Part shown: one piece after another, positions 1 through 64,000 of the stretch | Numbering within the stretch: the stretch's first letter is position 1 | How the letters are laid out: each line of letters starts with the position of its first letter | From: Canibacter oris | Lineage (GTDB): Bacteria; Actinomycetota; Actinomycetes; Actinomycetales; Microbacteriaceae | Direction: 5' to 3' | DNA: 64,000 nt | Assembly (NCBI RefSeq): GCF_014197205.1 | Contig: NZ_JACIFD010000009.1 | Coordinates: forward strand, 1-64,000 | Notes under the pieces: generated by a model | Databases searched by the model: none | What the model was told of the DNA's origin: nothing | The model's input: the letters and a program-made list of their open reading frames with translations, nothing else | Made by a program: the position numbers and the translations under genes

Positions 1-58
1 CTTTACTCCGCAGCAGCGTGTGCTGGGGCTGCGCGCGATGTTTAGTCGCGGTCGTTAA
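1..58 (+). CDS. C-terminal end of an unidentified gene (partial)
   Basis: An open frame runs in from the left edge and stops at TAA 56-58. Only 18 residues are visible (ending MFSRGR), rich in Arg, which is too little to identify a product. The strong bidirectional terminator just downstream supports a real gene end here, convergent with the next gene. Confidence 0.4.
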   Translation, partial: FTPQQRVLGLRAMFSRGR

Positions 59-75
59 GCTCGATGTGAAATAAA

Positions 76-119
76 ACCGGCGGCGGTCACTGTGCTTCTT
101 AAATGTGACCGCCGCCGGT
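76..119. terminator. Bidirectional intrinsic terminator
   Basis: A perfect 15-bp inverted repeat (76-90 against 105-119, ACCGGCGGCGGTCAC) with a 14-nt loop lies between two convergent genes. On the minus strand the stem is followed by TTTTAT (complement of 71-76), so it suits the Bax-inhibitor-like gene best. Confidence 0.85.
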
Positions 120-158
120 GTCTCAGCGCAAAGAATTATGCTCGCGCCGTTTTTAGCT

Positions 159-1001
159 TTACTCGTTGCCGCGCAGAATCGCCAACAGGCGCAGAATCTC
201 TAGGTACAGCCAAACCAGGGTAACTAGCAGGCCGTAAGCGCCCATCCAGCCGTATTTCTGATCAAGCTGATTCTCAACACCGCGCTGAATGAAGTCAAAA
301 TCCATCACCAGGCAGTATGCGGCGAGACCGATAGCGAAAACGCCAATAATCACACCCAACGGGATCCCGAACACCTGTACGCCGCGCAGCCCCCACGGAT
401 CATCAATCACCCCGAACATCATGAGGCCGAAGTTAACGAGCGAGAACACTGCGTAACCAATCAGCGCAATCAGCGCAATCTTGTTCATTTTCGCGCTGGC
501 GCGAATCTTCCCGCTGCGGAACAGGGCCAGGGTGACACCGAAAACAATCAGGGTGCCGAGCACCGCCTGGAATACGATGCCTGCCCACTGGGCATTGAAA
601 ATGCCGGAGATACCGCCGACAAACAGCCCCTCCGCTACCGCGTAGGCGAAAAACAACGGCACTGAAATCTGCTTCTTGAAAGCAATGACCAGCGCCAGAC
701 CCAGCCCGACGAGCGCGCCCGGGAGCGCCAGCAGCGGGATGTTCCACCCGACAACCGCAGCTAGCAGCAGCACGCCGAACAGCGCAGCGGTTTTCTGAAT
801 AGTGTTTTCGTAAGTCATAGGGGTAGCTGATCCACCCATAACGCTGCCCATAGTTGGCATTGGGCCGCCCGCCTGCGCGGTGCGCACTGCCCGCTCTACG
901 CCCTTCTGGGCGGCAGGCTGGCGGTACAGCTCTTCGAGCTCTTGCTGAGTTAGAGTGCGGTCGGTGAATGCCGGCATATTGCTGAATGCTGGATTACTCA
1001 T
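159..1001 (-). CDS. Bax inhibitor-1/YccA-like membrane protein
   Basis: A 280-residue integral membrane protein. A soluble Gln/Pro-rich N-terminus of about 70 residues precedes roughly seven hydrophobic segments between residues 72 and 276. The overall pattern, including the acidic MDFDFIQRGVE stretch before the last helix, matches the actinobacterial Bax inhibitor-1/YccA family. Members of this family sit in the cytoplasmic membrane; their bacterial role (proposed ion leak or membrane-protease interaction) is not established. The ATG at 1001 is preceded by AAAGGAC-like sequence. It is divergent from pcrA with about 150 bp between the starts. Family assignment is confident; function is unknown. 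Confidence 0.8.
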   Translation of the reverse strand: MSNPAFSNMPAFTDRTLTQQELEELYRQPAAQKGVERAVRTAQAGGPMPTMGSVMGGSATPMTYENTIQKTAALFGVLLLAAVVGWNIPLLALPGALVGLGLALVIAFKKQISVPLFFAYAVAEGLFVGGISGIFNAQWAGIVFQAVLGTLIVFGVTLALFRSGKIRASAKMNKIALIALIGYAVFSLVNFGLMMFGVIDDPWGLRGVQVFGIPLGVIIGVFAIGLAAYCLVMDFDFIQRGVENQLDQKYGWMGAYGLLVTLVWLYLEILRLLAILRGNE

Positions 1002-1154
1002 CAGGCCGTTGTCCTTTCAATTTCTTATCTTGTTGCCAGTCTATCCTGCTTGCCCGAAAAGTCGCTGGGCTGGCGCGGTTTTCGTCGCTTGGTGCGGATT
1101 TTGCATGTCGCTTGGCTGAGGGAAGTTGTCACCCCCATCGGTAGACTTGTTGTC

Positions 1155-3587
1155 ATGACAGAATCAGCGCTTGTAACAGGTTTAAATGAGCAGCAGCGAC
1201 AGGCGGTGCTATCGCGGGCCCGCGCCTTGCTGGTGGTTGCCGGTGCGGGCTCTGGCAAAACTCGCGTGTTAACGCATCGCATTGCGCACCTGATTGAAAC
1301 CAAAGATGCCTGGCCGAGCGAGATTTTGGCGATTACCTTCACGAATAAGGCGGCCGGTGAGATGCGTGAGCGTGTCACTGAACTGTTGGGCGCTGCCGCT
1401 GAAGGGATGTGGATCAGCACCTTCCACTCCACTTGTGTCCGTATTTTGCGGCAGGAGGCCAATCGCTTCGGTTACGGTTCGGGTTTTACGATTTATGACT
1501 CCGCTGATAGCCGTGCCCTGCTGAAGAAGATTATTAAAGAGTTGGAGGCAGACGTCTACAATTTCACTCCAGCGAGCTGCGGCGCTAAAATTTCGCGGCT
1601 GAAAAACGAGCTGGTTGATGCTGCTGATTTCGCTGCGCGCTGCAATATGGCGGATCCACGGGAGCGCGCGTTTGTTGCCGTTTTCCGCGAATATGAGCAG
1701 CGGCTGCGCCGCGCCAACGCCTTTGACTTTGATGATTTGATTGCGCAGACAGTGCATTTGTTCCGCACCTTCCCGGAGGTTGCAGCTCGATATCAGCGAC
1801 GCTTTAGGTGGATTTTGGTCGACGAGTATCAAGACACCAACCATGCGCAGTACGCGCTGATTAGGGAGCTCACTAAGCCGATTCCAGAGCGGCTGGTGAC
1901 GGGGCTTAACCCTCCGGTGAAGGCGGCAGAGCTGACCGCTGGTGGGGCGGTGCGCGGGTCGCAGCTGACCGTGGTGGGTGATTCTGACCAGTCAATTTAT
2001 GCCTTCCGGGGCGCTGACATTCGTAACATCAGAGAATTTGAGCGAGATTTTGCGAACGCTGAAGTGATTAAGCTTGAGCAAAACTATCGCTCCACACAGA
2101 CGATTCTTTCGGCGGCTAACGAGATTATTTCTGGCAACGTTGACAGGCTTGAAAAAAATCTTTGGACGGCGAGTGGCGACGGGGAGAAAATCACCGGTTT
2201 TGCTGGTTATTCGCAGCATGACGAGGCCCGGTTTGTGGCAGACGAGATTGAGCTGTTGCACGCCAGGGGGCGAGCTTACGGGCAGATGGCGGTGTTTTAT
2301 CGCACCAACTCGCAGACGCGGGCACTTGAAGAGATGCTGATGCGAGCAGCGATTCCGTATCGGGTGATGGGCGGCACGAAGTTCTATGAGCGGGCAGAAA
2401 TTAAAGATATCTTGGCCTATCTCACAAGCATCATCAATCCGCTAGACCCGATCGCCTGGGCGCGGCTTTTGGGTGCTCCGAAGCGCGGTATCGGCCCCAC
2501 CAGTGAAGCGCACCTCGCAATTTTCCAAGAGCGTAACGGCATTACTTTCCATGAGGCAATGCTGCGTGCCGATGAAATTACTGGCATTAGCGCCAAAGCC
2601 AAGAAAGCAGTGGTAGAGCTGGGGCAGCTGCTCACTGAGTGCCACGAACTCACTTTCCCGAGTGCTGATAAGCAGCCAGCTGGTGCGGCGGAGATTCTGG
2701 AGCGGGTGCTGTCTCAAACCGGGTACGTGCTGGCTTTGCGTGCTAAAAATGACCCGCAGGAAGAGGCGCGCGCCGAAAACGTCGAAGAGCTGTTAGCGCA
2801 GGCGCGGGAATTTGATGTTGCAAACCCGGGTGCGGGGCTGGTCGCTTATCTCACCGAGGTGAGTCTGGTTGCAGCGGTTGATGATCTTGACGACGCCAGC
2901 GGCACGGTCTCTCTAATGACGCTGCACACGGCGAAAGGCCTGGAGTTTCCGGTGGTGTTCCTCACCGGTGTGGAGGAGGGGCTGCTGCCGCATCAAATGT
3001 CATTCGAGGAGCCGGGCGGCTTAGCGGAGGAACGTCGTCTGATGTACGTGGGGGTAACCCGCGCTCGCGAGCTGCTGTACCTGACGCTAGCCGCGAGCCG
3101 TGCGGTTTACGGTGACATCGCGCCAACCGTGCCGTCGCGGTTCCTTAACGATATCCCGGCAGACCTGCTGGAGTGGCGCCAAGAGCCGAGCGCGGTAGCT
3201 TCCGGAGTTGGGTTTAGTGCGGGCAGTCGCGCGGCCGCAACTAAACCTCGGGGATTAAGCGGCGGTGGCGGATCCACCACCGACCTTAAAACCGGGGCGA
3301 TGGCTGATGCGATGCAAGCCTGGCGGGAACGTAAGAAACGGGCAGCCGCACAGCAGGCAGCTGGAGGTGGCTTTGCCAACCTGGTCAGTGCTAACCAGCT
3401 ACGCGCAAATACCGGGTTGCAGCTGCAGGTCGGCGACAGGGTGCGGCATGAAAGCTACGGCGAGGGTAAAGTTGTGCGGCTCAATGGTGTCGGTGCCAAA
3501 CAGGTGGCGCATGTGGATTTTGAGCAGCTAGGTGAGAAGAAGATGCTGGTACAGCTGGCGCCGCTGACTAAAATCTCTGCGGCATAG
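1155..3587 (+). CDS. pcrA: ATP-dependent DNA helicase PcrA/UvrD type
   Basis: SF1A DNA helicase of about 810 residues acting in nucleotide excision repair and in removing proteins from DNA. Visible motifs: Walker A GAGSGKT (residues 30-36), motif II VDEYQDTN, motif III GDSDQSIYAFRGAD, motif IV QNYRSTQ, motif V TLHTAKGLEFPVVF and motif VI YVGVTRARELL. The last 50 residues (GDRVRHESYGEGKVV) form the Tudor-like domain typical of PcrA that contacts RNA polymerase. I chose ATG 1155 because family homology starts at residue 10; an upstream in-frame start at 1050 would add 35 unrelated residues. Between motifs II and III there is an extra segment of about 26 residues (KPIPERLVTG...). The gene is followed by a promoter region for sucC. 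Confidence 0.93.
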   Translation: MTESALVTGLNEQQRQAVLSRARALLVVAGAGSGKTRVLTHRIAHLIETKDAWPSEILAITFTNKAAGEMRERVTELLGAAAEGMWISTFHSTCVRILRQEANRFGYGSGFTIYDSADSRALLKKIIKELEADVYNFTPASCGAKISRLKNELVDAADFAARCNMADPRERAFVAVFREYEQRLRRANAFDFDDLIAQTVHLFRTFPEVAARYQRRFRWILVDEYQDTNHAQYALIRELTKPIPERLVTGLNPPVKAAELTAGGAVRGSQLTVVGDSDQSIYAFRGADIRNIREFERDFANAEVIKLEQNYRSTQTILSAANEIISGNVDRLEKNLWTASGDGEKITGFAGYSQHDEARFVADEIELLHARGRAYGQMAVFYRTNSQTRALEEMLMRAAIPYRVMGGTKFYERAEIKDILAYLTSIINPLDPIAWARLLGAPKRGIGPTSEAHLAIFQERNGITFHEAMLRADEITGISAKAKKAVVELGQLLTECHELTFPSADKQPAGAAEILERVLSQTGYVLALRAKNDPQEEARAENVEELLAQAREFDVANPGAGLVAYLTEVSLVAAVDDLDDASGTVSLMTLHTAKGLEFPVVFLTGVEEGLLPHQMSFEEPGGLAEERRLMYVGVTRARELLYLTLAASRAVYGDIAPTVPSRFLNDIPADLLEWRQEPSAVASGVGFSAGSRAAATKPRGLSGGGGSTTDLKTGAMADAMQAWRERKKRAAAQQAAGGGFANLVSANQLRANTGLQLQVGDRVRHESYGEGKVVRLNGVGAKQVAHVDFEQLGEKKMLVQLAPLTKISAA

Positions 3588-3766
3588 TCGCGCACAAGCT
3601 GCATAGGTTTTAGTCACAAAACCAGCCGCGTTATCAGCCATTATTTAACTAACTAGCCCGCGCGGGTGTAGAGTATTCAGTGCAACGCTACGTTTTTACG
3701 GGGCGTTAAAATCGAGCTGACACCGGCGCAGCTAAGCTGCTGCGCTGCGACACAGATAGGAAAAGC

Positions 3767-4930
3767 GTGGATCTATACGAGTACCAGGCACGTGATATTT
3801 TCGAGAAGTATGGGGTGCCGGTGCTGGCCGGTATCACCGCTGATACTCCGGAGGAAGCACGCGCCGCTGCAGAAAAAATTGGCGGCGTGGTTGTTGTTAA
3901 AGCACAGGTGAAAACCGGTGGCCGCGGGAAAGCCGGCGGCGTTAAAGTCGCAAAGACCCCGGAAGAAGCATACGCTGCGGCGGAAGCGATTCTGGGGCTT
4001 GACATCAAGGGCCATGTGGTAAAGCGCGTCATGGTGGCGCAGGGTGCTAACATCGCGCAAGAGTTCTACTTCTCAGTGCTGCTGGATCGCGCTAACCGCT
4101 CCCTGCTGTCGCTGTGCTCAGTTGAGGGTGGCATGGAGATTGAGCAGCTCGCTGTTGAGAAGCCGGAGGCGCTAGCGCGGGTGCAGGTGGATCCACTCAC
4201 CGGCATTGACGCTGCGAAGGCAAAAGAAATTGCCGAGGCTGCAAACTTCCCGGCAGAACTGGTAGAAAAAGTTGCTCCAGTGTTTGAAAAACTGTACCGG
4301 GTTTACACCGAGGAAGACGCAACCCTGGTTGAGGTGAACCCGCTGGTGCTGACCGCCGAGGGTGCGGTAATCGCTCTTGACGGCAAGGTGTCACTGGACG
4401 CGAACGCAGAGTTCCGCCAGGCAGGTCATGCGGCGCTGGAAGATAAGGCAGCAACAGACCCGCTAGAGGCAAAGGCTAAAGAGTTCGACCTCAACTATGT
4501 GAAGCTTGACGGTGAAGTTGGCATTATCGGTAACGGCGCGGGCTTGGTGATGAGCACCCTCGACGTGGTCGCTTACGCGGGCGAAGCCCACGGTGGGGTG
4601 AAGCCAGCTAACTTCCTCGACATTGGCGGCGGTGCTTCTGCTGAAGTGATGGCGCAGGGGCTCGGCATTATTCTTGGTGATCCGCAGGTGAAGAGCGTTT
4701 TCGTGAACGTTTTCGGTGGTATCACCAGCTGCGACGCGGTCGCAAACGGCATTGTTGGTGCGCTTGAGCAGCTCGGTGACAGCGCTAACAAGCCGCTGGT
4801 GGTGCGCCTTGACGGCAACAATGTAGAAGAGGGTCGCGCGATTTTGGAGGCGGCTAACCACCCGCTGGTAACCCTGATGGCAACTATGGACGAGGGCGCG
4901 GCTAAGGCTGCCGAGCTCGCTAACCGCTAA
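3767..4930 (+). CDS. sucC: Succinyl-CoA ligase (ADP-forming) beta subunit
   Basis: 387 residues, full family length. The TCA-cycle enzyme converts succinyl-CoA to succinate with nucleotide triphosphate formation; SucC holds the ATP-grasp nucleotide site and pairs with SucD. Seen: N-terminal [19 protein letters not shown], the [19 protein letters not shown]-grasp loop (about residues 44-60), EVNPLVL in the metal-binding region and the C-terminal [12 protein letters not shown] CoA-ligase fold. The GTG start at 3767 follows a GATAGGA ribosome-binding site. Operon with sucD (39-bp gap). Confidence 0.96.
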
Positions 4931-4969
4931 GCTGCACCGGTATCGCTAGGCAAAGACGAGGATTTTAAA

Positions 4970-5872
4970 GTGGCAATTTTTCTAACCAAAGAATCAAAGA
5001 TTATCGTGCAGGGCATCACCGGCGGTGAGGGCACCAAGCACACTGCGCGGATGCTCGCCGCGGGCAGCCAGATCGTGGGCGGCGTAAACGCCCGTAAAGC
5101 AGGCACCACCGTGACACACACCGACAAAGACGGCAACACCGTAGAGCTGCCGGTTTTCGCAACCGTGGCAGAAGCGATGGAAAAAACCGGCGCTGACGTG
5201 TCTGTGGCGTTCGTGCCGCCAGCGTTCACCAAAGACGCTGCGATTGAAGCAATTGATGCGGGGATCGGGCTGCTCGTGATTATCACCGAGGGTGTTCCAG
5301 TAAAAGACAGCGCTGAGCTGTGGGCACACGCCACCGCGAAGGGCAACAAAACCCGGATCATCGGCCCTAACTGCCCGGGCATTATCACCCCGGATGAGGC
5401 GCTCGCGGGCATCACTCCAGCAAACATTACCGGCAAGGGCCCAATTGGGCTGGTGTCGAAGTCAGGCACTCTGACCTACCAGATGATGTACGAGCTGCGT
5501 GAAATCGGCATCTCAACCGCCATTGGTATTGGCGGCGACCCGATTATCGGCACCACCCACATTGATGCACTGGCGGCTTTCGAGGCTGACCCAGAAACCA
5601 AAGCGATTGTGATGATCGGTGAAATTGGTGGAGACGCTGAAGAACGCGCAGCAGAGTTTATCAAGGCCAACGTTACCAAGCCGGTGGTGGGCTACGTTGC
5701 TGGGTTTACCGCTCCAGAGGGTAAAACCATGGGTCACGCCGGCGCTATCGTGTCAGGCTCTGCGGGCACCGCGCAGGCGAAGAAAGAAGCGCTGGAGGCT
5801 GCCGGTGTGAAGGTAGGTAAAACTCCAACCGAAGCGGCAAACCTGATGAAAGAAAATATTGCCGCGCTGTAA
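4970..5872 (+). CDS. sucD: Succinyl-CoA ligase alpha subunit
   Basis: 300 residues, full length. It carries the CoA-binding domain ([11 protein letters not shown] near residues 14-24) and the histidine that is phosphorylated in catalysis, in the motif GHAGAIVSG near residue 250. It partners SucC from the gene just upstream. The GTG start at 4970 follows GACGAGGA. The intrinsic terminator at 5926-5966 closes the sucCD unit. Confidence 0.96.
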
Positions 5873-5925
5873 TTAGCGCGCTTAGTCGTTCCCGCCCGTG
5901 CGGTTTTGCGGGGTGGAAGCAGTTG

Positions 5926-5966
5926 AACCGGCAGGGGTTGTCATGAGATTGTCCCTGCCGGTTTTG
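5926..5966 (+). terminator. Intrinsic terminator after sucCD
   Basis: Perfect 11-bp stem AACCGGCAGGG (5926-5936) / CCCTGCCGGTT (5953-5963) with a 16-nt loop, running into TTTTG. Confidence 0.8.
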
Positions 5967-6121
5967 CGCATGATATCTAGATTTTAGCCTAATCGTTACT
6001 TTGTCTATATATATATTCGTTATTTGTCGGTAAAATCTTAATTGGTATCCCTTGCCAAGCGGAGTTAGCCTCCGAGTTAATCACTAAATCTGCAAAGATT
6101 TCCAAGTTTAAGGAGACCGGC

Positions 6122-6523
6122 ATGAAACATAAAATTTTCACAGTGCTAGCTTTGTTGAGCACCGCTTTTATGGCGTTTTTTGCGCACTACGGTTTAACCG
6201 ATTATCTGCAAAGTTCCGGCTTCTTCGACGGATCGGCAAGCGCAGTGGCGTTTGCGGTAGTGGCGGCAGCTTTGCCGTTTATGCTGTGGATGATCCTCAC
6301 CGTGGCTCTGCCGCAGCGGGCAGGCGATAAAGTCTTAAAGTGGGCGATTCGTCTCGCAGCCGTAACCGGAGTCTATGTGTTAGCGCTGCCGTGGGTAATC
6401 CAGGCGCTCAGCGGCAACAATCACATCAGTTTGATTGCCGCGTTTTGGGTCACTGCTGGGGTGATTTTCTTCATCGCCTACAAGCTACGTGATTTGCAAC
6501 CACGCCAGCAAGCTGTGGCTTAG
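6122..6523 (+). CDS. Small four-helix membrane protein, unknown
   Basis: 133 residues with four predicted membrane helices (about 4-25, 40-65, 74-96 and 100-121) and short charged ends; no motif I recognise. The ATG at 6122 has a strong AAGGAG site 7 bases upstream. The 130 bases before it are AT-rich (a run of TATATATAT near 6007), unlike the surrounding GC-rich DNA, and probably hold its own promoter. It is flanked by terminators on both sides, so it is likely a single-gene transcription unit. Confidence 0.6.
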   Translation: MKHKIFTVLALLSTAFMAFFAHYGLTDYLQSSGFFDGSASAVAFAVVAAALPFMLWMILTVALPQRAGDKVLKWAIRLAAVTGVYVLALPWVIQALSGNNHISLIAAFWVTAGVIFFIAYKLRDLQPRQQAVA

Positions 6524-6536
6524 ACATCTCAAGCAG

Positions 6537-6576
6537 CACAGCACCCGCCCTGAAACATGCGCGGGCGCTGTGTTGT
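6537..6576 (+). terminator. Intrinsic terminator
   Basis: Stem CACAGC-A-CCCGC (6537-6548) pairs with GCGGG-C-GCTGTG (6561-6572) with a single mismatch, followed by TTGTTT. Confidence 0.7.
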
Positions 6577-6669
6577 TTGGTGTGCGGCGTGCTGCGCGAA
6601 ATATTCGGGTTTCCGGGGCGCAAAAGCTTCGCCCAAACTTTCGGCGGCGTTTGTTGCTAGCATGGTTTT

Positions 6670-7986
6670 GTGAATGCAGTAACCGAGCGCGAGCAGCAAC
6701 TTGCCGCACAACAGAATGATTCGACCTTCGCTGACCTCCTAGAAGAGCTGGAGTGGCGCGGTTTAATTAGCGTTTCTACCGATAAAGAGGCGCTGCGTGA
6801 GGCGCTCAATGCCGGCCCGATTACTTACTACTGCGGCTACGATCCAACTGCCGCCTCTCTGCATTTAGGACACCTCGTGCAGCTGCTGTTTATGCGCCGG
6901 TTGCAGCTCGCAGGCCACAAACCGCTTGGTTTGGTTGGTGGATCCACCGGCCTTATTGGCGATCCACGCCCAACTGCGGAGCGCACCCTAAACTCTCGCG
7001 AAACTGTTGCTGAGTGGGTTAATTCGCTGCGCTCGCAGATTGAAAAGTTCTTGAGTTTTGAGGGCGAAAATGCGGCGCGGATGGTTAATAACCTGGATTG
7101 GACAGCGGGGCTCAGCGCTCTTGACTTTCTGCGGGAAATCGGCAAATACTTCCGTGTCGGCACGATGATTAAGAAAGACGCGGTGGCGGCGCGCCTGTCG
7201 TCTGATGAGGGCATCAGCTACACCGAGTTCAGCTACCAGATTCTGCAGGCGATTGATTTCCTGGAGCTTTACAAGCAGTATGGTTGTGTGTTGCAGTCTG
7301 GCGGGCAAGATCAGTGGGGCAACTTGGTTGGCGGCACCGAGCTGATTCGCAAGGCGACAGGCGCCACCGTGCATGCGGTAGGCACACCGCTGATCACCAA
7401 CAGCGACGGCACCAAATTCGGTAAGAGTGAGGGTAATGCTATCTGGCTTGACCCAGAGATGTGCAGCCCTTTTGCGTTCTACCAGTTCTGGCTGAATCAG
7501 GCAGATGCTGACGTTATCGATCGCCTCAAAGTTTTCACTTTCTTGAGCCGTGCCGAGATTGCAGATTACGCGGCCCAGGTTGAAGCCGAGCCGCATAAGC
7601 GTGCGGCGCAGAAGCGGCTGGCGTATGAGGTTACTGCCCTGGTGCACGGTAAGACCGCGGCGGAGGGCGCGATTGCGGCTGCTGCGGCACTGTTTGGCGC
7701 GGGCTCTTATGATGAGGTGCCTGAAGATGTGTTGGCAGCGGCGGTGGGTGATTTGCCGCGTGCTGAGGCTGATGCCACTACCACTGTGGAAGCTGCGCTG
7801 GTGGCGAGCGGGCTGGTGTCATCTCTCTCGGAGGCGCGCCGCACGGTGCAGCAGGGCGGGGTGTCGCTGAACGGCGTGAAAATTGCCGATGCTGCTGCTT
7901 TGGTGGTGGATCACGCCGCCGACCGCAAACTCTTGGTGCTGGGCCGCGGGAAGAAGCAAAAAGCTGCCGTGTACTTAAACTATTAG
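6670..7986 (+). CDS. tyrS: Tyrosyl-tRNA synthetase
   Basis: 438-residue class I aminoacyl-tRNA synthetase charging tRNA-Tyr. Seen: YYCGYDPTAASLHLGHL with the HLGH form of the HIGH signature (about residues 53-69), the GGQDQWGN tyrosine-pocket segment, the KFGKS form of the KMSKS loop (KFGKSEGNAIWLD), and a C-terminal S4 RNA-binding domain (about residues 365-435). Start GTG 6670; its ribosome-binding site is weak. The next gene cluster begins after a 170-bp regulatory region. Confidence 0.95.
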   Translation: MNAVTEREQQLAAQQNDSTFADLLEELEWRGLISVSTDKEALREALNAGPITYYCGYDPTAASLHLGHLVQLLFMRRLQLAGHKPLGLVGGSTGLIGDPRPTAERTLNSRETVAEWVNSLRSQIEKFLSFEGENAARMVNNLDWTAGLSALDFLREIGKYFRVGTMIKKDAVAARLSSDEGISYTEFSYQILQAIDFLELYKQYGCVLQSGGQDQWGNLVGGTELIRKATGATVHAVGTPLITNSDGTKFGKSEGNAIWLDPEMCSPFAFYQFWLNQADADVIDRLKVFTFLSRAEIADYAAQVEAEPHKRAAQKRLAYEVTALVHGKTAAEGAIAAAAALFGAGSYDEVPEDVLAAAVGDLPRAEADATTTVEAALVASGLVSSLSEARRTVQQGGVSLNGVKIADAAALVVDHAADRKLLVLGRGKKQKAAVYLNY

Positions 7987-8039
7987 CGATTCTAGTCGTA
8001 TGTTTAGGCACAGGTGAGAAATTACATCTGTGTAACGTA

Positions 8040-8092
8040 ACACTATAAACAGTGTGCCAAATTTGATACCACTCATACAGACGTGGTACTGT
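8040..8092 (+). promoter_or_regulatory. Promoter with two inverted repeats ahead of the sialic-acid operon
   Basis: A sigma-70-like promoter, TTGATA (8063-8068) / 18 bp / TACTGT (8087-8092), lies about 70 bp before the transporter start. The inverted repeat TACCAC (8067-8072) / GTGGTA (8083-8088) fills the spacer, and a second one, ACACT (8040-8044) / AGTGT (8051-8055), lies just upstream. Palindromes in these positions are typical repressor sites; a GntR-type regulator is a guess from the pathway, as no regulator gene is present here. Confidence 0.5.
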
Positions 8093-8159
8093 AAAGCGCG
8101 TCGGGCAACCTGCCCGGTGTTAGCAATATGGAAATATGTCCATCAACGGAGAGGGAAAG

Positions 8160-9725
8160 ATGCGTAAGCTCTCTACTAAAGCAAAGCTGATCGCGCTGGC
8201 AGCGGCTTCAACGCTGGTGCTCAGTGCGTGCAGCGGCGGTGGCAGCACAAATACTGCTGAAACTGCAACTGATAAGCAGTCAGGTGCCACAGCTATTACT
8301 GCTGCTGTCGGTTACAAGACTGACAACTACCACCCGTCAACTACTTCATCAGCGCTTGCCCTGGGCAGCAACTGGCACGTGGTTGAGGGTCTTTACGAAC
8401 TTGAGAAGGGCACCTTTAAGCCGTTCCGTGCGCTTGCTGCGGATGATGAGCCAACAAAGGTTTCTGACACTGAGTACACTGTGAAACTGCGCGACGGCGC
8501 TAAATTCTCTGACGGCACTGCAGTGACCGCAGCTGACGTGGTAGCCTCATTCAAGCGCACCAACGCCGAGGGCAACCTCTACGTTTCAATGCTGTCATTC
8601 ATTGAGGATGTGACTGAGGTTGATACCAACACTGTATCCATCAAACTGAAGTACCCATTCTCGCTGCTGAAAGAGCGTCTGTCTCTGATCAAGATTGTGC
8701 CAGCAGCAGCTAGCGATGAGGATCTCACCTCAATGCCAGTGGGCAGTGGCCCTTGGAAGTACGACAGCATTACCGAAACCGGTCTGAAGTTCTCTCCAAA
8801 CGAGCACTACAACGGCACCATGCCTGCTACCGCAAAGACCATGGAATGGCAGATTCTGATGGATGACACTGCGCGCGTCACTGCGTTGCAGGAAGGCACC
8901 GTGCAGGTTGCTGAGAACATCCCAGCTGACGCTGTTGAAACCGCTGAGCGTAATGGCGCAACTGTGACTTCAGTGCAGGGCTTCGGCTTGCCATTCTTGA
9001 TGTTCAACACCTCAAAGGCGCCTTTCGATAAGAAAGAAGTTCGCCAGGCGTTCCACTACGCTATCAACACCGAGCAGCTGATTGAAAACGCGCTGTCAGG
9101 CAAGGCAGAGCCAGCAACTAGCTTCCTGCCAGAGAATCACCCTAACTACAACAAGGCAGCTAACGTTTACGATCACAACCCAGAGAAGGCAAAGCAGCTG
9201 CTTGCTGAGGCTGGCGTATCAGATCTCTCAGTTACCCTGCTGACAACTGACCACGGCTGGATTACAGCGATGGCTCCGCAGATTCAGAACGATCTGCAGG
9301 CAGTGGGCATCAACGTGACCATTCAGAGCGAAGCATCATCTTCACTGTACGCGAACTACGCAGACGCTGAAGCAGCTAGCTACGATCTGGCGCTGGCACC
9401 GGGTGACCCATCAGTGTTCGGCAACGACCCAGCTCTGCTGATGAACTGGTGGTACGGCAACAACGTATGGACTCAGAAGCGTAGCTACTGGGGCACCAGC
9501 CCAGAGTTTGCGCAGCTGCAGACCATTCTTGAGGCTTCTGTGAAGGCTGAGGGTGAGGAGCAGCAGAAGCTCTGGAACCAGGCATTTGACCTGGTGGCAA
9601 CTGAGGTACCGCTGTACCCACTGCTGCACCGTCAGGTATCAACCGGCTTCTACGCAGACCAGCTCGATGGTTACACTCCAATCGGCACCACCGGTCTGAA
9701 CTTCGTGGGAGTTAGCCTGAAGTAA
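8160..9725 (+). CDS. ABC transporter substrate-binding lipoprotein, family 5 (probable sialic acid binding)
   Basis: About 521 residues. Start ATG 8160, preceded by GGAGAGGG, gives a lipoprotein signal peptide MRKLSTKAKL... with lipobox LSAC. The mature protein has the family-5 (dipeptide/oligopeptide/nickel) binding-protein layout, including the segments LRDGAKFSDGTAVTAADVVASF and HPNYNKAANVYDHNPEKAKQLLAEAGV. It would sit on the outer membrane face and deliver ligand to the permeases encoded next. Family-5 proteins bind peptides, nickel or, in the SatA/SiaE type, sialic acid; linkage to nanA-nanK-nanE-nagB favours sialic acid. Ligand identity is inferred from context only. A strong hairpin (9766-9797) follows, which may keep this gene more highly expressed than the permeases. 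Confidence 0.85.
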   Translation: MRKLSTKAKLIALAAASTLVLSACSGGGSTNTAETATDKQSGATAITAAVGYKTDNYHPSTTSSALALGSNWHVVEGLYELEKGTFKPFRALAADDEPTKVSDTEYTVKLRDGAKFSDGTAVTAADVVASFKRTNAEGNLYVSMLSFIEDVTEVDTNTVSIKLKYPFSLLKERLSLIKIVPAAASDEDLTSMPVGSGPWKYDSITETGLKFSPNEHYNGTMPATAKTMEWQILMDDTARVTALQEGTVQVAENIPADAVETAERNGATVTSVQGFGLPFLMFNTSKAPFDKKEVRQAFHYAINTEQLIENALSGKAEPATSFLPENHPNYNKAANVYDHNPEKAKQLLAEAGVSDLSVTLLTTDHGWITAMAPQIQNDLQAVGINVTIQSEASSSLYANYADAEAASYDLALAPGDPSVFGNDPALLMNWWYGNNVWTQKRSYWGTSPEFAQLQTILEASVKAEGEEQQKLWNQAFDLVATEVPLYPLLHRQVSTGFYADQLDGYTPIGTTGLNFVGVSLK

Positions 9726-9765
9726 TACCGTCCGGTGTGACCGGTAACTGGTAAAAATAGCGTTT

Positions 9766-9797
9766 GTGCCGGTCTGGGTTGCGGCCCAGACCGGCAC
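9766..9797 (+). terminator. Intra-operon hairpin between binding-protein and permease genes
   Basis: Perfect 13-bp stem GTGCCGGTCTGGG (9766-9778) / CCCAGACCGGCAC (9785-9797), 6-nt loop, without a clear T-run. More likely an attenuating or mRNA 3'-end-stabilising structure than a full terminator. Confidence 0.6.
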
Positions 9798-9890
9798 TAC
9801 GCTGAAACACCACTACGACTTTGATGTCTTCTTCGCGTTGGTTTAGTCGCTGACGTTAAACTCAGATTCTTTACACTGAAACTGCTTGTC

Positions 9891-10847
9891 ATGAACAATC
9901 TCATTCGGCTCGTCGGCAGACGTTTAATCGCCCTCCCTGTGATGGTCTTGGGCGTCACTTTCCTGGTGTTCTTCTTGATGTCGTTTTCCAAGATTGACCC
10001 AGCTTATTCAGCTCTCGGAGAGGGAGCGAGCTCAGAAGCGCTGGAAGCCTACCGTGAAGAACACGGGCTCAACAACCCTTGGTTTATTAAGTTTGTTACC
10101 TTCCTGGGGCAGCTGTTGCAGGGCAACCTCGGCACTTACGGGGCGAACCGTGCATCAGTGGCTGAGCGCATCAGCGAAGCCTTCCCAGTAACCCTAGAGC
10201 TCACCTTTATTGGCCTCGCAATTGCAATTCTGATTGCTGTGCCGCTGGGTGTGCTGGCAGCTCTCTACCGCGACAAGTTCGGCGATCAGCTGATTCGCGT
10301 GCTGTCAATCACCGCGATTGCAACACCGTCATTCTGGCTCGCGGTTTTGCTGATCCTGCTGTTCTCATTCAACCTCAACTTGCTCCCTGCCTCCGGTCCG
10401 CTGCCGGCGTTCAGCGCTGACCCGATCGAGTATTTGCGGCGCATGATTTTGCCGGCTTTCGCCCTGGCCGTGCCAGTTGCCGGCTCACTCATCCGGATTA
10501 TTCGCACCGCGATGGTTGAAGAGCTTGACCGTGACTACGTGCGTACAGCTCTCGGCGCGGGAATTCCAAAGCGGGTCGTGGTGGCACGCAATGTGCTGCG
10601 CAACGCCCTAATCACCCCGGTTACCGTGTTGGGTCTGCGCATCGGCTACCTGATGGGCGGCGCGGTTGTTATCGAGGTGATTTTCAGCCTACCAGGCATG
10701 GGAGACGTAATTTTGCAGGGCGTGAAGAGCAATCAGCCAACCCTCGTGCAGGGCGTGGTGATTGTGGTAGCGCTGGCATTCATCATCATTAACATCATCG
10801 TAGATATGCTTTATCTGCTGATCAATCCACGAATCAGGGCGGTGTAA
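9891..10847 (+). CDS. ABC transporter permease, DppB/OppB type (SatB-like)
   Basis: 318 residues with an N-terminal helix (about 10-32), the typical DppB periplasmic loop and five further helices. The cytoplasmic EAA-type loop is at RTALGAGIPKRVVVARNVLRNALITPV (about residues 222-248). It forms one half of the membrane channel; the other half is the permease part of the next gene. Start ATG 9891; ribosome-binding site weak. It is 3 bp from the following gene, so co-translated. Confidence 0.9.
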   Translation: MNNLIRLVGRRLIALPVMVLGVTFLVFFLMSFSKIDPAYSALGEGASSEALEAYREEHGLNNPWFIKFVTFLGQLLQGNLGTYGANRASVAERISEAFPVTLELTFIGLAIAILIAVPLGVLAALYRDKFGDQLIRVLSITAIATPSFWLAVLLILLFSFNLNLLPASGPLPAFSADPIEYLRRMILPAFALAVPVAGSLIRIIRTAMVEELDRDYVRTALGAGIPKRVVVARNVLRNALITPVTVLGLRIGYLMGGAVVIEVIFSLPGMGDVILQGVKSNQPTLVQGVVIVVALAFIIINIIVDMLYLLINPRIRAV

Positions 10848-10850
10848 CAC

Positions 10851-12833
10851 ATGCTGCGACCGAAACTAACAGACCGCATGCTGCGTGCCGGCAAACTGCG
10901 CCGGTTCCGCCAGATGCCCCTCGGGGCACAGCTGTCATTGATAGTGATTCTGACAGTGGTTTTGGCTGCCATTTTTGCCGGGGCGGTGGCGCCGCACGAT
11001 CCATTTGACATTTTTAAAGCGCGCCAGGCGCCAACCCCGGAACATCTTTTCGGCACTGACGAAAAGGGCCGTGACGTGCTGTCACGAATGATTTATGGCG
11101 CCCGCTACTCACTCGCAATCGGCCTTTTGGCAACCGCCTTTGCGGTTGTGAGCGGCGCGATTTTGGGTTCCATCGCCGCGGTTAGTCGCAAAGCTGTTTC
11201 CGAGGTTGTGATGCGGGTGATGGACGTTATCATGTCTTTCCCTGGCATCGCGCTGGCGGCAGCGTTCGTAGCGGTTTTCGGCAATACCATGCCGATTATC
11301 ATTATCGCCATCGGGTTCCTTTACATCCCGCAGCTGACCCGCGTGGTTCGCGCTAACGTGCTCGCCGCATACGGCGAAGACTACGTCAACGCGGCGCTGG
11401 TATCCGGCGCGCGGGCACCGTGGATTCTAGTGAAACACGTTGCGCGTAACACCATTGCGCCAGTGATGGTGTTTGCGACGGTGCTGGTTGCAGACGCGAT
11501 TGTGTTCGAGGCTTCGCTGTCATTTATCCAGGCAGGTATCGCAGAGCCGACACCTACATGGGGTAACATTCTGTCGGATGCGCGCCAGGGTGTGCTCTTC
11601 GGGCGCTGGTGGCAGGCGCTGTTCCCGGGCCTCGCGATTATGATTACGGTGCTGTGCTTGAACATTCTGTCGGAGGGCCTCACCGATGCGATGGTTGCAA
11701 AACCAACGGGCGCAGTAGAAGAGAACGCGAAGAACGCCAAGCGCGCCGCCGATCGTTTGCTGGTGGATCCGGTTGCCGCTCACGCAGCCCAGGCCGAGAG
11801 CCTGAACGCCCGCCTGGCGCAGCTCGCCGAGGTGGAAAAGACCCGCACCGACCGCTATGCGCCGCTGACCGAGCTGGAGCCGCTGCTGGAGGTCAAAAAC
11901 CTCTCTATCAGCTTCCCGCGCCACGGCGATGTCGCGGTTGTTGACAACGTTTCATTCACCGTGCACAAGGGTGAAACTATGGGTCTGGTTGGCGAGTCTG
12001 GCTGCGGTAAGTCAATTACCTCGTTGGCAATTATGGGGCTGCTTGATCCAAAAGCACAAATTACTGGCGAAGTGCTGTATCGCGGGCAAAACCTGCTAAC
12101 ACTCAGCGCTAACGAGCGACGTGGCCTGCTGGGGCGGGAGCTTGCGATGATCTATCAAGACGCGCTCTCCTCACTGAACCCGTCGATGCTGATCCGCTCA
12201 CAGATGAAACAACTGACCAAACGCGGCGGCACGCGCAGCGCAGAGGAGTTGCTGGAGCTGGTAGGGCTTGATCCGGAGCGCACACTGCGGTCATACCCGC
12301 ATGAGCTGTCAGGTGGGCAGCGGCAGCGAGTTTTGATTGCGATGGCGTTGACCCGTGATCCGCAGCTGATTATTGCTGACGAACCAACCACCGCGCTTGA
12401 TGTGACAGTGCAGAAGCAGGTTATCGAGCTGCTGAACAGCCTGCGCGAAAAGCTCGGCTTTGCGATGGTTTTTGTGTCTCACGATTTGGCCCTGGTGGCT
12501 GAGGTGGCGCACAAGATTACCGTGATGTACGCGGGACAGGTAGTTGAGCAGGCAACCACTGCTGAGCTGCTGACCAACCCGACCCACGAGTACACTCGCG
12601 GGCTGCTGGGTTCAGTGCTGTCGATTGAGGCGGGTAGTGGGCGACTGCATCAGGTGCCGGGCACAGTTCCTGCACCGCGCGACTTCCCACGCGGCGACCG
12701 TTTCGCGCCACGCTCATCGACTCCGGACAAAGGCCTGGACGTGAAACCGGTTTTGACACGAGTAGGCGCTCCAGGACACCTGGTTGCGGCGCAGCCGGGC
12801 ACGGTTTTTGCACACGAAGGTGAGGCAGCATAA
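10851..12833 (+). CDS. Fused ABC permease (DppC type) and ATP-binding protein (DppD type)
   Basis: 660 residues combining two transporter subunits. Residues about 20-285 are a DppC-type permease (AVAPHDPFDIF, FGTDEKGRDVLSRMIYGAR, EAA loop NAALVSGARAPWILVKHVARNT). A linker of about 60 residues follows. Residues about 343-600 are an ABC ATPase: Walker A GESGCGKS, signature LSGGQRQR, Walker B LIIADEPTTALD, H-loop VSHD, then an oligopeptide-type C-terminal extension. There is no stop or frameshift between the halves. The same fusion occurs in some actinobacterial peptide-class transporters and, as I recall, in SatC of the Haemophilus ducreyi sialic acid transporter. Its 3' end overlaps the next start (TAATG). 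Confidence 0.9.
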   Translation: MLRPKLTDRMLRAGKLRRFRQMPLGAQLSLIVILTVVLAAIFAGAVAPHDPFDIFKARQAPTPEHLFGTDEKGRDVLSRMIYGARYSLAIGLLATAFAVVSGAILGSIAAVSRKAVSEVVMRVMDVIMSFPGIALAAAFVAVFGNTMPIIIIAIGFLYIPQLTRVVRANVLAAYGEDYVNAALVSGARAPWILVKHVARNTIAPVMVFATVLVADAIVFEASLSFIQAGIAEPTPTWGNILSDARQGVLFGRWWQALFPGLAIMITVLCLNILSEGLTDAMVAKPTGAVEENAKNAKRAADRLLVDPVAAHAAQAESLNARLAQLAEVEKTRTDRYAPLTELEPLLEVKNLSISFPRHGDVAVVDNVSFTVHKGETMGLVGESGCGKSITSLAIMGLLDPKAQITGEVLYRGQNLLTLSANERRGLLGRELAMIYQDALSSLNPSMLIRSQMKQLTKRGGTRSAEELLELVGLDPERTLRSYPHELSGGQRQRVLIAMALTRDPQLIIADEPTTALDVTVQKQVIELLNSLREKLGFAMVFVSHDLALVAEVAHKITVMYAGQVVEQATTAELLTNPTHEYTRGLLGSVLSIEAGSGRLHQVPGTVPAPRDFPRGDRFAPRSSTPDKGLDVKPVLTRVGAPGHLVAAQPGTVFAHEGEAA

Positions 12834-13648
12834 TGACTGAACAGGTAGTAACCTCGGAGACCCCAATCATCGAGTTGCGGGACGCCAAAGTGGTTTTCAA
12901 AACCCGCACCGGATCGCTGTTTAAACCGAATCGTGTAACCGCTTTGAAGGGCATCAGCTTGCGTGTTATGCCTGGGCAAACCATCGGCATTGTGGGTGAG
13001 TCGGGGTCTGGAAAATCGACTGCGGCCAACGTGATGTGCGGGCTGCAGCTGCCGACATCCGGGCAGGTTTTCTTTAAGGGGCGCGAGGTTACGAAGCGTA
13101 ACGCAGCAACCCGGAAAGAAATTGGCCGGGTGGTGTCGGTGGTGTTTCAGGATCCGGCAACCGCGCTAAACCCGCGGATGCTGGTGCGAGATCAGCTCCT
13201 GGATCCACTAAACGTGCACGGTGTCGGCACCCCGGCGGAACGTGAAGCCCGTGTCGAAGAGCTGATTGCGCTGGTTGGTTTGCCTTATTCAGCGCTTGAT
13301 GCGCTGCCACTGCAGTTGTCCGGCGGACAGCGGCAGCGTGTGGCTATTGCCCGTGCCTTGGCGCTGCAGCCAGACGTGATTATTGCCGATGAGCCCACCA
13401 GCGCGCTTGACGTTTCCGTGCGGGCGCAGATCTTGAATCTGCTGATGGATCTGAAACGTGATCTTGGTCTGGCGATGGTTTTCATCTCGCATGATATCCA
13501 GACTGTGCGCTACATTTCAGATGAAATTGTGGTGATGAACGGCGGCGAAATCGTGGAGCAGGGCACCGCGCAACAGGTGCTTGAGAATCCGCAACAGGAC
13601 TATACGCAAAAGCTGCTGGGAGCGGCGCCAGCGCTGCTGCACCCGTAG
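12833..13648 (+). CDS. ABC transporter ATP-binding protein, DppF/OppF type (SatD-like)
   Basis: 271 residues: Walker A GESGSGKS, Q-loop VVFQDPATALNPRM, signature LSGGQRQR, Walker B VIIADEPTSALD and H-loop ISHD are all intact. This is the second ATPase of the heterodimer with the C-terminal half of the upstream fusion protein. The start ATG overlaps the upstream TAA by one base. It lacks the Cys-containing C-terminal tail usual in OppF and ends soon after QDYTQKLLGAAP. Confidence 0.9.
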   Translation: MTEQVVTSETPIIELRDAKVVFKTRTGSLFKPNRVTALKGISLRVMPGQTIGIVGESGSGKSTAANVMCGLQLPTSGQVFFKGREVTKRNAATRKEIGRVVSVVFQDPATALNPRMLVRDQLLDPLNVHGVGTPAEREARVEELIALVGLPYSALDALPLQLSGGQRQRVAIARALALQPDVIIADEPTSALDVSVRAQILNLLMDLKRDLGLAMVFISHDIQTVRYISDEIVVMNGGEIVEQGTAQQVLENPQQDYTQKLLGAAPALLHP

Positions 13649-13706
13649 GTGAGATAGCGTAGCCAGGCTGCGCAAAATCAAAGTTTATAAACCAAGAAAG
13701 CATAAA

Positions 13707-14630
13707 ATGACTGCAAAAATTCGCGGTGTGGTGCCGCCAATTATTACCCCGCTCACCGCAGCCGGAGAGCTAGATGTCCCGTCTTTTGAGCGGCTGCTCA
13801 GCCGCCAGCTTGAGGCTGGAGTGGATGGCCTGTTCCTGCTCGGTTCAAGCGGTGAAGTAGCGTTCTCAAACGACGCGAAACGTCGCCAGGTGCTAGAGGC
13901 GGGCGTGAAGTATGTTGCCGGCCAGGTGCCGGTGCTGGCGGGCGTGATTGACACCCAAACCGATCGGGTGCTTGATCATGTGCGGGCGGCAGAGGCACAG
14001 GGTGTGGACGCGGTTGTGGCGACAGCCCCTTTCTATGCGCTGGGCGGCCCAGAAGTAACTGAGCGGCATTTCCGGGTGCTGGGCGCAGCTAGCGAGGTGC
14101 CGGTTTACGCCTACGACATCCCAGTCTGCGTGCACACCAAGCTCAACGGGCAGATGCTGTTGGAGCTGGGCAGCGAAGGGCTAATTGCCGGCGTTAAAGA
14201 TTCCTCCGGTGACGATGTCGCATTCAGGTTCTTGGCTCGCGCCAATGAAAAAGCTGGGAGCCCGCTGTCGCTGCTGACCGGACACGAGGTTGTTGTTGAT
14301 GGCGCTTATATGTCAGGCGCAGATGGCTCAGTGCCGGGTCTTGCGAACGTGGCTCCGGAGCCTTACGTGCGGCAGTGGCGTGCATACCAGGCGGGCGACT
14401 GGGAAGCTGTGCGCCGCGAGCAGGACTATCTGGCAGATTTGATGCGCATCGTTACCGTTACTCAGGGTGTCAGCGGTTACAGCGCCGGTGTTGGGGCGTT
14501 CAAGACTGCGCTGCAGTTGCTGGGTGTAATTAGCACCAATCAGATGCCGGTGCCAGCCGCAGCCCTGCAGGGAGAGAACGTTTCTCGTATCGCTGCAGTG
14601 CTGCGTGAAGCAGAGCTGCTAGACAGCTAA
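13707..14630 (+). CDS. nanA: N-acetylneuraminate lyase-like (DapA/NanA superfamily aldolase)
   Basis: 307-residue class I aldolase of the DHDPS/NAL superfamily. Visible catalytic elements are the GSSGE carboxylate-binding loop (residues 46-50), Tyr136 in YAYDIP and the Schiff-base Lys164 in GVKDSSGD. In this operon the expected reaction is cleavage of N-acetylneuraminate to ManNAc and pyruvate in the cytoplasm. Sequence alone does not exclude another 2-keto-acid aldolase: the superfamily is broad and the YDIP motif is not that of E. coli NanA. The neighbours nanK, nanE and nagB decide the call. Start ATG 13707 follows AAGAAAG. Confidence 0.75.
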   Translation: MTAKIRGVVPPIITPLTAAGELDVPSFERLLSRQLEAGVDGLFLLGSSGEVAFSNDAKRRQVLEAGVKYVAGQVPVLAGVIDTQTDRVLDHVRAAEAQGVDAVVATAPFYALGGPEVTERHFRVLGAASEVPVYAYDIPVCVHTKLNGQMLLELGSEGLIAGVKDSSGDDVAFRFLARANEKAGSPLSLLTGHEVVVDGAYMSGADGSVPGLANVAPEPYVRQWRAYQAGDWEAVRREQDYLADLMRIVTVTQGVSGYSAGVGAFKTALQLLGVISTNQMPVPAAALQGENVSRIAAVLREAELLDS

Positions 14631-14637
14631 AGGTACG

Positions 14638-15624
14638 ATGAGTAAACGGGAAGTGGCGATGCAAGCGGATGCAGTTGCGGGTGTGCTAGCGCTCGATATT
14701 GGCGGCACCAAAATTGCCGGTGCTATTTTGCAACGTGATGCCACCGGTGAACTGCAGGTGCTGCCTGCAAGCTCCGTGCGGGTCGCAACCGACCCCGAAA
14801 ATGTGCTCGAGCAGGTGTTGCAGGTCGCTGCCCAGTTGCAGGAAACGGCCACCAGCTTACAGGTGCGGCCGCTCGGTATTGGGGTGGCGAGCGCGGGGGT
14901 GGTGGATCCACACACCGGAGAAATTGTTTCCGCAACCGGTTTGCTGCGTAACTGGGCTGGGGTGCAGCTTGCGGCGCGCCTGGAGGAAGCAACCGGGCTT
15001 GTTACTGCGGTTTTGAACGATGTGCATGCGCACGCGCTCGGTGAGGCTCGCTACGGTGCTGCCACCGATGCTGAAAACGCCCTGGTCGCGGCGGTTGGCA
15101 CCGGTATCGGCGGTGCTTTCGTGCAGCACGGAGTGGTTTTTAGCGGACCGCACCACGTTGCCGGGCATATCGGGCATGTGACGCATGCCCTGGCAGTTGC
15201 AACTCCCTGCTCCTGCGGTAAAGCTGGGCACATTGAGGCGGTTGCCAGCGGTAGTGGGCTGGCGCTGCTTTACAACCGGCAAGCTCCGAGTGCGCCGGTG
15301 CGTGACGGTAAAGAAGTGCACGAGCGTGCGGCCGGCGGAGAACGGTATGCGCAGCAGGTGCTTGACGCTGCCGCTTTGGCGTTCGGTGAGGTGCTGGGGT
15401 CGTTAGCGAATACCGCAGATCCTGACGTGGTGGTTGTTACTGGGTCGGTGACGCAGGCTGGAGAGCGGTGGTGGTCACAGTTGCGCGAAGGTTTTCACAG
15501 CGCGGTGTTGCCGGTGCTGGAGCAGGTGCCGGTAGTTGCCGGTGAGCGCGGTGATGACGCACCGCTGTTGGGTGCGGCGGCGCAGCTGTTGCAGCGTTTA
15601 GAGAAGAAGGAAAATGATGTCTGA
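14638..15624 (+). CDS. nanK: ROK-family sugar kinase, probable N-acetylmannosamine kinase
   Basis: 328 residues. The ROK phosphate-binding loop LDIGGTKIAGA (about residues 19-29), GTGIGGAFVQHG and the metal-binding stretch GHIGHVTHALAVATPCSCG are visible. In most ROK proteins the zinc motif ends with Cys-x-Cys-x4-Cys; here the last position is His (CSCGKAGHIE). The expected reaction is ATP-dependent phosphorylation of ManNAc to ManNAc-6-phosphate, between NanA and NanE. Start ATG 14638 is 8 bp after the nanA stop; Met at 14659 is an alternative. The 3' end overlaps nanE. Confidence 0.78.
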   Translation: MSKREVAMQADAVAGVLALDIGGTKIAGAILQRDATGELQVLPASSVRVATDPENVLEQVLQVAAQLQETATSLQVRPLGIGVASAGVVDPHTGEIVSATGLLRNWAGVQLAARLEEATGLVTAVLNDVHAHALGEARYGAATDAENALVAAVGTGIGGAFVQHGVVFSGPHHVAGHIGHVTHALAVATPCSCGKAGHIEAVASGSGLALLYNRQAPSAPVRDGKEVHERAAGGERYAQQVLDAAALAFGEVLGSLANTADPDVVVVTGSVTQAGERWWSQLREGFHSAVLPVLEQVPVVAGERGDDAPLLGAAAQLLQRLEKKENDV

Positions 15625-16339
15625 AGCTGCGGTGGCGACCGCTTTAACGGCTCGCAAGGCGGAGTTGTTGGATAGTCTGCGCGGCAAGCTGATTGTGTCT
15701 TGCCAAGCTTACCCGGGTGAACCGCTGCGGCATCCAGAGACGATGGCGCAGCTGGCCTATGCGGCGCAGCTGGGCGGCGCGGCGGCGATTCGCTGCCAGG
15801 GATTGGCTGATATCGCCGCTATTAAAGGCCGGGTTAGTGTGCCGGTGATCGGGCTGTGGAAAGAGGGCGACGAGGGGGTTTACATCACCCCGACGCTGCG
15901 GCATGCACGGGCTTGCAGTTTGGCGGGAGCTGACGTGGTGGCGCTGGATGCAACCGCTCGGCCGCGGCCTGATGGCTTAAGTTATGCCGAAACCGTTGCT
16001 GCGCTGCATCGTGACGGGGTGCTGGTGATGGCTGACTGTGGCTCTCTGGCTGATGCGGAGCGTGCGGTGGCTTGCGGCAGCGACATTATTTCCACAACCC
16101 TTGCGGGCTACACTCCTGACCGCGAAAAAACTGTCGGGCCAGATTTTGAGCTGTTGCAGCAGATGGTAGAGCGTTTTCCGGATGTTCCGGTGATTGCCGA
16201 GGGGCGGGTGCACACTCCCGAGCTGGCAGCAGCCGCTCTCAGCCATGGTGCCCACGCGGTTGTTGTCGGAACCGCGATTACACACCCAACTTCGATTACC
16301 GGATGGTTTGCGCAGGCGCTCAGCGCGGCGGGGGAGTAA
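15614..16339 (+). CDS. nanE: N-acetylmannosamine-6-phosphate 2-epimerase
   Basis: 241-residue TIM barrel of the NanE family. Seen: KLIVSCQAYPGEPLRHPETM near the start, AAIRCQGLADIAAIKG, VIGLWKEGDEGVYITPT, the ADVVALDATARPRP strand, DIISTTLAGYTPD and VIAEGRVHTPELAAAAL. It converts ManNAc-6-P to GlcNAc-6-P. Tandem ATGs at 15614 and 15617 follow GAAGGA and overlap the nanK stop by about 10 bases, implying translational coupling. This is the most diagnostic gene for the sialic or ManNAc pathway. Confidence 0.9.
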   Translation: MMSEAAVATALTARKAELLDSLRGKLIVSCQAYPGEPLRHPETMAQLAYAAQLGGAAAIRCQGLADIAAIKGRVSVPVIGLWKEGDEGVYITPTLRHARACSLAGADVVALDATARPRPDGLSYAETVAALHRDGVLVMADCGSLADAERAVACGSDIISTTLAGYTPDREKTVGPDFELLQQMVERFPDVPVIAEGRVHTPELAAAALSHGAHAVVVGTAITHPTSITGWFAQALSAAGE

Positions 16340-16342
16340 ACA

Positions 16343-17140
16343 GTGTTTGTAGGAATTTTTGAAGACGAAACAGCACTGGCAGCGTTTGCGGCAAGGCGGG
16401 TGCGTGACGCTTTAGCGGCGCGCGCAGATGCGGTTTTGGGTGTCGCAACCGGCTCAACACCGCTGAAGCTCTATGCCCAGCTGCGACAGATGCACAGCAG
16501 CGGTGACTTTTCGCTGCGCGGTGTGCGGGCTTTTGCGCTCGATGAATACGTCGGTTTGCCAGTCTCGCACCCGGAATCTTATCGCAGTGTTTTGCGCGCG
16601 GAGCTGGTGGGTGAGGATCGTACCGGCCTGCGTGAAACAGACCTGTTCACACCGGCTGCCGCAACAACCGACCCGTTTCAGGCGGCTCGAGAGTACGAAG
16701 CGCAGCTGGCTGCTGCCGGCGGCACTGATTTGCAGATCTTGGGGATTGGCAGCAACGGGCATATCGGTTTTAACGAGCCGGGTGGCTCTTTGGTTTCTCG
16801 CACCCACCTGGAGGTGTTGGCGCCGAGCACTCGTCGCGATAATAGCCGTTTCTTCGGCGGTGATCTCGAGGCGGTTCCAAGCCACGCGGTGACGCAGGGC
16901 TTGGCAACTATTTTGACCTCGAAAGAGTTGCTGCTTTTGGCGCAGGGGCCGCAAAAAGCCGCTGCGGTTGCCGCGGCGCTTGAGGGCCCGGTTTCTGCCA
17001 GCTGCCCTGCGAGCGTGCTGCAGTTGCACGAGAACGTGGTGGTGTTGCTTGATGAGGCTGCTGCCGCAGAGCTGAGGCAGCGTGAAAACTACGCTTTGCG
17101 TTGGCCTATTTTGCTGCAAAGCATGGGCGACACGCCGTAA
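16343..17140 (+). CDS. nagB: Glucosamine-6-phosphate deaminase
   Basis: 265 residues. Motifs GVATGSTPLKLYAQL (substrate phosphate loop), FALDEYVGL with the catalytic Asp, and GIGSNGHIGFNEPGGSL with the catalytic His region are intact. It converts glucosamine-6-phosphate to fructose-6-phosphate and ammonia, feeding glycolysis. Start GTG 16343, three bases after nanE ends. Deacetylation of GlcNAc-6-P (NagA) must be supplied from elsewhere. Last gene of the operon; no convincing terminator is visible before the rRNA promoter. Confidence 0.93.
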   Translation: MFVGIFEDETALAAFAARRVRDALAARADAVLGVATGSTPLKLYAQLRQMHSSGDFSLRGVRAFALDEYVGLPVSHPESYRSVLRAELVGEDRTGLRETDLFTPAAATTDPFQAAREYEAQLAAAGGTDLQILGIGSNGHIGFNEPGGSLVSRTHLEVLAPSTRRDNSRFFGGDLEAVPSHAVTQGLATILTSKELLLLAQGPQKAAAVAAALEGPVSASCPASVLQLHENVVVLLDEAAAAELRQRENYALRWPILLQSMGDTP

Positions 17141-17506
17141 CAGCAGCTGCACTTGCGTCTGTGTTGGTTACTGCGTAAAGTAGTTCCTTGTCAGCACGAC
17201 GGAGGGCGGCGCCAGGGACATGGTTTTTGGGTGGCCGCTGTTTTTGTGTGTTGGTTTTCCTGCGGGTTTCGGAGGTGCCTTGGTTGGTGCGGGTACGGGG
17301 CTTGTCTGGTCTTTGAGAACTCAATAGTGTGCACTTGATTGTTAAATGCCAAATTATTTTTATCCTCGTGGCTGGTCATGTTTTGTGGCTGGCTTTTGGA
17401 TTCCTTATTTTTGGTGGACAATTCTGGATATGATGTCAGAATCGTTTGCTTGGATTGAACTCTGGTGCTGCCTGGTCTTATTCCGGCTGGGTGGTGCTGT
17501 TTTGTT
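17141..17506 (+). promoter_or_regulatory. rRNA promoter and leader
   Basis: TTGCGT (17153-17158) / 17 bp / TAAAGT (17176-17181) is a good housekeeping-sigma promoter. Downstream, TCTTTGAGAACTCAATAGTG (about 17311-17330) resembles the conserved antitermination/processing element of actinobacterial rRNA leaders. No protein-coding gene is seen. Confidence 0.65.
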
Positions 17507-22601
<5,095 letters not shown>

Positions 22602-22771
22602 CCCAACCCTGGCAGGTAATCCTGTTAACGGGCGGGAGATAGAGAATCAAGTTAGTGTAACGATGTTCGCGTCTGCTTTGTGGTTTCGAACGTACAATGT
22701 TTTGTGCGTGGCCACAACACGGCAACCAGTTCATGTTTCGTGGACCGGCTGGTTGTTGGTGGTTTATAGGT

Positions 22772-22889
22772 TTGCGGTGGTTATAGCGTCAGGGAAACGC
22801 CCGGTCACATTCCGAACCCGGAAGCTAAGGCTGACAGCGCCGATGGTACTGCACTCGGGAGGGTGTGGGAGAGTAGGACACCGCCGCAA
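22772..22889 (+). rRNA. rrf: 5S ribosomal RNA
   Basis: 118 nt. TTGCGGTGG at the 5' end pairs with CACCGCCGCAA at the 3' end; the conserved loop CCGAACCCGGAAGCTAAG is present. Transcribed with 16S and 23S after a 170-nt spacer. Confidence 0.95.
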
Positions 22890-22906
22890 TAAAAACTAAA
22901 GAAAGA

Positions 22907-22948
22907 GAGGGGGGTTGCTCTGTGATGGAGCAGCCCCCTCTTCTTTTT
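22907..22948 (+). terminator. rRNA operon terminator
   Basis: Stem GAGGGGG...TTGCTC (22907-22920) pairs with GAGCAGCCCCCTC (22928-22940), with one bulged G and one G-T pair, followed by TTCTTTTTTG. Confidence 0.9.
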
Positions 22949-23103
22949 TGTGTATACACGCATATACAGGCAACAACAACACAGCACAGAAAAACACCCC
23001 CCACCACAGGGAGGGGGTCCAGTAGATTTATAGTGCCCCGGTTTGGGCTTCTGCCCAGTTGCGCCCTTGAAAGATGTGCAGCAGCTGAGACTTTGTTACC
23101 TCT

Positions 23104-23140
23104 AATTGATAACGGTTTTCAATTGAGTTACTATGGGGGT
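23104..23140 (+). promoter_or_regulatory. Zur-type operator overlapping the aztD promoter
   Basis: TTGATAACGGTTTTCAA (23106-23122) is the core of a 10-1-10 near-palindrome spanning 23104-23124, matching the style of actinobacterial Zur boxes. The same bases contain a -35 element TTGATA (23106-23111); 17 bp later lies TACTAT (23129-23134). Transcription would start at or near the ATG at 23141, giving a leaderless mRNA. Zur with zinc bound would block the promoter directly. Confidence 0.75.
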
Positions 23141-24391
23141 ATGAAAAAAATGAAACAGTTATTTGTGCTTGGCGCATCGGCTTCGCTATTGCTTGCTGGT
23201 TGCACCGCAGAAACCGCACATGAAGAGCACGTAGATCATGGTCACGGGGTTGTTACTCCAGAAAACTTTACTGAGGTGGCAAGCCTTGAGCGTCGCGCTG
23301 TGTTGGCTGTTGACGGGGGTCTGATGACGGTTAATCTAGCCACCGGTGAAATTGTTAACGAGGTGGCGCACGAGGGCTTCCTGCGCCTTGATCAAGCGGG
23401 CGACAACCGGCACCTGCTAGTCACCGCGGGAGATGAGTTTAAACTGTTTGATGCGGGTCTTGTCGCAGAAAAGCACGACGATCACTACCACTACTTCCAG
23501 GGTGATCCACAGCTCACAAATATTAGCTTCAAAGCGCCTAAAGCCGGGCACGTGGTGGTGCATGACGGCTACACCACGCTGTTCGCTGACGGTGATGGCA
23601 GCTACCAGGTGGTAGAGACCGAGCACATCGCGCACGCTGGCGAGGAGACGCAAAAAGCGAGCACCGGCGCCGCGCACCACGGGGTTGCATTGCGCCTCAG
23701 CGATGGAAGCCTGTTCCACACCGAGGGAACAACCGAGTCGCGCTCCGTGCTGAAAGTTACTAAAGACGGTAAGACCGTTGCTGAAACTGCTGACTGCCCG
23801 GGCAGTCACGGGGAAGCAACAGCGCAGCCCAACGCGGGCGGCGATGTAGTGGTGATGGGCTGCACCAACGGGCCGTTTGTGTATAAAGACGGCGCTTTCC
23901 ATAAGGTGCCTGTTAACGACGCTTACGCACGCTCTGGGAACCTGGCAGGTAGCGAGCAGTCACCTATCGTGTTGGGTGACTATAAGGTGGACAAAGACGC
24001 GGAGCCGGTGGAGCGCCCAACCCGTGTCGCCCTGATTAACACCGAAAATGTATCACTGCAGCTGGTAGAACTCGGCTCTGCTTACTGGTTCCGCTCTCTG
24101 GGTCGGGGCCCTGCCGGCGAAGGCCTGGTGCTCACCTATGATGGCAACCTCAACGTCATCGACCAGAACAGCGGCGAGGTGACTAAGCGCGTGCCTGTAA
24201 TTTCAGAGTGGCAAGAAAAAGATGACTGGCAGGAGCCGGGGCCGATTCTGAAAGTATCAGGCAGTTGGGGTTACGTCACAGACGCGGTCAAAAATGAGCT
24301 GGTGGTGGTTGACCTGACCTCCTTTGAGGTTACGAAACGAATCCCACTGTCTAAGCCTGTTGTGGAAATGGAAATCGTGTCGGGTAAATAA
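23141..24391 (+). CDS. aztD: Zinc metallochaperone lipoprotein, AztD-like
   Basis: 416 residues from ATG 23141. Lipoprotein signal peptide with lipobox LLLAGC, then a His-rich segment (HEEHVDHGHG) and a beta-propeller-like body. Conserved His and Cys positions (AAHHGVALRLSDG, CPGSHGEA, VVVMGCTNGPF) fit AztD, an extracytoplasmic zinc chaperone that hands zinc to the AztC binding protein of an ABC importer. No aztABC genes adjoin it. A longer frame upstream (from 22922) reads through the rRNA terminator and Zur box and is not real. Zinc-dependent repression is likely from the operator. Confidence 0.78.
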   Translation: MKKMKQLFVLGASASLLLAGCTAETAHEEHVDHGHGVVTPENFTEVASLERRAVLAVDGGLMTVNLATGEIVNEVAHEGFLRLDQAGDNRHLLVTAGDEFKLFDAGLVAEKHDDHYHYFQGDPQLTNISFKAPKAGHVVVHDGYTTLFADGDGSYQVVETEHIAHAGEETQKASTGAAHHGVALRLSDGSLFHTEGTTESRSVLKVTKDGKTVAETADCPGSHGEATAQPNAGGDVVVMGCTNGPFVYKDGAFHKVPVNDAYARSGNLAGSEQSPIVLGDYKVDKDAEPVERPTRVALINTENVSLQLVELGSAYWFRSLGRGPAGEGLVLTYDGNLNVIDQNSGEVTKRVPVISEWQEKDDWQEPGPILKVSGSWGYVTDAVKNELVVVDLTSFEVTKRIPLSKPVVEMEIVSGK

Positions 24392-24407
24392 TCCTTGAAT
24401 ATAAGCT

Positions 24408-24453
24408 ACGTCGCGAGTCTGGTTGTGGTGTTACCAGGCTCGCGACGTGCTGT
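24408..24453 (+). terminator. Intrinsic terminator after aztD
   Basis: ACGTCGCGAG-T-CTGGT (24408-24423) pairs with ACCAG-G-CTCGCGACGT (24433-24448), followed by GCTGTTTTG. Confidence 0.85.
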
Positions 24454-24516
24454 TTTGTAAAGTTCCGGAGCGGATCCGGGAAGGTTTTGCCCATTGTGCT
24501 AGTGCGAGTTTAATGT

Positions 24517-25134
24517 TTAAGGTGCGTTTTGTGCACCGAACCGAAACGCCCAGGAAGCGGAATAATGATTGATACCGGCTGCTCTATCTGCGCTCTCAGC
24601 TGTCGGGTAAACCGCAGTTAAAACATTCATGCCCTGCGATAAGAGGCTACTGTCAATGGTGATGTGGGTTGCCTCAGCAGACAGCTGATAGTGACATTTG
24701 GAATGTGGATCCGCCACACACTGCGTGCTGCTGTCAGGCGCATTGCTGGTTGGAATGCCGCTTTCGGACAGTGTGCTGAAGGTCGCAAAGTATAAATCCA
24801 TAGGATTGCGGGCGGTGGTTAAAGTTATGTGCAGCGCGCCATCGGGCTGTGGCAGGAAAGTGATCGGCAGCGTGCTTTCGTCAACGTTTTCATTGGTGCG
24901 CAGCTGACCATCGATGCGCCAGATACTGCTCGTCAGGAGTAGTGTCTCATCGCCGACACTAGCTGTGGGCGGTGTTTTCTCAGGCGGGAAATAATCTTGA
25001 AACTGTGTTGTGTCAGTTGTCTGCATTGCGGTTAAATCTTCCTGTTGTGCGCAGCCGGCCACAAGCAGCGTGGCAGCAGCGGTTAATGACATGATTAGCG
25101 CCGGTCTGGTTCTTATTGAGCAGCTGTATGACAT
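24517..25134 (-). CDS. Lipoprotein of unknown function
   Basis: 205 residues. Arg-containing n-region, hydrophobic core and lipobox LVAGC with Cys28 indicate an exported lipoprotein. The mature part is Thr/Ser-rich with two Cys (CVADPHSKC region plus CHY) and no motif I can name. It is convergent with aztD and sits next to tRNA-Arg on the other side; no operon partner. Confidence 0.6.
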   Translation of the reverse strand: MSYSCSIRTRPALIMSLTAAATLLVAGCAQQEDLTAMQTTDTTQFQDYFPPEKTPPTASVGDETLLLTSSIWRIDGQLRTNENVDESTLPITFLPQPDGALHITLTTARNPMDLYFATFSTLSESGIPTSNAPDSSTQCVADPHSKCHYQLSAEATHITIDSSLLSQGMNVLTAVYPTAESADRAAGINHYSASWAFRFGAQNAP

Positions 25135-25199
25135 GGGTCAAATTATAGTAGTCCGGAAACTGTGAGATAGGCTAGCTAAGGTGTTAAAATTTGAGAGTT

Positions 25200-25272
25200 G
25201 CCCCAGTAGCTCAGTGGATAGAGCACTTCTCTCCTAAAGAAGGTGTCGTAGGTTCGATTCCTATCTGGGGCG
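25200..25272 (+). tRNA. tRNA-Arg (anticodon CCT)
   Basis: Acceptor stem GCCCCAG (25200-25206) / CTGGGGC (25265-25271), D-arm AGCTCAGTGGATAGAGCA, anticodon loop TCTCCTAAA with CCT, T-arm GTAGGTTCGATTCCTAT. The encoded 3' end continues GCA rather than CCA. It reads AGG codons. Integrative elements often use such genes as attachment sites, and one lies immediately downstream. Confidence 0.95.
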
Positions 25273-25922
25273 CAACACAAAACCCCAGGTCAGAGTGGGA
25301 AAACACAAACCGCCACGCACGGGCGAACGGCCATAACATGGGGCTTGTGTCTTATATGTGTCTTAAACGAAACGAAAACCCGGGGGCAAACCACCCTCCC
25401 CGCGCCCATTTCCTGACCTCGGTCGTCCCGGTCAGCATTTCGCGGTGTGCGTGACTCTGAGGGGTATTTTTTAGCGCCTAGCCGCCGTCTACACGCCTAA
25501 AGGGTATCCACCCGTTAGACTCCCTTTCAGCGCCTGTTTGGTGTGCTGTGTTTCTGGTCTGCGAGCGCCGCGCCCGTTTAGTGTTTTGCTCTTTTTTGAG
25601 CTAAAGTCTTCGGGGTTTCTTCCATTTGTGGAATAAAGTCCAGGGGCAACGTTTCGTTACACCCCTTTAATGGGGGGTGGTGTTTTGCCGCCCCCTTTAG
25701 GTGGGTGGGGTGTCAATAATGTTTACGCCCTGCCGCGGGGTCGTGAAACGCTACCCCGTATGTGTTGCCCTAAGTTCGGCTTAGCCCGCCCGAGTATATG
25801 GACAAAAACGTCCCTATACCCTCACTACTAATGAGGGCACGGCACTATGCGCTCGCAATTGAGCCGGTACATGAGAAAACCCGCCAGAAAACCATTAAGC
25901 TCTCTGGCGGGCTGTTAGATGT
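25273..25922. other. Non-coding left end of the element
   Basis: 650 bases without a supportable gene. It contains a 9-bp direct repeat TGTGTCTTA at 25346-25354 and 25357-25365, possibly integrase arm sites, a small hairpin CCCTCA/TGAGGG (25819-25837), and several C- and G-rich tracts near 25660-25715. Confidence 0.5.
25873..25911 (-). terminator. Intrinsic terminator of the element's replication operon
   Basis: CCCGCCAGA (25880-25888) pairs with TCTGGCGGG (25903-25911). On the minus strand the stem runs into GTTTTCTC. Confidence 0.75.
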
Positions 25923-26105
25923 TTAAAGCCTGCTCCTGGGCGCCCGATATTTTTCCCGATATTCGACAGTCTCAGCTAATGACATCAACTCCCGAGCATG
26001 AGCCCAGTCACTCGCCACAACCTGCCGCCGTAAACGCCCCGCATGGTCGTAAAACTTCATCAAAGGCTGTCTAGAACCAGTGATGATACACACTCGCCAA
26101 AACAT
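25923..26105 (-). CDS. Small unknown protein of the element
   Basis: 60 residues, basic, with the stretch MKFYDHAGRLRRQVVASDWAHARELMSLAETVEYREKYR. Its ATG overlaps the upstream TAA by one base (TAATG), the same join used through this operon, which supports it as a real gene. No family recognised. Confidence 0.5.
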   Translation of the reverse strand: MFWRVCIITGSRQPLMKFYDHAGRLRRQVVASDWAHARELMSLAETVEYREKYRAPRSRL

Positions 26106-26872
26106 TAACCACCTCCAAAACCGCTACGAGTGAGATTTTGTCCGCGGACGTTAATTAAGGCTTGCCAACTGCCGCCGCCCGGGTAGTGGTCTGCATCAAG
26201 CACTCCCAGCTCGTGCAGCTCGCCCTCTAAGTCATGCAGAGTGTTCAAATCTGACGTTGAGGTTATCGCTTGTCGATAATGCTCCGCTTGCTCATTCGTT
26301 AGCTGATTGTTTGTTTTAATTTTTTCATCGTCCCCTCTTTGTATTTGATTTAGATTTGATTTAATTTGATTTGATTTAATTTGACTCACGCGTGAGTCAC
26401 GCGTGACACCCCCTGTGACACTCTGCTGATGTTCCGCACGCACCAATTGCCCGTTATCCACCGCTGCCTGTAACTGACGCCCTTTTTCAAGCTCCTGCTT
26501 TTCCCTAGCTCTTTTATTGCGTTGGCGGTTGGTTGCGTTTTTACGGTTAACCCGTATCTTTTCCATTGCTGTCTGTCCTAGCCCGCCCTCGGTAAGAGGG
26601 TCAAGCCAGCGCGGGAATGTCACCGTGTCGCCGTCCAAGCGCACATATCCGACTTGCTCAAGCTCAGCGAGCCCTTGTCTAATATCTGCCGCTGTTTGCT
26701 CGTCAAGCGGCATTGTGCGCCTTATCTGTGTCACGTTAGTTGTCCCGTCTGTTTCTGCACGCATTGTGACTAACATGGCTTGCATTAGCGCTGCCCGGGC
26801 TGCTGTCGATAGTCCGCAGAACGTTTCGGAGTTCAATAAAGCTATGGGTAAATTAACTACAATTCCAGCCAT
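26105..26872 (-). CDS. Replication-initiator-like protein with winged-helix N-terminus
   Basis: 255 residues. The first 95 look like a winged helix-turn-helix module (ARAALMQAMLVTMRAETDGTT... DIRQGLAELEQVGYVRLDGDTVTFPRWLDPL). A highly charged Lys/Arg/Gln linker (about 105-185) follows, then a short C-terminal part. The linker includes SQIKSNQIKSNLNQIQ, encoded by the AT-rich repeat at 26343-26384. DNA-binding domain plus intragenic iterons plus location in an integrative element suggests a lambda-O-like or plasmid-type initiator; this is inference from layout. TAATG joins on both sides. Confidence 0.5.
   Translation of the reverse strand: MAGIVVNLPIALLNSETFCGLSTAARAALMQAMLVTMRAETDGTTNVTQIRRTMPLDEQTAADIRQGLAELEQVGYVRLDGDTVTFPRWLDPLTEGGLGQTAMEKIRVNRKNATNRQRNKRAREKQELEKGRQLQAAVDNGQLVRAEHQQSVTGGVTRDSRVSQIKSNQIKSNLNQIQRGDDEKIKTNNQLTNEQAEHYRQAITSTSDLNTLHDLEGELHELGVLDADHYPGGGSWQALINVRGQNLTRSGFGGG
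26343..26406. repeat. AT-rich iterons and nested palindrome inside the rep-like gene
   Basis: Copies of ATTTGATTTA at 26343-26352 and 26354-26363, a variant at 26364-26373, and partial copies to 26384. They abut the palindrome GACTCACGCGTGAGTC (26383-26398), which is followed by an overlapping second TCACGCGTGA (26397-26406). This resembles a replication origin with an unwinding region and initiator sites. Confidence 0.6.
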
Positions 26873-27075
26873 TATTCACCTCCATTGCTGCTGTTTCCTA
26901 GCTTTAGGTCACTGGCTCTCATGAGCTGCCCGCCGCTATCTTTAATCAGCTGGTCAATGGTTGTGTGGCGCTCGCAATTACCCAATGGGTGCGATTCGCC
27001 ATATGGACGCGATATAATGGAGGTGGTCTTTGCCTCGCTGGTGTTTCCCTGGCGGGGTTTATTTTTTACGTTCAT
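26872..27075 (-). CDS. Small unknown protein of the element
   Basis: 67 hydrophilic residues, no recognisable family. Its start overlaps the upstream TAA and its stop overlaps the downstream ATG (both TAATG). GGAGGTG inside its 3' end is the ribosome-binding site of the rep-like gene. Confidence 0.5.
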   Translation of the reverse strand: MNVKNKPRQGNTSEAKTTSIISRPYGESHPLGNCERHTTIDQLIKDSGGQLMRASDLKLGNSSNGGE

Positions 27076-27263
27076 TAGCAGCCCGCCCCCTCATTCGCCA
27101 GGCGTTCAATCTCGCTGGCTTTAATCACATAACGTGACCCAATTTTTACCGCGTGGAGTTTCCCCGCGTAAATGAGTTTCCGCAGCGTTTTAGGGGATAC
27201 GCTCAACATTTCCGCTGCTTGCATAATCCCGTACGCTAAAGGCTTCACGGTGTTTGTTTTCAT
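27075..27263 (-). CDS. Excisionase-like helix-turn-helix protein
   Basis: 62 residues with the MerR/Xis-type helix-turn-helix: AYGIMQAAEMLSVSPKTLRKLIYAGKLHAVKIGSRYVIKASEIERLA. Proteins of this kind (excisionase/AlpA group) control excision or transcription of integrative elements. It is the first gene of the four-gene overlapping set ending at 25923. Confidence 0.75.
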   Translation of the reverse strand: MKTNTVKPLAYGIMQAAEMLSVSPKTLRKLIYAGKLHAVKIGSRYVIKASEIERLANEGAGC

Positions 27264-27302
27264 TTCATGCCCTTACAACATCAGGGGCGTGTGTTGCGGG
27301 TA

Positions 27303-27362
27303 TGAAAAAAGCGAACCACGAAACACACACCCAAAACTTGAATGTGTTTCATGGCTCGCTTT
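27303..27362 (-). terminator. Intrinsic terminator after the 240-residue unknown gene
   Basis: Long imperfect stem: AAAGCGA-A-CCA-C-GAAACACA (27308-27327) against TGTGTTTC-A-TGG-C-TCGCTTT (27343-27362), two mismatches. On the minus strand it is followed by TTTTTTC. Confidence 0.8.
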
Positions 27363-27449
27363 ATCGGGCGAGCTAAACCTGAAAACTATTTTTCAGGCAA
27401 CCAAAAAAACAATAGCATACTATCACCTGCTATGCCCTGTCCTAGCCTG

Positions 27450-28172
27450 TTAGCTCCTAACGTGCGGGTCTTGTAATTCGTCGTAGCGTGCTCGTATTTC
27501 TTCCCACTCTTTCCCCTGTAATGGTGGAACTTCACGTGAATATCCTCCGGCATCAAAATTGATTAAGTCCCCTGGCTCAAGTGTGAAGATTTCACCGCCC
27601 GCAAACCTCAACTCAGAGAGATAATGGAAAGCAATAAAATCGGGTATTCCATGGCTACGCGATACCTCTAAACCTGCCCGTGCTCTCTTTGTAAAATCTT
27701 TCAACATAGATACCCATTCAGGGTCATAAGCTGATGACTTGCCAGAAAACCCAAACGCTAATACCGTGCTGCTGCATGCCTTGGGGTCTAAAAGACCCGA
27801 CACCTTACAGCCCGGCGCGCCGCAAGTAATCACATAGCGGTTAAAAGAAACGCCCGCCGGAGTGGTAATCCGGTGTAATTTCATGCTCATACTTTTTGCC
27901 GCCGGGTTTCTAGAATTTTTCACCTGTCCAGGAATTAAAAACGCTTTCGCACCTTTATTAAGCTGCCCAAGTATGCACGCTGTTTCAATAGTTATTATCA
28001 ATAATTCTGCGCTAGTTTTCCGATGTCCTTTGCTGCCACCTACGCAATGCAAACTAATTTTCAACGCTGGGACTCTCTCCCGAAAATCTTCCATCGGTAC
28101 AGCCAGCAAACCTTCTAACTGCTGCTCTGACTGTATTACGCAATCAGAGAGAATAACATCACTGCTAGACAT
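27450..28172 (-). CDS. Unknown protein of the element
   Basis: About 240 residues from ATG 28172 (a GTG at 28178 is an alternative). No signal peptide or membrane helix. Cys residues appear in CGAPGCKVSGLLDPKAC, possibly a metal site. The C-terminal part is acidic and ends in EWEEIRARYDELQDPHVRS. I recognise no family. It has its own terminator downstream and sits between the excisionase-like gene and the frameshifted gene, so it could be cargo. Confidence 0.55.
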   Translation of the reverse strand: MSSSDVILSDCVIQSEQQLEGLLAVPMEDFRERVPALKISLHCVGGSKGHRKTSAELLIITIETACILGQLNKGAKAFLIPGQVKNSRNPAAKSMSMKLHRITTPAGVSFNRYVITCGAPGCKVSGLLDPKACSSTVLAFGFSGKSSAYDPEWVSMLKDFTKRARAGLEVSRSHGIPDFIAFHYLSELRFAGGEIFTLEPGDLINFDAGGYSREVPPLQGKEWEEIRARYDELQDPHVRS

Positions 28173-28453
28173 ATTCACGCCACCCCCACAGCCATGACCC
28201 GCTACACGTTGCCCAAAAAATCCAACACCTAAAAACCCGCCCCACCAACCACGGTCTGGGGTAGAGTTCCCCCTCCGTATTTGTGCTCCCTATCGCGTGC
28301 GCGCGCGTTGGCGCTCTGTCTGGTGGTGCTGTCCCCTTAAAAACACCGTCTATGTAGTATTCGCCCTTAAACATATTTAACATAATTGCAGATGTGACCG
28401 TACGATGAGGGCGCCGCCGTGACCCGTCACTCATGTCGCTATCGAACAGCGCG

Positions 28454-29004
28454 CTAAAACCCCATACGGGTTAATACTTTAACCGTCTCAGACACCGCCG
28501 ATTGCAGCTGCCGCAACTTAGCCAAAGTCACATAATCCTGCTCGCCAGTAGACGAAAACACTAGGTCATCCTCAAAGTAAAAAAACCGCTGCCCTTTATC
28601 ATCAGCTACAAACGTAGAGCCCCAATCCGTAGGCACGGTAAACAATGGCACGCCAGGTCTTACTGCTTCCTTAAAAAGCCGTTCCTGCTTCAAAACTTGA
28701 TATTTCGACACCTTTGGGTGCAACTTCCCGTTTTGCTGCAGCCGCTTCAACAGCGCATAATATTCGCGGGTCATTTGCGTTATATCAGCGCATAATATTC
28801 GCGGGTCATTTGCGTTATATCAGCGCATAAACCGTTCAAGTATTCGCAGTCGTCATATTCGCCGCGCGTGGTGCGCCGCCACTCTGAAACGTGCGTTAGC
28901 CGCCCACCTGTCAGCTCAAAACGCCACACCATAATATGCCCTATGCGCCACTCATCAAGCTCAGCATTAGTCTTATTAGCTTCACTGGTAGGTAAACTGC
29001 TCAT
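28454..29004 (-). pseudogene. Gene split by a 35-bp tandem duplication
   Basis: Two frames, 29004-28780 (ending ITQMTREYYALI) and 28774-28454 (starting MTREYYALLKRLQQNG), share the residues MTREYYAL because the DNA encoding them is duplicated. Removing one 35-bp copy joins them into a single frame of about 170 residues. The start overlaps the integrase stop (ATGA). The product is unknown: a hydrophilic protein with a Trp-rich N-terminus (WRIGHIMVWRFEL). As written the gene is broken; loss of one copy would restore it. Confidence 0.8.
28751..28830. repeat. 35-bp tandem duplication
   Basis: Unit starting CAGCGCATAATATTCGCGGG at 28751-28785 is repeated identically at 28786-28820, with the first 10 bases again at 28821-28830. 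35 is not a multiple of three, so it shifts the frame. Confidence 0.95.
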
Positions 29005-29969
29005 GCTACGCTCCTAGCTTTAAACTCGATAATGTTAGACCTCGCACCCGTCAAAACCTCATACGCCGCGTCTGCGAGCGCCGCCCGCGCCTGTTCAGGT
29101 ACTGCCGCCAAATAATGCCGCTCCGTCACACCCTTACTAGAGTGCCCCAACAGTTGCCCAGCCATATAAGACTGGTTAGACACCTCACCTAAAGCTGTGG
29201 CGTAAATGCCCCGCAACCCGTGAAACTTAAACACATGACGCTGCACAACGTCCGGGCGTTTGTGTCCTCTACCGCCCTTAAACTCAGCCGGGTTATAGGG
29301 CACGCGCTCGCCGTCACTATCCACCATGTAGTCAATCTCAGCAGCCAGGCACGCCCTCAGCCAGAGATTACGCCACGGGCTTTTACCAACAAACTTATGC
29401 GCGTTCGGTTTACCGTCTTTGCGTGCCCGTGGAGTGAACAAAATAGCAGACTTGAGTTTATTGTCCATGCCCCGCAAATGCTGTTCCACACGCTCCTTTA
29501 ACGCTGCCGGTAGTGGTATCTGTCGTACACTGTCCGCGCTCTTGGGGTCTGCTTCGTAAAACTCGCCACTCTCGTCATTCCAAGCCGCCTGTTTGTTCAC
29601 TCGCACGGTGTAGCGCTCGCCGTCACTGGTTAGGTCTGCCCGTGTTAATGCTCTCACCTCGCCAATGCGTAACCCTGCAAACGCTCCCAAGCACACCGCC
29701 AAAGCGTATTGTGGTGCTTGCTCGTCATAGAACGCGATCAGGGCGTTTAACTGACCGGGTGTGAGCCGGTCTAGCTCTTTTGGTTTCGTTTTAATCCGTG
29801 TGAGGTGAGACGGTACCGGGTTTACGCGGTCGTATGCCCGCTCGCTGATTAGAGACGCGAAAATAGCGCGTAAATGCCCTGCTTCACTGCTCGCACTGCT
29901 AGGCGCTACTTGCTGCCGTTTCAAATACCAGGCACGCACAATATCCGGGGTCACCTCGTCCGGCTCCAT
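29001..29969 (-). CDS. int: Tyrosine-family site-specific integrase, N-terminally truncated
   Basis: 322 residues from the first ATG, with all catalytic residues visible: Arg101 (AGLRIGEVRAL), His250 and Arg253 (HGLRG), His276 (LGHSS) and Tyr286 (TERHYL). The core-binding domain begins with VTPDIVRAWYLKR. Homologous-looking sequence (FWRNGLKPFYE) continues upstream of the ATG to about 30005, and the frame stays open to a TGA at 30036-30038, but has no start codon and lacks the usual N-terminal arm-binding domain of 60 or more residues. The gene probably lost its 5' end with the right attachment site, so activity is doubtful. Confidence 0.85.
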   Translation of the reverse strand: MEPDEVTPDIVRAWYLKRQQVAPSSASSEAGHLRAIFASLISERAYDRVNPVPSHLTRIKTKPKELDRLTPGQLNALIAFYDEQAPQYALAVCLGAFAGLRIGEVRALTRADLTSDGERYTVRVNKQAAWNDESGEFYEADPKSADSVRQIPLPAALKERVEQHLRGMDNKLKSAILFTPRARKDGKPNAHKFVGKSPWRNLWLRACLAAEIDYMVDSDGERVPYNPAEFKGGRGHKRPDVVQRHVFKFHGLRGIYATALGEVSNQSYMAGQLLGHSSKGVTERHYLAAVPEQARAALADAAYEVLTGARSNIIEFKARSVA

Positions 29970-30019
29970 TTCATAAAACGGTTTCAGACCGTTACGCCAA
30001 AACCTTTGCTGTGCTTTAT

Positions 30020-30190
30020 CTGGTTGCTTTGGTTTTCAATCTTTGCGCGTTGGTGATACTGCTCTTAGCCGGATCAACCTTCGGCACCATTAGCGCGATT
30101 GCGATGCTGCTGGGGCAACTCATCACAATATTCTTTTTGAGCAGACGTTATGCAAATAGAAACGTAACCTCGGTAATTAAAACTGCGTAA
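30020..30190 (+). pseudogene. 3' remnant of a membrane-protein (transporter permease) gene
   Basis: A frame without a start ends at TAA 30188-30190 and encodes two hydrophobic helices (VALVFNLCALVILLLAGSTF and AIAMLLGQLITIFFL) then SRRYANRNVTSVIKTA. The ABC ATPase gene follows 18 bp later, so this is most likely the end of its partner permease. The ending resembles that of bacteriocin-associated DUF1430-type membrane proteins, a weak match made by eye. The 5' part is missing where the integrative element begins. Confidence 0.65.
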
Positions 30191-30208
30191 CCTTGAGGAG
30201 AAACACAC

Positions 30209-30874
30209 ATGAAGATTTTGCAGCTTGCGGGCGTTACTAAAAAATTTGGTAATCGCTTGATTCTCGACAGCCTGAACCTCGCTGTACCAACAGGCAGCTC
30301 ACTCGCAATTACCGGAAGATCCGGGTCAGGCAAATCAACCCTCCTGAATATTATTGGGCTCTTAGAGACACATGACGCAGGGAGCATTACGCTGGACGGG
30401 AAAACACTGCCAAAACCGGGTTCTAAACAGGCGATGCTGCTGCGCCGCAACACCATTAGTTACCTGTTTCAAAGTTTCGCTTTACTGCCAGATAAAACCG
30501 TGCAGGAGAATCTACTGTTGGGTATGCAGTACAGCCCAGAGTCTAAAAAACAGAAGCTTGAAAAGATCTGCGAAATGCTAGATAAATTAGCGATTGGACA
30601 CCTCAAAGAGCAGCGGGTGAAAACTTTATCGGGCGGGGAGCAACAGCGGATCGCGTTGGCGCGTTGCATTCTCAAACCCGGAAAACTCATTCTGGCTGAC
30701 GAGCCCACCGGAGCGCTAGACGGCAGCACCGCACAGGCTGCGATGGCAGAGCTTTTAACGCTGCAGCAAGAACACCAGAAAACACTGATAATTGTTACTC
30801 ATAGCCCGGAAGTGGCGACGATGTGCGACAGCCGGGTGCGGCTGTTTGAGGGGCGGCTAGCCGCGCAGCAGTAG
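30209..30874 (+). CDS. ABC transporter ATP-binding protein, MacB/LolD type
   Basis: 221 residues. Walker A GRSGSGKST, Q-loop YLFQSFALLPDKTV, signature LSGGEQQR, Walker B LILADEPTGALD, H-loop VTHS. Such short ATPases pair with separate FtsX- or DUF1430-type permeases to export peptides or lipoproteins. The permease gene upstream is truncated, so this ATPase probably has no local partner. ATG 30209 follows GAGGAG. Its last 18 bases overlap the convergent next gene. Confidence 0.85.
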   Translation: MKILQLAGVTKKFGNRLILDSLNLAVPTGSSLAITGRSGSGKSTLLNIIGLLETHDAGSITLDGKTLPKPGSKQAMLLRRNTISYLFQSFALLPDKTVQENLLLGMQYSPESKKQKLEKICEMLDKLAIGHLKEQRVKTLSGGEQQRIALARCILKPGKLILADEPTGALDGSTAQAAMAELLTLQQEHQKTLIIVTHSPEVATMCDSRVRLFEGRLAAQQ

Positions 30875-31363
30875 CAGTTCGCAGCGTTCTGTGAGGTAGT
30901 GGATCAGCGGGGGCGCTTGATCCACCGTAGCACTAGCGTGCCACAGCACCTTCACTTCGCCAGCGGCATAGACCAGCGCTGGAGTGGGCGAGGGTTGCGT
31001 CTCGGGAGTGCTGAGGAAATTCTGCAGCGGCACCGCATGGTAGTTCACCTGGGTGCGCTCCGCAATGCCTGATTTGAAGGCCCAGCCCGCTACGTCACGG
31101 CGCGCCTCCTGCGCGTCAGAAACCACCCCGAGGCGTTCCCGACGGGCGGCACGTACACTGTTTTCGCTCCACCACAGTTCGCCCGCGGGCGTCAGTAAAA
31201 ACGACCCTAGGCGCCAACACTCAGCTAACACCCGGAAATGCGGGACGCGCCGCCAGGGTAGAACCGGGTGGCGGCGTGATCCATATTCCGCAATAATCTC
31301 AGGGGTAATGCCGGCATGCCGCAGCTGGGCGGCAAGCGAGAGAAGTTGAGCGCCGAAATCCAC
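30857..31363 (-). CDS. Unknown cytoplasmic protein
   Basis: 168 residues from a GTG start, no signal or membrane segment. Contains LPWRRVPHFRVLAECWRLGSFLL and a downstream acidic/Pro-rich part. I recognise no family, though it reads as a normal coding sequence in base usage. Convergent with the ABC ATPase gene, overlapping it by 18 bases. Confidence 0.6.
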   Translation of the reverse strand: MDFGAQLLSLAAQLRHAGITPEIIAEYGSRRHPVLPWRRVPHFRVLAECWRLGSFLLTPAGELWWSENSVRAARRERLGVVSDAQEARRDVAGWAFKSGIAERTQVNYHAVPLQNFLSTPETQPSPTPALVYAAGEVKVLWHASATVDQAPPLIHYLTERCELLLLRG

Positions 31364-31514
31364 GTCACTATTCTAAAATGAAAACAGCAGAAATGGTATC
31401 CGGGTAAACGATGGCAGCTACAGCGGGGCAATGCGCCTCGGCCACCTAAGTATTAGGAGCCCAAGGAACCCAGCAAAATTGTCGGAGCGAGTGCGCAGAG
31501 CGAGGCGAAATACT

Positions 31515-32309
31515 ATGGCACAGACTCATCTTGAGGTTGAAATCAAGTTGGAGGTAGCGGCTGCGGCAGAGCTGCCCGCAACCTGGCCGGCAGGTCTCGC
31601 GGTGCTGCAGCGCGAAACACATGAGCTGCGCGCCCAATATTTTGACACGCCGCAGCGGATTTTAGCGCGGCACGGGGTAGCGTTGCGGATGCGGCGCGGC
31701 GGGCACGACGCGGGATGGCATCTGAAACGGCGCGTCTCAGATACCGCACAACAAGAAACCACCTGGGAGCTCAGCGACACTCTGCCGCAGCCGGTGGCGG
31801 CACTGTTGCAAACCGAATTTGCGGTTGCGCCGCAGCAGCTGGAGGTGGTAGCAGAAATAAACTCTGCGCGCACCACCGTGGTGCTGGGCCGCGGCGACAA
31901 GGCGCTGTACGAAATCGCAGACGACACGGTGCAAACATTTTGTGAGGTGGATCCGCTCACCGCGCTGTCCGCCCGCCGCAGTTGGCGTGAATGGGAAATT
32001 GAAGCGCTAAACGAAAACGATCGCTCCGAGCTCTCGCAGCTGACTTACGCGCTGGAGCAAGCGGGAGCCTATCCGAGCCTGAGCGGCTCAAAAATTGCAC
32101 GGGCGGCAGGGGCGTTGGTGCCGGGGGCGCTGGCCGCCGCAAAACCGGCCCGCATTATCGCCGCTTTAACCGCACAGGACAGTGCCGATCAGCTCGAAGC
32201 TCGGGCATTACAGCTGCGGCACACGGGTGACAGCGCGGCGGCGGCCGTGGCGCTGGAACAGGCGGCGCAGCTGCGGCACAGTGCGCGGCAGCTCGTGGCG
32301 GGCGCCTAA
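31515..32309 (+). CDS. CYTH-domain protein
   Basis: About 264 residues from ATG 31515; an upstream in-frame start at 31431 would add 28 Arg-rich residues unlike the family. The CYTH signature HLEVEIKLEV (ExExK) opens the protein, followed by AQYFDTPQRILARHGVALRMRRGG and WHLKRR, as in triphosphate-tunnel metalloenzymes (thiamine triphosphatase, inorganic triphosphatase, adenylate cyclase CyaB class). It probably acts on a triphosphate substrate with a divalent metal; substrate unknown. The C-terminal 70 residues are Ala-rich helical sequence, too short for a full CHAD domain. Confidence 0.8.
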   Translation: MAQTHLEVEIKLEVAAAAELPATWPAGLAVLQRETHELRAQYFDTPQRILARHGVALRMRRGGHDAGWHLKRRVSDTAQQETTWELSDTLPQPVAALLQTEFAVAPQQLEVVAEINSARTTVVLGRGDKALYEIADDTVQTFCEVDPLTALSARRSWREWEIEALNENDRSELSQLTYALEQAGAYPSLSGSKIARAAGALVPGALAAAKPARIIAALTAQDSADQLEARALQLRHTGDSAAAAVALEQAAQLRHSARQLVAGA

Positions 32310-32452
32310 AATCGCTGCGGGGAGCGCGAGGCGGGGTGATCCCCCCTCCCAACATAGTTGTAATGTCGCGCTGTGAATCGTGCGCACAGTGTTACCGCGA
32401 GCCAAAACTTGTCGTAGTATTGGGGAGGAATAACCTCAACAAGGAGACAAAT

Positions 32453-33724
32453 TTGGCTATTTGGAAACTGCACGGCAACGGCAAAACCGTTGTGCCGGAA
32501 GCGATTGTGCTGCCGGAAGAGCGGCTGAGCTGGATCCGCACCATCGGATTCGGGGCGCAGCACGTGGTTGCGATGTTTGGCGCTACCTTCCTGGTGCCGC
32601 TGCTGACTGGATTTTCACCAACCGCAACCCTGTTTTTCTCGGGGCTTGGAACACTGCTATTTTTGCTGATTACCGGTAATCGTTTGCCGAGCTATCTCGG
32701 ATCTTCATTCGCGTTTATTGCGCCTATCGGAGTCGCTACTGCGGCACACGGTGATATCGCTAGCGCGAGTTTCGGAATTTTAGTGACCGGTTTGCTGATG
32801 TTCTTAATCGGCGTGCTAGTGCATTTTGTCGGCTCAGGTTGGATCAACGCACTGATGCCGCCGGTTGTGATGGGTAGCATTGTGGCTCTCATCGGTTTTA
32901 ACCTGGCGCCTGCGGTGAAGAATAATTTTGGGCAGTCTCCGATTGTGGCGCTGATCACAATCACCGCTATTTTGCTGATTACGGTGCTGTTCAGAGGGCT
33001 GCTGGGGCGACTGTCGATTGTGCTCGGTGTGATTATTGGCTATGTTGCGGCGCTTCTGCTGGGTGAGGTAGACACCGCGGCGATTGCTGCGGCTGACTGG
33101 TTTGGTTTGCCGGAGTTCCACGCGCCAGCGAACCCTTTTGAGAATCCAGCGTTGTGGGGCATCCTGCCAGCCTTCTTGCCGGTTGTGCTGGTTCTGGTGG
33201 CGGAAAACGTTGGCCACGTCAAGAGCGTTGGTTTGATGATGCAGCGCGATCTTGATGGGGTTACCGGCCGGGCGCTGTTTGCTGACGGTTTTGCGACTAT
33301 GCTGGCTGGTTTTGGTGGTGGCTCTGGCACTACCACCTACGGTGAGAACATCGGCGTGATGGCTGCAACGCGGGTGTTTTCGACCGCAGCTTACTGGGTT
33401 GCTGGAGTTTTTGCGATTTTGCTGAGTTTCTCTCCGAAGGTTGGCGCCGTAATCAACTCGATTCCTGCGGGAGTGCTCGGCGGTGTGACTGTGGCGCTGT
33501 ACGGTCTGATTGGCTTGATCGGCGTAAAAATTTGGATCGATAATAAGGTTGATTTTAATAAGCCGATTAACCAGTTTACGGCTGCGGTCGCGCTGATTGT
33601 GGGCATTGCTGATTTCTTGCTGCAAAGCGGCGATATTCTGTTTAATGGCATCGCGTTGGGCACGGTAGCGGCCATCGCGGTTTACCACCTCATGAATTTT
33701 GCTGCAAAACTACGCGGCGAGTAG
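32453..33724 (+). CDS. Uracil/xanthine permease (NCS2 family)
   Basis: About 423 residues. Start TTG 32453, preceded at good spacing by AAGGAGAC, is preferred over an ATG at 32336 that has no ribosome-binding site. The 14-helix NCS2 layout is visible: GAQHVVAMFGATFLVPLLTG in helix 1, LGSSFAFIAP in helix 3, and the substrate-site segment AENVGHVKSVG with FGGGSGTTTYGENIG in helices 8-10. The latter favours uracil permease (UraA/PyrP) over xanthine permease. Proton-coupled nucleobase uptake at the cytoplasmic membrane. Confidence 0.88.
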   Translation: MAIWKLHGNGKTVVPEAIVLPEERLSWIRTIGFGAQHVVAMFGATFLVPLLTGFSPTATLFFSGLGTLLFLLITGNRLPSYLGSSFAFIAPIGVATAAHGDIASASFGILVTGLLMFLIGVLVHFVGSGWINALMPPVVMGSIVALIGFNLAPAVKNNFGQSPIVALITITAILLITVLFRGLLGRLSIVLGVIIGYVAALLLGEVDTAAIAAADWFGLPEFHAPANPFENPALWGILPAFLPVVLVLVAENVGHVKSVGLMMQRDLDGVTGRALFADGFATMLAGFGGGSGTTTYGENIGVMAATRVFSTAAYWVAGVFAILLSFSPKVGAVINSIPAGVLGGVTVALYGLIGLIGVKIWIDNKVDFNKPINQFTAAVALIVGIADFLLQSGDILFNGIALGTVAAIAVYHLMNFAAKLRGE

Positions 33725-33736
33725 TTTATAGGCTGT

Positions 33737-33782
33737 AATTAAGGGTGTGACAGTGGTGTGGGCCGCTGTCACACCCTTAATT
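33737..33782 (+). terminator. Intrinsic terminator
   Basis: Perfect 17-bp inverted repeat 33737-33753 / 33766-33782 (AATTAAGGGTGTGACAG) with a 12-nt loop; the right arm ends in TTAATTGTT. Confidence 0.85.
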
Positions 33783-33889
33783 GTTGCGAGCGGGGTTGAA
33801 TATGCTGGGCAGCTGGGAATGAGCTAGTAAAGCTAGGAATCTCCGCGCGCTAACAGGCATCGCTTAAAAAATCGGCGTAAGCTGGCGGT

Positions 33890-36800
33890 GTGTGGAGTCT
33901 ATTTGGGCGCGGAAAGAACGATGCTGACAAGCATCAAGCCGCAGAAGCAGCAAGTGAAAACGAGCGTGAGCTAGCAGCGGAGACCCCTGCGGAGCAGGTG
34001 ACCGCTGGCTATCCGCGCGCCGACGTTGCAAAGCAGTATGATGCTGCCCCCGCGCAGTCGGAGGCTGAGACTATTGCGGTGCCGGAAGAGGCCCTCGCGG
34101 CAGCGCAAGACGAGCGGCGCCGTACCGCGGCACCGTATTCGACAGAGGGTTCTGCGGCGGCAATGGCGGGTCACGGTGCGGGTGCATCTCATCCCGAAGC
34201 TGCACGGGAAGCGGCACCGGGAACCGGGCGGGAAGCGGCACAGGAGCCGCAGAAAATCGCCCCTGATTTCAGCGAGATTCACGCTAAATGGCGGGAAGCA
34301 ACCAAAAAGCTTGGCGGCTACAACCCGCTGCTACACTTTGACGACGAGGCGCAGAACCGCATTGACTTTGCTGCCACCAACCCTGGCGGGCTCGCGCAGT
34401 TCATCACCGGGCAGAAAATCTTGCTGTCAGCGCTGGTGCGAGATGAGGTGGCGCTGCGCAAAGCTAAGTTTGCGGCGGGGCGGATCACCGACAAAGCAAC
34501 AGAAATGCGCAACATGCGCGGGCTGGAAACCGTGCATCTAGGTATCGGGCTGGCTAAATGGCGCTTCGAGGGTGACGATTTTTGCGCCCCCGTGTTGCTG
34601 CGCCCGCTCGCGATTCGCCGTTATGGTCGCGATTTCGAAATTAAACTTAAGGGCGGGGTTAGTGTCAACCCTGAGCTGGTGCGGGTGCTGCGGCTCCAGT
34701 ACGGCATCGCTGTTGACGCGCGCAGCCTGGTTGAACTGTCGCAGGTTGAAGGCGTGTTTAAACCGCAGCCGGTGATTGAGCGACTGCGTCAAATGGCAGC
34801 TGGTATTCCAGAATTTTCGGTGGAGCCGCGCCTAGTTGCTTCCTCTTTCAACAGCATTGCTGCACGGATGCTGAGCGATTTGGTAGACTTAGACACTCCG
34901 CTGCTGCGGGCAATCTGCGGCGACAGTGACGACCGTGCCGCGATCCGCACCGCATATCATCCGACTACCCCGACACCGCTTGATCAGCGCTCGCCGGAAA
35001 CCGACACCTACCTCTACGACGCTGACGTGGAGCAGGATGATGTCATTACCCAGATTCGTAACGGGTACTCGCTGGCCGTGCACACTCTGCCCGGAACCGG
35101 CGGCACACAAACCGTGGTTAACGCCATCGGGGAGCTGGTGCGGGACGGCAAAAAAGTGCTGGTGGTGTCACCGCGCACCGCAACTCTCGACGGGATTTCA
35201 CACCGCTTAAACCGTGCCGGGCTGACCGGGCTCGTGACTACGCCGCGCAAGTTGCGCCGTAACCTGGTTGACGCGATCAGCCGCAACGAGCAGGCGCAGC
35301 CGGTTAATAACAGGGAGATTGATCAGGCGCTGACGCGGTTGCGCAGCGTGCTGGTTGATTACCGCGAAGCGCTAGACGCGAAAGACGCGAAGCTTGGTAT
35401 TTCACCGCTTGAGGCGCTGCGGGAGCTGGCTAAACTGTCACTGCTGCCAGAACCGCCAGGCACCACCGTGCGGCTGAGCGAAACCGCGCTGCACACCCTG
35501 GCGATGGATCGCAGCAGTGTCACCGAGCTGCTCACAGAGGTAGCGCGCCTCGGGCAGTTCCAGTACGGGCCAGAGGATTCACCGTGGTACGGGGTTACCT
35601 TCGGCACCACCGAGGAAGCGCGCGGGGCATACACGAGCGCAGTGGAAATCTCGGAGACACGCTTGCCGCGGCTGACCGCGCTGGCGCACGAACTGCTGCA
35701 GCAAACCGCACTGAAGCCATACGAAAACCTGTACGAGCTCGGCATTTACTTGCGGCTGCTCACCGGCATCGGCGAAACCCTCGACCGTTTCACTCCGGAA
35801 GTGTACGACCGCTCCTTGACCGAGGTCATTGCGGCGCACGCTCCGCGTTCCACCGGCGACACGATGACTAACGCCAACCGGCGCCGCCTGAAGAAGCTTG
35901 CGCGCGAGTATGTGCGCCCGGGCGTCACGATCACCGATATGTATCCGCGCTTGGTTGAGATTCAGCAGCAGCGAGTGTTGTGGCAGCGCTACTGCACCGT
36001 GCCTGGCACGCGGCCTGAGCTGCCGTTGGGTCTTGCAGAGGTGGTTACCGCATTCCAAGGTGTGTATGACGAGCTAGAGACTCTCGATCGGGTTTTGGGC
36101 ACTGAGCAAGAGGCAGCCCGGATGCGCAACCTGCCTCTGGCGCAGCTTAGTAAGCGGGTTGCGGCGCTCGCCGAGGAGAGTGAAGTGCTGCAAAATATTC
36201 AGGAGCGCACCGCCATCATTGAGCGGTTGCGAGATGCTGATTTGGGGGCGCTGTTTGACGATCTCTCTAAACGGCATGTGCTCGCAGAGAATGTTGCCGC
36301 AGAGCTGGAGCAGGCGTGGTGGCAGACAGCGCTGGAGCGAATTCTTGCCGAGAATCCGGCGCTGCTTGGCGCTAACAGTGCGGTGATCGAGCGGCTGGAG
36401 TCTGATTTCCGGCTGGTTGACGACGCCCACACCAGCTCTAACGGGCAGGTGTTAGCCGCACAGCTGGCTGATCTGTGGCGGGTTGCGCTTATCGATAATC
36501 GTGCTGAGGCTACCGAGTTGCGCGGTTTGCTGCGCAGCGGGGGTGCGGATCCGGCCTCCCTGGTTGCTGCTGCACCAAATCTGACGCGCTCCCTGGCGCA
36601 TGTGTGGGCGGTGAGCCCGTACGAGGTTAGTCTGTTGCCGCAGGAGCTGAAATTTGACGCGGTGATTCTGGTTGATGCCGCAGCTGTCAGCTTGGTGGAG
36701 GCGCTCGGGGCGCTGCGTCGTGGTGGGCAGGTTGTGGCGTTTGGCGATCCGGTGGTGCAAACCCCGGCAGACTTTAACATCGGGGTTAGTGACGCTGATT

Positions 36801-38386
36801 ACATCACCCCGGATGTGCCGCTTAATGCCGCCGAAACCACTGCTCCGCTGAGCGTCTTTGCTGCGCTCACTAAGGTGCTGCCGCAGTTGACGTTGACGCG
36901 TAGCTACCGTGCCGGCGGCGCCGATCTTACCGACCTCGTGAACAGCAAGTTCTACAGCGGTGCGATTGAAACCATGCCGTGGGCGGGCACCTTCCTGGGG
37001 CGCTCCAGCCTGACGCAGGAATTTGTGCGCGCCGGGCAGGGGCTGCCTGACCAGCAAACCGGAGCGGTTGAAAGCACCGATGCTGAGGTAGAGCGGGTTG
37101 TGCAGCTGGTGCTCGAGCACGCCAGCGAACGGCCGAATGAGTCGTTGATGGTGATTACCGCGAGCAAAAAGCACGCGGTGCGAGTGTGGCAGTCGACCCT
37201 GAGTTACTTTGCGAAATTCCCGCAGTATCGTAATTTCTTGCTCGGCGATCACGCGGAGCCGTTCACCGTGGTAACCCTGGAGCAGGCGACCGCGCTCAGT
37301 CGTGACCGCGTGATTTTCTCCATCGGTTACGGGCGTACGCCGCACGGGCGAGTGCTGTCTAACTTTGGGCCGCTATCGCAGCCTGGCGGTGATCGACTGA
37401 TTGCGGTCGCGATGACTAGGGCACGACGAGCGATGACCATCGTGAGCTGCTTTGAGGCGGAACATCTGGCAGAAGTTAAAGCACGCTATGGTGTGAAGCA
37501 GCTCGCTGGTGTGATTGGTGCTGAAGCGAAACCTGTGCCAGAAAGCCAGCTCCCGGCTGAGCAGGACCCGATGATTGCGGAGCTGGCGCAGCGCCTGGAA
37601 GGTCTAGGGCTGCAGGTGGCGCTGAACTATCAGGGTGTGATTCCGATTGCCGCGGCGCTCGGGGAGCGAGCCATCGCGATTGATATTGATTTCAGCGGTG
37701 GTGAAGAGTCGATGCGGCATATTTTGCGGTTGCGTCCGGCGGTGCTGCGGCGACTCGGCTGGCACTATCAACGCATCCAAAGCTTTGACCTGTTCCAGAA
37801 CCCTGCCGAGGTAGCGGTGCGAGTTGCGAGCATTATCGGTTACGACCCGGCGGCTGCAGCTGTTGAAAAAACAGCGAATATCACCGAGCAAGGGTTGCAA
37901 CTGTCAGACGACGAGCACAACATGACCCAGGTGATTGAACCGCTGCCGACGGCGTCCCAGCGAGCCGCAGGCGGCGGTGTCGTGCAGCCGGTGATGTTGA
38001 ATCCGGGAGAGCTGGAGGTCAGCGCTACGGTGTCTGCAGATGAGCCTGCGGCTGCCGAAGCGCAGGATTTCGCTGCAGAGCCGGAGGCGGAGCCTGCCGT
38101 GCTGGAGGTCACCGATGCTCCGGAGGGCAGCAGCTTTGACAATGGCAACGTAATTTTGGTGGTGGATCCGGAAGACCCGCAAGATTCGGGCAAGGCTGTC
38201 GTGCTGGCGCGTGAAACCCAACTGGAGTTGGAACTGCCGGAAGCTGAAACCGAGGCGATTGCGGAGCCAGCAGCAGCGGATGCTGCTACCGCACCGGGTG
38301 AAGCGGAGGCTGAAACTGATACCGAGCAGAGCGCTGCCGCGTCAAAAAAAGCAGCGGGTGATGATGACGCAACCACCGCAAGATAA
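33890..38386 (+). CDS. Very large SF1 (Dna2/Upf1-like) helicase relative with degenerate ATPase motifs and C-terminal nuclease-like fold
   Basis: 1,498 residues. The N-terminal 130 are Ala/Glu-rich and low in complexity. Residues about 130-380 resemble the domain preceding helicase cores in DUF4011-type proteins. The helicase core starts near residue 388. Walker A reads LPGTGGTQT (about 400) where active relatives have GPPGTGKSQT, so the catalytic Lys is absent. Walker B reads VILVDAAAV (about 925) where DEA is expected, and motif III reads GDPVVQTP. Motif IV (RSYRAGG) and motif VI (VAMTRAR) are kept. Residues about 1225-1325 (AIDIDFSGGEE... RRLGWHYQRIQSFDLF) match the restriction-endonuclease-like domain that ends similar helicases, again with weakened acidic residues. 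GTG start 33890. Probably a DNA-binding scaffold. Confidence 0.75.
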   Translation: MWSLFGRGKNDADKHQAAEAASENERELAAETPAEQVTAGYPRADVAKQYDAAPAQSEAETIAVPEEALAAAQDERRRTAAPYSTEGSAAAMAGHGAGASHPEAAREAAPGTGREAAQEPQKIAPDFSEIHAKWREATKKLGGYNPLLHFDDEAQNRIDFAATNPGGLAQFITGQKILLSALVRDEVALRKAKFAAGRITDKATEMRNMRGLETVHLGIGLAKWRFEGDDFCAPVLLRPLAIRRYGRDFEIKLKGGVSVNPELVRVLRLQYGIAVDARSLVELSQVEGVFKPQPVIERLRQMAAGIPEFSVEPRLVASSFNSIAARMLSDLVDLDTPLLRAICGDSDDRAAIRTAYHPTTPTPLDQRSPETDTYLYDADVEQDDVITQIRNGYSLAVHTLPGTGGTQTVVNAIGELVRDGKKVLVVSPRTATLDGISHRLNRAGLTGLVTTPRKLRRNLVDAISRNEQAQPVNNREIDQALTRLRSVLVDYREALDAKDAKLGISPLEALRELAKLSLLPEPPGTTVRLSETALHTLAMDRSSVTELLTEVARLGQFQYGPEDSPWYGVTFGTTEEARGAYTSAVEISETRLPRLTALAHELLQQTALKPYENLYELGIYLRLLTGIGETLDRFTPEVYDRSLTEVIAAHAPRSTGDTMTNANRRRLKKLAREYVRPGVTITDMYPRLVEIQQQRVLWQRYCTVPGTRPELPLGLAEVVTAFQGVYDELETLDRVLGTEQEAARMRNLPLAQLSKRVAALAEESEVLQNIQERTAIIERLRDADLGALFDDLSKRHVLAENVAAELEQAWWQTALERILAENPALLGANSAVIERLESDFRLVDDAHTSSNGQVLAAQLADLWRVALIDNRAEATELRGLLRSGGADPASLVAAAPNLTRSLAHVWAVSPYEVSLLPQELKFDAVILVDAAAVSLVEALGALRRGGQVVAFGDPVVQTPADFNIGVSDADYITPDVPLNAAETTAPLSVFAALTKVLPQLTLTRSYRAGGADLTDLVNSKFYSGAIETMPWAGTFLGRSSLTQEFVRAGQGLPDQQTGAVESTDAEVERVVQLVLEHASERPNESLMVITASKKHAVRVWQSTLSYFAKFPQYRNFLLGDHAEPFTVVTLEQATALSRDRVIFSIGYGRTPHGRVLSNFGPLSQPGGDRLIAVAMTRARRAMTIVSCFEAEHLAEVKARYGVKQLAGVIGAEAKPVPESQLPAEQDPMIAELAQRLEGLGLQVALNYQGVIPIAAALGERAIAIDIDFSGGEESMRHILRLRPAVLRRLGWHYQRIQSFDLFQNPAEVAVRVASIIGYDPAAAAVEKTANITEQGLQLSDDEHNMTQVIEPLPTASQRAAGGGVVQPVMLNPGELEVSATVSADEPAAAEAQDFAAEPEAEPAVLEVTDAPEGSSFDNGNVILVVDPEDPQDSGKAVVLARETQLELELPEAETEAIAEPAAADAATAPGEAEAETDTEQSAAASKKAAGDDDATTAR

Positions 38387-38567
38387 CACCGCTGCTGCGT
38401 CAGCCCCCGGGAAGCGGCAACCACGTCGTGCGCAGCGGCTCAGCAACGCTATCCCCGAGAGCGTAGCAACCCCTCAGAGTCTGCGCCCGCAGGAGCCACG
38501 AAAGGCAACGAGAGAAGACACCGTCTACCAGCGTTATCTGCGTGACAAACCGCCGCACTGGGGATAA
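38364..38567 (+). CDS. Small basic protein following the helicase-like gene
   Basis: 67 residues from ATG 38364 (a second ATG at 38361), Pro/Gln/Arg-rich with a conserved-looking end ATREDTVYQRYLRDKPPHWG. It overlaps the 3' end of the helicase-like gene by 23 bases in another frame, so it is probably translated with it. No family recognised; its role may be linked to the large protein. Confidence 0.6.
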   Translation: MTQPPQDNTAAASAPGKRQPRRAQRLSNAIPESVATPQSLRPQEPRKATREDTVYQRYLRDKPPHWG

Positions 38568-38640
38568 ACGTGGTTAACTTGCGATAACCCGAATTGGGGC
38601 AGGGGTCAGGACGCTGGCAGCGACAATACAAGTAGATAAA

Positions 38641-38683
38641 CCAAAAGGTGGGAGTGACGCTCAGCGTCGCTCCCACCTTTTGG
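38641..38683. terminator. Bidirectional terminator
   Basis: CCAAAAGGTGGGAGTGACGC (38641-38660) pairs with the sequence at 38664-38683 with one mismatch. T-runs exist on both strands; it separates convergent genes. Confidence 0.9.
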
Positions 38684-38691
38684 TTAGCTTA

Positions 38692-39090
38692 TTAGTGCTG
38701 CTTCTGTGCGAGCAGGTCGCGAATCTCGGTGAGCAGCTGCTGCTCGATTGGAGCTGGCTCTTCGGTCTCTTCAACCGCTGCCTTAGCTGCCTGGCGCTCC
38801 TTCATTTTGTTCATTGGAACTACGAAGACGAAGTAAACCACTGCTGCAACCAGCAGGAAGTTGATTACTGCGCCGATTACCGCACCAAACTGCAGGGCTG
38901 CACCGCCCGGAAGTTCCACGATGAGGGCACTGTCGAGCGCGTCAGCCTTGAAGATAGCGCTAATCAGAGGGTTGAAGATTGACTCCACAACCTTCGTCAC
39001 AATCGCGTTGAACGCAGCGCCAATCACAACAGCCACTGCCAGCTCAATCACGTTGCCGCGCATGATGAAATCTTTAAAACCATTAAGCAT
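38692..39090 (-). CDS. mscL: Large-conductance mechanosensitive channel
   Basis: 132 residues. The N-terminal helix MLNGFKDFIMRGNVIELAVAVVIGAAFNAIV is the MscL pore helix, and the second helix (INFLLVAAVVYFVFVVPMNK) and the charged C-terminal bundle are present. It opens under membrane tension to release solutes. The upstream 230 bases hold many TGTGC/GCACA words and may be a regulatory region. Confidence 0.95.
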   Translation of the reverse strand: MLNGFKDFIMRGNVIELAVAVVIGAAFNAIVTKVVESIFNPLISAIFKADALDSALIVELPGGAALQFGAVIGAVINFLLVAAVVYFVFVVPMNKMKERQAAKAAVEETEEPAPIEQQLLTEIRDLLAQKQH

Positions 39091-39134
39091 TTTCGAAACC
39101 TTTCTTAAAAACCTGTGATGTTTGTATTTTATTT

Positions 39135-39310
39135 AGTGCAAATAATATGTGCACCCATTTATTGCAGAATGGGAAATTGTGCAGCACAAATGTGCCGTTT
39201 TGCCCATTTATGTGCAAATTTGTGCAAAATCCTTAATTTGTTCCTGATGTTGCAGCTGTGCTTTAAATGCTGGAAATAGGAGTGCTTCAAGTAATTATGC
39301 GCACAAATTA
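39135..39310. repeat. Cluster of TGTGCAAA-like words upstream of mscL
   Basis: Variants of TTGTGCAAA or its complement occur near 39135, 39148, 39177, 39188, 39210, 39220 and 39300, including the tandem pair TGTGCAAATTTGTGCAAA (39210-39227) and the hairpin CCCATT/AATGGG (39154-39173). AT-rich relative to neighbours; possible operator cluster. Confidence 0.45.
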
Positions 39311-39317
39311 AGCAGAA

Positions 39318-39581
39318 TTATGTGCCGTCGAAGAACTCTTCAATGCGACGCTGCGCGCGTTGTGAGCGTCGCCAGGGATCTCGTTCAATGCGTTCCCGTT
39401 TTTTCAATAGTTTATTTTCTGCAGTTCGCAAAGCCGCTAGAGCTGCTACGGCAGCGGCTTTTTCGGCTGTTGACAGATTACGAGTTTTGAAAGTGAAGTC
39501 AGCAGCGACAAGCGTTTCATCTCGTTGCAAAGCCGCACGCTTTGCCGCATCGCGATCAGCTGCACTTGGAAAACTGTTCAT
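39318..39581 (-). CDS. Acyl-CoA carboxylase epsilon-like subunit
   Basis: 87 residues. A weakly conserved N-terminus is followed by STAEKAAAVAALAALRTAEN and the C-terminal PWRRSQRAQRR, the pattern of the small epsilon subunits that stabilise actinobacterial acyl-CoA carboxylases. It follows accD by 18 bp on the same strand, the standard position for accE. The assignment rests mainly on that position and the C-terminal Trp-Arg-Ser motif. Confidence 0.7.
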   Translation of the reverse strand: MNSFPSAADRDAAKRAALQRDETLVAADFTFKTRNLSTAEKAAAVAALAALRTAENKLLKKRERIERDPWRRSQRAQRRIEEFFDGT

Positions 39582-39599
39582 ATGGTTACTCGCAGTGCT

Positions 39600-41198
39600 T
39601 TACAGTGGAATATTGCCGTGCTTTTTCGGTGGCAGCTCCGCGCGCTTACCACGCAAGCCACGCAGTGCCTTAATGACTGCGAGACGAGTGCCCGCCGGCT
39701 CCAGCACGTTGTCAATCTCGCCGCGCTCTGCAGCCAGGAAAGGTGAGGTCACATCGGCGGTGTATTTTGCCGTCAGCTCTGCGCGCAGTGCCTCCACATC
39801 TTCGCCTCGCTCTGCTGCAGCGGCCAGCTCCTTACGGTAAAGAATATTAACCGCGCCGGCTCCGCCCATAACCGCAATCTCTGCGGTTGGCCACGCGATA
39901 TTGAAGTCTGCGCCCATCTCTTTAGAGCCCATCACAATGTAGGCACCGCCGTAAGCCTTGCGGGTAATAACGGTAACCAGCGGCACCGTTGCCTCGGCGT
40001 AAGCGTAAAGCAGCTTCGCGCCACGGCGAATCACGCCGTTATACTCCTGGTCGGTGCCCGGCAGATAGCCAGGAACATCAACCAGGGTGAGGATAGGAAT
40101 CGAGAAAGAGTCGCAGAAGCGCACAAATCGCGCAGCTTTTTCTGAAGCATCAATGTTCAAAGTGCCGGCCATCTGATTTGGCTGATTCGCCACGATGCCG
40201 ATGGTGCGGCCCTCCACGCGCCCAAAACCAATCAGCATATTCGGCGCAAACAGCGGCTGCACCTCCAGGAACTCACCGCCGTCAACCACCGAGGTGATAA
40301 CGGTCTTCATATCGTAAGGCTGGTTTGGGCTGTCAGGAATCAGCTTGTTGAGTTTGCGGTCTGCCTCGGTAATCTCGTAGGCGGTGTCGGTGTCATAAAC
40401 CGGAGCCTCCGCGAGATTGTTGTCGGGCAGGTAGCTAATCAGCGACCGCGCATAATCTAGCGCATCAAGCTCGTCGCTCGCCAGATAGTGCGAAACACCG
40501 CTGGTTTGGTTGTGGGTGCGGGCACCGCCCAGCTCCTCAAAGCCAACCTCTTCACCGGTAACCGTCTTAATAACGTCAGGGCCCGTCACAAACATGTGGC
40601 TAGACTTATCAACCATAATCACGAAGTCGGTGAGCGCCGGAGAATAAACCGCGCCGCCAGCAGAAGGGCCCATCACAATCGAAATCTGCGGAATCACGCC
40701 GCTCGCCATGGTGTTGCGCTTAAAAATCTGCGCATACTTGCTGAGCGACACCACGCCCTCTTGAATTCGTGCCCCACCAGAGTCAAGCAGGCCAATAATC
40801 GGCACTCCGCAACGCAGCGCGAACTCCATCGCCTTCACAATCTTTTCGCCGGCAACCTCGCCGAGCGAACCACCAAAAGTGGTGAAATCTTGAGAGTAAA
40901 CAACCACTTGGCGACCGTGGATCTCGCCCGCGCCGGTAATCACCGAATCACCGAAGGGCCGATTCTGCTCCATCCCGAACGCGGTTGTACGGTGTTTCAC
41001 ATACTTGTCAAACTCCACGAAAGTGCCTGGATCAAGCAGCTCTTGAATACGCTCCCGGGCAGTCATCTTGCCGCGCGGATGCTGTTTAGCCGCAGCCGCG
41101 GCATCGCGGTCACCCACGGCCTCCTGATATTTACGGCGATGATCTGCAATGCGTCCAGCAGTGGTGGCAAGATCTGTCAGGTTCTTTGTCTCAGTCAC
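39600..41198 (-). CDS. accD: Acyl-CoA carboxylase carboxyltransferase (beta) subunit
   Basis: 532 residues of the AccD/PccB type. The oxyanion-hole segments [13 protein letters not shown] (N-half) and [21 protein letters not shown] (C-half) are intact, as is the family [12 protein letters not shown]. With a biotinylated alpha subunit (not in the window) it carboxylates acetyl- or propionyl-CoA for fatty acid or methylmalonyl-CoA metabolism; substrate preference cannot be read by eye. Divergent from birA, whose product attaches biotin to the alpha subunit. Confidence 0.93.
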
Positions 41199-41257
41199 AT
41201 TTCGATATTACCCGCACAAGCTGGCAGAAGCGGTATTAAACCCGGCAGGATATTACA

Positions 41258-42082
41258 ATGAGTTTTGTGCAATTACTACAAACCGCTGCGCTGGTTCGCG
41301 TGCAATACTTGGAGACTTGTGGATCCACCAACGCAGAAATGCAGCGCCTCGTGGCGGCAACCCCCCAGCTTGCGCCCCTGCTGTTGGTGACCGCTGCGCA
41401 AACTTCTGGCCGCGGCAGGCAGGGCAGGCAGTGGCAAGAAAGCCCCGGAAACTCGCTCGCCACCTCATATTTTTTGCCGTCGCTGCCGCCGGGAGCTGCC
41501 GCTCCGACATGGATTCCGCTGCTCGCCGGGGTCGCGCTCGTGCAAGCCCTACAAAAGTGGGTGCCGGCGCAACTGAAATGGCCTAACGACATTCTGGTGC
41601 CGCTGCACACTGCTGGAGTGCAACGCCAGCCCGATGACCTCGCAACACAGCGCGGCGGCTTCAAGCTCGCAGGAATCTTGTGTGAGCAGACCGCGAGTGG
41701 CTACATCATCGGTGCCGGCATCAACCTCTTAACCCCGGTGTCGCAGCTGCCCCCGGGCGCGATCTCACTGCGCAGCTGCGGGGCTACCGCACCAGAACAG
41801 CCGCTTGCGGCCCTAGCTGACCACCTGCTGGCGCTGTATGTGCAGCGGCTGCAAGAGTTGCTCGCGACAGCAACCCGCCAGCCCGAACGGCTCCCTGAAA
41901 TTGTTGCCGCACAGCTGGCAACTCTCGGACAGCGAGTGCGTGCGATTATGCCCGACGGTGCGACAGTCACCGGTTTTGCCCAGGGGCTTGGCGCTTACGG
42001 GGAACTAATTCTGCAACAGTCCGACGGCACAACCGTCGCGATTGCGGCCGCTGACATCGAACATTTGCGAGTCGGTGCGTAA
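41258..42082 (+). CDS. birA: Biotin-[acetyl-CoA-carboxylase] ligase
   Basis: 274 residues. The biotinyl-AMP loop GRGRQGRQW and KWPNDIL catalytic segment are intact; a C-terminal SH3-like domain ends the protein. It lacks the N-terminal helix-turn-helix of E. coli BirA, so it is a class I ligase without repressor function. The 59 bp between it and the divergent accD must hold both promoters. Confidence 0.93.
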   Translation: MSFVQLLQTAALVRVQYLETCGSTNAEMQRLVAATPQLAPLLLVTAAQTSGRGRQGRQWQESPGNSLATSYFLPSLPPGAAAPTWIPLLAGVALVQALQKWVPAQLKWPNDILVPLHTAGVQRQPDDLATQRGGFKLAGILCEQTASGYIIGAGINLLTPVSQLPPGAISLRSCGATAPEQPLAALADHLLALYVQRLQELLATATRQPERLPEIVAAQLATLGQRVRAIMPDGATVTGFAQGLGAYGELILQQSDGTTVAIAAADIEHLRVGA

Positions 42083-42138
42083 CCTCGGGTCGTAAAATAC
42101 GCCGTGCCCTGCGTGCGATGATACGTCATAATAGAGGT

Positions 42139-42786
42139 ATGCAATTTAACCCCCAGGAAGCCAGCTTCGGCGGCACCAGTTACTATGCTGCGGATCAGCC
42201 GGAGCAAATTTTGGTGCGCTTCCGGCGGCACGGCAAAGCGTTGTTTTGGCCGGTTGTGGCGCTGCTGCTCACCGGGCTATTGGGGGGAATGTATCTGGGG
42301 TCTTTTGCGGCGCCGTGGCAGAATCTTTTGCTGGCTGCGGGGCTTGCGGTGCTGGTTATTGCCGGGTTCGTGATTCCGCTCGCCGGGTGGTTTGCGGCGA
42401 AATCAACAATCACCACGACGCGGGTGATTTCGCGTTCAGGCGTGGTCACCCGGGTGCGGCAAGAAGTCGCTATTAACCGGGTGCGGTCGATTAGCTCCCG
42501 CCGCTCCCTGCTGCAGCGCCTCACCGGCAGCGGCAATATTGCGCTGTATATTGTGGGAGCAGACGAGCCATTGTTGCTGGCTGATGTGCCAGACGTTAAA
42601 AACATCGCCGAGGTGTTGCAGCAGCTCGTCGCAGAAAGCTACCGCCAAGATCGCGCACAGACCGGTTACTACAGTGCCATGCCGCAGCAGCCGCTTTTGG
42701 GGTATCAGGCAGATGCTGTCACTGCGCGGCTACCGGAGCAGGCTCCCATCGCGCCGTCTGGCTTTAGCGTGCAGCGCAAGCTGTAA
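42139..42786 (+). CDS. PH-domain (bPH2/DUF304) membrane protein
   Basis: About 215 residues from ATG 42139, preceded by AGAGG; an ATG at 42118 is an alternative. Two helices (about 34-56 and 62-85) form a membrane hairpin, followed by a bacterial PH domain with the family pattern STITTTRVISRSGVVTRVRQEVAINRVRSISSRRSLLQRL. Function of this family is not established. It follows birA, a pairing common in actinobacteria by my recollection. Confidence 0.85.
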   Translation: MQFNPQEASFGGTSYYAADQPEQILVRFRRHGKALFWPVVALLLTGLLGGMYLGSFAAPWQNLLLAAGLAVLVIAGFVIPLAGWFAAKSTITTTRVISRSGVVTRVRQEVAINRVRSISSRRSLLQRLTGSGNIALYIVGADEPLLLADVPDVKNIAEVLQQLVAESYRQDRAQTGYYSAMPQQPLLGYQADAVTARLPEQAPIAPSGFSVQRKL

Positions 42787-42795
42787 ATAGGGTGG

Positions 42796-42805
42796 GTGGA
42801 TCCAC
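42796..42805. repeat. Palindrome GTGGATCCAC in the response-regulator promoter region
   Basis: The only intergenic copy of six identical 10-bp palindromes in this window. It lies about 40 bp before the response regulator start and extends to GGTGGATCCACC if the flanking G and C are counted. Confidence 0.6.
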
Positions 42806-42847
42806 CAGCCAACTGCTCTAAACTCAAACACAGAGAGGAGTTGCAGC

Positions 42848-43561
42848 ATGAGTGAGACCCAGGTCACGCCGGTGCGGGTGCTGATTGTGGAAGACGAGCC
42901 CGCAATCGCCTCCCTGCTGCAGCTGGCGCTGCGCCATGAGGGATGGCAGGCGCAGGTGGCCGCTACCGGGAGTGCAGCTTTGCAGGCGGTGCGGCAGTGG
43001 CAGCCAGATTTGATTGTGCTCGACATTATGCTGCCCGAAATCAGCGGGATGGCGGTGTTACAGCAGATACGACGCGAGGGCATGATGCAGCCGGTGCTGT
43101 TTCTGACCGCGCTGGATACCGTCGATGATAAAGTGCGCGGGCTGGTTGCCGGCGGCGATGACTATGTCACAAAGCCGTTTAGCGTTGCGGAGGTAGTGGC
43201 ACGGCTGCGCAGTTTGTTGCGGCGCATTCGCCCCCAAAACGCGGCAAACGCCACGAGCGTGTTGCAGCTTGCAGATTTGGTGCTTGATGAGGATCAACTC
43301 ACCGCGCGGCGCGGTGAACGGCAGTTAGAGTTAACCGTGACCGAGTTTGAGCTGCTGCGGTTTTTGCTACAGAACATGGGTCGGGTGCTGTCAAAGCAGC
43401 AAATTTTAGACCGGGTGTGGGCATATGACTACGCCGGAAAAATTACGGTTGTGGAGCTTTATATTTCGTATCTGCGTAAGAAAGTTGATGGCGCGGGGGA
43501 GCCGAAGCTGATCCACACGGTGCGGGGCGTGGGTTATGTGCTGCGAGAGCCGCAAGCTTAG
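42848..43561 (+). CDS. OmpR/PhoB-family response regulator
   Basis: 237 residues. Receiver domain (about 9-125) with phospho-acceptor Asp59 in VLDIMLP, acidic pocket VEDEP, and Lys in YVTKPF. The winged-helix DNA-binding domain (about 140-235) includes LTVTEFELLRFLLQNMGRVLSKQQILDRVW and the YISYLRKKVDG wing. AGAGGAG precedes the ATG. No histidine kinase gene follows; the next sequence is the L10 leader. Confidence 0.92.
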   Translation: MSETQVTPVRVLIVEDEPAIASLLQLALRHEGWQAQVAATGSAALQAVRQWQPDLIVLDIMLPEISGMAVLQQIRREGMMQPVLFLTALDTVDDKVRGLVAGGDDYVTKPFSVAEVVARLRSLLRRIRPQNAANATSVLQLADLVLDEDQLTARRGERQLELTVTEFELLRFLLQNMGRVLSKQQILDRVWAYDYAGKITVVELYISYLRKKVDGAGEPKLIHTVRGVGYVLREPQA

Positions 43562-43675
43562 GGCGTGCGGTGGTGACTGCCATGTGGCCAGAGCGGGGCT
43601 GCTGCGGCCAGGCGGCAGACTGTCGATGCTGCAAAATTGTTTGCAGAGCGGCCTGAAATGTGTTAAGTTAGAACT

Positions 43676-43795
43676 TGGCCAAAGACCGCCGGTAGGAGCC
43701 CAGCTCCCGTAACGTGCGAAAGCAGACCTGCGCAGGCGCGAGATTTATCCTCCTTGAGAGTGAAGCTCCGTGCGTGCGCGCCGGAGCTTTTATTG
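43676..43795 (+). promoter_or_regulatory. Ribosomal protein L10 leader with attenuator-like hairpin
   Basis: GGTAGGAGCCCAGCTCCCGTAA followed by GTGCGAAAGCAGACCTGCGC is the conserved L10-binding leader seen upstream of rplJ; L10(L12)4 binding represses rplJL translation or transcription. A stem AAGCTCCG (43763-43770) / CGGAGCTT (43782-43789) running into TTTATTG may act as an attenuator. The rest of 43562-43864 shows no gene. Confidence 0.8.
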
Positions 43796-43864
43796 TTTTA
43801 AAGCTAAGGTGTGCGGCCCCTGATAACAACCGTTATTAGGTTCTGAAACAAGCTAGGGAGAGCC

Positions 43865-44380
43865 ATGGCGACGAAGGAAGCTGCGGTACTTGACCTTCAG
43901 AAGAAGTTCGAAGAGTCAAACGCCGTCCTGCTGACAGAGTACCGTGGGCTCAGCGTAACCGCTATGCGCACTGTGCGTAGCGCGATTCGCGAGCACGCGA
44001 CGTACGCCGTGGCGAAGAACACCCTGACCAAACTTGCTGCAAACAACGCAGGCATCACCGAGCTTGACGAGTACTTCACCGGTCCAACCGCTGTAGCATT
44101 CGTTTCAGGTGACACCGTTGCTGTAGCAAAGGGTCTACGTGACTTCGCTAAGGCAAACCCTCAACTGGTGATCAAGGGCGGCTACTTCGATGGCAAGCCA
44201 CTTGACGCTGCTGAGGTAAACAAGCTTGCTGATCTGGAGAGCCGCGAGGTCCTGCTGGCGAAGGCTGCAGGTGCTATGAAGGCGAAACTGTTCAGCGCTG
44301 CTTACATGTTCAACGCACCAGCTTCGGGCCTTGCTCGTGCTGCCGGCGCGTTGCGCGACAAGCAAGAGGCTGCAAACTAA
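43865..44380 (+). CDS. rplJ: 50S ribosomal protein L10
   Basis: 171 residues. N-terminal RNA-binding domain with VLLTEYRGLSVTAMRTVRSAIR and VAKNTLTKLA; the C-terminal helix binds the L7/L12 dimers encoded by the next gene. Start ATG 43865 after AGGGAG. Preceded by its own autoregulatory leader. Confidence 0.97.
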   Translation: MATKEAAVLDLQKKFEESNAVLLTEYRGLSVTAMRTVRSAIREHATYAVAKNTLTKLAANNAGITELDEYFTGPTAVAFVSGDTVAVAKGLRDFAKANPQLVIKGGYFDGKPLDAAEVNKLADLESREVLLAKAAGAMKAKLFSAAYMFNAPASGLARAAGALRDKQEAAN

Positions 44381-44473
44381 TTTAGTTTGCTTCCCCAAAA
44401 TCATTTAAATTGCTCGTTTACGCGGGCGAATCCACACCATAAGGTGTTGGGGTGAAAATCAAGGAGAAACAAA

Positions 44474-44857
44474 ATGGCTAAGCTTTCAACTGAAGAGCTT
44501 ATCGAGCAGTTCAAAGAGCTGACCCTCATCGAGCTGAGCGAATTCGTTAAGGCATTCGAGGAGACCTTCGAGGTTTCAGCTGCTGCTCCAGTTGCAGTTG
44601 CTGCTGCTCCAGCTGCTGGTGGCGACGCTCCAGCTGCTGAGGAGAAGGACTCATTCGACGTTATCCTCAAGGGTGCAGGTAGCTCAAAGATCGCTGTTAT
44701 CAAGGCAGTGCGCGAGCTGACCAGCCTGGGCCTGGGCGAGGCAAAGGCACTTGTAGAAGAGGCTCCAAAGCCAGTTCTTGAGGGTGCTAAGAAGGAAGAT
44801 GCAGAGGCTGCAAAGGCTAAGCTGGAAGAGGCTGGCGCTGAGGTAGAGCTCGCATAA
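44474..44857 (+). CDS. rplL: 50S ribosomal protein L7/L12
   Basis: 127 residues: N-terminal dimerisation helix pair ([24 protein letters not shown]), Ala-rich hinge (about 40-60) and globular C-terminal domain ([24 protein letters not shown]) that recruits translation factors. AAGGAGA lies before the ATG. Followed by an intrinsic terminator. Confidence 0.97.
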
Positions 44858-44880
44858 CTTCTGCGACGCGAAAGCATTTT

Positions 44881-44910
44881 AAGACCGGGGTCTTTAGGCC
44901 CCGGTCTTTG
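44881..44910 (+). terminator. rplJL terminator
   Basis: Perfect 10-bp stem AAGACCGGGG (44881-44890) / CCCCGGTCTT (44899-44908), 8-nt loop, then TTG. Confidence 0.85.
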
Positions 44911-45074
44911 CTATGGCCGGTGATGTAACAGCAGTTGCAGCAGGAAACTGCTTGATTTACAGTCGAGTGTATAAAACTATTACGCTGTATCGGCTCTGCA
45001 TCACTTCAATGATTTAAGGGGTTTAGTGCAGCGCAAAATACGGGCGTGATTAAAAGTCCTAGGGAGTTGGGAAA

Positions 45075-45716
45075 ATGTTTTTTAATCTGGTGCAGCTGGT
45101 TGTGGTTATCGGCCTGCTTTATGCTATCGGCCGTTTAACATACGGCGGGGTGGGAAAAATCGATAACGGAGGCAAATATAAATTTATAAACTCTTTAGTG
45201 CAACTGTTGTGGATGTTTTGCATTAACGGGTTTGTTTTTGCGTTATTGGCCGTGTTTGCAGTTATCTTACTAACTCTTTACGATTTCTTGAGCACCCCGG
45301 AATCTTATCAGGATATCGCTGGTGGCGGGCAGATTCTTGAAAACGCTATCGGGAGTTTCCCCGGAGGGGCTTTTTTGCTGACGCTATTAATTCTGATTTT
45401 TGCTACAGCAATCGTTACTTTTTTGGGTCGCAAGAAAATTCGTCGTCGAACCGATAAGTGGCAGCTCAACGAGGAGGGCTACGAAATCGGCGAGTATTTT
45501 ATTCAGTGGATCACTATTTACCTTGCCGTTTACCAGTTCTTCTTTGACGGTTTGCAAGATTTGATTGCGCTTGCGGTAACAGCTGAAACCGCGAAAGAGG
45601 TATTTGACATTGCGCTGTCGCCACGAAACATTAACCTGATCGCGCAGCCGGTTTTGATTTCTACCTGGATTTTAGTGGTGATGGAAAAACTGCGGCTGCG
45701 TAATAGTCAGCAGTAA
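45075..45716 (+). CDS. Unknown membrane protein
   Basis: 213 residues with about five hydrophobic segments (2-22, 45-72, 98-118, 143-165, 190-206) and a basic cytoplasmic loop GRKKIRRRTDKW. Richer in A and T than the core genes around it. ATG 45075 has AGGGAG upstream. No family recognised. The 3' end overlaps the convergent next gene by 56 bases. Confidence 0.6.
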   Translation: MFFNLVQLVVVIGLLYAIGRLTYGGVGKIDNGGKYKFINSLVQLLWMFCINGFVFALLAVFAVILLTLYDFLSTPESYQDIAGGGQILENAIGSFPGGAFLLTLLILIFATAIVTFLGRKKIRRRTDKWQLNEEGYEIGEYFIQWITIYLAVYQFFFDGLQDLIALAVTAETAKEVFDIALSPRNINLIAQPVLISTWILVVMEKLRLRNSQQ

Positions 45717-46161
45717 ATAACGTAGTGTTGCGTTTCAGCGCTTTGCGTTCTGTGTGTAACACATGGCAGCCCCAAATTGCCATCCATGTTGGGGCAAAAG
45801 GAGTTGCAAGCATAATCACAATAATTATCGGAAGGTTTAACGCTAAAGGATATGCATAGATGCCCAAAAACCATATGACGCCTTCAGGGTATGCCAGCAA
45901 AGGCAGAAAAATAAACCTGTAGGTGAGTAAAACACGAGCCCATGAATGGCGGGACTGCATGTTGCCCAGCATCACTAGCCAAAAAACCGTGTGCAAAAAA
46001 TTGAGCGGTAGAATATCTAAAATATTTTCTGGTGTGTGTGCGAAACTATTGCGAACAAGAGCGTTCATAACAAATCCAGCTGCTATCCCGACGCTGCTTG
46101 CAACTATGTCTGCGGCGCTGATTTTGTCAAGGACTTTCTGCTTAAACCAAGTTGACAACAT
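45661..46161 (-). CDS. Unknown membrane protein
   Basis: About 166 residues from ATG 46161, two bases after the stop of the upstream secreted-protein gene, suggesting coupled translation; a TTG at 46218 would extend it by 19 residues. Four or five hydrophobic segments, no family recognised. Its pairing with the secreted protein upstream could mean an immunity or export partner, but that is conjecture. Confidence 0.5.
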   Translation of the reverse strand: MLSTWFKQKVLDKISAADIVASSVGIAAGFVMNALVRNSFAHTPENILDILPLNFLHTVFWLVMLGNMQSRHSWARVLLTYRFIFLPLLAYPEGVIWFLGIYAYPLALNLPIIIVIMLATPFAPTWMAIWGCHVLHTERKALKRNTTLFTADYYAAAVFPSPLKSR

Positions 46162-46163
46162 TG

Positions 46164-47495
46164 CTAGTGCACGTTCCCCTGATATGTTTTCTTGCAGTGT
46201 GGAAAGTGGATTAGACAAGTGTAATTTGGGCTGCCGAAGCTAAAAACCTTTTGGAAAACTTGTTGTCCAAAGGAATTAATAGTTTTAGAACCGTAGGCTT
46301 CATGATTTGGAACGCCAAAATGGCTACCATTTGCTGCGACCATTCCAAAACGCCAAATTTGTACGGTTTCTTGATATGCGATACTGCCTAATGAGCAAAA
46401 AGGGTTACCAACGGAGTGATTAATTTCAAAACCTGAAGCCCCGTTGTTTGACCACAGGTTGTTTACCGCAATCCCTGCATCGCTCGCGGTTCTGGTTTCA
46501 ACCACGACGCCATTCTCCAGCTTTTTAGTTGCGCCGACACTTTTGAACCAATAAATTCGTTGATTGATTGGGTTATGCCAGTTAGATAAAACTTTGATAG
46601 CTGTGCGGTGTGGTTGGAAAACCCACGGATTAGGAGTTATATCTCCTCGATTGTCTCCGGAGAAGGTTGTAGAGTTGTTGCACCCTATTTCTCCGATGAG
46701 ATGAGGCTCAATGGTGACAGTGTCAGTGGGTATATATGTTAGATGTACCCAAGAGCCTAACGGAGAGTCATGATATGGCACTGACGAAACATCAGGTTTT
46801 ATAATATGTTCTTCGCTGAGCGTGGGTGCATCAAAACTGAGGCTGATAAATTCAGGTTCTTTAATTAAATCTAGTGATGCAGAGGTGTCTATCTCGGTGT
46901 TAGCTGACGGTTTGACAGTATTTGTCGTGTCAGGTGAGGAATTCTGAAGGTGCCCCTGCAACTTAAAAGTGTGGTGGCTTCCGGGAGCTAGATTATTGAC
47001 TGTGAGTTCGTTGTTGTGCAGCTTTTGTCCCGTGTTTGTGTCTTCATAGACGTAACCCTCTTTAAAATCGTCAGAGATTCTGATTGTTACAGAATTTTTT
47101 GTTGACATAATCGCAACGAACGGTGTTCTTTCGAAATCTTCTGCTGCGGGTGTTATATCAAAACCAGTTGTTGATCCGAAAACCACTGTGTTGCCTTGCG
47201 CATCGACTACCGGCGTTGTTTCGGTGTAAGTCATCTTCGCGGTTTTGTTTTTCGAAGAAACCCATTCTAGAGTCAGCAGCAATCCGATTTCTCCGGAGTC
47301 GTTGCGGACGTAAAATAAAGATTGCCCAACTTCTTCGCGAGACGACAAAATCTCAACCGGGTTGTTAGTGCTATCTACAACTTTAAATCCCTGACCATCT
47401 TGCACAATTTGAAAATCAGGCGACTCTTCTTGATGGACTAAAAACAGAGACAGTAGAAAAGAAGTGAGCGTAATCATAACAGTCTTCTTTAACAT
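46164..47495 (-). CDS. Secreted protein, possibly DUF3238-like, unknown function
   Basis: 443 residues from ATG 47495, chosen for the AAGGAG site 7 bases upstream. Signal peptide MLKKTVMITLTSFLLSLFL. The first half is a Thr/Asp-rich beta-type region. The second half has FSGDNRGDITPNPWVFQPHR, a central beta region and an ending ANGSHFGVPNHEAYGS, resembling DUF3238 secreted proteins. Three or more Cys in the second half may form disulfides. Lower GC than the core genome suggests acquisition. It heads a two-gene unit with the membrane protein downstream. Confidence 0.6.
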   Translation of the reverse strand: MLKKTVMITLTSFLLSLFLVHQEESPDFQIVQDGQGFKVVDSTNNPVEILSSREEVGQSLFYVRNDSGEIGLLLTLEWVSSKNKTAKMTYTETTPVVDAQGNTVVFGSTTGFDITPAAEDFERTPFVAIMSTKNSVTIRISDDFKEGYVYEDTNTGQKLHNNELTVNNLAPGSHHTFKLQGHLQNSSPDTTNTVKPSANTEIDTSASLDLIKEPEFISLSFDAPTLSEEHIIKPDVSSVPYHDSPLGSWVHLTYIPTDTVTIEPHLIGEIGCNNSTTFSGDNRGDITPNPWVFQPHRTAIKVLSNWHNPINQRIYWFKSVGATKKLENGVVVETRTASDAGIAVNNLWSNNGASGFEINHSVGNPFCSLGSIAYQETVQIWRFGMVAANGSHFGVPNHEAYGSKTINSFGQQVFQKVFSFGSPNYTCLIHFPHCKKTYQGNVH

Positions 47496-47670
47496 ATGAA
47501 AGCTCCTTGTATTTGAACAACGTCTTGTGGAATAAAATATCAAACTGAAAAAATTGCTGTCAATAGAAACTTATTTCTCACTCTGATTAGACCCACTGTT
47601 GTTAGCGGTTTTGAAGCTAGGGGAGCAGGGTGATTTGGCTGTTAGGTGTTAAACCCGGTAAAGTTGTTGT

Positions 47671-47762
47671 TGCTCCTCATGTGACGCAATCTTGGTTAAC
47701 CCCCCCAGGGCGGAAACGCAGCAAGGGTACCTGAGCTCTTGCGGGTGCGTGAGGAGCTTTTG
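47671..47762 (+). ncRNA. ffs: Signal recognition particle RNA (4.5S, small bacterial type)
   Basis: About 90 nt. Terminal stem GCTCCTCA (47672-47679) / TGAGGAGC (47750-47757). The apical part contains the conserved Ffh-binding loop CAGGGCGGAAACGCAGCAAGG (shown in part as GGCGGAAACGCAGCAAGG). It runs into CTTTTTGC, an apparent terminator. It scaffolds Ffh for co-translational membrane targeting. Confidence 0.93.
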
Positions 47763-47894
47763 CTTTCTAACTGCCCGCCATGTGCAATGTAGATTATGGC
47801 TTCGGGGTTATTGTTGCAATATAAAGTGTTTTGATGTACCATTTCGTTAACTCACTTAGAGGCAATGAGTGAGGAAGTTCAAAGGAGGACTAAA

Positions 47895-48440
47895 ATGAAA
47901 AAAATATTTGTTTTAATTTTCTCCGCACTCTTTGTGCTTACGCCTTTAGCAGCTTCGCCGACTTATGCAACAGAGACAGGTGTAGACGAAGCACATGAAT
48001 CAAGCGAGACTGGCTATGCTGGAGAAACTGGTCGTGTCCATGAACCATCAGCACCGCTTCCAGTAACGACATATCAGGTTGTTAACGTGAGTTCTTGGTC
48101 AGGCGCTAATTTCAATCAAAGGTATTTCGCTTGTAGTGCTGGATCACACGGCGTAACATGCGGTAATCATGTTGCGTTTAGTGCAACACGATCAATTGAA
48201 TTGGCGTTGGGGGCGAATTGGGGTACAACTGCATCTCAACTCGGTATCTCTTCATCTAGTGCCCAGACGGTCACTGGAAGTTGTACCAGAACACTTGCGC
48301 AAGGACAAAGATTAGTGGTCTATCCTTACGGTACATGGAAGCGCTATCAGATTAAGAAAACCACTTCACGCGTGGGTTCAACCACGAGTGGGTATTTATA
48401 CGCCTTTGACCCTTGGGGCATTCACTGCGTAGTGGAGTAA
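47895..48440 (+). CDS. Secreted Cys-containing protein, unknown
   Basis: 181 residues from ATG 47895 with an ideal AAAGGAGGA site. Signal peptide MKKIFVLIFSALFVLTPLAA(S)PTYA. Four or more Cys (CSAGSHGVTC, SCTRT, IHCVVE) suggest disulfides. The segment SIELALGANWGTTASQLGISSSSAQTVTGS... and the Tyr-rich VVYPYGTWKRYQIKK look like small secreted beta-proteins of Gram-positives; no name is justified. Co-directional with the next gene, 4 bp apart. Confidence 0.65.
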   Translation: MKKIFVLIFSALFVLTPLAASPTYATETGVDEAHESSETGYAGETGRVHEPSAPLPVTTYQVVNVSSWSGANFNQRYFACSAGSHGVTCGNHVAFSATRSIELALGANWGTTASQLGISSSSAQTVTGSCTRTLAQGQRLVVYPYGTWKRYQIKKTTSRVGSTTSGYLYAFDPWGIHCVVE

Positions 48441-48444
48441 CATC

Positions 48445-48837
48445 ATGTGGAGAAATATACCTATATTTGCTGGCTTACTACTCGGCTTGAGTGTTCCGGG
48501 GTGGAGCGACCCGGTTAATCCGGCGCAACAGTTAGGGATTACAACTGATGCATCCTGGTACATTGAACAGCTCGGTGTAGAGAATGTAATCATCTATGAT
48601 GTCACAGAGCAGGTGTACGGCGAGGATTACAAGAATTATCTTGACCCCGAAGGACGCATGTTTATGACCATAGTTGTGCAGTGTGAACCTGACGAAAATG
48701 GTATCGTGAAGCTGGGTATTTCTCGATCCGGTCTGCCACTGCCCTATTCATCGCAAGAAATTTACAGCAGGGAGTTTCGCGAAACCTCTTCAAAGTGGAT
48801 TCCTCACTGTAAACCATTGCTGGAACCTAAAAGATAA
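48445..48837 (+). CDS. Exported protein, unknown
   Basis: 130 residues with an N-terminal signal (MWRNIPIFAGLLLGLSVPGWS), two Cys (VQCEPDE, PHCKPL) and no known domain. GGAG overlaps the upstream stop region. Probably co-expressed and functionally paired with the secreted protein before it. Followed by a terminator. Confidence 0.55.
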   Translation: MWRNIPIFAGLLLGLSVPGWSDPVNPAQQLGITTDASWYIEQLGVENVIIYDVTEQVYGEDYKNYLDPEGRMFMTIVVQCEPDENGIVKLGISRSGLPLPYSSQEIYSREFRETSSKWIPHCKPLLEPKR

Positions 48838-48855
48838 CAAGTCCTAAATGATAAC

Positions 48856-48896
48856 AAGTGTGGGGTTACTCCTATTTAAGTAGCCCCACACTTTTA
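48856..48896. terminator. Intrinsic terminator (bidirectional)
   Basis: AAGTGTGGGG (48856-48865) pairs with CCCCACACTT (48884-48893), extended by TACT/AGTA, then TTTTACG. Lies between convergent genes. Confidence 0.85.
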
Positions 48897-48939
48897 CGTT
48901 TGAAAACAGGAAATGCTTTCTGCTTTGCAACCGGCGCTA

Positions 48940-49842
48940 TTAGTGTTTTTTGTGCAGCAGTTTACCCACAGGCATCAGAATACTGCCGACGATTACACCA
49001 ACAACCAGAGAGAGGAAAGTCTCGATTAGCCACATCAAAACCGGTACGGCGGTGACGTGGCTGAGATGATGCACCAGCTCGTAAGGCGCGTGCCACCCCA
49101 GAGTGTTAGCGCCGCTCAGCATAATATGCCCGCCGACCCACAGCATCGCAAAAATCCCCACCGTGCTGATTACCTGCAGCACCACCGGCATCGCGTGCAC
49201 CAGCAGCCGCCCCAGTTTTTGCATAGCCGGCTGCGGCTGAGACGCGAAACGCAACCCCACATCGTCAGTTTTTACGATCAGCGCAACCACGCCGTAAACA
49301 CCGAGGGTGACACCCAGAGCAACCACCACCAGGGTTGCTAGCTGCTGCCAGAACCTCTCTGCGGCGACTTCGTTTAGGGAGATAACCATAATCTCCGCGC
49401 TCAGAATAAAATCGGTGCGGATCGCGCCCCGCACCAGGGTCTTTTCATCCTGCTCTGCTGCACCAACCGCGTCATGGTGGCCCCGCTTAAAAAGCAGCTC
49501 CCACAGTTTTTCGGCGCCTTCGAAGCACAAATAGGCACCGCCCAGCATCAAAAGCGGAGTCAGCGCCCACGGCAAAAAGTGATTCAGCAACAAAATTGCT
49601 GGCAGAATAATCAAAAGCTTGTTGCGCAGCGAACCGAGAGTGATCTTGCCGATAATTGGCAACTCCCGTGCCGGGGTTACACCGTCTACGAAGCGCGGCG
49701 CCACGGCCGCGTCATCAACCACAACGCCGGCAGCTTTCACGGTGGCCTTACCCGCGAGGGTTGCTACATCATCGACACTCGCCGCCGCAGCCTTCGCAAT
49801 CGCTGCGATATCGTCAAGGAGAGCAGCTAAACCTGATGCCAT
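48940..49842 (-). CDS. DUF808 (YedI-like) membrane protein
   Basis: 300 residues: N-terminal ALLDDIAAIAKAAAASVDDVA, then VTPARELPIIGKITLGSLRNKLLI and TPLLMLGGAYLCFEGAEKLWELL, followed by five or six helices, matching the DUF808 family. Function unknown; a membrane transport role is often assumed. It begins 5 bp after ackA ends on the same strand, so it is likely the third gene of a pta-ackA transcript. Confidence 0.85.
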   Translation of the reverse strand: MASGLAALLDDIAAIAKAAAASVDDVATLAGKATVKAAGVVVDDAAVAPRFVDGVTPARELPIIGKITLGSLRNKLLIILPAILLLNHFLPWALTPLLMLGGAYLCFEGAEKLWELLFKRGHHDAVGAAEQDEKTLVRGAIRTDFILSAEIMVISLNEVAAERFWQQLATLVVVALGVTLGVYGVVALIVKTDDVGLRFASQPQPAMQKLGRLLVHAMPVVLQVISTVGIFAMLWVGGHIMLSGANTLGWHAPYELVHHLSHVTAVPVLMWLIETFLSLVVGVIVGSILMPVGKLLHKKH

Positions 49843-49847
49843 GTGTT

Positions 49848-51038
49848 TTAACCTAGTGCTTTCTGTGTCAACCGTGCTATTTCTAGTTCCTCGTTAGTTG
49901 GCACAACCAGAATTTGCACCCGAGAAGCGGCGGTGCTAATGATGCGCGGCCCAGTGTTAGGCAAAGCATTTAGCTCCGGGTCTAAAACAATACCGAAAGG
50001 CTCAAGCCCAGCACAAATAGCCGCGCGTGCGGGGGCATTATTTTCGCCGACGCCGGCAGTGAACACAAGAGTGTCTAAGCCACCCAAGTCGATGGTGTAA
50101 GCGCCGATGTAGTGTCGCACCCGTTTCGCGTAAATCTGCAGGGCTAACTCGGCTGCAGCATCACCCGCCGCAGCTCGCTCGGTGACATCTCGCATATCGG
50201 CTGATCCACTGATGCCGAAAACCCCAGAGCGCTTGTTTAACAGCTCATCTACTGCCTCGGCGCTCATGCCTGCTTGGCGTTGCAGATAAAAAATGATTGA
50301 GGGATCAACATCGCCGCTGCGAGTGCCCATGACCAGCCCCTCAAGCGGAGTTAAGCCCATAGAAGTGTTGATGGAAACTCCGCCGGCAACCGCGCAAGCA
50401 GAAGCACCATTACCCAGGTGTAGGATTATCTGGCGCAAATCGGGAAGCGGTCGCTGCAAGAACTCTGCAGCAGCCCGAGAGACATACTGATGGCTGGTGC
50501 CGTGGAAACCGTAGCGGCGAATCTGCTGCTCCTCAGCAACATCGGCAGCAATTGCGTAAGTGTATGCGGCAGCGGGCATCGTCTGATGGAAAGCGGTGTC
50601 GAAAACCGCAATATGGGGCACCTTGAAAATTTCTAGCGCAGCGGTAATCGCGGCGACGTGACCCGGGTTGTGCAGCGGCGCTAAGGGGGAGAGTGCGGTA
50701 ATCTCCTGCACCACCTCAGGTGTAATAACGGTTGGTTCTGTGAAGCGGCTGCCGCCCTGCACTACGCGGTGCCCAACCGCGGTCAGATTAAGCTCCGCAA
50801 GCGGCATTCCGGTTGCGGCAAAAGCCTGCTCCATCTCCCGCATCGCGGCGCTGAAATCAGCAATCGCAATGCTCTTTTGATAGTTGTTATCGCCGCCGCT
50901 GTGACTAATATTAGCGGCGCTTTCGCCGATCCGCTCAATCAGTCCCTTGGCGAGACGCTCGCCAGAGTCAGCGGTGAGTCGAATCAACTGATACTTCAGC
51001 GAAGACGAGCCGCTGTTGATTACCAGGATAGTTGCCAT
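49848..51038 (-). CDS. ackA: Acetate kinase
   Basis: 396 residues. ATILVINSGSSSLKYQL at the N-terminus (phosphate-binding Asn and Ser), TAVGHRVVQGG (His/Arg pair), AVFDTAFHQTMP, GFHGTSHQYV and HLGNGASACAV are intact. It forms ATP and acetate from acetyl phosphate supplied by Pta, giving overflow ATP and running in reverse for acetate use. Two bp after pta. Confidence 0.97.
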   Translation of the reverse strand: MATILVINSGSSSLKYQLIRLTADSGERLAKGLIERIGESAANISHSGGDNNYQKSIAIADFSAAMREMEQAFAATGMPLAELNLTAVGHRVVQGGSRFTEPTVITPEVVQEITALSPLAPLHNPGHVAAITAALEIFKVPHIAVFDTAFHQTMPAAAYTYAIAADVAEEQQIRRYGFHGTSHQYVSRAAAEFLQRPLPDLRQIILHLGNGASACAVAGGVSINTSMGLTPLEGLVMGTRSGDVDPSIIFYLQRQAGMSAEAVDELLNKRSGVFGISGSADMRDVTERAAAGDAAAELALQIYAKRVRHYIGAYTIDLGGLDTLVFTAGVGENNAPARAAICAGLEPFGIVLDPELNALPNTGPRIISTAASRVQILVVPTNEELEIARLTQKALG

Positions 51039-51040
51039 TG

Positions 51041-53152
51041 TTACTCCTTGCCCATCCCCGCCTGCACCGCGGTGATTGCAACCGTGTTGAGAATATCCAC
51101 AACAGTGGCGCCGCGGCTGAGATCATTAACGGGTTTATTAAGCCCCTGCAAAACCGGCCCCACAGCAACCGCGCCGGCGGAGCGCTGCACCGCTTTATAG
51201 GTGTTGTTGCCGGTGTTCAAATCAGGGAACACAAACACTGTGGCTTGCCCCGCAACCTCGCTGCCAGGCATCTTTTTTGCGCCGGTTTTGGGGTCGCTCG
51301 CGGCATCGTACTGAATCGGGCCCTCCAAAAGCAGATCAGGGCGTTTCTGCTGCGCCAGCCGGGTTGCCTCACGCACTTTATCAACATCGGCGCCAGAACC
51401 GGAAGAACCGGTGGAGTATGACAGCATCGCAACCTTCGGCACCACCCCAAACTGCGCCGCAGTGTCAGCGGAGGAAATCGCGATATCAGCCAGTTGGGCG
51501 GCGGTTGGATCAGGGTTCACAGCGCAATCCCCGTAAACCAAAACCCGGTCAGCCAGCGCCATAAAGAACACACTCGACACCACCGAAACCCCAGGCACAG
51601 TTTTGATAATTTCAAAGCTCGGCCGGATAGTGTGAGCGGTTGTGTGTTTTGCGCCGGAGACCATGCCATCTGCATAGCCCAGGTGCACCATCATGGTGCC
51701 GAAATAGCTGACGTCGGTTAATCTATCGAGAGCATCATCGTAGCTGACACCCTTGTGGGCGCGCAGCCTGGCGTATTCTTCGGCAAACCGTGGCAGCAGT
51801 TCGCTGGTGCGTGGATCCACCACCTGTGCAGCGCTGATATCAAGACCCAGCTCGCTGGCGCGCTGGCGCACCGCAGCGGGATCGCCGAGGATGGTCAGGC
51901 GCGCAATACTGCGAGCCAGCAGTGTGCTGGCTGCCTGCAGAATCCGGTCGTCATCGCCCTCCGGCAGCACAATATGACTGCCGGCTGCTTTTGCGCGCTC
52001 AAACAGCTCGTAGGCAAACATGATTGGGGTGCGCACACCGCCCTTGTCAACTGCAAGGCGGCTGCGCAACAGGCCGATATCAACATGCTCGTTAAACATC
52101 GCCAAAACCGTATCAATTTTGCGGCGCGCGCCCGGCTCAATCACGCCGCGAGCGCGAGAGATCGCCTGCGCGGTCTCAAAGGTGGATTTACCAACGCGAA
52201 TAATCGGCAGACTGGAGTCGATGCCGTCAAGCAGCCGCTCTACGTCAGGAGAAATCTCAAAATCGCCGTTAACCACAATCGCCGACAGCGTCGGGAAAGT
52301 GCTCGCCTCATGCGCCATGGTGAGCGCCAAAAGGGTTTCGGAGCGGTCAGCTGCGCACAGCACTGCATAACCCTCGGTGATGCGGGGGAGCACATGCTCC
52401 ATCGTCATCCCGGCAACAATCAAACCCTGCACTTCACGGCCCAGCAAATCGGTGCTGCCGCGAATTAGGCGCCCTTCGACGGCCTCCATCACAGCGGTAA
52501 CAGAAGGCGCCACCAGCAGAGAGTTCTCTGGCACCGCCCACACCGGCGTATCAGTGCTCAGCGCTCGCTGCACCGCTGCCTTAATTTCGGGCAGATGTTC
52601 AGGATCAGCGCGGTTGACAACACACGCCAGAAGCCGCGCGTGAGCTTCCGCAAGCTGGAATTTAGCGACCTCCGCAACCGTTGCTAAATCAGCCGCGGAG
52701 CGTGGCGCCAGCTGCCCCAGGCTTTCGATCTCGGTGTGTGACCGGCCACCCAGCACGAGCATCACCGGGGCGTCAAGGTTGGCGGCGATCCGCGCATTAA
52801 AAGCCAGCTCGGTCGGCACGGTGACATCAGTAAAGTCGCTGCCGACAATCACCACCACATCACACATTTTTTCGAGCCGCTTAAAGCGCTGCACAATCTC
52901 GGTGAGCGCGGCGTCGGGGTTCTGGTGCGCATCTTCATATGTAACCCCAACACAGTCTTCGTAATTGAGGTCGGTGCGAGTCGCGGTTAGCAGCATCTCC
53001 AGCACGCGATCTCGCTCTGTGTGTGAGCGGATCAGGGGGCGGAACACGCCGACGCGCGGCGCCTCGCCCAGCAACGCGGCAACAACGCCGATAGCAACGG
53101 AACTTTTGCCGGAGCGGCCTTCAACAGAGGTCAGGTAAATTCGGGCAGTCAC
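51041..53152 (-). CDS. pta: Phosphate acetyltransferase (long, three-domain form)
   Basis: 703 residues. An N-terminal P-loop domain (TSVEGRSGKSSVAIGV, about 8-23) and a DRTGG-type middle domain (about 215-330) precede the catalytic PTA domain (about 375-700; VLPEGDDDRIL, DPRTSEL, MVSGAKHTTAHTIRPSF, LSYSTGSSGSGAD). It interconverts acetyl-CoA and acetyl phosphate. The extra N-terminal domains mark the regulated long form seen in E. coli and many actinobacteria. Confidence 0.95.
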   Translation of the reverse strand: MTARIYLTSVEGRSGKSSVAIGVVAALLGEAPRVGVFRPLIRSHTERDRVLEMLLTATRTDLNYEDCVGVTYEDAHQNPDAALTEIVQRFKRLEKMCDVVVIVGSDFTDVTVPTELAFNARIAANLDAPVMLVLGGRSHTEIESLGQLAPRSAADLATVAEVAKFQLAEAHARLLACVVNRADPEHLPEIKAAVQRALSTDTPVWAVPENSLLVAPSVTAVMEAVEGRLIRGSTDLLGREVQGLIVAGMTMEHVLPRITEGYAVLCAADRSETLLALTMAHEASTFPTLSAIVVNGDFEISPDVERLLDGIDSSLPIIRVGKSTFETAQAISRARGVIEPGARRKIDTVLAMFNEHVDIGLLRSRLAVDKGGVRTPIMFAYELFERAKAAGSHIVLPEGDDDRILQAASTLLARSIARLTILGDPAAVRQRASELGLDISAAQVVDPRTSELLPRFAEEYARLRAHKGVSYDDALDRLTDVSYFGTMMVHLGYADGMVSGAKHTTAHTIRPSFEIIKTVPGVSVVSSVFFMALADRVLVYGDCAVNPDPTAAQLADIAISSADTAAQFGVVPKVAMLSYSTGSSGSGADVDKVREATRLAQQKRPDLLLEGPIQYDAASDPKTGAKKMPGSEVAGQATVFVFPDLNTGNNTYKAVQRSAGAVAVGPVLQGLNKPVNDLSRGATVVDILNTVAITAVQAGMGKE

Positions 53153-53238
53153 ATCTATAAGCCTACTGGTATAAACAGAGGAAATGCTACGAAAAATAGC
53201 GGAGCGAATTCACTGTTTTACCAGGTACGATTGTTCTT

Positions 53239-55848
53239 ATGGCTTCCGCTCTTTATCGTAGATACCGCCCCGAATCATTTGCTGAGATGATCGGCCAGGC
53301 GCACGTCACTGAGCCGTTGATGGCGGCGTTACGGAGTGGCAAAATCGGCCACGCATACCTTTTTAGCGGGCCACGCGGCTGTGGAAAAACCACCTCTGCG
53401 CGGGTGTTGGCGCGCTGCCTCAACTGCGCCGAAGGCCCGACTGATAACCCCTGCGGGAAGTGTCCGAGCTGTGTTGAGCTCAGCCGCGGCGGTGCCGGAT
53501 CGATTGACGTGGTAGAAATTGACGCCGCAAGTCATGGCGGCGTTGATGACGCCCGGGAGCTACGAGAGCGCGCCACTTACGCGCCAGCACGCGACCGCTA
53601 CAAGATTTTCATTATTGACGAGGCCCACATGGTAACCTCGCAGGGCTTTAACGCGCTGCTGAAAATCGTGGAGGAGCCGCCGGAGTATCTGAAGTTTATT
53701 TTTGCGACCACGGAGCCGGAGAAGGTGCTCGGCACGATCCGCAGCCGCACTCACCACTATCCATTCCGGCTGATTGCTCCGGGTGTGCTGATTGATTACG
53801 TGCAGCAGCTGTGTGACAGCGAAGGCGTGCAAACTGAGCCGGGTGTGCTGCCGCTGCTGGTGCGTGCCGGCGGTGGCTCCGCACGCGACACCCTGTCAAT
53901 TTTGGATCAGCTGATCGCCGGCTCCGAAAACGGTATTGTAACGCTGGATCGCGCCACCGCACTGCTCGGTTACACCAGTTCTGAGCTGATTGACGAGGTG
54001 GTGCAGGCGCTCGCCGCCGGCGATGGTGCAAGCCTGTTTCAGAGCGTTGATCGGGTGGTGCAGACCGGGCAGGATCCGCGCCGCTTCACCGAAGATTTGC
54101 TGGTGCGGCTGCGGGATTTGATTGTGGTCAGCGCCACTAATCCGGGCGGTGCAGCAGCGGTGTTTCGAGGCGTGCCGCAGGATGAGTTGGAGCGGCTGTT
54201 TGCGCAGGGCACCCTGTTTGCGCAGGCGCAGCTGACCGCAATTGCGGAGGTTGTAAACTCCGCGCTGAACGCCATGAGCGGGGCAACCGCACCGCGGCTG
54301 CAGTTGGAACTGATGATGGCGCGCGCGCTCGCCGTTGCCGCACAGCAGCCCGCAGCGGCACAGCAGCCCGCAGTGGCACAGCGAACTGCGGGTGCGCAGC
54401 AGCCCCCAGCAGTAGCACCGCGTGTTGCTACCCAACCAACTGCAGCGCAGCAGCAGCCCTTGGCCGCTGCCACGCAGAATCCCGTGCAGCCAGTTACGCC
54501 AGCGACCCCGCCGCCGACTCCGCCAGTGACCGCGCCAGCTGCCGCGCAGACCATCGCGCCAGTCCAGAGCGCGCCGCAAACTCAGAGTGCGCCGCAAACT
54601 CAGAGCGCGCCGCAGCATGATGCAGCTGCGCAGGCGGCAGCGCCGCTGCAAGAAGCATCGCAGGCCCTGCCGCCGCAAAGCGGGGAAACCGGGACAGGGC
54701 TGAACGCAGCAGCAGCTTTGGCAGGTGCCCGAGCTTTCTTGCAGAAAGAAATGGACCGGATCGCTTCCCAGCCACCATCAACTGCTTTCCTTGAAGAGCC
54801 AACACCAGGCCCGGCTCCGACACCAGAGCCGGCAGCGGCGCCGCAAATAGCCGCGGCTGCGACCGCTGCGCCCGTGGCAGTTCCCGATCCTGCCACGCCT
54901 GCCGCTGTCACAGCGCCGCAGGGTGGCTTCACCGTGGTCTCGGTGACCCCGCAGCAGGAAGAGTCTCAGACTGTTTCAGAGCCAGTTGCTGCGTCGGCGC
55001 CTGAGCCCGCAGCGACTGCACCAGCTGTCAGTGCCGCCGCGGTGCCAGCTGCGTTCGAGCCCGCAGTAGCTCCGGCTGCCCCGGAACCTGCGCCCGCAAA
55101 GCAGAGCGCATCTGAAAATAGCGAGATTGAACTGCACGGCGCCGCACTTGCCGAGCTGTGGCAAGAAATTCTAGAGGAGCTGGAAACAGCAGACCCGATG
55201 GTGTTTAGCGCTGTGCAACGCATCACTCCGCTGCAAATCACCGGCGGTAACTTCATTATCGGTTTGCGTACTAAAGCTGATCTGGAAAACTTTAAGCAGC
55301 ACGGCGCAACTCCGCTGCGGGAGGTGCTTTTCGGCGCCCTCGGAGTGACCCTCGGATACAAGCCACGGCGAGTCACGAGCAACGAACAGCCACAGCCAGG
55401 TGGGCAGCCTGCGGCAGCTCAGTCAGAGCCTGCGGCGCCGGCTACGCCGACTGCACCACCCGCGCCGGCTGCTGTTGACGCGGCACCGCCGGGATCCACC
55501 CTGCCCACATCAGCGTGGGCAGTGCCGCAGGCTCCGAAACCGGTGCTGCCGCAGCCCGCTGCCGTGCAGCCTGAACCTGCTATGCCTACAACCGCTGCGC
55601 CTGCCGCGTCTGAGGTGCCTGCAACCGCTGCGCCTGTCGTGCCTGAACTGCCCACCACTGGGCATGTTGCGCCCGAAACAGTAAGTGCTGCGCCTGCCAC
55701 GCCCGCTGCAGACAGCGCGGCAGCAACACCAGCGGCAGGCAGCTCCGAAACAGCGCCGGATACAGCGCCGCAGCTCGCAGACATCGAGCGCGTCGGCGAA
55801 TCGGTGGTGCGCCAGGTTTTTAACCCGCGACTGATTGGTGAACGCTAG
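53239..55848 (+). CDS. dnaX: DNA polymerase III subunit gamma/tau
   Basis: 869 residues. Clamp-loader AAA+ ATPase (about 1-240): Walker [10 protein letters not shown], zinc Cys set [19 protein letters not shown], Walker B IIDEAHM, sensor FATTEPEKV. The collar domain (about 240-360) is followed by a long Ala/Pro/Gln-rich disordered region (about 375-630 and 720-860) flanking a tau-like segment ([20 protein letters not shown]). The low-complexity tract contains near-exact repeats of AQQPA and PQTQSA. ATG 53239. Its stop overlaps the recR start. Confidence 0.95.
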
Positions 55849-56453
55849 TGTATACCGCAATTGTGCAGGAGCTAATCGATGAGTTTGGCAGGCTGCCTGG
55901 CATCGGCCCAAAGTCTGCCCAGCGCATCACCTTCCACGTGGTGCAAACCCAAAACTACGACCCCAGCCGCCTTGCTGAACTGCTCGCTGAGGTGCGCGAG
56001 CGTGTGAAATTCTGCGAAGTGTGCGCCAACGTCGCCGAAGCCGAAAAATGCGCGATCTGCACCGATGATCGCCGCGATCGCTCCCTGATTTGCGTGGTTG
56101 AGGAGCCCAAAGACGTGGTCGCCATCGAGCGCACGCGGCAATTCAAAGGGCTATACCATGTGCTGGGCGGCGCCATCAGCCCAATCGACGGTGTCGGCCC
56201 TGATGATCTCAACATTTCCCAGCTGCTCAGTCGCGTTGCAGACACTACAGTGCAAGAGGTGATTATCGCCACCGACCCGAACGTCGAGGGCGAAGCAACC
56301 GCAGCCTACCTCACCCGGATGCTGACCGCCATCGGAGTGCGAATCTCGCGCCTCGCCAGTGGCCTGCCGGTGGGCGGTGACCTGGAGTTCGCAGACGAGG
56401 TCACCCTGGGGCGCGCTTTTGAAGGACGCACCCAAATCGGCGGCGGAAATTAG
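55848..56453 (+). CDS. recR: Recombination protein RecR
   Basis: 201 residues, full length. Helix-hairpin-helix ([19 protein letters not shown]), C4 zinc finger ([17 protein letters not shown]), Toprim domain ([14 protein letters not shown]) and the C-terminal Walker-like region. It loads RecA at gaps with RecF and RecO. GTG 55848 shares a base with the dnaX stop (TAGTG). The nucleoid protein gene ybaB that usually lies between dnaX and recR is absent. Confidence 0.96.
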
Positions 56454-56519
56454 CGCTTTACGCCGTCGCTGAGCAAGATATTATTAAAAGATAAACACAG
56501 ATTTTAGATAGGGAAGCCA

Positions 56520-57794
56520 ATGGCTCTGATAGTGCAAAAATACGGCGGTTCGTCAGTAGCGGACGCCAACAGCATTAAACGAGTTGCCAAACGCATCGTC
56601 GAAACCAGCCGCGCCGGCAACCATGTGGTAGTGGTCGTCAGCGCAATGGGAGATACCACAGACGAGCTGCAAGACCTCGCCAACGAAATCACACCGCTGC
56701 AGGATCCACGCGAATTAGACATGCTGCTGACCGCCGGCGAGCGAATCTCTATGGCGCTGCTGGCAATGGCGATTAAGAGCATGGGCTCAGACGCGGTTTC
56801 CTATACCGGTGAGCAAGTCGGTATCGTAACCGACGAAAAACACGGCTCCGCTAAAATTCAGCGCATCAGCGCAGACCGAGTGCGCGAAGCGCTAGACAAC
56901 GACGCAATTGTGATTGTTGCCGGGTTTCAAGGCACAACCGCAACCGGTGACGTCACCACTTTAGGGCGGGGTGGATCAGACACCACCGCGGTTGCGCTCG
57001 CCGCGGTTTTGCACGCAGACGTGTGCGAAATCTACACCGATGTTGACGGAGTCTTCACCGCAGATCCGCGGCAGGTGCCGCTGGCTCGCAAAATCAACTC
57101 CATCACCAGTGAAGAAATGCTGGAGCTTGCCGCGGCCGGCGCCAAAGTGCTGCACCTGCGCGCGGTAGAGTTTGCGCGCCGCCACGGGGTTACCATTCAC
57201 GTGCGATCCTCGTTCAGCAACCAGCAAGGCACACTAGTTTTTGATCCAGAAAAAGGATACCCAGAAGGAGCAACCGTGGAAGAGTCAATCGTTACCGGCA
57301 TCGCAGTAGACCAGAACGACGCTAAAATCACGGTTGTGGGCGTGCCCGACGCCCCGGGCCGTGCCGCGCAAATCTTTGAAATTGTGGGCGCCACCAACGT
57401 TAACGTGGATATGATCGTGCAAAACGTGTCAGCAAACGACACCAAACGCACCGACATCAGCTTCACCGTGCCGATGCAAGACGGTCCAGCCGTGGTCACC
57501 GCGCTGCGCGCAGCAGAGAGCGCAATCGGCTACGAGTCGCTGCAGTTTGACGACCAAATCGCAAAAATCGCGGTCGTTGGCGCTGGGATGCGCACTAATG
57601 CGGGCGTGGCCACGAAACTCTTCAAAGCACTGTTTGAAGCTGGAATCAACATCGAAATGATCTCAACCAGTGAAATCCGCATCTCTGTTGTGACCCGCGC
57701 CGACATGGTAGCAAAAGCACAGCAGGTGCTGCACACCGCCTTCGAGCTCGACGGCGCAGACGAAGCCGTGGTTTACGCCGGCACCGGCCGCTAA
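56520..57794 (+). CDS. lysC: Aspartate kinase
   Basis: 424 residues. Kinase domain (about 1-245) with [11 protein letters not shown], the [13 protein letters not shown] segment and [13 protein letters not shown]; two ACT regulatory domains follow (about 265-335 and 345-415) which bind lysine and threonine. First step of the aspartate pathway to Lys, Met, Thr and diaminopimelate. An internal start giving a separate regulatory subunit (near 57275, AGAAGGAG...GTGGAA) is plausible, as in Corynebacterium. Confidence 0.95.
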
Positions 57795-57820
57795 ACAGCT
57801 GCGGCAGGACGCAGTGGTAA

Positions 57821-58906
<1,086 letters not shown>

Positions 58907-59037
58907 CCGCGCGATTGCGCGCAAGCTGAGTGCTGCCTGGTCGCAGCACAGCGCTAAAGAGCGCTTGTGGACACCCCGCGGAATGGGACCGAGCGCAGTG
59001 TTATCGCTGCCTGGGGGGCCCCGCGTAGCAAGCGCTG

Positions 59038-59979
59038 TTAAAGCTGGCTGTCTACCGCGTGCAGCGTCAGCAGCGTAGCCTCTGGGCGGCAGCAGAATCG
59101 CACCGGGGCATAGATAGAGGTGCCAAGGCCCGCACTGACGTGCAAGAAAGCTGTGTTCTCTGCGGTGTACCAGGCCGATAGGCCGCGTGCCTGCTGCGGT
59201 GGTAAATCACTGTTAGAAGTGAGCGCACCCACCCCGGGAACGCGCAGCTGTCCGCCGTGCGTGTGTCCCGCAAGCAATAGTTCACAGCCGTTATCGGTCA
59301 GAAAATCAAGTGACTTGGTGTATGGTGCGTGCACCACACCCACACGGACCTGCTCCGGGTTGAGCTGCTCGGCGGCCTCCAACTGCTGCAGTGCGGTAGC
59401 TACCGCTGCGTGGTCGTGATATCCGATGTGCGGATCATTCAGTCCCAAAAATAACAGCTCGCTGTCACTGACCGTCATGCTGTGCACCCGGTTGTTGAGA
59501 TCCACCGCACCCAATTCTGTGTTGAAGCGCCGCGTGAGCAGCTCATTGTCAAGATCAGGCACCCGAGTCGCCAGCCGTGACGGCTCTTTGAGGTAGCGCA
59601 TCGGGTTCTTGGCGATGGGAGAGTAATAGTCGTTGGAGCCGTGCACAAAACACATTTTTGCTCCCGTAGCGGCGAGCGGCTGCAGCGCGTTTAACAGTGG
59701 ATCGATAGCCTCTTTGTGACCAAGCTGGTCGCCGGTCAGCACCACCAAGTCAGGAGCCAACTGCGCAAGCGACTGCACCCACGCGATTTTGCGCTGCTGC
59801 CACGGAGCCAGGTGCAAATCGCTCAGCTGCAACACGCGCAGCGGCTTCGCGCCCGGCTGCAAAACCGGCAATTGGGCACGGCGCACGGTGAAAAGATAGC
59901 GTTCCACTCCAACCGCCCAAGTAGCGCACGCGGCGGCAGCCCCGACAGCGGCGGTAAACAGTTTTTGCGAATTGTTCAT
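59038..59979 (-). CDS. Membrane-anchored metallophosphoesterase
   Basis: 313 residues. One N-terminal helix (about 8-27), then the calcineurin-like motifs LSDLHLAPW (D-x-H), VLTGDQLGHKE (GD), HGSNDYYS (variant of GNH[ED]) and LAGHTHGGQ (GHTH). In this YkuE-like group the enzyme faces outside or inside the membrane with unknown phosphoester substrate. It follows the PBP gene on the same strand, a common actinobacterial order, but a terminator separates them. Confidence 0.88.
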   Translation of the reverse strand: MNNSQKLFTAAVGAAAACATWAVGVERYLFTVRRAQLPVLQPGAKPLRVLQLSDLHLAPWQQRKIAWVQSLAQLAPDLVVLTGDQLGHKEAIDPLLNALQPLAATGAKMCFVHGSNDYYSPIAKNPMRYLKEPSRLATRVPDLDNELLTRRFNTELGAVDLNNRVHSMTVSDSELLFLGLNDPHIGYHDHAAVATALQQLEAAEQLNPEQVRVGVVHAPYTKSLDFLTDNGCELLLAGHTHGGQLRVPGVGALTSNSDLPPQQARGLSAWYTAENTAFLHVSAGLGTSIYAPVRFCCRPEATLLTLHAVDSQL

Positions 59980-59994
59980 AATGCTCTAGCTCCT

Positions 59995-60034
59995 CAAATA
60001 AAACAGGGGGAGCAGCTGGCGCTGCGCCCCCTGT
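59995..60034 (-). terminator. Terminator after the class A PBP gene
   Basis: ACAGGGGG (60003-60010) / CCCCCTGT (60027-60034); on the minus strand it is followed by TTTTATTTG. It separates the PBP and metallophosphoesterase genes. Confidence 0.85.
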
Positions 60035-60043
60035 GCAATCACT

Positions 60044-62626
60044 CTAACATTTGAGCTTGAGAGTAATCCGGTCGGTCGGTTTCGCTCTGCTGCCAGGCTT
60101 CGGATCAACATCCACAACCTGCATGCTGGCGTTCGGTGAAGCCCCGGTCTCGCACCGCATAAAGATACTGTTGAAGCCGGCCGCGCCGAGAGTGTTGGCT
60201 GCGTTCTGCGCGGTTGACCCGACGAGGCCGTCAGGTAGCGGCACGCCGTCATCATCATCGCTCGCAGGAGCATTACCGTTAGAAATCTTCAGCGTCACCG
60301 TGTCACCGCTGCTCGCAGGAGAGCCGGCACCCGGGTCTGTTCCGGCAACGCTGCCCTTCGGCTGCGTTGAATCAACTTCCTCGCCTGTACGCACCTGGAA
60401 ACCTGCAGCCGTCAAAATCTGAGTGGCCTCAGTGACGCTGCGCCCAGAAACATCAGGAACTGTCTGCTGGTTGTTTTGCAGCGCGTTCGGATTTGGAGTC
60501 GGGAACGCATCGCCGCCATACTTCTCGTCTGCCGCGTTCATCATCGCAATCCAGATGAGACGGCCAGCGCCGCTGCGCCCCACGCTGTACAGGTTAACCT
60601 TCCCGTTGACGTTACCGTTCCATGAAACCGTAGTGACTTTGGTTGATCCGCCAGCCCACCACTCATCAACGCTGTCGTCAGTGGTACCGGTTTTTGCCAT
60701 GTGCGGCACCCCGATACGGGAGCGACCAGAAGAACTCAAACCGCTCGTGACGTTGTGTTGCAGCGCGTAAGCGACACTGTTGGCAACATCAGGCTGAATC
60801 GCTTCTTTACACTTAGACTTCGCGAACTCGACGTTCTTGCCCTCGGAGTCGGTGATGGAATCAATCGGCACCGGGGTGCACACTGTGCCTTCGCTGCTAA
60901 AGCCAGCCATCGCAGAGGCCAGCGTCAGCGGCGATACCTCGTCGTTACCGTTGTAAACACCCGACGGCACAACCGCGAGCTTGCGGTTACCGGCAGCGTT
61001 TTCGGTGGCGCGCTTCAGGCCCATGTCCTCAGCAAGTTTAAAAATGTTGCACAGGTCAAGCTTCTTCGCCATGCTGACATAGCCACCGTTAAGCGACTGG
61101 TCAGTAGAGTACAGCACCGTGCCGCGGCCACGGGCGCCGTTCCAGTTCTTAAAGGTGAAGGAGCCGTAACCGTAAACCCCGTCAGGGAAGCAGGAGCCCG
61201 TGAAGCTGCTCTCAGACACCGTGCCCGGTGAGTAATCAACAACCTCGTTAACGCTGTGCCCCGCACGCACCCACTCTGCGAGAGTGAAGCTCTTCATCAC
61301 CGAACCGTACTGGAAGCCGGAAGAGCCGCCGTACTCGTTGTCAGTGCTGTAGTTGATAGCGGTGTAGTCTTTGTTGTTTTCAGTGACGTTTGGGTCATCG
61401 CTGAAGGGGCGGTTTTGAATCATCGCTAAGACCCGCCCGGTGCGGTTTTCAATGGTCACCGCGGCGGTGCCGTAGTCAATGCCTGGGTGCTGTGCCGGAG
61501 CATGCGCCCGGGTTGATTCAAACGCAGCCTGCTGCAAATCAAGATCGGCAGTGGTGACAATCTTTAAGCCACCGTTTTGGAAGTTAAACCAGCGCTCCTC
61601 TGGGGTGGCGCCAAACAGTTTGTCTTGCTGCAGGTACTTAGTCGCATAATCGCACAGGTGGCCAAGGCCGTAGTGCTGATCCGCAATGGTGCAACCGGTT
61701 GGAGTTTCAGACAGGTGTGGCTCCACCGGAGTCGCGATTGCCTCATCATGTTCTGCCTGAGTAATTTTACCCTCGCGCAGCATCGAGCCAATGATCTTGT
61801 CGCGCCGCTCCTGGTTTGCGGCGATGTTGTCAGGGTTTGCCAGATGCAGCTCGCTTGGCAGGTTCACGATGCTGACGAGGCTGGCAGCTTCAGCGATGCT
61901 GAGGTCTTTAGCGGATTTAGAGTAGTAAGCCTTCGCCGCGGACTCGATGCCGTAAATCTGGCCGCCGTAGTTGGCAATGTTCAGATACCCCAGCAGGATG
62001 TCGTTCTTGGAGTAACTCTTTTCCACCGAAATCGCCAGGCGCATCTCTTTCAGTTTGCGGTCAAGATCTTGGCGGATAGCGTCGTTGTAGGCCTTTTCGC
62101 GCTCTTTCTCATTCGGAATCATTTCCGCTTCTTGAATCAGTACGTTACGCACATACTGCATGGTGATGGTGGATGCGCCAGAGCGGCCGCTGCCGGTCAC
62201 GTTCTGCAGTACCGCACGGCCCGCAGCAAGCACGTCAATTCCGCCGTGGGTGTAGAACCGCGGATCTTCCTCCGAAACCGCGGCGTCTTTAACGTGCTGC
62301 GAAATATCATCCCAGCCGACCATCTGGCGATTCTGTGCATAAAAACGCGCCAGCAGCACTTCTTCATCGCCGCGCTTAGCCCAAATGGTGGAGGGCTGCG
62401 ACAGCTTGCCGGGGTTGATATGGTCAGGAAGATTCTCAAAAATGCTGATAGTAGTGCTGGTTGCGGCAGCGGTCAGCGCCACAACGGGAGTAACAGCGGC
62501 GGTTAACAGCACGCCGCCGATAACACTCATGGCAGCAGCGCCGAGCAGCGCGCCAACAGCTCCACCCGGGCTGCGGCGGCGGAACCCACGCACATTACTT
62601 GGTGACTTTTTGCTATCTTCGGTCAT
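60044..62626 (-). CDS. Class A penicillin-binding protein with two PASTA domains
   Basis: 860 residues. Cytoplasmic tail, one membrane helix (about 22-55), glycosyltransferase GT51 domain (about 80-260; catalytic Glu120 in SEEDPRFYTHGG), transpeptidase domain (about 385-690) with Ser442-x-x-Lys445, SLN 511-513 and KTGT 645-648, then PASTA repeats at about 728-793 and 795-860. It polymerises and cross-links peptidoglycan; PASTA domains sense muropeptides. Two Cys pairs outside the membrane (for example GCTIADQHYGLGHLC) may form disulfides. Confidence 0.95.
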   Translation of the reverse strand: MTEDSKKSPSNVRGFRRRSPGGAVGALLGAAAMSVIGGVLLTAAVTPVVALTAAATSTTISIFENLPDHINPGKLSQPSTIWAKRGDEEVLLARFYAQNRQMVGWDDISQHVKDAAVSEEDPRFYTHGGIDVLAAGRAVLQNVTGSGRSGASTITMQYVRNVLIQEAEMIPNEKEREKAYNDAIRQDLDRKLKEMRLAISVEKSYSKNDILLGYLNIANYGGQIYGIESAAKAYYSKSAKDLSIAEAASLVSIVNLPSELHLANPDNIAANQERRDKIIGSMLREGKITQAEHDEAIATPVEPHLSETPTGCTIADQHYGLGHLCDYATKYLQQDKLFGATPEERWFNFQNGGLKIVTTADLDLQQAAFESTRAHAPAQHPGIDYGTAAVTIENRTGRVLAMIQNRPFSDDPNVTENNKDYTAINYSTDNEYGGSSGFQYGSVMKSFTLAEWVRAGHSVNEVVDYSPGTVSESSFTGSCFPDGVYGYGSFTFKNWNGARGRGTVLYSTDQSLNGGYVSMAKKLDLCNIFKLAEDMGLKRATENAAGNRKLAVVPSGVYNGNDEVSPLTLASAMAGFSSEGTVCTPVPIDSITDSEGKNVEFAKSKCKEAIQPDVANSVAYALQHNVTSGLSSSGRSRIGVPHMAKTGTTDDSVDEWWAGGSTKVTTVSWNGNVNGKVNLYSVGRSGAGRLIWIAMMNAADEKYGGDAFPTPNPNALQNNQQTVPDVSGRSVTEATQILTAAGFQVRTGEEVDSTQPKGSVAGTDPGAGSPASSGDTVTLKISNGNAPASDDDDGVPLPDGLVGSTAQNAANTLGAAGFNSIFMRCETGASPNASMQVVDVDPKPGSRAKPTDRITLKLKC

Positions 62627-62701
62627 AGAATATAGCCTAGGCGATTTTGCTGAGAAACTTAGCGCTTTTGCGCTTTTAAGCTTAAAACAGAGGAAAATAT
62701 T

Positions 62702-62893
62702 GTGACAGAAACCGGTGAGCAGCAGGTGCAGGAACAGCCGCAGCCAAAATGGGAATACTTCGTAACTCCGCTGCTGCTACATAGCGAAGCACAGATTCTA
62801 AACAACTGGGGTGCCCAGGGCTGGGAACTGGTGCAGATTATTGCAGGTCCTGCAGGCGGCAACGTGGCTTATCTTAAGAGGAAGGCAAAATAG
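62702..62893 (+). CDS. Small DUF4177-like protein
   Basis: 63 residues from GTG 62702: QPKWEYFVTPLLLHSEAQILNNWGAQGWELVQII is the DUF4177 pattern (WEY...LN..G..GWELV). Function unknown. It overlaps the following RidA gene by one base and is conserved beside it in actinobacteria, to my knowledge. Confidence 0.8.
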   Translation: MTETGEQQVQEQPQPKWEYFVTPLLLHSEAQILNNWGAQGWELVQIIAGPAGGNVAYLKRKAK

Positions 62894-63378
62894 TGTCAGT
62901 TATTGAAGAGCGGATGGCGAGCCTCGGCTACACTTTGCCGGAAATCGCGGCTCCGGTTGCGGCATATGTGCCAGCTACTCAGCTGGGGAACTTCGTTTAC
63001 ACCAGCGGCCAGCTGCCAATGGTTGCAGGGAAATTGCCGCAGACCGGTCAGGTCGCGGCAGCGGAGCAGGGCCACGGCTATGTTTCTGTGGCAGAAGCCA
63101 CTAAACTTGCAGAAATCTGCGCGCTTAACGGCTTGGCTGCGGCGCGCGGAGTGCTCGGCAGTCTAGATCGCATCAAGCGTGTGGCTAAAGTTACGGTTTT
63201 TGTGAACTCCCACCCGGATTTTACCGATCAGGCACTCGTTGCTAACGGCGCTTCGCTGCTGTTCGGCGAGATTTTTGGAGATGCCGGTATTCATGTGCGC
63301 TCCGCCGTCGGCGTGGCGGCGCTGCCGCTGAACGCCCCGGTTGAAATCGAGTTCATGTTCGAAGTGACACCGGATTAA
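62893..63378 (+). CDS. RidA/YjgF-family protein
   Basis: 161 residues, a little longer than RidA itself (about 130). Motifs YVPATQLGNFVYTSGQLPMV, CALNGLAAARGVLGSLDRI and VNSHPDF, plus an ending PVEIEFMFEV, define the Rid fold. The catalytic Arg of true RidA enamine/imine deaminases is not evident at RSAVGVAALP, where Arg precedes SAVGV, so it may be present; subgroup uncertain. GTG 62893 overlaps the upstream TAG. Confidence 0.85.
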   Translation: MSVIEERMASLGYTLPEIAAPVAAYVPATQLGNFVYTSGQLPMVAGKLPQTGQVAAAEQGHGYVSVAEATKLAEICALNGLAAARGVLGSLDRIKRVAKVTVFVNSHPDFTDQALVANGASLLFGEIFGDAGIHVRSAVGVAALPLNAPVEIEFMFEVTPD

Positions 63379-63455
63379 AACTCCAACCGCGACGGTGTTC
63401 GTCGCTGATCAAGCTGTTACCATGCATACGATAGGGCATTAAGCTGTTGAGGATC

Positions 63456-63512
63456 AGCCCCGCCATATTGTTTCCCACAGGTAAGTGGGAAACGCTCGTG
63501 GCGGGGCTTTTC
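63456..63512 (+). terminator. Two-tier terminator hairpin
   Basis: Outer stem AGCCCCGCCA (63456-63465) / TGGCGGGGCT (63499-63508), inner stem GTTTCCCAC (63470-63478) / GTGGGAAAC (63485-63493), then TTTTCC. Confidence 0.85.
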
Positions 63513-63567
63513 CACATTTAAAACTGTCGTGGTTACAGCGCAGACCTCAAACTGCTGAAATTCAGGT

Positions 63568-64000
63568 ATGAAAGTTTTTCAGCTCCCTTCGCGTCCGAGT
63601 CGCCCGCGGCACGCTGCCACGGCGGCCGGTTACGGTTCTGCTGCGCTACTTGATGGTGACCTTGTGGGGCCAGGTGGTGCGGTGCGGCCACTAGGCGGAG
63701 CTATGGCAGGGTCCCAGCAACGGCTCTCAGACACCCTGACGCTGGAAGAACAGCGGGCCTGCGCGCCGCTGTTGCCATACCTGAACCTGCCTGGGCTGCG
63801 GGATCTGCTCGTGCAGCAGCGCGGCGTTGCCGTCGAAATCTGGGTTGACACCGGCGGCGGGCTAGAAAAAATTACCGCGCCGCAGCTGATGCCGCAGCTT
63901 GCGCCACAACAGTTGCGTGGCATGGCCGTGCAGCTGCTCGCGGTCGGGGGGCGCCAGCTTGATGAGCTGCACCCCGCCGCCGATACTCAAATTGGCTCTG
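63568..64000 (+). CDS. Unidentified gene, incomplete at the right edge
   Basis: At least 144 residues from ATG 63568 (MKVFQLPSRPSRPRHAATAAG) stay open to the window edge. A Leu/Gln-rich sequence with LPYLNLPGLRDLL and VAVEIWVDTGGG but no motif that identifies it. Position after RidA suggests the metallo-hydrolase/NUDIX neighbourhood seen in other actinobacteria, but the visible part carries neither signature. Confidence 0.6.
   Translation, partial: MKVFQLPSRPSRPRHAATAAGYGSAALLDGDLVGPGGAVRPLGGAMAGSQQRLSDTLTLEEQRACAPLLPYLNLPGLRDLLVQQRGVAVEIWVDTGGGLEKITAPQLMPQLAPQQLRGMAVQLLAVGGRQLDELHPAADTQIGS

Follow-up and report, generated by a model that had tools for sequence, protein, structure and literature searches.

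The closest described relatives of the gene reported here are large superfamily 1 (SF1) helicase-nucleases of the Hhe, ProA and PDC-S37 kind (NF042953, NF058533; PDLC02194, PDLC05009), whose models span 1550–1911 positions and share the order DUF4011, AAA_11, AAA_12 and Vsr-like restriction endonuclease (REase). One report on Pseudomonas aeruginosa (PMC10250203) presents a DUF4011 gene as a core flank of a defence hotspot, and another (PMC3710099) has the MTES_1575 nuclease named from a Microbacterium protein in which transglutaminase, SF1 helicase, Vsr REase and HEPN are fused. Judged by its length, that protein is probably closer to the long paralogues described below than to the gene studied here. 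Among the titles and abstract openings surveyed, we found no account of the actinobacterial group to which the gene belongs.

The gene lies in the window, a 64,000-nucleotide stretch of a Canibacter oris contig, and its features are on the forward strand unless stated otherwise. An open frame with a GTG start runs from 33,890 to 38,386 and encodes a protein of 1498 residues (hereafter the giant), in agreement with the intact 4.5-kb frame of the initial annotation; the genome that carries it measures 1.65 Mb. The domain order is DUF4011, SF1 helicase and Vsr-like nuclease. Pfam recovered DUF4011, AAA_11, AAA_12 and the MTES_1575 REase in the expected order, each below its own cut-off, including DUF4011 at residues 190–266 (34,457–34,687; 21.0 bits against 22.2) and the Vsr-like REase at residues 1259–1314 (37,664–37,831; 21.9 bits against 38.2), and all four exceeded their cut-offs in the canonical orthologues L233 and L082. 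With these sub-threshold matches, the giant fits the domain order of the DUF4011 SF1 helicase-REase superfamily (Hhe/ProA/PDC-S37 in the wide sense), and the endonuclease-like C-terminal fold that had been noticed from the sequence is recognisable. NCBIfam scores of 301 bits for ProA (cut-off 1500) and 144 bits for Hhe (cut-off 2000) place it outside strict membership of either family; PADLOC gave 326 bits for PDC-S37 and 119 bits for Hhe. The closest matches among named records came from a Microbacteriaceae MAG, Leucobacter sp. OH1287 and Canibacter zhoujuaniae. With the giant as query, its own genome yielded one giant-like match and no second family member. The AAA_12 profile matched nothing anywhere in the genome, the giant included, so weak relatives would escape that search. 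Elsewhere in the window, positions 44,000–48,500 have lower GC (0.43–0.49) and small open reading frames, and adjoin a ribosomal-protein-like gene (named by eye).

The motor motifs of the giant are degenerate in the manner first proposed. Walker A reads PGTGGTQT (residues 401–408; 35,090–35,113) where canonical orthologues have PGTGK[ST]QT, the alignment placing glycine at the lysine position, and no other GxxxxGK[ST] was found anywhere in the protein, a separate intact P-loop having been named as evidence against the idea. Walker B (VILVDA, residues 925–930; 36,662–36,679) aligns without gaps to the canonical xxFDEA, FDAVILVDAAAV in the giant against FDVVVFDEASQV; Val stands in for the canonical Asp and Asp for the canonical Glu, which leaves a single acid. 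A remnant of motif III, FGDP, lies at 36,740–36,751, with the next Gln lost. Motifs IV and VI were said to be recognisable and are: SYR (36,902–36,910) keeps its arginine, which is present in 42 of 42 family orthologues, and TRARR (37,415–37,429) keeps both, the first present in 39 and the second in all 42. An active SF1 helicase has the Walker A lysine and the Walker B Asp-Glu pair, and the giant has Gly and Val-Asp at these positions; by its sequence, the motor is dead.

The nuclease domain has also lost residues. An active Vsr-like or PD-(D/E)xK enzyme has an active-site Asp and Glu; in the 42 Microbacteriaceae orthologues the first Asp is absent throughout, and the second position holds Glu in 30 sequences, Asp in 11 and Gln in one. 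Both acids are replaced throughout families f3, f4, f9, f10 and f14. Both are present in 12 of the 152 orthologues, six with the Walker A lysine (two in f5, three in f18 and one in f45) and six without it (L080, L210 and L211 in f7, L168 and L169 in f16, and L209 in f15), indicating that loss of the motor and loss of the nuclease are not tied to each other. By the same residues, the f7, f16 and f15 proteins are possible nucleases with a dead motor.

An AlphaFold2 model of residues 130–1329 (mean pLDDT 87.3, pTM 0.75) predicts a core with the Upf1-like SF1B fold. Its best structural match was Ighmbp2 (Z 20.4, 4.1 Å over 496 residues), accompanied by Dna2 (Z 20.3, 4.8 Å, 506 residues) and Upf1 (Z 20.2, 5.8 Å, 498 residues); matches to the Upf1 family, including Senataxin, had Z scores of about 18–20, the top ones over about 450–510 residues. 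The orthologue profile also reaches SMUBP-2 (1.6e-12). Inside the first RecA-like domain, the secondary structure of the model places a large helical insertion of about 430 residues (residues about 470–901; 35,297–36,592; limits drawn by eye).

To follow the lysine across relatives, 152 orthologous loci were tabulated, 145 from the order and seven from other families of the class. Family codes run from f1 to f82, and f1 was taken as Microbacteriaceae, four named loci matching the statistics of f1 genomes (for example L003 and L059, Canibacter zhoujuaniae). In a first alignment of 74 rows, made up of the window and 73 loci with some genomes entered twice, none of the 73 rows holding the region had the lysine, the region being missing from L072. 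The P-loop was readable in 144 of the 145 order orthologues, the exception being L085, the only f13 row, which starts later. The lysine is absent from 138 of these, spread over 18 families, and present in six, namely two in f5 and four of the seven in f18. Among the seven class orthologues from outside the order, it occurs only in that of f45, with arginine in five f38 rows and the f25 row. All 42 Microbacteriaceae orthologues that were read lack it, bearing out the description of the giant as a pseudo-helicase; the position holds Gly in 31, Ala in three, Ser in two, Tyr in two, and Arg, Leu, Val or Ile in one each. Both Walker B positions are Asp in f16. The motif IV Arg has been lost in f3, f4, f9, f10, f14 and f20, where the P-loop frame is also frequently disrupted. 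Beyond the class, GPPGTGKSQT is retained by each of three relatives that span the profile wholly or for the most part (L275, L276 and L277). The last of these canonical relatives, L277 (genome G313), falls into two frames, the first with DUF4011 and helicase sequence and the second with helicase and nuclease sequence.

Phylogenetic analysis placed the canonical rows near the base of the tree. A FastTree phylogeny of 130 rows, in which f1 was represented by 17 of its 42 rows, three fragments were dropped and six paralogues added, needed four changes of lysine state, and an IQ-TREE phylogeny of 44 rows needed two with free reversal. If the lost lysine, Asp, Glu and Gln are assumed never to return jointly, the 44-row tree implies at least about three separate losses of the motor: one in f25/f38, another inside f18 and a third where the large clade begins. 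The deep branches of the orthologue tree are long and uncertain. The initial annotation had reasoned that orthologues with canonical motifs would mark the giant as a decaying copy. Canonical orthologues do exist (two in f5, four in f18 and one in f45), but the degenerate forms are old conserved groups and not decaying copies.

The distribution of the gene follows descent. An orthologue is present in 43 of 43 Microbacteriaceae genomes (36 in the first set, the giant's own included, and seven added), 42 of them read as loci; in G025 the gene is split over contigs. Across the order, 117 of the 119 genomes sampled gave a match, and by profile 116 have an orthologue, 111 read as loci and five by profile match alone (G067, G070, G075, G086 and G127). 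Only a fragment, beside a paralogue, was found in G065, and the profile detected no orthologue in G091 (62% complete) or G105 (92%). Profile A3, built from 29 rows that include 22 of the 152 scored loci, gave 670–1526 bits for orthologues and 327–410 bits for seven long paralogues. Very small genomes keep the giant, including G018 (0.93 Mb) and G088 (0.8 Mb). Beyond the order, full-length relatives have a patchy distribution: they occur in 7 of 92 class genomes, five of which are all the f38 genomes sampled and only one of which (G196) has a canonical copy. Of 73 genomes from outside the class, 3 have such a relative, canonical in every case. On the tree, family labels change 22 times, against a possible minimum of 21.

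To gauge selection, dN/dS was estimated (Nei-Gojobori) for close pairs of relatives and lay between 0.027 and 0.257 in 26 of 27 pairs, one pair being saturated and L067–L068 nearly so. Degenerate pairs ranged from 0.027 to 0.234, whereas the two canonical pairs had the highest values, 0.250 and 0.257; the window's own gene enters no pair, its nearest relatives being too distant (64–70% identity). Together with order-wide presence and descent, these values support the proposal that the gene is maintained for some purpose. In the 42 Microbacteriaceae orthologues, P-loop columns lie at the 82nd–97th percentile of conservation and the lysine column at the 37th. Of the 60 best-conserved columns in the 103 non-canonical rows outside this family, 2 fall in the P-loop segment, where its length would predict 4.7, and 20 in the helical insertion, where 22 would be predicted. 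Mean conservation is nearly level across six regions (0.35–0.41), the insertion being lowest, so no one region is marked as the site of a retained function.

The small protein that the initial annotation described as coupled to the giant is real, but it is not specific to the giant. Its 67-residue frame (38,364–38,567) overlaps the giant's by 23 bases and ends in a PPHWG tail (38,550–38,564), and MscL (38,692–39,090, reverse strand; Pfam 125 bits) is the convergent neighbour. A general form of the tail pattern occurs at 135 of 149 evaluable loci, in 111 of them no more than 1.2 kb downstream and in 24 as part of a fusion with the C-terminal end of the giant; at the other 14 it was found neither within 1.2 kb nor fused. 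Three of the 152 loci end too soon to be scored. Elsewhere, 2.5 million codons held four other matches, three of which resemble the same protein displaced. The stricter PPHW form occurs at 116 of 152 orthologue loci and at none of the seven paralogue loci. The fused or separate state changes 11 times on the tree, which suggests a functional link between the giant and the small protein. The fourth tail residue varies by lineage (PPHW, PPHY, PPHF or PPHH), variants having been seen in L111–L115, L172, L173 and L176, among others, and in L254, L255 and L259. A tail match elsewhere in the genome (E up to 0.1) was found in 9 of 11 genomes in which the tail was missing beside the giant or the stretch had ended. 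The tail profile gave no match at E up to 0.1 in G018 or G088; in the latter, a PPHF variant may adjoin the giant (L219). In a model of a natural fusion, L068, the tail had a pLDDT of only about 37–50, and therefore we claim no docking pose.

We had considered that the small protein might be dedicated to the giant, and dropped the idea on finding it in class genomes that lack the giant. The tail profile matched 55 of 98 class genomes (six of the 98 belong to the order) at E up to 1e-3, and 86 at E up to 0.5, a threshold at which chance matches are expected. Within 15 stretches around such matches, mscL lay near the tail in seven, six of them from genomes without a full-length giant. Three of the 15 stretches (L271, L272 and L274) belong to genomes that have a giant in another place, and a search for the tail pattern in the L274 stretch gave no match. 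These occurrences without a giant, six of them near mscL, indicate that the small protein is an older neighbour that predates the pairing, and the fusions may accordingly reflect mere adjacency. A small protein ending in PPHW or PPHH(G), with a DD/DE..GWG(E/D) motif, was seen near mscL in L261, L263, L265, L266, L268 and L269. Proteins of this kind occur class-wide, even where the giant is absent, and gave no Pfam match (three examples) and no NCBIfam match (two examples).

Of the 152 orthologue loci, mscL was found at 85, in every case downstream, on the opposite strand at 80 of them and on the same strand at five. The gene was found at none of the seven paralogue loci and at 11 of 44 named loci. 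It had no match at f10, f12, f15 or f20 loci even where there was room, some other loci ending too soon, and in f4 and f8 it was present at only four and three of eight. Neighbour clusters were drawn from 196 loci (the 152 and the 44 named). The wide clusters all lie downstream, covering 148, 139 and 54 loci, with mscL in the largest; the widest multi-family upstream cluster covers 16. Cluster members were named by eye, in part, and names such as SAF, fmdB and moeA are of this kind.

The reading we favour, with a probability of roughly 0.55, is that the giant is a domesticated, motor-dead relative of Hhe and PDC-S37 that has become a core gene of the order and now acts as a nucleic-acid-binding clamp or scaffold with the small protein. 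A DUF4011 SF1B helicase-nuclease ancestor of the same kind as Hhe, ProA and PDC-S37 would have been fixed as a core gene of this actinobacterial order, usually upstream of the small-protein gene near mscL. Its ATPase would then have been lost at least about three times, while the Upf1-like body, the DUF4011 domain, the helical insertion of 430 residues and a nuclease fold that is largely broken were kept. Because the residues that burn ATP are lost, yet nearly all sampled members of the order keep the gene, the protein is probably a passive, non-catalytic clamp or scaffold, which may hold DNA or RNA without turnover. It would be made together with, and sometimes fused to, the small protein ending in PPHW(G) or a close variant, and the two probably act jointly. 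A bolder version, which we regard as tentative, is that the order as a whole depends on an essential or near-essential motor-dead helicase-nuclease, taken from a defence-type family and disarmed on several independent occasions. As a static nucleic-acid clamp, it would use the PPHW(G) tail to hold or display an ancient small protein, making it a new core chromosome or RNA factor of actinobacteria. If the favoured reading is true, a defence-type helicase-nuclease has turned into a core gene while losing its motor repeatedly under strong selection. Active-looking (f5 and f18) and dead orthologues could be compared directly, and the pairing points to an uncharacterised small protein conserved well beyond the order.

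A role in DNA repair or defence had been suggested initially, and the nearest named families are defence ones, so that the giant might still be an anti-phage sensor of the Hhe/PDC-S37 type whose motor is unneeded or borrowed. Its scores, however, fall far under the curated ProA and Hhe cut-offs, and it is near-universal in the order and follows descent, whereas it is its relatives outside the order that are patchy; we consider this reading unlikely. We are about as doubtful of a subunit resembling RecC or AddB, that is, a dead helicase-nuclease that scans DNA in complex with a separate active motor. RecC and AddB use a dead SF1 motor and a dead nuclease domain as a scaffold or scanner, a logic the giant shares, but the RecB/RecC fold is UvrD-like where that of the giant is Upf1-like, and a partial reading by eye recognised no motor gene among the conserved neighbours.

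It is conceivable that the altered P-loop, even without its lysine, still binds a nucleotide or switches on one, and the strong retention in Microbacteriaceae of the other P-loop columns and of the motif IV and second motif VI arginines is consistent with this. Six families (f3, f4, f9, f10, f14 and f20) have lost the motif IV Arg and often have a disrupted P-loop frame, so a function common to the order cannot need nucleotide binding of this kind, and we rate the idea slightly below the two preceding ones. That the giant is simply a gene on its way out would accord with the canonical orthologues in f5, f18 and f45. Decay is nevertheless ruled out for practical purposes by the intact frame, by dN/dS values of degenerate relatives that lie below those of canonical pairs, and by near-universality that extends to every family genome and to very small genomes.

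The favoured reading, a domesticated clamp or scaffold, can be set against known systems. The giant shares its domain order with Hhe, ProA and PDC-S37, at 119–326 bits, but it is shorter than their models, near-universal in the order, motor-dead and situated upstream of a PPH-tail protein; the seven long paralogues (L102–L108; 1999–2154 residues) carry GPPGTGKSQT, unlike the giant. Deinococcus radiodurans PriA, a pseudohelicase according to the title of one report (PMC4504706), likewise belongs to a helicase family, but it is a different helicase with a role in replication restart. RecC and AddB resemble the giant in combining a dead SF1 motor with a dead nuclease fold and differ in belonging to another SF1 branch, the giant having no known motor partner. 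The Upf1-like SF1B helicases (Ighmbp2, Upf1, Dna2 and Senataxin) share its predicted fold, from which the giant departs in lacking the catalytic Lys and Asp and in adding the helical insertion and the Vsr-like nuclease domain.
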